This document shows positions 1 to 20,807 of a stretch of DNA of 20,807 nt, piece after piece. Each line of letters opens with the position of its first letter. Within the stretch, counting starts at the first letter, position 1. The DNA lies in the IMG/VR virus record IMGVR_UViG_3300049218_000009, positions 1 to 20,807 of that record. One strand, 5' to 3'. Below the pieces are notes generated by a model that worked only from the letters and a program-made list of their open reading frames with translations, had not been told where the DNA came from and searched no databases. A program made the translations under genes and the position numbers. The stretch is from a virus.

Positions 1-141
1 GGTATTAAAACACGGGTTGAGATTCCCGCCGAACGCCGCGTTATAGTCTTGCTGCACGCCTTCGAGTATCGCGGCCTCTTGCGGCAACACGAGCCCCGTA
101 GGCGTAAAAACGGGCGAGGGTACGTTAGTCGTGTCAGTCAT
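1..141 (-). CDS. Baseplate J-like protein (gpJ/gp47 family), N-terminal part only
   Basis: The gene runs off the left edge; only the first 47 codons are present. It starts at ATG 141-139, one base after the stop of the preceding gp25-like gene. The visible N-terminus contains FTPTGLVLPQEAAILEGVQ followed by DYNAAFGGNLNPCFNTP-type residues. That is the usual opening of phage baseplate J proteins: a short FTPTGL stretch, a helix around E-x-x-I-L-x-G-V, then AAFGGxLNP. In this family the protein builds the baseplate wedge or ring that ties the sheath to the tail fibres. Its place after spike and gp25-like genes fits the standard myophage order. The catalytic or structural core lies outside the window, so only the family can be given. 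Confidence 0.85.
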   Translation of the reverse strand, partial: MTDTTNVPSPVFTPTGLVLPQEAAILEGVQQDYNAAFGGNLNPCFNT

Positions 142-142
142 G

Positions 143-511
143 CTAAACGCTCACAGTCTGTACGGTATGGTTAATGTCGGTGAAAACTATCTGCCCAGTC
201 GTCTCGCGCGTGCTCGCGTCGTACGATTCGATATTGCACGAGGCTGTCACAACGGCCGGTACTGTCAACGTCTGCGCCACAAATTGCTCTTGGAAAATCG
301 CAATTGGCGGCGTGTACCCGAAAATCGTACCGAAATAATCAACGCCTAGCGTTGTGTCGTAGTAAACCTCGCCGAGCACTGTACGGCACGCGCTCGCCAC
401 GTCCTGCGCGATGGCATAGGGCGGGGCGGCCACGGCGATATTGCCGAACGCGTCGAGGGTCAAATCCCACAACCCAACGTCTAGCAGCAATGTCGAATAG
501 GGTGCGCTCAT
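143..511 (-). CDS. Baseplate wedge protein, gp25/gpW-like
   Basis: This 122-residue protein has the length and position of the T4 gp25 / P2 gpW-like baseplate proteins. In contractile tails these dock at the base of the sheath and help trigger contraction. Visible features are an N-terminal W-D-L-T-L-D stretch, then IAVAAPPYAIAQDVASACRT, where such proteins have a conserved helix after the first strand, and a VYYDTTLGVDYFGTIFG segment typical of the family. The ATG at 511 overlaps the spike stop as ATGA, so translation is probably coupled. The gpJ gene follows after one base. The assignment rests on motif shape, size and gene order. Confidence 0.72.
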   Translation of the reverse strand: MSAPYSTLLLDVGLWDLTLDAFGNIAVAAPPYAIAQDVASACRTVLGEVYYDTTLGVDYFGTIFGYTPPIAIFQEQFVAQTLTVPAVVTASCNIESYDASTRETTGQIVFTDINHTVQTVSV

Positions 512-1113
512 GCGATACTCGTAATGACGCCTTTGACTACCGTCACGGTCTTGCCGTCGGCCGTTGTAAATTCGCCCGTGGCGCCGTTCCCGGCCTGCAA
601 TGTTTCGCCGAGCAGTGTACCATTTACGTTCATATCCGCGCTTACCGTGACGCTCGGCGAAACGATATTAATACCGTCGGTCACGAATTTGATGTACTGC
701 GTAGGCGTCTGATTCAGCACGCCCCCGTAATAGATCGCGTCGGACCACGCAAACCGGCGGTTGCTTCCCGGGTTGGCTTGCCCTTTCGCAGCTATGACGG
801 CCGTTAGGTCGCGAGAGCCGAAAACGACCACGCCGATATCACCTACCGCGGGGTCGCATATAATCGCGTTGGAGCCGCCCTGTAGGCGGAAAAACGGCCG
901 CGCCGATATCACCCCGTGATTGATGGCCGTTCCCGCCCCGGTCACGAGGTTAACCAATACTTTTACGTCTACCGTCTGCGCGCCCGAATTGACGGCCATG
1001 ATTTGCGCAATAGATACCGTCTGCAAATCGTCAAGCGCGCGTTGAATGATGAAGTCGAGCGTGTTGTATTCGTTCGCGTCGCTAAACGGCGTGGTTTGGC
1101 CTACCGCGTTCAT
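508..1113 (-). CDS. Baseplate spike / gpV-like protein (Gp138 N-terminal-type OB fold)
   Basis: The protein is 201 residues when started at ATG 1113, which overlaps the hub stop as ATGA. A longer frame to 1161 would run into the hub gene and is unlikely. The N-terminal half resembles the Gp138/gpV OB-fold domain: a DFIIQRALDDLQTVSIAQIMAV helix-strand, then VDVKVLVNLV and a VGDIGVVVFGSRDL segment. The C-terminal third is rich in short strands (VSADMNVNGTLLGETL, then GEFTTADGKTVTVVKGVITSI), the usual end of membrane-puncturing spike apexes. It would form the trimeric central needle that first meets the host outer membrane. No separate PAAR gene is seen nearby. Confidence 0.8.
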   Translation of the reverse strand: MNAVGQTTPFSDANEYNTLDFIIQRALDDLQTVSIAQIMAVNSGAQTVDVKVLVNLVTGAGTAINHGVISARPFFRLQGGSNAIICDPAVGDIGVVVFGSRDLTAVIAAKGQANPGSNRRFAWSDAIYYGGVLNQTPTQYIKFVTDGINIVSPSVTVSADMNVNGTLLGETLQAGNGATGEFTTADGKTVTVVKGVITSIA

Positions 1114-2039
1114 GCTGCTGGCACCGCATTCGGGGGATACAATTTCATGTCGGTGAACCACGCGCCGCCCGGTTTCTGGCTCTCAAGCGTGTGCGTCAAC
1201 GGCCCGATAATCCAGTCGCCATCCGCCAGCGTGTTAAGGGTTTTAGGTAGCATCGGATCAATCACTACGTCACTACCTTGTATCGTGATGGGGCCATTCA
1301 TCCGATAGCCCGGGTTGAATAACGCACGGACGTTTAGATACCCGTTACCCAAAACCTCCGGGTACCCGACGAGCCCGGACGTGGGGGATAACGTGAATGC
1401 TTGCACATTGGCGCGAGCCACGCCCGCGGGGGATATCACGAGCAGATTTTGATTCTCAATTGCGCAGAATATACCAGCGTCTGCGCACAGTTTTCGTAGC
1501 TGACTTGTGAGCGTGCCCGAATAGTAAGCGTTTGTTAGGGTGCCAGTCACGCCGTCATTCTCAAACGCATAAGACATTTTCGAGGCAATGCTTTGCGCGA
1601 TATCGGCCACGTTGGCCGTGCCGGGGTATGACGTGGGGTTGGCGGGCGTTAGCTGATCGAACCCCGACGCCTGCGCGTGAACAAACAAACACACTTCCGG
1701 GGCGGCCGAGTAATCCGGCCCCGCTTGATAGATTTGCCCCGAGAAAATAAACGAGTAGCCGCTACCGCTATCGGCCTCGATTTGCACCGTGTTGCGCGTG
1801 TATTCGGGCGTTCCGCCCTGCACTTGCACAATCGCCAGCGCGTTCATGTCTTGCTGTGCCACGCCGTAAATGCGCAAGGATGCCTCGGGAAATGCGGGCA
1901 GCCCCAACCCTTTGATAACTGCCGACATGCGTAGACCCGCGATCTGTAGCTGATTCGCATTTGTTCCCGGGAACACGGCGTTATTATTCGTGAGTGTGAA
2001 CGTCACGCGCAAATTCTTGAATGTGTACGTGTTACCCAT
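1110..2039 (-). CDS. Baseplate hub protein (gp27/gpD-like)
   Basis: The ATG at 2039 was chosen because GTGGGA lies just upstream and the gene then overlaps the preceding plug gene by eight bases; upstream extension is an out-of-frame shadow of that gene. The product has 309 residues. It shows the hub pattern: an N-terminal beta domain (TYTFKNLRVTFTLT), a central ADIAQSIASKM helix with a following segment ending TLTSQLRKLCADAGI, and INPxG-like LLVISPAGVA. The C-terminal part (GDWIIGPLTHTLESQKPGGAWFTDM) resembles late-control/gpD hubs, where a final strand pair contacts the spike. Hubs adapt the sixfold tail tube to the threefold spike, and the next gene downstream is the spike. The coding strand contains a 14-base palindrome at 1962-1975. 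Confidence 0.8.
   Translation of the reverse strand: MGNTYTFKNLRVTFTLTNNNAVFPGTNANQLQIAGLRMSAVIKGLGLPAFPEASLRIYGVAQQDMNALAIVQVQGGTPEYTRNTVQIEADSGSGYSFIFSGQIYQAGPDYSAAPEVCLFVHAQASGFDQLTPANPTSYPGTANVADIAQSIASKMSYAFENDGVTGTLTNAYYSGTLTSQLRKLCADAGIFCAIENQNLLVISPAGVARANVQAFTLSPTSGLVGYPEVLGNGYLNVRALFNPGYRMNGPITIQGSDVVIDPMLPKTLNTLADGDWIIGPLTHTLESQKPGGAWFTDMKLYPPNAVPAA
1962..1975. repeat. 14-bp perfect palindrome TGTTCCCGGGAACA (copy 1, inside the hub gene)
   Basis: The sequence reads TGTTCCCGGGAACA and is identical on both strands. The same 14 bases occur again at 19926-19939 in the divergent intergenic region. Here they encode V-F-P-G-T of the hub, so synonymous coincidence is possible. No function is assigned. 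Confidence 0.6.
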
Positions 2040-2409
2040 CGTATCCCACGCTCGCGAGGTCGGCGGCCGATAGGTACAGCAACACAAACTGAGAGTTAAG
2101 CCCCGTGTAATACGGCGGCTGTCCGTTGAATTTTGGCGGCCCGCCCTCTGCGGCAAGCGTGTCAAGAAACATAAATTCTCCGCTCACGCCGAGATATTGA
2201 CGGTCTTGCAATATCGGCGTGCGGTCGAGACATCGCGCGGTATTGATGATTTGCACACCGCCCACACTCAAGTCAAAGAAAAGCCCCGCGGCAACCCCGT
2301 ATTCGTCGGTAATCGGTTGCTTTTGATATACGGCAATTTGGCAACTCTGCCCGTCGAGAACGATGCTTAGAGTCTGCGAAGGTACTGCGCTCAAGGGTAT
2401 CTGCAACAT
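2032..2409 (-). CDS. Baseplate plug-like protein (DUF6983-type)
   Basis: The protein has 125 residues. It opens with LQIPLSAVPSQTLSIVLDGQ and continues with C-x-I-x-V-Y and a NTARCLDRTPILQDRQYLGVSGEFMFLD stretch. This matches a widespread family of small phage beta-barrel proteins. In structurally solved simple baseplates they sit between the Dit-like and hub proteins and plug the tube. The typical sentence is: strand, 'Q.y.i.ldGq.c.l.lyq', then 'gv..l...+.....Y.GF.G.l.f.D'. Position between Dit-like and hub genes agrees. The ATG at 2409 lies four bases after the preceding stop, with an AGG upstream. The family recognition is good; the plug role is inferred from relatives. Confidence 0.72.
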   Translation of the reverse strand: MLQIPLSAVPSQTLSIVLDGQSCQIAVYQKQPITDEYGVAAGLFFDLSVGGVQIINTARCLDRTPILQDRQYLGVSGEFMFLDTLAAEGGPPKFNGQPPYYTGLNSQFVLLYLSAADLASVGYDG

Positions 2410-2413
2410 GGGG

Positions 2414-3145
2414 CTAGCCTGTAGGCGTGGGCGGCGTGATGGCCGTCAGCGCTGATTGTTGAACGGCCGTAGTCGGCGTCTGCGGGTTGTTCAAACCCTG
2501 ATTGACGGGCGGCACGGCCGAGGGCTCGCTCGCGTCTGCGGTCGGCGTTACGGCCGTGCTGTATTGTGCGTCGACTTGATTGACCTGCACGAAATATAGT
2601 TCAACGTCGAAAAAGTACGCGTTGTCTTTGCCTCGGCGCGATAGCTCGGCCCGGGTCACGGTAACGTCTACGTAAGATTTTTCGGGCGTGCGAATCGTGT
2701 ATAAGTTGATATTCGACTGAGCCACGAGGGCATCTATTTGCGCAAGAAACACGGAACGCGCGACGAGGTCGCCGCCCTTGCTCAGCGTAACCGACGACTC
2801 GAACGGCAACCCGACGCGGTTGTATGTCGAGAATTGTCCGGCTTGCACGGGAAAATTCGGCACGCGATTTTCAGCACGCCAACCGAAATCCACTACGGAG
2901 TCAGGGACCACGACTTGATTGCCGTCAGAGTCAAACACGCCCCACACGGGTGCCGCCTGCGTGGCCTGCCATAATACATCCGGGTTAGCGGCGAACCCCA
3001 ACGTAGGCGGCGCGGACGCCTGTATGAGCAGCGAGCGCGCTAGTTGCGGAACGCCCGGCAGATTCGCCACGTTCGGGAATTGCGGAATCTCCACCGTGAT
3101 AGCGATTCCGAGCCCCGCGCCCCAACCTTGAGTTATGAGGCTCAT
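2414..3145 (-). CDS. Dit-like phage tail/baseplate protein
   Basis: The 243-residue product follows the tape measure gene with an ATGA overlap. The central core (ENRVPNFPVQAGQFSTYNRVGLPF, then SVTLSKGGD, FLAQIDALVAQSNINLYTIRTPEKSYVDVTVTRAELSRRG and a FFDVELYFVQV strand) is the characteristic Dit-like galectin-fold pattern of simple myophage baseplates. In these phages the protein forms the ring at the end of the tube to which the hub and wedge attach. The last 50 or so residues are Pro/Thr/Ala-rich and look disordered (TPTADASEPSAVPPVNQG and onwards); such tails occur in the family. A long N-terminal stretch with PNVANLPGVPQLARS carries the usual P-G-V-P motif. Confidence 0.78.
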   Translation of the reverse strand: MSLITQGWGAGLGIAITVEIPQFPNVANLPGVPQLARSLLIQASAPPTLGFAANPDVLWQATQAAPVWGVFDSDGNQVVVPDSVVDFGWRAENRVPNFPVQAGQFSTYNRVGLPFESSVTLSKGGDLVARSVFLAQIDALVAQSNINLYTIRTPEKSYVDVTVTRAELSRRGKDNAYFFDVELYFVQVNQVDAQYSTAVTPTADASEPSAVPPVNQGLNNPQTPTTAVQQSALTAITPPTPTG

Positions 3146-4701
3146 GACTGCCCCGTGTCAGCTTGTGACACTGAAAATTTACGTTGCAACGCGGATGGTA
3201 CCTGTTCGGCCACGGCGCGCGGGTCGGCGTTCGGTGCGTTGACCTGAATCGTTCCGACTGACACGGTTGTCGACGAGCCGCCGGGCGCCGCGGTATTCTT
3301 GGCTGCGCTCGTGGCGCCCGGCGTCGGGCCGTACTGCGCCCCCTCGTGGTGAATTATACCGCTGACAATTGCGTCATGGTCGGCCGCGCTCAAGTGATCG
3401 TTCGCGCCTTTGCCTACATCTTTCGACAGCGCGGCAATGTATGCGGGCACGTCGTTATGATCCCCGGCGGGCGCGTACACATTCACAATTTTTGCGATAG
3501 TATCGAGCCCGCGATTAAGTTTCGCCGTGATATCCGCGTCGAGTGCGGCCTTACCCTCGGCGGCACTTGCGAATACTCGAATACCCCGCGCGTCTACGGG
3601 TTGCCCGGCTTTGTATGGGCGTAGATTGCCCGGGTTATTGTTGCGGTACGCTATGCCGAGGTCGGGCCGTACAGCGGGCGTCGCGGCAGTCGGCGTGGCG
3701 CCGGATGTATCGGTCGCACCCGCGCCGAACGCTAGCCCCCTCGCCACGAGGCCCGTAAAATACCCTACGTATTTATCCCACGCTTTGAATACCGAGCTGC
3801 TATTGAGTAAGTCGAGAATTGCTTTCCAGCCGTTGAATATCGAACGCACCGTGTTACCTATTACGGTAACGGCCGACCCCACGGCTGTCAGGCCGCCGTT
3901 ATCTTTAAACGCGGCCATAAGATTTTGCACGGTCAGAAAAGCGTCTTTGATGTACGGCGTAAGGGTGAGCAATACTTTTTGCCCTGCGCCCTCGATTTGC
4001 AGTTGGATGTTCCGCCAATACTCTTGCAACTCTTGCGCTTTGCGTACGCTGTCCTCGTCGACGTTGTTATTCTGCTCGGCGAGCCGTAGCTGATCCGCTC
4101 GCAATTCTTTCGACTGCGCGAGATATTCGGCCTCACCCTGCGAGAGCCCGGCGGCCGTAAACATTGTAATCTGGTAGGCGCGGCCATACTGCGCAGTCTT
4201 GTCGGCCAACTCCTCAAAAATCTGACCTTGATTCCGTAACGCGCCGTTTTGGTCGCGGATGTTCACGCCGCGATTACGCAGCAACTCAAGCAGGGCCGAC
4301 GGCGGCCCCGCGCCCGTCGACATCGTTTGGAAATCTTTCGTTAGCTGCGAGAATGCGCCTTGCGCGTCAGCGGCACTGCCCCCCGCGAGAGTTACGGCGC
4401 TACCCCATTTGTTTAGCTCGTGGGCTGACATGCCGATATTGGCGGCCGTGCGCCCTAGCTGCGCCTCGCCCGCGTTGAGCCCGCCAAGCCATTTTGTCAG
4501 CCCCGAGGCTGACTCGAATCCGAGGAATAGCGAGGCAACGGTACGGCCGACCTCGGTCAATGATTTCGTGATGGCATCGGCGGACGCCTGCGCTTTGCGC
4601 GCAGTTTCGGCGGTTTCTTTCTCGGCTGTCTCGCGGCCTTTCTTGTAGTTTGAGGCGTCGAGGCCGAGCAGTACGACGAGCGAATCAATGACTGTAGCCA
4701 C
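3142..4701 (-). CDS. Tail tape measure protein with embedded lysozyme-like domain
   Basis: A GTG start at 4701 with AAGGAA upstream gives 519 residues. The first 330 residues are helical: an Ala/Glu/Lys-rich coiled coil (20-50), LNAGEAQLGRTAANIGMSA (75-93), typical of tape measures, and hydrophobic segments near 50-62 and 272-300. Residues 349-455 differ: YRNNNPGNLR (352-361), FASAAEGKAALDADI and a KIVNVYAPAGDHND...YIAALSKD segment, resembling the P5-like muramidase/transglycosylase domain used by virions to cut peptidoglycan. The last 50 residues (TVSVGTIQVNAPNADPRAVAEQ) are the usual tape-measure end. The protein sets tail length and is ejected during infection. It is short for a tape measure, and about 110 residues are the enzyme-like domain. 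It lies after the chaperone pair, as expected. Confidence 0.88.
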   Translation of the reverse strand: MATVIDSLVVLLGLDASNYKKGRETAEKETAETARKAQASADAITKSLTEVGRTVASLFLGFESASGLTKWLGGLNAGEAQLGRTAANIGMSAHELNKWGSAVTLAGGSAADAQGAFSQLTKDFQTMSTGAGPPSALLELLRNRGVNIRDQNGALRNQGQIFEELADKTAQYGRAYQITMFTAAGLSQGEAEYLAQSKELRADQLRLAEQNNNVDEDSVRKAQELQEYWRNIQLQIEGAGQKVLLTLTPYIKDAFLTVQNLMAAFKDNGGLTAVGSAVTVIGNTVRSIFNGWKAILDLLNSSSVFKAWDKYVGYFTGLVARGLAFGAGATDTSGATPTAATPAVRPDLGIAYRNNNPGNLRPYKAGQPVDARGIRVFASAAEGKAALDADITAKLNRGLDTIAKIVNVYAPAGDHNDVPAYIAALSKDVGKGANDHLSAADHDAIVSGIIHHEGAQYGPTPGATSAAKNTAAPGGSSTTVSVGTIQVNAPNADPRAVAEQVPSALQRKFSVSQADTGQS

Positions 4702-4704
4702 GTT

Positions 4705-5348
4705 CTAGCGTTCCTTGGATATCTCGCGTCGGTTGTGTGAGTCGACGCCGATAACCTCGGCTAGATTGTACAGGTCACGCACGCCATAGACCGACTGTAA
4801 CTCATGGAGCGTGGCCTTACCCGATGAGACTACCATACCGATGAGCGGCGGTAAATTGACGTAATCGACTATACGGCCGGGTCGCGCCCGGAATACGTCG
4901 GCCCCTAAGTCGGGGTAGCGTCGGCCGTGGAAAAACCCGCGTGCAATTGAAACAGGGCTTTGTGCAGTACAAGGAAAGTTTTGATTTCCTCAATCTGGCA
5001 GTTTTCGCCGAATATCAGCGGCTGCGGCTGCGTGGGCTTGCCCTTCGTGTCGACGTGCTCATACTTGACTTGCCCTAGCATTTCGTCGAGCAGGGGCTTT
5101 AGGGCGCCATACGGGGCGCGTAGGAGGGCCATCACGCCAAAGCCTGCGAGCGTAGCCCATCCGCCTTGCATCGCGCCTTGAGGTATCTCAACGCCCGAGG
5201 CGGCCAATGCAAGCAATGCCCGCAACGCCCAATCCTGACCGTTGTACGCGTCCATTTCTTTCAGGATGAAAGTCTTGCCGTTATCGCGCTCGCCGTGCGC
5301 CTCGGAACGGACGCCCGGAATCGTCAGCCTTTCGACTTTACGTGTCAC
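4705..5348 (-). CDS. Tail assembly chaperone frameshift fusion (gpG-T-like), -1 frameshift
   Basis: Reading the zero frame from 5348 to the codon TTT at 4934-4932 and then slipping back one base opens a second frame that runs 75 codons to TAG at 4707-4705. This gives a 214-residue fusion (139 + 75). The extension begins FHGRRYPDLGADVFRARPG and ends HNRREISKER, with PPLIGMVVSSGKATLHELQ and VYGVRDLYNLAEVI between. That second frame has no start or ribosome site of its own and fills the otherwise empty 200 bases before the tape measure gene, ending three bases before the tape measure GTG. This is the lambda G/GT arrangement. The slip itself is inferred from sequence. Confidence 0.8.
4905..5348 (-). 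CDS. Tail assembly chaperone (gpG-like), zero-frame product
   Basis: GTG at 5348, preceded by a strong GGGGAG, gives 147 residues. The protein contains R-K-V-E-R-L-T-I-P, then KTFILKEMDAYNGQDWALRALLALAASGVEIP and a LLRAPYGALKPLLDEMLGQV helix. This is the pattern of myophage tail assembly chaperones that coat the tape measure during tail assembly and are absent from virions. It lies between the tube and tape measure genes, the standard place. The frame stops at TAG 4907-4905, but a slippery site at 4938-4932 allows a -1 shift into a longer product. Chaperone function is inferred from position, the fold-like pattern and the frameshift. Confidence 0.8.
   Translation of the reverse strand: MTRKVERLTIPGVRSEAHGERDNGKTFILKEMDAYNGQDWALRALLALAASGVEIPQGAMQGGWATLAGFGVMALLRAPYGALKPLLDEMLGQVKYEHVDTKGKPTQPQPLIFGENCQIEEIKTFLVLHKALFQLHAGFSTADATPT
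4932..4938 (-). other. Slippery heptamer GGGTTTT for -1 programmed frameshift
   Basis: On the minus strand the heptamer is G GGT TTT in the chaperone frame, an X XXY YYZ pattern with X = G and Y = Z = T. Shifting back one base lets the two tRNAs re-pair on GGG and TTT. The zero frame ends only eight codons later. Confidence 0.78.
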
Positions 5349-5391
5349 GTAATCTCCCCGGCGTGGTGGCGCCGCTGACTCGCGTCAGATG

Positions 5392-5823
5392 TTAGACGTT
5401 GGAAACCTGCACAGACTCGAACGTGATTTCGTACGTTCGGGCCTCGAAAATCTTTTTCGCGTCGGGAACCGGCTTGAACCGAGTCAATGACCCGTTATTC
5501 AATGACCACGCTTGCCCTAGCGACGGAGACCAAATCGAGCCCGAGCATGTGAGGTCGTCACGGGCCGCCTGCAATGCGCCGTTCCATTGGTCGAAAATCT
5601 GATTCGCAGGGCTGTCCGCCTGAATGTGGATCAGCATCTTGACGAGATACGGCGTAAACCCGCTCGACTTTTTGCCGTCTACGCCGATTTTCGCCTCGAC
5701 CGGGTTGACATCCTCGGAACCAAACGCGTCATCGGTCGCATAGCCTTGCAGGATCACGGGGGCCGAGAATACGTCGGGAATAGTTAGGACGAATTCAGAA
5801 TTTGCAGATGTAAGCGTAGCCAT
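5392..5823 (-). CDS. Tail tube protein
   Basis: The start is ATG 5823, with AAGGAT just upstream, eight bases after the sheath stop; the longer frame to 5961 runs into the sheath gene and is a shadow. The 143-residue product is compact and beta-rich: ANSEFVLTIPDVFSAPVILQGYATDDAFG, then VEAKIGVDGKKSSGF, LVKMLIHIQADSPANQIFDQW and ARTYEITFESVQV at the end. This pattern, with a G-Y-x-x-D-D-A-F strand and an asymmetric I-Q-x-x-S-P motif, is that of tube proteins found immediately after DUF3383 sheaths. Hexameric rings of it form the inner channel through which DNA leaves the head. The abundance implied for a tube protein fits the good ribosome site. Confidence 0.82.
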   Translation of the reverse strand: MATLTSANSEFVLTIPDVFSAPVILQGYATDDAFGSEDVNPVEAKIGVDGKKSSGFTPYLVKMLIHIQADSPANQIFDQWNGALQAARDDLTCSGSIWSPSLGQAWSLNNGSLTRFKPVPDAKKIFEARTYEITFESVQVSNV

Positions 5824-5831
5824 GTTGATCC

Positions 5832-7580
5832 TTAGAGAATGTCGACCGAGGACATAGAGATTTTCTGCACCGATCCGCCGTCGGTATACCAGAAATTGAT
5901 CGTGGGCGAACCACGGCCGCCGCGGACAATCGCGCCCGGGTCGAGGATTTGCAGGTACCATCCGGTATTCTGAATCGTGGCCGTTGCGCCCGGGTCGCTG
6001 GTCGCTTGATTGAGTGCGGCCGACTGCGCGCCGCTCAACGTCACACCCGCGACGATGGAGCCGAAATACTTAGCTTGTTCAATCGGTCCGGTCGGCGGGC
6101 TGTTTTGCGTGGCTGCGTTGCCGACAAGCGCGTTACGAATCAGGTTATACCCGCGGGTCACGTACGGCACGGCGGGGACCGTCGTCAATAGATTCATTAG
6201 CGCTAGCTGAAATTGACTGTTGAGATAGACCTGATTCAGGAAGGTATCAAGGTACTTGAACGGCCCCGAGATTTGACCCGGTTGATTCAGCGTGAATTGC
6301 TGATTCGCGGTCGCATAGGCGCCGTAAAAATTGTACCCGTTCGATATGAGGTTGGCGGCGACCGTCGCGTCAGTGACTTGCGCGGCGAGCCCTGACTGAC
6401 CACGGAACGCAGCGGTTGTGCGGCCATTCTGCGCGTTGTAATTGATCGATGCGGCAATGGCCGTCTGAAACGCGGCGATTACACCCGAACCGCTTGTGTC
6501 GTACACGGGCATAACGCCCGTATCGTTGGCGGTGTTCACGATGGCGCCGAACGAGCCCGAGGCCGTCGGCGACTCGGTCGGGGTTGGGTCGGAATCCTGC
6601 GCGACGTATAGGAATCGATTCAATGCGGCGGGCGTTTGGCACCACGCGGCAAACGCCTCTTTATTGCTGAGCGACTGTTCGTTGACAGTCATGAACGTCG
6701 CCCAATTTTGAGTCTGTGAGACAACCGTCGCCATCATCCCCGCGGCGCCTTGAGACAATACAGAGCCCGTGGCGGCCGTCAGGTTGAGCCCGTTGGCGAG
6801 CGAGCCCGCAGTCGCGAAACTCACGGTAGAGGTCGCCCCCGTGGTCGACGAAGAAATCACGAACGCGTCGCGGAGCACGTCATAAGTGCAAGTCGCGGTA
6901 CCGGCGACCGTGGCCGTTCCGCTTGCAACGGTGCCCGACGTGCTCACGTTGACGGTGCCCGTTCCCGCGAGAACGGTATAAGTGCCGAATGACGTGATAG
7001 TGCTGGAAGGCTCAACGCCCGTGCCGTTAAGCACGTCGCCAACCGTGAGAAAACCCGAGGCCGTCGCGGAAATCGTGACCACGCCCGCGGCCTGCGAGGC
7101 GGTACCCGAGAACACCGAACCCGGCGATTGCAATCCGGCTTGAATTAGGGTTGCGGCATTCGTGAACGACGTTGCGCCCGATAGGTTGATAGACGGGGTC
7201 GCAATGACCACGCCGTCAACAGTGACGGTAAGTGTTCCCGACAGCGCGGTAAGCTGCGCGAGGCTCAACGCCGCGACACTGCCGCCGCGCAGATAGGCGC
7301 CGATTGCGGCCGTATTGTACTGCGCGAAATACAACGTACCCGGCAATACGGTGCAATTGATGAAACCGGCGAAGTACACGTTCGCGAGAATCGTTTCAGC
7401 GGCGTCCGGGCCGAACCAATCCAACACGTCGGTCGCGCTCGCGAATGCCTGCACGGCGCCATAAGGAATTGAGGTATCGGGAGTCAGGTAGACAGAATTG
7501 AGAGAGAGCGGATTGCCCCCCGCGGAAAGCACGCCCGGTATGACATTTGCAAGGGCCGAGGCTGGAATTGATGCGGTCAT
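5832..7580 (-). CDS. Tail sheath protein (DUF3383 family) with an inserted beta domain
   Basis: The 582-residue protein is a DUF3383 sheath: N-terminal IPASALANVIPGVLSAGG, a PYGAVQAFASATDVLDWFG segment, FAAWCQTPAALNRFLYVAQDSD near the middle, and a C-terminal NTGWYLQILDP...GRGSPTINFWYTDGGSVQKI motif. The subunits would stack around the tube and drive contraction. Residues about 157-230 look foreign. They are Gly/Thr/Ser-rich (VVTISATASGFLTVGDVLNG...GTYTVLAGTGTVNVSTSGTV) and separate the helix ending LIQAGL from CTYDVLRDAFVISSSTTGA, which would normally be near each other in this family. Similar segments occur in the adaptor and cement proteins. The start ATG 7580 has TAGGAAA upstream, and its leader resembles those of the cement and capsid genes. 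Confidence 0.88.
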   Translation of the reverse strand: MTASIPASALANVIPGVLSAGGNPLSLNSVYLTPDTSIPYGAVQAFASATDVLDWFGPDAAETILANVYFAGFINCTVLPGTLYFAQYNTAAIGAYLRGGSVAALSLAQLTALSGTLTVTVDGVVIATPSINLSGATSFTNAATLIQAGLQSPGSVFSGTASQAAGVVTISATASGFLTVGDVLNGTGVEPSSTITSFGTYTVLAGTGTVNVSTSGTVASGTATVAGTATCTYDVLRDAFVISSSTTGATSTVSFATAGSLANGLNLTAATGSVLSQGAAGMMATVVSQTQNWATFMTVNEQSLSNKEAFAAWCQTPAALNRFLYVAQDSDPTPTESPTASGSFGAIVNTANDTGVMPVYDTSGSGVIAAFQTAIAASINYNAQNGRTTAAFRGQSGLAAQVTDATVAANLISNGYNFYGAYATANQQFTLNQPGQISGPFKYLDTFLNQVYLNSQFQLALMNLLTTVPAVPYVTRGYNLIRNALVGNAATQNSPPTGPIEQAKYFGSIVAGVTLSGAQSAALNQATSDPGATATIQNTGWYLQILDPGAIVRGGRGSPTINFWYTDGGSVQKISMSSVDIL

Positions 7581-7640
7581 GTGTTATTTCCTAGACGTGC
7601 GTCACGGACGGAATTCGGTTATGGTCAATGATTTGAGAGT

Positions 7641-8198
7641 TTAGGATATCGGCAACATAATGTCTACCGGACCGAGCGTGACGGCGTATTCCTGCGCCGT
7701 CGTGACGACCGGGTTATATTGCAACCGTGCCGTGACTATCCATCGGTCCTCGTATTCAAGTTCGGCATTCGTGAGCGGGGCGCGTATCGGGTCGTCCGCG
7801 TATAGCGGCTGGCACACGGGCGCGAGCGCGATACAGCCGACCTCGTCACGTAGCAACGTCGTCAGTATGTCGGACCATTCCGACGAATTCGGGCCGTATA
7901 CGTCGATTTGCACGTCAAGCTGTTGCCCCTGCTCAGCCGTTACGGGGCCGGGCGCGGGCGGCGCGCCCGTCGTGGCTGAGTACGTGTCGACGTTCGTCCG
8001 TAGACGTTTCTTCGTCATTTCAGTCATGACCACAAACCCGGCGGGATACCCCGTGGGCGGCGCGGTTGGGGGCATGGGTACGCGGTTGGGGTACCCTCGG
8101 GTAGCTTGCCCGGGGCCGAGCCCGAGTTGAGCCACGATGAAATTACCGAGCGCGGTAATGACTTGCGAGACTGTCGGCGATACGGTAGCGGCTGTCAT
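7641..8198 (-). CDS. Neck/tail terminator-like protein (LIC_12616 type)
   Basis: ATG 8198 overlaps the previous stop as ATGA and gives 185 residues; longer extension lies inside that gene. The protein has an N-terminal helix (QVITALGNFIVAQLGL), a Pro-rich PNRVPMPPTAPPTG turn, FVVMTEMTKKRLRTNVDTYS, QQLDVQIDVYGPNSSEWSDILTTLLRDEV and a final RWIVTARLQYNPVVTT. This matches the phage neck terminator family that caps the tail tube before head joining. It sits between the connector proteins and the sheath, the normal place. The helix-strand pattern L-D-V-Q-I-D-V-Y-G-P is the family hallmark seen here. Confidence 0.75.
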   Translation of the reverse strand: MTAATVSPTVSQVITALGNFIVAQLGLGPGQATRGYPNRVPMPPTAPPTGYPAGFVVMTEMTKKRLRTNVDTYSATTGAPPAPGPVTAEQGQQLDVQIDVYGPNSSEWSDILTTLLRDEVGCIALAPVCQPLYADDPIRAPLTNAELEYEDRWIVTARLQYNPVVTTAQEYAVTLGPVDIMLPIS

Positions 8199-8599
8199 GG
8201 TGCATCCGTTTGCAAAACGCAAATAACTTTCGTCCACCCGCCTTGTTCGACGTTCCAGGGGCCGTCGACATAAACGATTTTCCAATTTTGCACGGCCTGC
8301 CCTTGGAACGGCGCGAACTGTAGGAGGTCGCCGCCTTGCGCAAGTACCCGTATGACCCCTTGCGCGTTGCCGAACAGATAGACCGTGCGAAACACGCCTT
8401 GCAAGTTCAACCGCTCGACGTGTTTTAGCTCGTCACGCCCGAGGGGCTGAATCTGCACGCGGACCTGCACGCCCGGAGCATAGCCTGGCGTCTGCGAGAA
8501 GTCAGCGTTCACCGTGTTGCCGGTCGACGCGAAATATAGCGCCGTGCGGTCAGGATTAACCGAATTGATAGCCCCCCGCACGATGCCATGCAGATTCAT
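8195..8599 (-). CDS. Head-tail connector-region protein of uncertain role
   Basis: The 134-residue product overlaps the genes on either side by ATGA-type junctions. It starts MNLHGIVRGAINSVNP and shows VQIQPLGRDELKHVERLNLQGVFRTVYLFG, then GVIRVLAQGGDLLQF and GGWTKVICVLQ. This sentence (LHGxVxGAIxxVNP, Q-x-L-x-x-D-E-L, x-L-N-x-Q-G-V, GGD, W-x-K-V) is common to small proteins in the connector cluster of related myophages, usually left without a name. By position it could be a head-closure or tail-completion protein. The family pattern is recognised; the exact role is not. Confidence 0.6.
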   Translation of the reverse strand: MNLHGIVRGAINSVNPDRTALYFASTGNTVNADFSQTPGYAPGVQVRVQIQPLGRDELKHVERLNLQGVFRTVYLFGNAQGVIRVLAQGGDLLQFAPFQGQAVQNWKIVYVDGPWNVEQGGWTKVICVLQTDAP

Positions 8600-9084
8600 G
8601 ATTTCACAACCTCATAATCGACCGCGCGTTGCATGACGCCCGTGTCAACTAAGCCTTTATTGAACCCTTTGGCCGCCTCGGTCGATTTCGCGTTGTCTGC
8701 GGGCCATTGCGCAATCTCGCTTTCGATATCGTCACGCACTGACTGCCCGAGCAGACGTAGCGCGGCCTCGCCGTTGTACCCCGTGGCTATGACGGCTTTG
8801 CCTAGCTTTTCGCCCCACATCGGCGATTCTCGTTTGATCGTGTTACGAAAAAACGGGCGCGACGGCGAGCGTGACGTGCCAAATTCGTTCCAAAACGCCA
8901 CGGTGGCGACGTTGAGCGGTTGCGCGTTGTTCGCTTTTGATCGTTTCGACGGAGGCTTGGCGGGGTATTTGGCATTCTCAAGAAACCCCACGCGCAGCAC
9001 GCCGCCGCTCGTTATTTTCTTCTCAAGCGCGCCGAGCGCGAGCGATAGCTTTTTACCGCCAATGACCTTATTGACCGTAGCCAT
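8596..9084 (-). CDS. HK97 gp10-like tail completion/neck protein
   Basis: Translation from ATG 9084 gives 162 residues. An ATG at 9090 is also possible, but GTGGA is better spaced from 9084. The gene overlaps the adaptor 3' end by about 17 bases. Near residue 60-90 it has VATVAFWNEFGTSRSPSRPFFRNTI, the E-F-G-T-xxx-P-x-R-P-F-x-R signature of the HK97 gp10-like/minor tail protein family. In that family the protein connects the neck to the tail. An amphipathic region before it (LALGALEKKITSGGVLRVGFLE) and the C-terminal helix with DIESEIAQW agree. The last residues (GLVDTGVMQRAVDYEVVK) are also typical. Confidence 0.75.
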   Translation of the reverse strand: MATVNKVIGGKKLSLALGALEKKITSGGVLRVGFLENAKYPAKPPSKRSKANNAQPLNVATVAFWNEFGTSRSPSRPFFRNTIKRESPMWGEKLGKAVIATGYNGEAALRLLGQSVRDDIESEIAQWPADNAKSTEAAKGFNKGLVDTGVMQRAVDYEVVKS

Positions 9085-9829
9085 TGTCATTCCACGGGGC
9101 GCCGAGCCCCGGTATTGGGTTGTACGCACTGGCGGGCGCGGGTATAAACATTGCGGTACGGTAGCGGCTCGTCATTGCCCAATACTGCGCGCCGTATTTT
9201 GTTTGCACGAAATACGCTTGATTCGCGTTCGGCGGCGCGCTCCATTCACTTGCTACCGATACGTCGCCCTCGCTAGCGTTATTGATCCGCCCCACGATGC
9301 CGAGTGGCGGCGAGATGTTCGGCACGCCCGGAACTATGAACGATTCAGATGCGACCGTTTGCGATAAGTTGAGGTTGTACGTCCCGACGCCGCCGGTACC
9401 CGTGCCGAGGCTGCCAATCACAGTGCCCGGGGTTATCAGACTGCCGCCGACGCTCGGGCCGTCATACAGCGATTGTCCGACCGCGAGCGCGCCCGCGTTG
9501 ACGGCCGACACGGTGAGCACAGGGCCAGCGACCGAGCCCACGCCCGAGAATACCGGCGAGCCTATACCCGCGTCGTTCGTGCCTTGGAAAATCGTTGCTA
9601 TGTGCGCCGTGAGCAAGTACAGCAGATACAATCGCTGATTAGCATCCGGCACGCGCGAACAACACGTATTGTTGAGCAGGAACGTGGCACCTACAAAATC
9701 GTTCGCAAGTGACGCGGGGCTTGCGTTATTGATGCCCGTGAATTCCGGGTACGACGCCAAAAACTCGGCGGCCGAAAACTCGACTATGCCGTAGGTCGGC
9801 TGGACAGTCACACACGGATTCACGGGCAT
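9068..9829 (-). CDS. Head-tail adaptor (DUF4054 family) with an inserted beta domain
   Basis: ATG 9829 with GAGAAGG upstream gives 253 residues, about twice the usual 120-150 of the family. The two halves of a DUF4054 adaptor are clear. Residues 14-80 are GIVEFSAAEFLASYPEF...LANDFVGATFLLNNTCCSRV...LLYLLTAHIATI, and 177-230 are GIVGRINNASEGDVSVASEW...AYFVQTKYGAQYWAMTSRYRTAMFIP. Between them lie residues 95-165, a Gly/Ser/Thr-rich beta segment (PVLTVSAVNAGALAVGQSLYDG...GTGTGGVGTYNLNLSQTVAS) that the family does not need. The adaptor forms a ring under the portal. Related segments occur in the sheath and cement proteins in this window. Confidence 0.82.
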   Translation of the reverse strand: MPVNPCVTVQPTYGIVEFSAAEFLASYPEFTGINNASPASLANDFVGATFLLNNTCCSRVPDANQRLYLLYLLTAHIATIFQGTNDAGIGSPVFSGVGSVAGPVLTVSAVNAGALAVGQSLYDGPSVGGSLITPGTVIGSLGTGTGGVGTYNLNLSQTVASESFIVPGVPNISPPLGIVGRINNASEGDVSVASEWSAPPNANQAYFVQTKYGAQYWAMTSRYRTAMFIPAPASAYNPIPGLGAPWNDNGYGQ

Positions 9830-9833
9830 GGTC

Positions 9834-10259
9834 TTACGCCTTCTCGGTTGCGAAATCCGCCTTCGTGATGCCCGGCGGGGTTTTCTTGGGGTCAATCGGC
9901 GCGAACGGCGCGGGCGTGTCGTCGCCCTCGGCTACGCGCAACGCTGCGCTCGCCTCGTCTTTCGCCTCGAACAAAATCTCATTTTTGAGCAACCACGAGC
10001 CCGCGTGCGTGCGCTTCCATTCGTCCCAAGCGGCCTTATCAATCCCGCGGTTAAGGAATGGGCGCATGCTCATACCGGCGGGAAGCTGCAATCCGGTCTT
10101 GCGCGCCTCGGCCGTGTGGGCATGCCAGCCGCGGAGCGCAATCTTTTTGTAGTTCGGGCCTTGCTTGACAATGCTCGTTTTCTCGTCAACCGAATACCCG
10201 ACCTCTAAGATAATGCCCGAGGGTAGCTTGCACCCGATAATTACCGTTTCGTTCGCCAT
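9834..10259 (-). CDS. Phage structural-operon protein of unknown function
   Basis: ATG 10259 with GGAGAG upstream gives 141 residues; the longer open frame to 10406 reads into the cement-like gene and is not used. The first 90 residues, IIGCKLPSGIILEVGYSVDEKTSIVKQGPNYKKIALRGWHAHT, form a strand-rich domain followed by LPAGMSMRPFLNRGIDKAAWDEWKRTHAGSWLLKNEILFEAKDEASA. The C-terminus is Pro/Lys-rich (PFAPIDPKKTPPGITKADF). Proteins of this type occur between capsid and adaptor genes in related phages. No catalytic motif is seen. A minor head protein or assembly factor is the likeliest use, but this is only from position. Confidence 0.6.
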   Translation of the reverse strand: MANETVIIGCKLPSGIILEVGYSVDEKTSIVKQGPNYKKIALRGWHAHTAEARKTGLQLPAGMSMRPFLNRGIDKAAWDEWKRTHAGSWLLKNEILFEAKDEASAALRVAEGDDTPAPFAPIDPKKTPPGITKADFATEKA

Positions 10260-10272
10260 GTCTATCTCTCCG

Positions 10273-10851
10273 TTATGGTGTGAAAAATGCAGATGTAGAA
10301 ACTCTCGCCAATTGCCCGGGCGGCCCGATGGAACACACAAGCCACGGTGTAGGCTCGGCATTGTCGGTTGGCCCGGAGACGGCCGAGCCGTCAACCAATG
10401 AAGCATATACGGTGTTGCCTGGGATTGCGCCCCCGGCGAACCGTAACCAAAAATTACCGCGCCCGTGCAAAGTCACGGCGAGCCCGGGCCGTACGCGCAA
10501 CACGGGCGGCGATACCGAGTAGTCGATAAATTCCCACGTAGACGATGCTTGCGGGCCTGCAAGGCTGCGCGGGCCGCCCACTACGCCGCCGTTCGTGGGA
10601 TTGATTGAACGGTAAGGGATCACGATACCGAGACGGTCGGGTGCCGCGAGACGCGTATTATTGACGACGCCCGATTGACTCAGCCAACCGAATCGACCTT
10701 GTATTGTGCCGGGCTTGTTCGATACGGCCGCGCCTGCGCCCGCGAGCACCGATGCGAACGGCGCGCGTATCTCAAGGTTCGTTTGTAGGGGGGTTGATGC
10801 AAAGGCGCCCTCGTAAGCCCCGACGGAGCCTAAGAGGGCGCTAGTAGTCAC
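10273..10851 (-). CDS. Second cement-like head protein (paralogue of the upstream cement protein)
   Basis: No good ATG exists. GTG 10851, 18 bases after the capsid stop, gives 192 residues; it lacks a clear Shine-Dalgarno, and TTG starts inside the capsid gene are possible. The core repeats the pattern of the cement protein at 11931-12848: APFASVLAGAGAAV, QGRFGWLSQSGVVNN, LGIVIPYR, then GLAVTLHGRGNFWLRFAGGAIPGNTVYASLVDGSAVSG. The cement protein has NPFASVLAGPG, GNFAWFGPAGQV, LGFVGRN and GDFWAKFEGGATPGQTVYADKTNGS at the same spacing. So it is a Gp24-like structural cement relative, without the beta insertion. It may bind different capsid positions or be a minor decoration. Confidence 0.68.
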   Translation of the reverse strand: MTTSALLGSVGAYEGAFASTPLQTNLEIRAPFASVLAGAGAAVSNKPGTIQGRFGWLSQSGVVNNTRLAAPDRLGIVIPYRSINPTNGGVVGGPRSLAGPQASSTWEFIDYSVSPPVLRVRPGLAVTLHGRGNFWLRFAGGAIPGNTVYASLVDGSAVSGPTDNAEPTPWLVCSIGPPGQLARVSTSAFFTP

Positions 10852-10868
10852 GTTGAGTACGGCGCGGG

Positions 10869-11903
10869 TTAGGCGCCGACCATCGCAGCGATTGCAAACG
10901 GGGCGTATATGATCGTACCCCAAGTACCTTGAGACTTTTTCTGCTCCCAAGACGAGGTCTTGGTAACAATCGCATGGGCGCGCATCTTTTCGGTGAATGC
11001 CGCCTCGCAGGTCTTTTGCCCCTCGATATTCTCGGCAATCAACTGCACGAATTCGGTGCCGCCCGCGCCGCCGCCGCCGTTCAATGCAAACTCGGGAACC
11101 GTGACAATTTTCAGGTTCGGGAAGTTCGTCTTGATCTGCGTGTAAACGTTGACGTTGTACTGATTCGTATTGTTGAAATTGACGGCATTGCCCGGGCTGA
11201 TACCCATTGTCATGGACGTTTCAGCGTCAATCAACCCGTTACCTTGCAAAATCAACTGTTGCACGAGGCGCAACACGTCGGCGTAAATCGCCGCGCCCGT
11301 GCCGCCGAACCACGACGCCGTCACGGCAATCGGGGCGGGCAATGAGGGGTCATTCGTGCCGCCGTAGTTTTGCAAACCGGCCACACCATAGAGGTATGTC
11401 GCGTTTTGGAATTTCTTCAACGTGAGCGCTGACGCCATGTTGACCTGATTCGCCTTGTCAATCTTCGCCTCGGCGGCCCGCGCAAGCTCACGCTCACCCC
11501 AACGAGTGTTTGTCTGGTAGTGGTAACTCTGACGCTGCGGGAACTGCTCGTTGCTGTTCGACATTCCGTCCTGGCTGAAATCGCCGTACGAGGCAGTCTC
11601 GCCGGTACGTTCTGCCATCAGGAACATTGCGGTATCGGAAACCCACGTGCCTTTCTTCGTCTCGCCGTAAAGCTCGGCCGCCTTCGTGGGGCTCACGAGA
11701 ACTTCGATAATCGCCGGGTCAACGTAGGTCGTGAACAGCGACGGGATGCCCGCATTGGCCGCGGTAATCAGCGTAGGCTGCGCGTCGTACCCTACCGACT
11801 TGTCGATAAGGGACATTCCGCGGGCCTCTTGCATAAGGCCGGTCATGAAATGGATACCGTATCGGCGTCCGAGGTCGGCGTGATCGATTGCAATGCGGGT
11901 CAT
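10869..11903 (-). CDS. Major capsid protein (DUF2184 family, HK97 fold)
   Basis: The 344-residue protein matches the DUF2184 major capsid family in length and pattern. It has PTLITAANAGIPSLFTTYVDPAIIEVL (43-70), a WVSDTAMFLMAERTGETASYGDFSQDG segment, then NTRWGERELARAAEAKIDKANQVNMAS, FQNATYLYGVAGLQNYGGTNDPSLP, NVYTQIKTNFPNLKIVTVPEF and the end SQGTWGTIIYAPFAIAAMVG. It would assemble into the icosahedral shell after protease processing of the prohead. The leader TAAGTTTC...ACAGGACAAGCACACATG resembles that of the upstream cement gene. The neighbours are cement proteins on both sides. The start ATG 11903 is clear. Confidence 0.93.
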   Translation of the reverse strand: MTRIAIDHADLGRRYGIHFMTGLMQEARGMSLIDKSVGYDAQPTLITAANAGIPSLFTTYVDPAIIEVLVSPTKAAELYGETKKGTWVSDTAMFLMAERTGETASYGDFSQDGMSNSNEQFPQRQSYHYQTNTRWGERELARAAEAKIDKANQVNMASALTLKKFQNATYLYGVAGLQNYGGTNDPSLPAPIAVTASWFGGTGAAIYADVLRLVQQLILQGNGLIDAETSMTMGISPGNAVNFNNTNQYNVNVYTQIKTNFPNLKIVTVPEFALNGGGGAGGTEFVQLIAENIEGQKTCEAAFTEKMRAHAIVTKTSSWEQKKSQGTWGTIIYAPFAIAAMVGA

Positions 11904-11930
11904 GTGTGCTTGTCCTGTTTTCGTCGAAAC

Positions 11931-12848
11931 TTAGTACGTGGTGATCTTGGCGACTTCGCCATTGCCCGCGGTGTACGTGCCGCCGACAACAAACGCAGTC
12001 GCTACGGCGCCCGCGGTTGTGATCGTTCCTGATGCAATCGCAGCCTGCGCGGGCGTGATATTGTAAATACCGGCGCCGCCTGCGGTGCCCGTGACCTGTA
12101 CGCCCAATTCGGTATTTGCGGCGAGCAGTGCCGAGACGAGCGTATCGCCCGGGACGAGCGTACCCGTACCGACGGCCGAGAATGTCGCGAAGCTGGAAAA
12201 GGTCGACTGTCCGTTAGTGAACGCTGCGACGGTTGCCGCCGGGTCGCTCACGCTGTAGGTGCCTGCGCCGCCGGTCGTGCCGGTCAGCTGCGCCACAATC
12301 TTGAGACCAGCTTCGACGCCCGTTGCAGTGAACGTGTCGCCGGGCATCACGGAGCCGTTCGTAGCGGCGCCCGTAATGGTCAGCACGCCCGCAGTAATCG
12401 AACCGGCGACCGTCGCATTAGTGCCGACGAGGCCGGTTGCCGACGCAGCGGCGGGGGTCGAGGCCGCGGCAATCGGCGAGCCGTTCGTTTTGTCGGCGTA
12501 CACGGTCTGACCCGGGGTTGCGCCGCCCTCGAACTTCGCCCAAAAGTCGCCCGCGGCGAACGCGGTGACCATGAAACCGGGCGGAATCAACAGCGTTGTT
12601 TCGCCCAAAAATTGGGTAATCAAAGCCTGTTCGTTGCGGCCGACGAACCCGAGTTGATACCCGGCCACGTACGACTGCGAAACCTGACCCGCGGGGCCGA
12701 ACCACGCGAAGTTACCGACGACTATGCCGGTAGCGGGCGCCACATACTCACCGGGACCGGCAAGCACTGACGCGAACGGGTTAGTGCTTGCGAAATCACC
12801 GGCAACCCCAGGGGCTTGCAGGTTGTTGACTTTGTTCTGAAAGGGCAT
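11931..12848 (-). CDS. Structural cement protein (Gp24-like) with two inserted beta repeats
   Basis: ATG 12848, with AGGAC ten bases upstream, gives 305 residues. Residues 1-130 follow the phage cement pattern: NKVNNLQAPGVAGDFASTNPFASVLAGPGEYV, VGNFAWF, LGFVGRNEQALITQFLGE and GFMVTAFAAGDFWAKFEGGATPGQTVYADKTNGSPI. Such proteins lie on capsomers and stabilise the shell. Residues about 140-280 are two Gly/Thr-rich beta repeats (VLTITGAATNGSVMPGD...GTTGGAGTYSV, then FSAVGTGTLVPGD...GTAGGAGIYNI), and the C-terminus GAVATAFVVGG...EVAKITTY looks like the family's ending. The repeats would project outward and may decorate the head. The start leader is shared with the capsid gene. Confidence 0.83.
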   Translation of the reverse strand: MPFQNKVNNLQAPGVAGDFASTNPFASVLAGPGEYVAPATGIVVGNFAWFGPAGQVSQSYVAGYQLGFVGRNEQALITQFLGETTLLIPPGFMVTAFAAGDFWAKFEGGATPGQTVYADKTNGSPIAAASTPAAASATGLVGTNATVAGSITAGVLTITGAATNGSVMPGDTFTATGVEAGLKIVAQLTGTTGGAGTYSVSDPAATVAAFTNGQSTFSSFATFSAVGTGTLVPGDTLVSALLAANTELGVQVTGTAGGAGIYNITPAQAAIASGTITTAGAVATAFVVGGTYTAGNGEVAKITTY

Positions 12849-12886
12849 GTGTGCTGCGTCCTATGTACGTGCGTGATTCGTGAAAC

Positions 12887-13546
12887 TTACTTGAGCCGGT
12901 TGTAACCGGGGATTACCGCGGCCATCGTCTTAACGGTTGCGGCGTCGCTTGCCATAGCCGAAGTTTGTACCTCAATTCTGTCGCGTGCGAGTTTGAACAG
13001 TACCGGATAGGCCGATGCGTCAACCCCGTCGACCGCTACGCCCAATTTCTTGAGGGCTGCGGCATAAACCTGCGCCGCGCTGTCGTACGTGACCACACCC
13101 AAGACGGGCTCAACGTCACGGCGGGCTGCGTGCAGCGCGTCGCGTGCGGTGAGGGCGCGCTTGACAACCGCGTCCATGCCCTTTTTGTCTTTGGCAGGCT
13201 CGGCGCCGCCCGCGCCCGCGTTACCGCTGGCGGATTTCTTGGGCTGCTCGTCGTCCTCGGCGTCCATATCTTCCATTTCGTCTTTGGCCTTGTCGTCCTT
13301 TTCGGGAAATTCGTCCTTGGCCTTGTCGTCCATTTCCTCGTCGTTTGTTTTTTCCGGGTCGTCGCCGTCGCACGCCTTCGCGTCCTTGGCCTTGTCCTTT
13401 TTTTCGATTTCGACCGGGCCCAAGCCGCCCTCGTCCTTGCCCTTTTTGTCAGCGGCGATAATCGCGGCCAAAATCTGAGCCTCGGTCGGCTTTGCGTCCG
13501 TGGCAATGAGGGCGGCGACTACGGAGGCGACTTTCGATGCTTTCAT
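12887..13546 (-). CDS. Acidic scaffold-like protein, the C-terminal partner of the split DUF2213 protease
   Basis: The 219-residue product has an N-terminal helical part (MKASKVASVVAALIATDAKP), then residues about 35-125 made almost only of Asp, Glu, Lys and Ala, including DDKAKDE twice, and a C-terminal domain (MDAVVKRALTARDALHAARRDVEPVLGVVTYDSAAQVYAAALKKLG...VIPGYNRLK). In related phages this charged linker and C-terminal domain follow the DUF2213 protease in one polypeptide and act as scaffold. Here the protease ends at 14147 and an HNH gene lies between. Scaffolding function is inferred from composition and position. There is no clear Shine-Dalgarno before ATG 13546 (upstream GAGTCCAAAAC). 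Confidence 0.72.
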   Translation of the reverse strand: MKASKVASVVAALIATDAKPTEAQILAAIIAADKKGKDEGGLGPVEIEKKDKAKDAKACDGDDPEKTNDEEMDDKAKDEFPEKDDKAKDEMEDMDAEDDEQPKKSASGNAGAGGAEPAKDKKGMDAVVKRALTARDALHAARRDVEPVLGVVTYDSAAQVYAAALKKLGVAVDGVDASAYPVLFKLARDRIEVQTSAMASDAATVKTMAAVIPGYNRLK

Positions 13547-13592
13547 GTTTTGGACTCGCGGGATAGTGAAAGGTAAATCACAGTTGCGCTAG

Positions 13593-13620
13593 GTTATGGT
13601 AATCGTCGGGGTAATGTCAA
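13593..13620 (-). promoter_or_regulatory. Promoter-like site TTGACA-16-CATAAC at the HNH 3' end
   Basis: On the minus strand TTGACA lies at 13620-13615 and CATAAC at 13598-13593, a 16-base spacer. It lies in the last codons of the HNH gene and points at the scaffold gene 47 bases further on. The -35 is perfect; the -10 has four of six consensus bases. Confidence 0.35.
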
Positions 13621-14160
13621 CACTCCGTCAGCCACGAGCACGTCGGGCTTTAGGAGATACGCGACCGCGCGTAAGACTCCGGGCAGATTGTCGCCTAATT
13701 TTCCTACGGCAGTGTTGCAGTCGAAGCAAAGCCAACCGCGAAAAGCCCCGGCCTCGTGGCAATGGTCTAATGCTATAGCCCTATTGCCTGGCAGTTTACG
13801 GCAGCATTCACAGTGGCCCGGCATGGGGCGTGTAGGGGCGGGCAGGCCGCTAAGTCTGCGGCGAAGCGCTTTTGTGCTTTCTAAACGGCTGTATGCTTTT
13901 TGTCTAGCTGCTATCTTGGCTCGATTGGCGGCCGAGTACTCTTTCATTTTTCGTAAATTAACGTCTCGGTTGGCTGTGTGCCGGGCCCGAGCTTTCGCTA
14001 AATATTTCTCTCGGTTAGGGCCTGTAAGTCGGCGCCTATCCCGCTCTCGATATTTTTCTGGGTTTTGCTGCCGGTATTTACGTACGTTATCCGCCGCGCA
14101 TCGTCTGCATGCACCGTATTTATTGAATTGCCCAGTATGGCCGTTTTTACAGGTTTCCAC
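13594..14160 (-). CDS. HNH endonuclease (recombination endonuclease VII-like), free-standing homing type
   Basis: GTG 14160 gives 188 residues, overlapping the protease stop by 14 bases. The N-terminus is a zinc-ribbon (C4, H8, C18, C21). A highly basic middle with repeated R-K/Y/N units follows (NPEKYRERDRRR, NREKYLAKARARH, ANRAKIAARQKAYS). Residues 116-170 are the His-Me finger core: HCECC (116-120), LDHCH (131-135) and GWLCFDCNTAVGKLGDN (143-159), matching endonuclease VII-type HNH enzymes, which cut DNA using one metal held by the H-N-H site and four zinc ligands. Such genes in phage structural operons are mobile. The last residues, DVLVADGVLTL, echo the protease end. No intron features were looked for beyond inspection. 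Confidence 0.85.
   Translation of the reverse strand: METCKNGHTGQFNKYGACRRCAADNVRKYRQQNPEKYRERDRRRLTGPNREKYLAKARARHTANRDVNLRKMKEYSAANRAKIAARQKAYSRLESTKALRRRLSGLPAPTRPMPGHCECCRKLPGNRAIALDHCHEAGAFRGWLCFDCNTAVGKLGDNLPGVLRAVAYLLKPDVLVADGVLTLPRRLP
13612..13644 (-). repeat. Direct repeat copy 2: codes DVLVADGVLTL (HNH 3' end)
   Basis: These 33 bases encode DVLVADGVLTL and match, at eight or nine of eleven residues, DVCVADSVLTL at 14186-14218. Base identity is partial, since many third positions differ, so it is an old or converged copy. The two copies lie 574 bases apart, on either side of the HNH gene. Confidence 0.6.
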
Positions 14161-14821
14161 CTTTAGATTTTACCATCGTTGACACGAGCGTCAATACGGA
14201 ATCTGCTACGCATACGTCCGGGCCAGCCCTGCCCGCTTCGACCAAACTAATGTGGTTCGCGACGATGCTCGTCATGCGCCCGTCGTACTTCACGCCCTCG
14301 GGCGTTGTTCCGGGGCTCATGTCAGGTTTGTAGTGGTACCCGCAAGACAACTCACGTTGCTTGCCGGGCGCTTCCGACGTGCCGATTGCTTCGATACCTT
14401 CGCGCGTCCATACCGTCAAATCTGCTTTGATATACGGGTACGCGAACCGAGCGTTGCTGATTGTTCCAACCGTGATGAATTGTTGGGGCGCGTCGGGATT
14501 CACGGCAACGTGTGCCATGAGCAATTGAATTCGGTCGTACGTCTTTACGGCGGCCTGCAACTCGGCGCCGTCACGATAGAGCATGTAAATTTTCGACGGG
14601 TCGAGCCCCAACGCTTCGGCGTCCGGGATTTCCGAGCCGAGATACGGGCACACATTCGCTTTCGTAATATTGCAGTCGTATACGTGCAGAATGCCGTCGA
14701 GCGTTTCCATGCGCCGGTCAAACGCAATGACGACGCGCCGCTCGTCCATAGCGCCGACCGCACAGTCGATATCTAGCTCGGCGTCGTCCATTTCGATTGA
14801 ACAGTCAGAGGGTTTGCGCAT
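14147..14821 (-). CDS. Prohead protease, DUF2213 family (N-terminal enzymatic part)
   Basis: ATG 14821 gives 224 residues. The protein shows ETLDGILHVYDCNITKANVCPYLGSEIPD near residues 40-70, then LMAHVAVNPDAPQQFITVGTISNARFAYPYIKADLTVWTREGIEAIGTS and CGYHYKPDMSPGTTPEGVKYDGRMTSIVANHISLVEAGRAGPDVCVAD. This is the DUF2213 maturation protease pattern, with a conserved H (V-A-N-H-I-S-L-V) and S-C-G-Y as the likely catalytic region. In relatives the chain continues into a scaffold domain; here it stops after 16 residues past the GPDVCVAD motif (MVKSKGGNL). It is cleaved from the scaffold by genome rearrangement. A promoter-like sequence lies directly upstream of the start. Confidence 0.85.
   Translation of the reverse strand: MRKPSDCSIEMDDAELDIDCAVGAMDERRVVIAFDRRMETLDGILHVYDCNITKANVCPYLGSEIPDAEALGLDPSKIYMLYRDGAELQAAVKTYDRIQLLMAHVAVNPDAPQQFITVGTISNARFAYPYIKADLTVWTREGIEAIGTSEAPGKQRELSCGYHYKPDMSPGTTPEGVKYDGRMTSIVANHISLVEAGRAGPDVCVADSVLTLVSTMVKSKGGNL
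14167..14194 (-). promoter_or_regulatory. Promoter-like site TTGACG-16-TAAAAT upstream of the HNH gene
   Basis: TTGACG lies at 14194-14189 and TAAAAT at 14172-14167 on the minus strand, spacer 16. Each hexamer has five of six consensus bases. The -10 ends six bases before the HNH GTG. The -35 is part of an inverted repeat TTGACGCTCGTGTCAA. Confidence 0.4.
14186..14218 (-). repeat. Direct repeat copy 1: codes DVCVADSVLTL (protease 3' end)
   Basis: The protease codons for DVCVADSVLTL have a counterpart at the 3' end of the HNH gene (13612-13644). Each copy ends with a TTGAC hexamer that starts a promoter-like sequence with a 16-base spacer. Confidence 0.6.
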
Positions 14822-14827
14822 GCCCTC

Positions 14828-14857
14828 ATTATGGCGAATTACCTAGCGCGTTGTCGA
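14828..14857 (-). promoter_or_regulatory. Promoter-like site TCGACA-18-CATAAT upstream of the protease
   Basis: TCGACA at 14857-14852 and CATAAT at 14833-14828 on the minus strand, each five of six, spacer 18. The protease ATG starts seven bases after the -10, so a transcript from it would be leaderless or nearly so. GAGGGC between them could also act as a ribosome site. Confidence 0.35.
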
Positions 14858-15687
14858 GCGGCTCGTAACATCGTCGTATTCCGCGGCGATTTCGCGCGGG
14901 CTTGCTCGATTGACTCGAACGCGGGGATAACGGCACGACTTGTGCAACGACAATTAATCAACTGCCCGGGCATCACGTATTGCTGCTCGTCGCTGTCCCA
15001 CATGCCCTGTGCGATTACGTACGGCTTTCCGCTCATAGCAACGTGCGTCGCGCGGGGCACCTTGCCGCCCGCCGAGTGTTGCCAGATTGCATGCGTGATC
15101 CCCAATTCCTCGCGCCGCGTTTTTTCTATGATCGCTTTCGCTTTGTTGTTTTGGTCGCGGGCAATCAGTGCCGCACGGTCGCGCGTGACGCCATACGTTT
15201 TCCGTAAGTCGACCGACAGCGCGTGCATGTCGGCGCCTTTCATAACCGACTGCCATACCTTGCTCTCAACGTCCTTAAGATACTGCGCGGGGATCGACTT
15301 GATGAGGTTAACCTGTTCGGCAACCACGGCTTGATAGGCCGCCGCGCTCGCGGGCGTGGGCTTGAACGAAACGGTAAACCCTGCCTCTTTCAGCGCGGCC
15401 CGTAGCTGCGTCTGAGTGATGCCGAACGATTTGCTGGCAAATTTTTTCGCAAGGTCGAGCGAGAGTTTATCAAATTTGCTAACCCATAGGCCGCCCCATT
15501 TGCGAAGCGCGGCCTTGAGCAGTAGCGATGGGTTACGAACGGTATCGTGTGCGTACTCTTTGGGCTCAATCTGCCCGTACGCGGCTAGAACGTGATGCGT
15601 CACTTGCGCTTGCATGGCGCCTATCGCCTCGTCTAGCTCGGCCCAATACCACGCATGCACGGCGGCCGACGCATGGATAGCGGGCAC
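14839..15687 (-). CDS. Phage head morphogenesis protein, MuF/SPP1 gp7-like
   Basis: GTG 15687 is chosen because AAAAGG lies nine bases upstream and the previous stop is only 14 bases before; a TTG at 15750 would overlap the preceding gene by 50 bases. The product then has 282 residues. The C-terminal half carries the MuF signature: DLRKTYGVTRDRAALIARDQNNKAKAIIEKTRREELGIT followed by HAIWQHSAGGKVPRATHVAMSGK and a GMWDSDEQQYVMPGQLINCRCTSRAVIP end, where LINCRC is diagnostic. The N-terminal part is helical (AMQAQVTHHVLAAYGQIEPKEY). Proteins of this family are minor head proteins packaged in small numbers inside the capsid or at the portal. It sits right after the accessory cassette. Confidence 0.86.
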   Translation of the reverse strand: MPAIHASAAVHAWYWAELDEAIGAMQAQVTHHVLAAYGQIEPKEYAHDTVRNPSLLLKAALRKWGGLWVSKFDKLSLDLAKKFASKSFGITQTQLRAALKEAGFTVSFKPTPASAAAYQAVVAEQVNLIKSIPAQYLKDVESKVWQSVMKGADMHALSVDLRKTYGVTRDRAALIARDQNNKAKAIIEKTRREELGITHAIWQHSAGGKVPRATHVAMSGKPYVIAQGMWDSDEQQYVMPGQLINCRCTSRAVIPAFESIEQARAKSPRNTTMLRAARQRAR

Positions 15688-15700
15688 GGTGACGGGCCTT

Positions 15701-16042
15701 TTACTGCCCGGCGGGGGGTCGGCTCGAAGTTTCGGCACGGTCGGCCTCAATAGAAACTTGAAGGGCGGCCAGTATACGCCACGCTGCTTTAGCTAGATGC
15801 CGCGTTTGGCCGCCGTCGTCAAACACTTGGCCCGCTTCGTGGTCGAGGCAATGACGCATGACCTTATTCAAATGGTCGGTTGATACGTCGCGCGCAAAAT
15901 GCAGCTTTGCGCCGAGCCCGTGTTGGGCGTTGCCAAGTACCGAGACTTTCGCAATCTCAGCCCACGCGTCGGGGAAATACGCTATGCAGCCATCCCACAC
16001 GGGCAACGCGTTGCGCGCGTCGCGGTCGGTCGGTAGAGTCAT
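15701..16042 (-). CDS. DUF5664-like protein (dATP/dGTP diphosphohydrolase N-terminal family)
   Basis: ATG 16042 overlaps the phosphoesterase stop as ATGA and gives 113 residues. The sequence TLPTDRDARNALPVWDGCIAYFPDAWAEIAKVSVLGNAQHGLGAKLHFARD, then DHLNKVMRHCLDHEAGQVFDDGGQTRHLAKAAWRILAALQ, has the form of a phage all-helical family described as dATP/dGTP diphosphohydrolase N-terminal domain: a Y-F-P-D-A motif, a GN-x-QH motif, a H-L-x-x-H/DH motif and an H-x-A-K-x-A-W-R helix. Relatives are MazG-like nucleotide hydrolases or their partners. Family is well supported by eye; activity in this short version is not. It may act in dNTP control. Confidence 0.68.
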   Translation of the reverse strand: MTLPTDRDARNALPVWDGCIAYFPDAWAEIAKVSVLGNAQHGLGAKLHFARDVSTDHLNKVMRHCLDHEAGQVFDDGGQTRHLAKAAWRILAALQVSIEADRAETSSRPPAGQ

Positions 16043-17112
16043 TTTCCTGGCACCGATACCCACGGGATGGATTTCGCGCGCTTAGCTGCAACGTCGCACC
16101 ATACGGCATTGTCCCAACACAACCCGTTGTCTGGGTGCGTAACCCAAAAGTTTTGGCTCGCGGGCTCGAATCCAAAATTGTTCGTATGGGCGTATTCGTC
16201 ATATCCTTTGAGTGACCCATTACCGCGAAGCCGGGCTGTCAGCATGCGCTTATGGAAATGCCCGAATTCCATCACGTCATAGTCTTGTCCGACGGCCGCA
16301 TTACGCGTGTTTTTCTTTTGCTCGCCACGCGTGACGGGCCCGAGCGGGCCGATGATTCCATCGCCACCGCGAAATTGATCCCCGTGAGTAAGGAGGTACC
16401 GCGTACCATAAATCCGGTACAGGGCGTCACTACCGTCGGGAATATAGAACGTAACACGCTTGTCAGACTCAAAATGCGACGCGAGAAATTGGTACAACAG
16501 CCAACCAAATGACGTATGGTTGCGATCTTTGCTCCAAGTCTTTTTCGTATCCCGGTCATGGTTGCCCGAGACGCACGGCAGAAACACATGCCCGAACGTG
16601 TCGGCCATAAGCGTGATTGTCGCCACGAGGTTACGGTAAATATCCATGAGCGTGGGCATCGTATTCAATTCGTTTGTAGCTGCTAGCTCGTCGTGAATAT
16701 TACCGCTAATAATGTCGCCGCCGAGCGGGATCACGATACCCGGATAGCTCATGCTCGGGTCGATAATCCTGCAAAGAAATATCGTCGACTCAATTACTTG
16801 ACGCAACCGGCGGCGCGCTATGGCGAGATTGAACGAATTCACTCCACCGATTTGCGACGAGCGCACTGACTCGCCCCAATGCAAGTCGGACAGCATGACT
16901 TTAGGCACGCCCGGGGCCTTGGCTTTCTTAGGCTCGTAAACCCACGAGGGTGCCTGCAATTCGTTGACGGCCAGCTTAGCCGTGCCGATGTATTCACGCA
17001 ACGCCTCGGCCGTGTCCGACTCAGTACGGGCCTCGTCTAGCTGTTTGCGCAAATCCGCTATGATCGTAGCGGGGTCGTGAAGTGATTTGAATTCTTTGGC
17101 TGTCTTGGGCAT
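16039..17112 (-). CDS. Calcineurin-like metallophosphoesterase
   Basis: The 357-residue protein has all blocks of the calcineurin-like fold: SDLHWGE (75-81, D76 and H78), a G-G-D motif at 131-133 (PLGGDIISG), SGNHDRD (182-188), LTHGDQF (241-247) and a FGHFHKR block (283-289). These bind two metal ions. Upstream of the domain is an N-terminal 70-residue helical part that starts KTAKEFKSLHDPATII. ATG 17112 is preceded by GAGG, two bases after the stop of the previous gene. Enzymes of this type hydrolyse DNA, RNA, nucleotides or proteins; the substrate cannot be told. Its location in a head gene operon, next to a nucleotide-hydrolase-like protein, suggests nucleotide or DNA metabolism or defence evasion. 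Confidence 0.85.
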   Translation of the reverse strand: MPKTAKEFKSLHDPATIIADLRKQLDEARTESDTAEALREYIGTAKLAVNELQAPSWVYEPKKAKAPGVPKVMLSDLHWGESVRSSQIGGVNSFNLAIARRRLRQVIESTIFLCRIIDPSMSYPGIVIPLGGDIISGNIHDELAATNELNTMPTLMDIYRNLVATITLMADTFGHVFLPCVSGNHDRDTKKTWSKDRNHTSFGWLLYQFLASHFESDKRVTFYIPDGSDALYRIYGTRYLLTHGDQFRGGDGIIGPLGPVTRGEQKKNTRNAAVGQDYDVMEFGHFHKRMLTARLRGNGSLKGYDEYAHTNNFGFEPASQNFWVTHPDNGLCWDNAVWCDVAAKRAKSIPWVSVPGK

Positions 17113-17114
17113 GG

Positions 17115-17408
17115 CTATTTTAACCTCAGTTTCGCAGCTACTTTAGCACTGCCGAAATAGAAACGCTTGCCCGCTTTGCCTGATCGGCCGCTAGACTGCT
17201 CGATGATATGGGCGCCGAACTTGTCGCGGTGCTGCGCTAGCTGCGTGGTGCTGAGCGCTGTTAGCTTGAGAAAATCGCCTTCGCTCAGCCAATTCTCGGC
17301 GCCCTCTTTTTCGATGGCCGCGAGCCCCGCGCGTATGCGATTCGGGATAATCACGTCCGGGTCGTGCGCGGCTCGAAAATCTGCAAGGGTTTTTGCTCTG
17401 TTCGCCAT
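17115..17408 (-). CDS. Small winged-helix-like protein, paired with the phosphoesterase
   Basis: ATG 17408 with AGGAGA upstream gives 97 residues; a TTG at 17417 would have its ribosome site too close. The N-terminus, AKTLADFRAAHDPDVIIPNRIR, resembles the N-terminus of the next gene's product (KTAKEFKSLHDPATII). Residues 38-95 (GAENWLSEGDFLKLTALSTTQLAQHRDKFGAHIIEQS...KRFYFGSAKVAAKLR) have a helix-turn-helix and a basic wing-like pair of strands. A DNA-binding role is therefore likely but not certain. It is tightly packed with the phosphoesterase gene. It could be a small-terminase-like or regulatory protein; the conserved N-terminal motif hints that the two proteins share a partner. Confidence 0.58.
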   Translation of the reverse strand: MANRAKTLADFRAAHDPDVIIPNRIRAGLAAIEKEGAENWLSEGDFLKLTALSTTQLAQHRDKFGAHIIEQSSGRSGKAGKRFYFGSAKVAAKLRLK

Positions 17409-17421
17409 GTCTGTCAATCTC

Positions 17422-17619
17422 CTACTTTGTGGTTAATTGGTCGCTGGTACGTGCCCCGCGTACAAACCGCACGGGCTCGCCCGATACGGATTTCAACGGA
17501 TAATTCATCGCGTCTTTGATCGCTCGGGCCGCTCGGGCGTAGTCCTGATGGGGTATTCGCTCAAGCGCAGCGGCGTCCGATATCTGCCGCATAGACTGCT
17601 TACGTTGTTTCAATCGCAT
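17422..17619 (-). CDS. Small protein of unknown function
   Basis: This 65-residue frame starts at ATG 17619, overlaps the cupin gene stop by ten bases and ends 13 bases before the next gene. AAAGG lies directly against the ATG; an internal ATG at 17592 (MRQISDAAALER) is possible. The protein is basic, with DAAALERIPHQDYARAARAIKDAM and PLKSVSGEPVRFVRGA. No known motif. It is accepted because it fills the gap between two real genes on the same strand and has ordinary composition. Confidence 0.5.
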   Translation of the reverse strand: MRLKQRKQSMRQISDAAALERIPHQDYARAARAIKDAMNYPLKSVSGEPVRFVRGARTSDQLTTK

Positions 17620-18047
17620 CCTTTACCGACGGTCGACACGCCCTCGGCGTTATAATCTTCGCCGCAAAAATCGCGCCAATGGCGCCAGCCTTTCGGGCAC
17701 ATAAAACCCCATTCGCGACGCGGCGGCCAGCGTAGCCATAGCGACCACACGGGGGCGTAACCGGGGATGACAATGCGGTGTAAATCCTCAGCCTTGCGAA
17801 AGTACGGGCGCAACGGCCAGCGGAATTTCCACACGTCGCGCGTGGCGCCTTTGGGGCGCAATACCTCAAAATATCCGTCATTCAATATCAGTGAGATATT
17901 GTCGGCGCGGTGATCGTGCAACGCCCGGTCATCGTCGTCGCGGCAGATTTTGTGCAAGGATAATTGCCAGCCCCGGAACCGTAGAATGTGCCATCGCAGC
18001 ATATACGGATTATCGGGCGGCCCTATGACAAGGTCAGGTTTTCGCAT
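17610..18047 (-). CDS. Cupin-like phage protein
   Basis: ATG 18047 gives 145 residues. The protein starts MRKPDLVIGPPDNPYMLRWHIL and carries CRDDDDRALHDHRADNISLILNDGYFEVLRP with a H-x-H motif at H44 and H46, a later D-L-H-R-I (H90) and a C-terminal WPPRREWGFMCPKGWRHWRDF...VGKGCD. This sentence, a DDDDRALHDHPW-like turn, then a strand pair, a HRI strand and REWGFxCPxGW, is a recurrent phage cupin family. Cupins bind a metal through these histidines; the reaction is unknown here. A promoter-like sequence lies immediately upstream, with no Shine-Dalgarno before the ATG. Function possibilities are nucleotide or sugar modification. The double-stranded beta-helix assignment rests on the histidine motifs. 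Confidence 0.75.
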   Translation of the reverse strand: MRKPDLVIGPPDNPYMLRWHILRFRGWQLSLHKICRDDDDRALHDHRADNISLILNDGYFEVLRPKGATRDVWKFRWPLRPYFRKAEDLHRIVIPGYAPVWSLWLRWPPRREWGFMCPKGWRHWRDFCGEDYNAEGVSTVGKGCD

Positions 18048-18055
18048 GTGCGCCG

Positions 18056-18084
18056 ACTATGCCCGCCCTCGACGTGCGTGTCAA
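18056..18084 (-). promoter_or_regulatory. Promoter TTGACA-17-CATAGT upstream of the cupin gene
   Basis: On the minus strand TTGACA (perfect) is at 18084-18079, a 17-base spacer follows, and CATAGT (four of six) is at 18061-18056. The cupin ATG begins eight bases after the -10, so the transcript start would be at or very near the start codon. There is no Shine-Dalgarno. Confidence 0.55.
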
Positions 18085-18157
18085 CTAACGCGAGCCGTCC
18101 CGAATAGGTACCAATGCGCTTGGGGGTATTTGTCGCAGGCCGCGCGCCGGGCAGTCG

Positions 18158-19813
18158 TCAACCTTTCGTCTTAGCCTTTATCGGTATCGCCGGGGGCTTT
18201 TTCGCCGCGGCTAACTTCAATTCGTGCTTGCGGTCGAGGTCATTCTGTTCGGCTTCGTGGTCACGGTTTTTCTGTGCCTCGTCGCTCGGGTCAACCTCGG
18301 GCGTCTCGTCGTCGCCCTCGTCGTCGCCCTCGGACGGCGGCGCGTCCGGGTCGACTGGATTGCCGTCTTCGTCAACCATCGTTTGCTCGGGCTCGGGCGC
18401 GGGGCCGGTCAGATTCGTATATCCCGAGTCGGGGTCGGATTGCAAACGGGCGCGGGCCTCGTCGGGCGATATGATGCCCGCCTGTATGTTGCTCGCGTCC
18501 ATTTCGCAATCACTCTTGCGAATCTCGCTTAGCTCTTTCTGTGTGGGCTCGTCGAGCGTGACCCAATGGATTACGAGGTCGTCATCGATAGCGCCGAATA
18601 GGTCGCATTGTACGGCCTTGAGCATGGTTTCTAGGTGCGGTTGGAAAAACTGAATTTGTGACGCGTTGACCCAATCGTACCAAACTTGTATTTCGCCCTC
18701 AGCCGTCGCGCCTAGCCCGGTTGGCGTCAGGCCGAATATCTTGACGAGCGGCGTATGCCACACGGCCGCCATGTGCTCTTGCGACTGCGCCTGTAGCTTG
18801 TCGAGGCTTGCGAGCGTCGCCTCGGCAAATTTTAATTCTTCCGTACCGTTGTTCACTACCGCAACCGACTGGTTATTACGCATGAGCGTGAATGCCTGCA
18901 CGCGGGCGAATAGGCCGCCGCCTTCCGGGCCGCCTTCTTCAAGCGTGGCCGATAAGTCGGTAGATAGTACGGGGATCGAGAAATTATTGATTAGATCGTT
19001 GACGGCTTTGCGCGTGCGCAGCCACATATTCACCGTCATTTCGCCTAACTGAATCAGCGATATTCCGCTGAAATTGTAGGCGGGAACTTCGCGCGCAATG
19101 AACGTCAGCAACCGCGTGGCGTGGGTTTTACGACCCATGATGTACCACGAGGTCGGCTTGTAGAAGTCATCGCGCTCGGGGTAGGCGGCGTTCCACGAGT
19201 ACGGCGTCGACCAATACGGCTCAATGCACGAAAGCGATTTGAGCGAGCCTTTCTTGATGCCCTCGGGCGTGATTTCGAGCGGTAGCTGTCGCGTGCGGTC
19301 GTCCGCGTCGTCGACGTTCATGTAGATTTGAGCCCGGCCAAATTCCGCATCGAGCAGCGCGGCCCGGCGGAATAGCTCACGTACTTTTAGCTCGTCGAGC
19401 CGCGCCATGATTTTGGCGATTTTGTCGGTCTTGTCGCCGCCGTTTTTGCTCTGTATCTCAAACCATTTGCGGGTCATTTCCGTACTGATCGTTTCGCACG
19501 GCGCCCGGTACTCGCTGATTTGCGTCAATTCGGCTAAGTACGGATACCCGGGAAACCAGAAACCGTTACCATAACCCGAGGCCGCCCCAAATCCCCACGC
19601 GGGCGTCACGCCGCCGCAAGCCGAATCCATCGTAACGCCTTGGCGCTTGACTTCGCCCGGTAGCGCATCGGTCGCCATGACCGCAGAGGCGGGCGGCACG
19701 ACGCCCGGCGGCAGAATAGGTAAACCGTCCGGGGGACGCTCCGGGCGTACTGGATGGCCCGGCATGGGCGTTTCGGATTGCATCGCGGCGGCTAATAGCC
19801 GTTGCATATTCAA
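18158..19813 (-). CDS. Portal protein (DUF1073 family)
   Basis: The protein has 551 residues from TTG 19813 (ATG 19807 is the next choice). It shows the DUF1073 portal pattern: YLAELTQISEYRAPCETISTEMTRKWFEI (around 93-120), KIMARLDELKVRELFRRAALLDAEFGRAQIYMN, LSCIEPYWSTPYSWNAAYPERDDFYKPTSWYIMG, and a long C-terminal wing with LASLDKLQAQSQEHMAAVWHTPLVKIFGLTPTGLGATAEGEIQVWYDWV. This is where related portals end in an acidic Asp/Glu/Pro tail (EPEQTMVDEDGNPVDPDAPPSEGDD...), also present here. It forms the dodecameric DNA gate. The N-terminus is probably short: a 26-codon frame at 19890-19810 looks like the missing start, one base out of frame. Confidence 0.9.
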   Translation of the reverse strand: MNMQRLLAAAMQSETPMPGHPVRPERPPDGLPILPPGVVPPASAVMATDALPGEVKRQGVTMDSACGGVTPAWGFGAASGYGNGFWFPGYPYLAELTQISEYRAPCETISTEMTRKWFEIQSKNGGDKTDKIAKIMARLDELKVRELFRRAALLDAEFGRAQIYMNVDDADDRTRQLPLEITPEGIKKGSLKSLSCIEPYWSTPYSWNAAYPERDDFYKPTSWYIMGRKTHATRLLTFIAREVPAYNFSGISLIQLGEMTVNMWLRTRKAVNDLINNFSIPVLSTDLSATLEEGGPEGGGLFARVQAFTLMRNNQSVAVVNNGTEELKFAEATLASLDKLQAQSQEHMAAVWHTPLVKIFGLTPTGLGATAEGEIQVWYDWVNASQIQFFQPHLETMLKAVQCDLFGAIDDDLVIHWVTLDEPTQKELSEIRKSDCEMDASNIQAGIISPDEARARLQSDPDSGYTNLTGPAPEPEQTMVDEDGNPVDPDAPPSEGDDEGDDETPEVDPSDEAQKNRDHEAEQNDLDRKHELKLAAAKKPPAIPIKAKTKG

Positions 19814-19890
19814 GGGCTTACGCGCGGGCTCGGCCTTGGGCGTAGGGGCGCTAGCTTAGCGGCTAGCCACGCGCGAAGTTTTGACAGCAT
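19810..19890 (-). pseudogene. 26-codon frame, probable displaced portal N-terminus or leader peptide
   Basis: ATG 19890 opens MLSKLRAWLAAKLAPLRP and ends at TGA overlapping the portal TTG start (TTGA). MLSKLRAWLAAKL is a typical amphipathic start for DUF1073 portals. One extra C in the run CCCC at 19848-19845 would join it to the portal frame through PTPKAEPARKPLNMQRLL. It may instead be a coupled leader peptide. No ribosome site is seen, only CATAAT at 19902-19897. Confidence 0.4.
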
Positions 19891-19924
19891 GGCCGGATTA
19901 TGCCCGAACGCGGCACGGGGCGCT

Positions 19925-19940
19925 ATGTTCCCGGGAACAT
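19925..19940. promoter_or_regulatory. 16-bp perfect palindrome ATGTTCCCGGGAACAT in the divergent region (copy 2)
   Basis: The palindrome lies between the leftward portal unit and the rightward small genes. Its inner 14 bases recur at 1962-1975. It could be an operator for a dimeric regulator. No binding protein is identified. Confidence 0.5.
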
Positions 19941-19980
19941 GGGTAATTCGGGATTTGTGACCCGGTTGGCATTTTGCGAG

Positions 19981-20009
19981 TTGACACGCGTGTCAGGTAC
20001 GCACAGAAT
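19981..20009 (+). promoter_or_regulatory. Promoter TTGACA-17-CAGAAT overlapping a palindromic operator
   Basis: TTGACA (19981-19986) is perfect; CAGAAT (20004-20009) has four of six; the spacer is 17. Its -35 lies within TGACACGCGTGTCA (19982-19995), a perfect 14-base palindrome, which suggests repression. It points at the rightward winged-helix gene, whose ATG is 34 bases after the -10. Confidence 0.55.
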
Positions 20010-20043
20010 GGCACCACACGAAACGAACGGAGCGACGCGGACT

Positions 20044-20328
20044 ATGAAAATCACGGTGAGCGAATTGAAGGTTTTAGAGGCGCTCGACGCGAGCGAATAT
20101 GGCGACGTGTTGACCGACCCCGTGTGGACGTTTAGCGTGACTGAGGAATGCGGCATCGCCTCGGCGTCCGTTGCGGGCGTCGTGTCGAGCCTCGTCAAAA
20201 AAGGTTTAGTGTGGGCGGGCGGCACGAGCCGCGACGCAACGCTACAGATGACCGAGGCGGGCGCCGCGGCGTACCTCGACGCGACGGGCGGCACGAGCCG
20301 CAAGACGCGCCCGAGGGCGGCGAAATGA
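20044..20328 (+). CDS. Small winged-helix-like DNA-binding protein
   Basis: ATG 20044, with GGAG twelve bases upstream, gives 94 residues; an upstream in-frame ATG at 19900 lacks a ribosome site and precedes the promoter. Residues 5-52 (VSELKVLEALDASE..., then FSVTEECGIASASVAGVVSSLVKKGLV) match a helix-turn-helix with a recognition helix near SASVAGVVSSLVKKG, followed by a wing (WAGGTSRDATLQMTEAGAAAYLDA) as in MarR/ArsR-type winged helices. The C-terminus is basic (TSRKTRPRAAK). Operator-like palindromes upstream of this gene and of a gene two positions downstream make it a candidate regulator of these genes. Stop and next start overlap as ATGA. It is transcribed away from the head genes. Confidence 0.72.
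   Translation: MKITVSELKVLEALDASEYGDVLTDPVWTFSVTEECGIASASVAGVVSSLVKKGLVWAGGTSRDATLQMTEAGAAAYLDATGGTSRKTRPRAAK
20216..20232 (+). repeat. 17-base direct repeat CGGGCGGCACGAGCCGC, copy 1
   Basis: This stretch and 20285-20301 are identical and lie 69 bases apart, in frame. They encode GGTSR in the winged-helix protein in both places. A small in-frame duplication of the coding sequence is the simplest reading. Confidence 0.8.
20285..20301 (+). repeat. 17-base direct repeat CGGGCGGCACGAGCCGC, copy 2
   Basis: The second copy lies near the 3' end of the winged-helix gene, again encoding GGTSR, before the basic C-terminal tail. The intervening 23 codons include the second wing and the LQMTEAG helix. 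Confidence 0.8.
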
Positions 20329-20549
20329 GCGGGGACACCCCGTGTCGGTGCGAGAAACCCGACCGCGCCCGATGGGTCGTCGTGCAACGCAATTGCAGCC
20401 ATTCGGCATTTGCGGGGTACCGCTACACTCCGAGCGCGTATAGCTCGGTTCGATGCACGGCATGCAACGGCGTTTGGCGTACAAAAGCCGGATATGTTGA
20501 CACGCTTCCCGATGGGACGCTGTTTCAAGCTGTGACGCGCGTCATTTAA
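20325..20549 (+). CDS. Small zinc-binding protein of unknown function
   Basis: ATG 20325 overlaps the previous stop as ATGA and gives 74 residues. Cysteines and a histidine at C7, C9, C24, H26, C44 and C47 form CxC, CxH and CxxC pairs, a zinc-finger-like set. Between them are RWVVVQRNCSHSAFAGY and VRCTACNGVWRTKAGYVDTLPDG, which looks like a zinc ribbon with a beta hairpin. It may bind nucleic acid or a protein. The gene is in the same operon as the winged-helix gene. A palindrome TGACGCGCGTCA (20533-20544) overlaps its last codons. The family is not recognised. Confidence 0.6.
   Translation: MSGDTPCRCEKPDRARWVVVQRNCSHSAFAGYRYTPSAYSSVRCTACNGVWRTKAGYVDTLPDGTLFQAVTRVI
20533..20544. promoter_or_regulatory. 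12-bp palindrome TGACGCGCGTCA
   Basis: It is perfect and lies at the end of the zinc-protein gene, eight bases before a second palindrome of the same TGAC type. It may be part of a two-site operator for the next gene, or codon coincidence. Confidence 0.35.
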
Positions 20550-20551
20550 GA

Positions 20552-20584
20552 AACTGACACGTTTGTCAGTTCCTAATTTATAAT
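20552..20584 (+). promoter_or_regulatory. Promoter and operator-like region: palindrome plus TATAAT
   Basis: AACTGACA, a CGTT spacer and TGTCAGTT form an inverted repeat with eight-base arms (20552-20571). CTGACA (20554-20559) followed after 19 bases by a perfect TATAAT (20579-20584) could be a promoter for the GTG 20625 gene. TTGTCA-17-CATACT is an alternative reading. The central TGACACGTTTGTCA resembles TGACACGCGTGTCA at 19982-19995. A terminator is less likely: no T-run follows the stem. Confidence 0.5.
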
Positions 20585-20624
20585 TCATACTGCAATTACT
20601 TTCACCAATCACCCGGAGTATCAC

Positions 20625-20807
20625 GTGCAATTGACAAAGACCCTCCTTAAGACTTGGAACGCTTGCGCCGACGGGCTCAAGTATTTCGTGTCGAACTTCC
20701 CGCAAGGCGCAGACTACGGCGCGGTGCAATCCAAACTACACGCCGACAAAAAGTACGAATGGGCCTCGTGGCTCACGAACGCCGCTTGGGCCGCAGCATT
20801 CAACACG
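20625..20807 (+). CDS. Phage protein of unknown function, 5' part
   Basis: GTG 20625 with CGGAG seven bases upstream opens a frame that runs to the window end without a stop (61 codons visible). The visible residues are KTLLKTWNACADGLKYFVSNFPQGADYGAVQSKLHADKKYEWASWLTNAAW. The W-x-x-C-x-D-G-L-x-(W/Y)-F...FPQG...WL pattern is seen in phage proteins that continue into Gly-rich repeats; nothing more is visible. The gene has its own promoter-like region. Its function cannot be given. Confidence 0.6.
   Translation, partial: MQLTKTLLKTWNACADGLKYFVSNFPQGADYGAVQSKLHADKKYEWASWLTNAAWAAAFNT

Follow-up and report, generated by a model that had tools for sequence, protein, structure and literature searches.

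A single module of about 65–75 residues (the consensus comprises 64 protein letters) is present four times in three virion proteins encoded by the window, which is the whole 20.8-kb virus record analysed here (IMGVR_UViG_3300049218_000009, 20,807 nt; its minus strand carries a cluster of myophage structural genes), and we consider it almost certain that this is a mobile module inserted into its host proteins. The explanation that we favour as a whole, in which this promiscuous module serves as surface decoration of the virion, is probable but clearly less secure than the mobility itself.

Module copies and their host genes

The earlier note on this DNA, made from the sequence alone, had placed one shared segment in the tail sheath, in the DUF4054 adaptor and, as two tandem copies, in the cement protein, and all of these proteins and positions are borne out (Table 1). 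With a wide profile, exactly four places were found in the whole record, one in the sheath, one in the adaptor and two in the cement protein. The sheath is matched by PF11863 over its full length, and its model superimposes on the sheaths of E217 and Pa193 over 443–452 residues, the chains of both of these (493–504 residues) corresponding approximately to the window sheath minus the module. The cement protein scores 52.3 and 79 bits against PF22758 and PF23982, respectively (cut-off 27), and its model matches the cement proteins of E217, Pa193, XM1 and Pam3 with Z 11.9–12.5. In the case of the adaptor, PF13262 scores 29.9 bits (cut-off 23.9) in two stretches flanking the module; the gene likely starts at the ATG at 9829, from which the module covers residues 93–168 (about 115–190 if the TTG start of the ORF is taken instead).

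Table 1. Positions of the host genes and the module copies in the window.
Feature	Position	Strand	Basis
Tail sheath (DUF3383), 582 aa	5832..7580	-	PF11863 E 3.4e-104; phrog_205; E217/Pa193 sheath Z 31–33
Module copy, tail sheath residues 157–230	6891..7112	-	profile core 6909–7103; model strands 157–225
Tail terminator/gateway homologue, without module	7641..8285	-	relatives in L028, L029, L040 and L044 carry the module
DUF4054/phrog_302 head-tail adaptor	9068..9895	-	PF13262 E 6.8e-7; phrog_302 E 8.9e-18
Module copy, DUF4054 adaptor	9326..9556	-	profile core 9338–9538
Structural cement protein, 305 aa (XM1 gp53/E217 gp24/Pam3 gp6 kind)	11931..12848	-	PF23982 E 4.4e-22, PF22758 E 8.7e-14
Cement module copy 1, residues ~138–211	12216..12437	-	model residues 143–217 match EF-Tu/eEF1A domain II
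Cement module copy 2, residues ~214–282, tandem to copy 1	12003..12209	-	profile and cement model

Three further genes on the minus strand drew attention by eye. The gene at 13594–14160, inside the structural cluster, bears an HNH/endonuclease VII-like pattern (CRRC...HCECC...DHCH...CFDCN), from which it is perhaps a homing endonuclease; only 6 relatives of it were found in the 80 related loci described below. The tape-measure protein (3142–4701) contains a segment (IAYRNNNPGNLRPY...) that resembles a cell-wall-degrading (transglycosylase-type) domain, and the gene at 16039–17112, among the packaging and head genes, looks metallophosphatase-like (GGDIISG, GNHD, THGDQ and GHFH).

Homology and predicted fold of the copies

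Homology of the segments across the three proteins, as claimed earlier, is confirmed by both pairwise alignment and one-family profiles. The sheath/adaptor pair gave a score of 115 (43.6±7.5 for shuffled segments) and cement copies 1 and 2 gave 105 (46.9±7.5 for shuffled segments), with 0 of 2,000 shuffles as high in either case. The remaining pairs are weaker taken singly, 2 to 90 of 2,000 shuffles being as high, and the upper figure belongs to the weak pair of the adaptor copy and cement copy 1. The profiles were run on every ORF encoded in the window or in one of 80 related IMG/VR contigs (loci are numbered L below). In this set the profile of the four segments matches 86 ORFs at E ≤ 1e-3, the profile matches range from 86 to 92 ORFs, and shuffled or reversed versions of the same ORFs yield no match at all. 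Moreover, when profiles were built for one family only, from the copies of relatives and with the window excluded, the sheath profile recovered the window adaptor (1.2e-13) and both cement copies (3.5e-11 and 3.4e-5), and the cement profile recovered the adaptor (1.4e-12) and the sheath (5.7e-6). When the few copies of adaptors or terminators served as the basis of a profile, the adaptor copy was the only one recovered in the window, whereas sheath and cement copies were recovered in other genomes.

The sheath and cement proteins were modelled with AlphaFold2 using alignments of the window and related-locus proteins (mean pLDDT 85 and pTM 0.80 for the sheath, 78.9 and 0.60 for the cement protein). 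In the models, the same six strands follow in the same order in the sheath module (157–164, 167–176, 183–185, 193–198, 208–212 and 218–225) and in cement copy 1 (146–152, 155–158, 172–174, 182–190, 196–200 and 207–215). The idea of one common fold is thus upheld by the models for three of the four window copies, namely that of the sheath and both of the cement protein, the adaptor copy lying outside the modelling. A chance likeness among Gly/Thr/Ser-rich stretches, in favour of which one could cite the low complexity of the segments and the weakness of some single pairs such as adaptor/cement copy 1, is ruled out by the zero matches among shuffled or reversed ORFs and by the shared predicted strands.

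A second look at the hits of Foldseek itself showed that the module alone resembles domain II of eEF1A, EF-Tu, EFSec, IF2 and aIF2-gamma with Z 6–7, and in many entries the rmsd is mostly 2.5–2.8 over about 72 (70–73) of ~75 residues. As modelled, the module is a six-strand EF-Tu domain II-like barrel, in the sense of fold only, and the Z of 6–7 may reflect a merely common arrangement; the GTP_EFTU_D2 profile matches weakly (E 0.061) in 1 of 52 modules. A stretch of the Mystique tail tube is similarly close (Z 6.4). Foldseek alone returned no PDB match for the cement model at E 0.001 or better, and its matches in BFVD, led by Indivirus collagen-repeat and uncultured phage proteins, have poor global rmsd and are a hint only. 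Among solved capsid entries, chain 1 of 8eci from Arthrobacter phage Bridgette is like the module (Z 6.1, rmsd 2.3 over 67 residues, 24% identity), but it is a free-standing chain of 124 aa with no significant profile relation, and no PDB sequence matches the module profile up to E 10.

Empty sites in related proteins

In the sheath alignment, the window reads ...TLIQAGLQ, module, CTYDVLRDAFV, whereas L030 reads ...SFSNAATIIAAGFT directly followed by GGPNVTYDTLRQAFV...; such a clean gap is found in many relatives, L034 and L045 among them. Likewise, L013, with a sheath 71% identical to that of the window, has an adaptor that passes from LTAHVAAILQGTND straight into GAGNITPPLGIVGRI without the module, and L038, L019 and L211 have the same empty site. 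In L034, L211 and L213 the cement protein without the module runs directly into its last strands. It had been read from the letters that the segment splits parts that normally sit together, LTAHIATI and GIVGRINNASEG in the adaptor and LIQAGL and CTYDV in the sheath, and these halves are indeed joined directly in module-free relatives; relatives lacking the segment, named there as the support to be sought, exist in all three protein families. Furthermore, no copy was found in Helicobacter prophage BK070131, Pseudomonas phage Orisa01, Xanthomonas phage PhiXhv-7 and Acetobacter phage phiAO1, four isolated or prophage relatives with similar gene order that were compared over one stretch each. Since clean empty sites occur in many relatives, the module is an insertion, and its being an ancestral part of each family is ruled out; ancestry and chance likeness taken together keep next to no probability.

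Distribution among virion proteins of related loci

Occurrences were counted in the 80 related contigs and the window. The module is carried by 34 of 82 sheaths (1–3 copies each), 24 of 28 cement proteins (1–4 copies, mostly 2–3), 13 of 64 adaptors, 4 of 77 tail terminators and 12 of 38 baseplate-J-like proteins. In the last family it sits at four sites of the alignment (columns 211, 318, 370 and 510–516), so that repeated insertion is needed. In addition, a second cement-like family contains it in L029, L030, L040, L052 and L073. The occurrence of the module is therefore wider than the earlier note had it, as it extends to the tail terminator, baseplate J, a second cement family and, as described below, many unrelated phages. 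Immediately following the capsid gene, the window also encodes a second cement-family protein (10273–10950, minus strand; phrog_2122 E 1.2e-13), and 0 of 20 relatives of this protein contain the module.

No module was detected in 74 tubes, 67 tape measures, 43 hubs and 52 capsid proteins of the same loci, the last of these being an outer protein nonetheless. The sheath, cement, adaptor and terminator together have it in 75 of 250 sequences, compared with 0 of 233 for tube, tape measure, hub and capsid protein (Fisher p 8e-25, a guide only, because the sequences are related and the split was picked after the data were seen).

Gain, loss and exchange

Domain shuffling among structural genes had been proposed, and it is supported by the empty sites, by presence and absence gene by gene, by the four baseplate-J sites and by groups of mixed host proteins in the module tree. 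A tree of the sheath calculated without the module requires at least 7 changes of presence, 5 of which are forced by well-supported branches. The genes of one locus also differ, since L013 has the module in the sheath and lacks it in the adaptor, and L026 has it in the adaptor and baseplate J and lacks it in the sheath. In the module tree, which is based on 70 columns and in which about half of the forks are unresolved, the sheath and baseplate-J copies of the clade of the window are grouped (SH-aLRT 96), and one cement copy groups with sheath copies of another clade (SH-aLRT 96). Moreover, cement copies 1 and 3 of L028 pair with sheath copies 1 and 3 of L031 (88 and 88), and the tandem arrays themselves (L028:2904-4046 and L031:7995-10118, respectively) are in register, copy 1 to copy 1 and copy 3 to copy 3. 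This copy-to-copy pairing suggests that tandem arrays move between genes as blocks.

Within the clade of the window, orthologous copies are 67% identical, as against 36% between different proteins of one genome. Between genomes, sheath copies average 46–74% identity. Recent copying at the DNA level was not seen, the shared exact words having a mean of 10.1 nt within a genome versus 9.2 nt between genomes. Because the copies track the host gene and no recent copying is visible, the shuffling must be old in this clade.

Occurrence in other phages and comparison with known systems

For the wider searches the consensus sequence of the module was used as the query, and it detected at least 478 loci in viral contigs among the first 600 candidates, as well as 45 loci in bacterial genomes. 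Where a family could be named among 82 diverse carriers, it was tail terminator, SU10 adaptor, sheath, cement, baseplate J or DUF2612, and also a capsid protein, lambda-D-like decoration, T7 fibre N-terminus and P22-type stabilisation protein, and a few bacterial families, e.g. SusD. A Bacteroidota protein of 2296 aa (L105:2913-9800) has five tandem copies. Sequence searches of Pfam and NCBIfam gave no family for the module, and a tblastn search of phages with only the module as query gave no match, most probably owing to masking by the low-complexity filter. PHROG 21413 and PHROG 38233, the latter named tail fiber protein, each include it as one segment, and 16 of 20 modules match both; both families, however, are long and multi-domain and do not define the module as a unit, and an annotation as 'tail fiber' derived from this segment alone is unreliable.

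The kind of phenomenon is already known, since phage proteins share fragments (PMC10684548) and Ig-like domains are promiscuous in phages. Like the latter (Fraser et al. 2006, as cited in PMC9230969), the module is a small beta domain of unrelated structural proteins that is exchanged horizontally and is dispensable in relatives. It appears to differ from them in its predicted fold, the best structural matches of which are six-strand EF-Tu domain II-like barrels rather than Ig sandwiches, and it differs in occupying several sites within one lineage, in proteins of the head, neck, sheath and baseplate. The weak family matches of 72 module sequences include none to Ig-like domains, although a kinship with these may exist even so. 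It also recalls the additional sheath domains (Evseev et al. 2022, PMC9230969) and the InD of XM1 (PMC10457771), which are inserted and lie away from the tube, but it is located inside a middle insertion region already present in relatives and is common to cement, adaptor and baseplate proteins too. By sequence and fold, the window cement belongs to the family of E217 gp24, Pam3 gp6 and XM1 gp53, and unlike these it contains two tandem modules ahead of the last strand; close cement relatives without the module have about 165–170 aa. As far as our literature search reached, which covered few subscription papers, no description of the module was found. To that extent, what appears new is the definition of the module as a unit, its predicted barrel fold and its occurrence, within a single lineage, in proteins of the head, neck, sheath and baseplate for which natural empty sites exist.

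Possible role of the module

The module is rich in Gly, Thr, Ser, Ala and Val and poor in charge, with 3% K/R/D/E compared with 9–14% for the remainder of the carrier proteins; the module has the lower share in 290 of 290. In our reading, several virion proteins of this myophage lineage have received a beta-barrel module of about 70 residues in permissive surface loops and have retained it; old recombination between module-bearing genes and phages would have spread it, and it would stand on the outside of the head, neck, sheath and baseplate. Such a surface position is very likely. Trimers of E217 gp24 and XM1 gp53 are located at the three-fold axes on the capsid surface (for XM1, PMC10457771), and additional sheath domains are positioned away from the tube (PMC9230969); by these positions, the copies in cement and sheath are expected to point outward. 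Decoration along head, neck and tail, as the earlier note had suggested, would also fit the occurrence in outer proteins only.

As for what the module does there, it may make weak, multivalent contact with glycans or particles of the host surface or the environment, with stabilisation of the particle coming second. Adhesion is a tentative assignment, quite possible but short of probable, and is made by analogy with phage Ig-like domains, for which weak contact with carbohydrates was proposed (Fraser et al. 2006, as cited in PMC9230969). A broader notion is speculative and rather unlikely, namely that a mobile module, passing among genes for head, neck, tail and baseplate in many phages, would serve as an interchangeable tile on the surface of most outer virion parts and give the whole particle a common uncharged, sticky or anti-fouling coat.

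Alternatively, the modules could be primarily stabilisers that touch neighbouring subunits in cement trimers, sheath rings and the neck and so reinforce the particle, proteins with 2–4 copies thickening the capsid surface. The cement protein is the commonest carrier and mostly has more than one copy, XM1 gp53 reinforces capsomer junctions and forms its trimer through the C-terminal part (PMC10457771), and extra sheath domains have been proposed as tail stabilisers (PMC9230969). Specific contacts of this kind are hard to reconcile with the frequent clean absence, the unrelated hosts and sites and the varying copy number, and we regard this role as unlikely. A neutral or selfish spread, by which a foldable low-charge insert is tolerated in surface loops with little or no benefit, accords with the many hosts and sites, the repeated gain or loss and the large number of viral loci; its probability is nevertheless low, as the module is in frame, keeps a conserved core across deep divergence, as seen in the identities of the sheath copies, and is restricted to outer proteins.

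The module is common in uncultured phages, yet neither Pfam nor NCBIfam has an entry for it, and sequence searches found no solved relative. Its occurrences point to permissive insertion sites in five structural proteins, i.e. sheath, cement, adaptor, terminator and baseplate, and the natural empty sites within one lineage make the role of accessory surface domains for the virion testable by deletion.

Follow-up and report, generated by a model that had tools for sequence, protein, structure and literature searches.

The locus described here lies in a window of 20,807 nucleotides (IMGVR_UViG_3300049218_000009, positions 1 to 20,807), which was compared with a set of related loci, denoted by L-numbers. 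All four genes of interest, encoding a MuF-like protein, a DUF2213 protease, an HNH endonuclease and a scaffold protein, are carried in that order on the minus strand. As read from the comparisons presented below, the features are:

15750-14839, minus strand: MuF-like head gene (PF04233) with its native end intact; the empty site for the cassette of L013 and L015
14821-14147, minus strand: DUF2213 head maturation protease (PF09979, E 5e-39; phrog_2229), the invaded gene
14218-14147, minus strand: candidate replacement protease end, DVCVADSVLTLVSTMVKSKGGNL and stop, putatively cassette-borne (alignments with L002/L003; 55/78 nt common to L022)
14194-14167, minus strand: promoter-like site in the replacement end, TTGACG-16-TAAAAT, its second hexamer preceded by TG (10/12 consensus matches)
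14160-13594, minus strand: HNH ORF of the Endonuclease VII type with a GTG start (PF02945, Endonuclease_7, E 4e-15)
14160-13645, minus strand: HNH proper, residues 1-172 (PF02945; the L022 homologue is 72% identical and the alignment ends at KP172)
13644-13594, minus strand: putative displaced native protease 3′ end, DVLVADGVLTLPRRLP and stop, resembling native tails of cassette-free relatives
13620-13591, minus strand: promoter-like element before the scaffold gene, TTGACA and, 24 nt further, TAA, within the displaced native end
13546-12887, minus strand: scaffold gene, corresponding to positions 207-426 (the C-terminal half) of phrog_2229 and separate in cassette-free relatives

The family phrog_2229 is a one-chain family of 428 positions. 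The window is mosaic between 10869 and 17112, the nearest relatives being L002/L003 for the protease, L007/L022/L080 for the scaffold and L083/L075 for the capsid. The genes at 10273-10950 and 11931-12848, which flank the major capsid gene, look like a paralogous pair, in that the opposite-strand ORF end of one matches the other (E 2e-7); the product of 11931-12848 is a member of a structural cement/minor capsid family.

The protease terminates in GPDVCVADSVLTLVSTMVKSKGGNL and the HNH protein in KPDVLVADGVLTLPRRLP. The presence of the same motif at both ends, noted in the original prediction, was borne out: the two 33-nt copies are identical at 20 of 33 positions, a level equalled in 5 of 100,000 base shuffles, and retain 9 of 11 residues. 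Two of the 11 codons are identical, seven differ synonymously and two non-synonymously. Because most of the codon differences are synonymous, the copies are alike mainly in protein. The proposal that the insertion rebuilds its landing site stands, with the motif re-encoded in other codons. Residues V203, V205 and D207 of the motif show little or no variation among 27 relatives. An AF2 model of the protease (27 rows, mean pLDDT 83.7) was confident to about residue 200 and intermediate for residues 201-210, with values mostly below 50 after 209; the new protease tail is probably disordered. The HNH ORF starts ahead of the new protease stop, giving an overlap of 14 nt. It lacks a stop codon where its domain ends and reads in frame into the displaced native end. 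The replacement end also contains an inverted repeat, TTGAC-N6-GTCAA (14178-14194), overlapping the first promoter hexamer and found in L022 as well, which could be an operator or a chance occurrence.

Among the loci retrieved with the protease, twelve close relatives show both genes and have no HNH at the junction (L002, L003, L004, L006-L010, L075, L078, L080 and L083, with L004 a near-copy of L003). In all 12, the protease and the scaffold are two genes. The HNH is therefore not what separates them, and the relatives with naturally separate genes that would speak against a split were indeed found. The one-chain arrangement ascribed to relatives holds for phrog_2229 and for more distant relatives, such as L016 and L086, but not for these 12. 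The same site thus exists with the cassette, in the window and L022, and without it, in the 12 relatives. The native protease tails of the latter (DVMVADSVLHIARRLA, DVMVADGMLHIARRLI, DVHVADSVLQIPTQLT, DVMVADAALHIVRPLS and similar, each followed by a stop) have the form of the end of the HNH protein in the window. Two native ends are altered: L006 has a longer tail, and in L007 (4620-4716) the protease stops early, immediately after DVCVSE, and shares a TGC codon with the cassette tails. This early stop might be the scar of a cassette loss or an independent change. In L002 (3100-3690), the MuF-like gene is separated from the protease by a further Endonuclease VII-type HNH; with the MuF gene of the window as query, no displaced MuF end was detected downstream of this HNH.

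Comparison with the native tails reversed one part of the original prediction, in which the HNH supplied the restored copy of the motif: it is the copy on the HNH that represents the native protease end, and the copy on the protease that is foreign. In alignments with L002/L003, the protease of the window departs from the native ends just after GACGT, at about 14213, and on this basis it is a hybrid of a native body, nearest to L002/L003, and a foreign end. Over 33 nt, the displaced end matches six of nine native ends at 21-24 positions and those of L078, L080 and L083 at 17-18; with the spacer included, the best match is L003, with 74 identities.

The clearest view of the two ends came from L022, which carries, at the same site, an HNH that is 72% identical to that of the window and likewise overlaps the protease by 14 nt. 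Its cassette-free sisters are L078 and L080. In aligned blocks, L022 and L078 are 83.7-87.0% identical in nucleotides upstream of the cassette and 87.5% downstream. After the L022 HNH, the stretch from the native tail through the spacer is identical to L078 at 84 of 86 nt and to L080 at 82 of 86. The tail of the L022 protease, in contrast, matches native L078 at only 17 of 33 nt and the tail in the window at 23 of 33 (55 of 78 over the whole end). Thus, the upstream tail is foreign and the downstream tail native, since the downstream copy is that of the sisters and the protease's own tail is not. The displaced copy in L022 has lost the motif core, being 7 bp shorter than that in the window, and is not in frame, so that the HNH ORF ends immediately.

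Between the window and L022, the codons for GPDVCVADS differ at six nucleotides, all synonymous, while the next 16 codons show 44% protein identity; the rebuilt protease motif is evidently under constraint. Of the 12 bases in the hexamers TTGACR and TAAAAT, 11 are conserved (p 0.007, in a segment with 25 of 42 positions conserved). For the HNH pair, pS is 0.72 and pN 0.23, with dS close to saturation, and the nuclease gene is evidently under purifying selection. It has diverged about as much as the flanking genes have, and an old vertical inheritance followed by losses would explain this as well as transfer would. In the protease tree, the window groups with L002/L003 and L022 with L078/L080/L083; the patchy presence of the cassette fits either two gains or one old gain followed by losses. 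L022 was the only other carrier found beside the window in searches for a third with the HNH protein, an HNH alignment and two junction patterns.

At the second promoter-like site in the window, TTGACA begins at 13620 and the CATAAC hexamer shares bases with the stop codon of the HNH (TAA, 13596-13594). A promoter scan of the window did not report this TTGACA/CATAAC site, which is weaker than the usual consensus. An element in which TAA lies 23-26 nt after TTGCAA, TTGCAT or TTGACA precedes the scaffold gene at 11 of 11 native junctions examined (L004 being excluded as a near-copy) and in both displaced copies, those of the window and L022. The 75,174 bases of those relatives contain 13 such elements on that strand, and the junctions account for 11 of these. 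Coding alone cannot account for it, because L007 and L075 hold it in other reading frames than the remaining relatives. The claim that a promoter-like element is kept at the junction was thereby upheld, and promoter function is inferred from these sequence patterns.

The arrangement recurs not only at the same site in L022 but also at the MuF gene of L013 and L015, with another HNH. These two loci are 98-99.8% identical in aligned blocks, and the cassette (L013:2040-2690; L015:2720-3370) comprises a MuF-like gene end, an Endonuclease VII-type HNH and a displaced native MuF end. The MuF gene ends in AIIPAFETIEQATAKSPRNTPLLNAARNRAR and overlaps the HNH (PF02945) by 11 nt; a second MuF end, AVIPAFETIEQARAKSPRNTEYLNQARSRAK, follows the HNH out of frame with it. 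In L013, the two copies have 24 of 31 residues and 55 of 93 nt in common, with 18 synonymous and seven non-synonymous codon differences. Over 48 nt, the MuF end of the window matches the downstream copy at 39 positions and the upstream copy at 31, the pattern that a native downstream copy would give. Nine other relatives did not clearly tell the two copies apart at this end. The L013 HNH is a separate, distantly related nuclease, since it matches that of the window at only 31% over residues 71-177 of the latter. No close cassette-free sister of L013 was found, and its case is therefore less certain than that of L022.

A scan of 2038 ORF ends for duplicated ends (E up to 0.01; L001 and 11 repeat loci left out) gave cassette-like matches in L013/L015 and the window. 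The others were an HNH pair in L023/L024 and scattered matches in L007, L041, L047, L060, L091 and the other strand of the window; that in L047 was rejected, its neighbourhood reading as paralogous genes. In both L023 and L024 (3097-4423 in each), two HNH ORFs of the same family lie about 800 bp apart. Among 290 ORF ends of 16 phage records with Endonuclease VII genes, a sample chosen from 70 listed matches (H61-H130), there were 14 matches below E 0.2, none of them with this layout, and among 472 ORF ends of 27 further HNH loci there were 10 below E 0.02, none recognised as such a case. The absence of a further case in the 16 sampled records indicates that the layout is not general to the Endonuclease VII family.

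We consider it likely, from these comparisons, that the window holds a mobile cassette of about 570 bp near the protease 3′ end, consisting of a replacement end, a promoter-like site and the HNH ORF, with the native end pushed downstream. The cassette would enter at the conserved DVxVAD motif near the 3′ end of the protease gene, and the replacement end would re-encode this motif with other codons and add a new tail. In cassette-free genomes, the HNH would cut the native site, and repair from a carrier would copy the cassette into the cut genome. The altered spelling would spare the carrier from self-cutting and block recombination between the copies; the cassette could in this way home into an essential gene and rescue it at once. 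The displaced native end is probably kept because it holds the promoter-like element before the scaffold gene.

We considered the possibility that the locus is instead a mosaic junction, formed when a protease-HNH phage recombined with a phage carrying the native end, so that the two ends are present by accident and have no replacement function. The window alone, being mosaic, could be such a junction: its protease is nearest to L002/L003 while the scaffold and capsid proteins are nearer to other relatives, and nuclease genes sit at boundaries of inter-phage exchange, as described in the part of a published study considered here (PMC10448857). L022, however, needs an insertion rather than one crossover, because both of its flanks match cassette-free sisters. 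The rebuilding and conservation of the motif and the same layout at a second gene, in L013/L015, also argue against an accidental junction, which we regard as unlikely. A duplication of some 33 bp of target upon HNH insertion, with the copies diverging in place, would explain the direct-repeat layout and the 20 of 33 identical nucleotides. This is less probable still, since in L022 the downstream copy is nearly that of the sisters and the upstream copy is not, but resembles the upstream copy of the window instead (23/33; 55/78 over the whole end).

Because the HNH ORF lies between two parts of one gene's end, an intron, intein or split-gene device could be imagined that excises the HNH region at the RNA or protein level and rejoins the native end. 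The protease, however, still has a motif and stop of its own, in L022 the displaced end is without motif core and frame, and a search of 13400-14900 of the window returned no match to an Rfam intron family up to E 1, including any group I or II catalytic RNA spanning the insert. We judge such a device highly improbable, and the self-splicing raised in the original prediction found no support. Least probable of all is that prediction's central claim, in which the HNH split a fused protease-scaffold gene; phrog_2229 and the distant relatives are fused, but the 12 close cassette-free relatives have two genes already.

The mobile cassette with a replacement end has a known parallel in fungal mitochondria, where mobile-ORF hybrids occur in Glomus atp6, atp9, cox2 and nad3 and in Allomyces atp6, the latter cited as the first case in the part of the source considered here (PMC3630166). 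There, as in the window, a gene body is followed by an inserted foreign C-terminal end, an endonuclease ORF and the displaced native end, and the copies are alike in protein (91% in atp6) and not in DNA (63.5%), according to the same sections (PMC3630166). The corresponding parts were found here: a foreign C-terminal end in frame with the protease gene, the L022 end being unlike that of its sisters and that of the window like L022's; an endonuclease ORF (PF02945) adjoining the inserted end in the window, L022 and L013; and a displaced native end downstream of the nuclease in the window, L022 and L013/L015. We therefore regard the cassette, on sequence grounds, as the phage counterpart of the fungal hybrids. 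It differs in residing in phage head genes rather than in a mitochondrion, in having an Endonuclease VII-type HNH instead of the LAGLIDADG or GIY-YIG nucleases named in the fungal account (PMC3630166), and in a displaced end that keeps a promoter-like element.

Among phages, the free-standing homing endonucleases of T4 (mobE, mobA and seg) are similarly small nuclease ORFs at gene borders near essential genes, and their starts overlap the upstream gene, for example by 11-24 bp, as in the window (PMC2988022). The sections of that review considered here raise the problem of displaced promoters and gene splitting but, unlike the situation in the window, describe no replacement gene end with a displaced native end (PMC2988022). 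T4 gene 60 likewise combines a homing endonuclease insertion with extra sequence that possibly protects the target from cutting; according to the portion of the source considered, translation bypasses the extra sequence, whereas in the window the putatively protected end is recoded and read normally (PMC5009743). No phage case in which a replacement 3′ end has displaced the native one was recognised in the literature searched, which lay mostly outside the subscription journals.

By analogy, the cassette of the window resembles a natural home-and-rescue drive. Home-and-rescue drives carry a recoded rescue end. In the HomeR drive, the nuclease element enters an essential gene by homing and at the same time rescues that gene, as in our model; HomeR is engineered, CRISPR-based and works in Drosophila, whereas the cassette is natural and its homing inferred (PMC7968924). 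A broader proposal, which we hold tentatively and with slightly more doubt than belief, is that Endonuclease VII-type cassettes act as natural home-and-rescue drives that cut essential head genes at their conserved 3′ ends, insert and provide a re-spelled end resistant to cutting, the displaced end driving the downstream genes, and that different nucleases of the family have settled at different neighbouring genes. The small number of carriers, two of the protease cassette and two near-identical ones of the MuF cassette, counts against the mobile-cassette model itself, and the altered spelling could simply reflect a distant donor.

The arrangement suggests that an essential phage gene can be invaded by a selfish nuclease and yet not be inactivated, the nuclease bringing a replacement end and leaving a promoter-like element in place. 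It also serves as a warning that gene ends adjoining nuclease genes may be foreign. If the model is correct, these cassettes would represent a naturally occurring equivalent of engineered rescue drives and a phage parallel to a phenomenon known from organelles.
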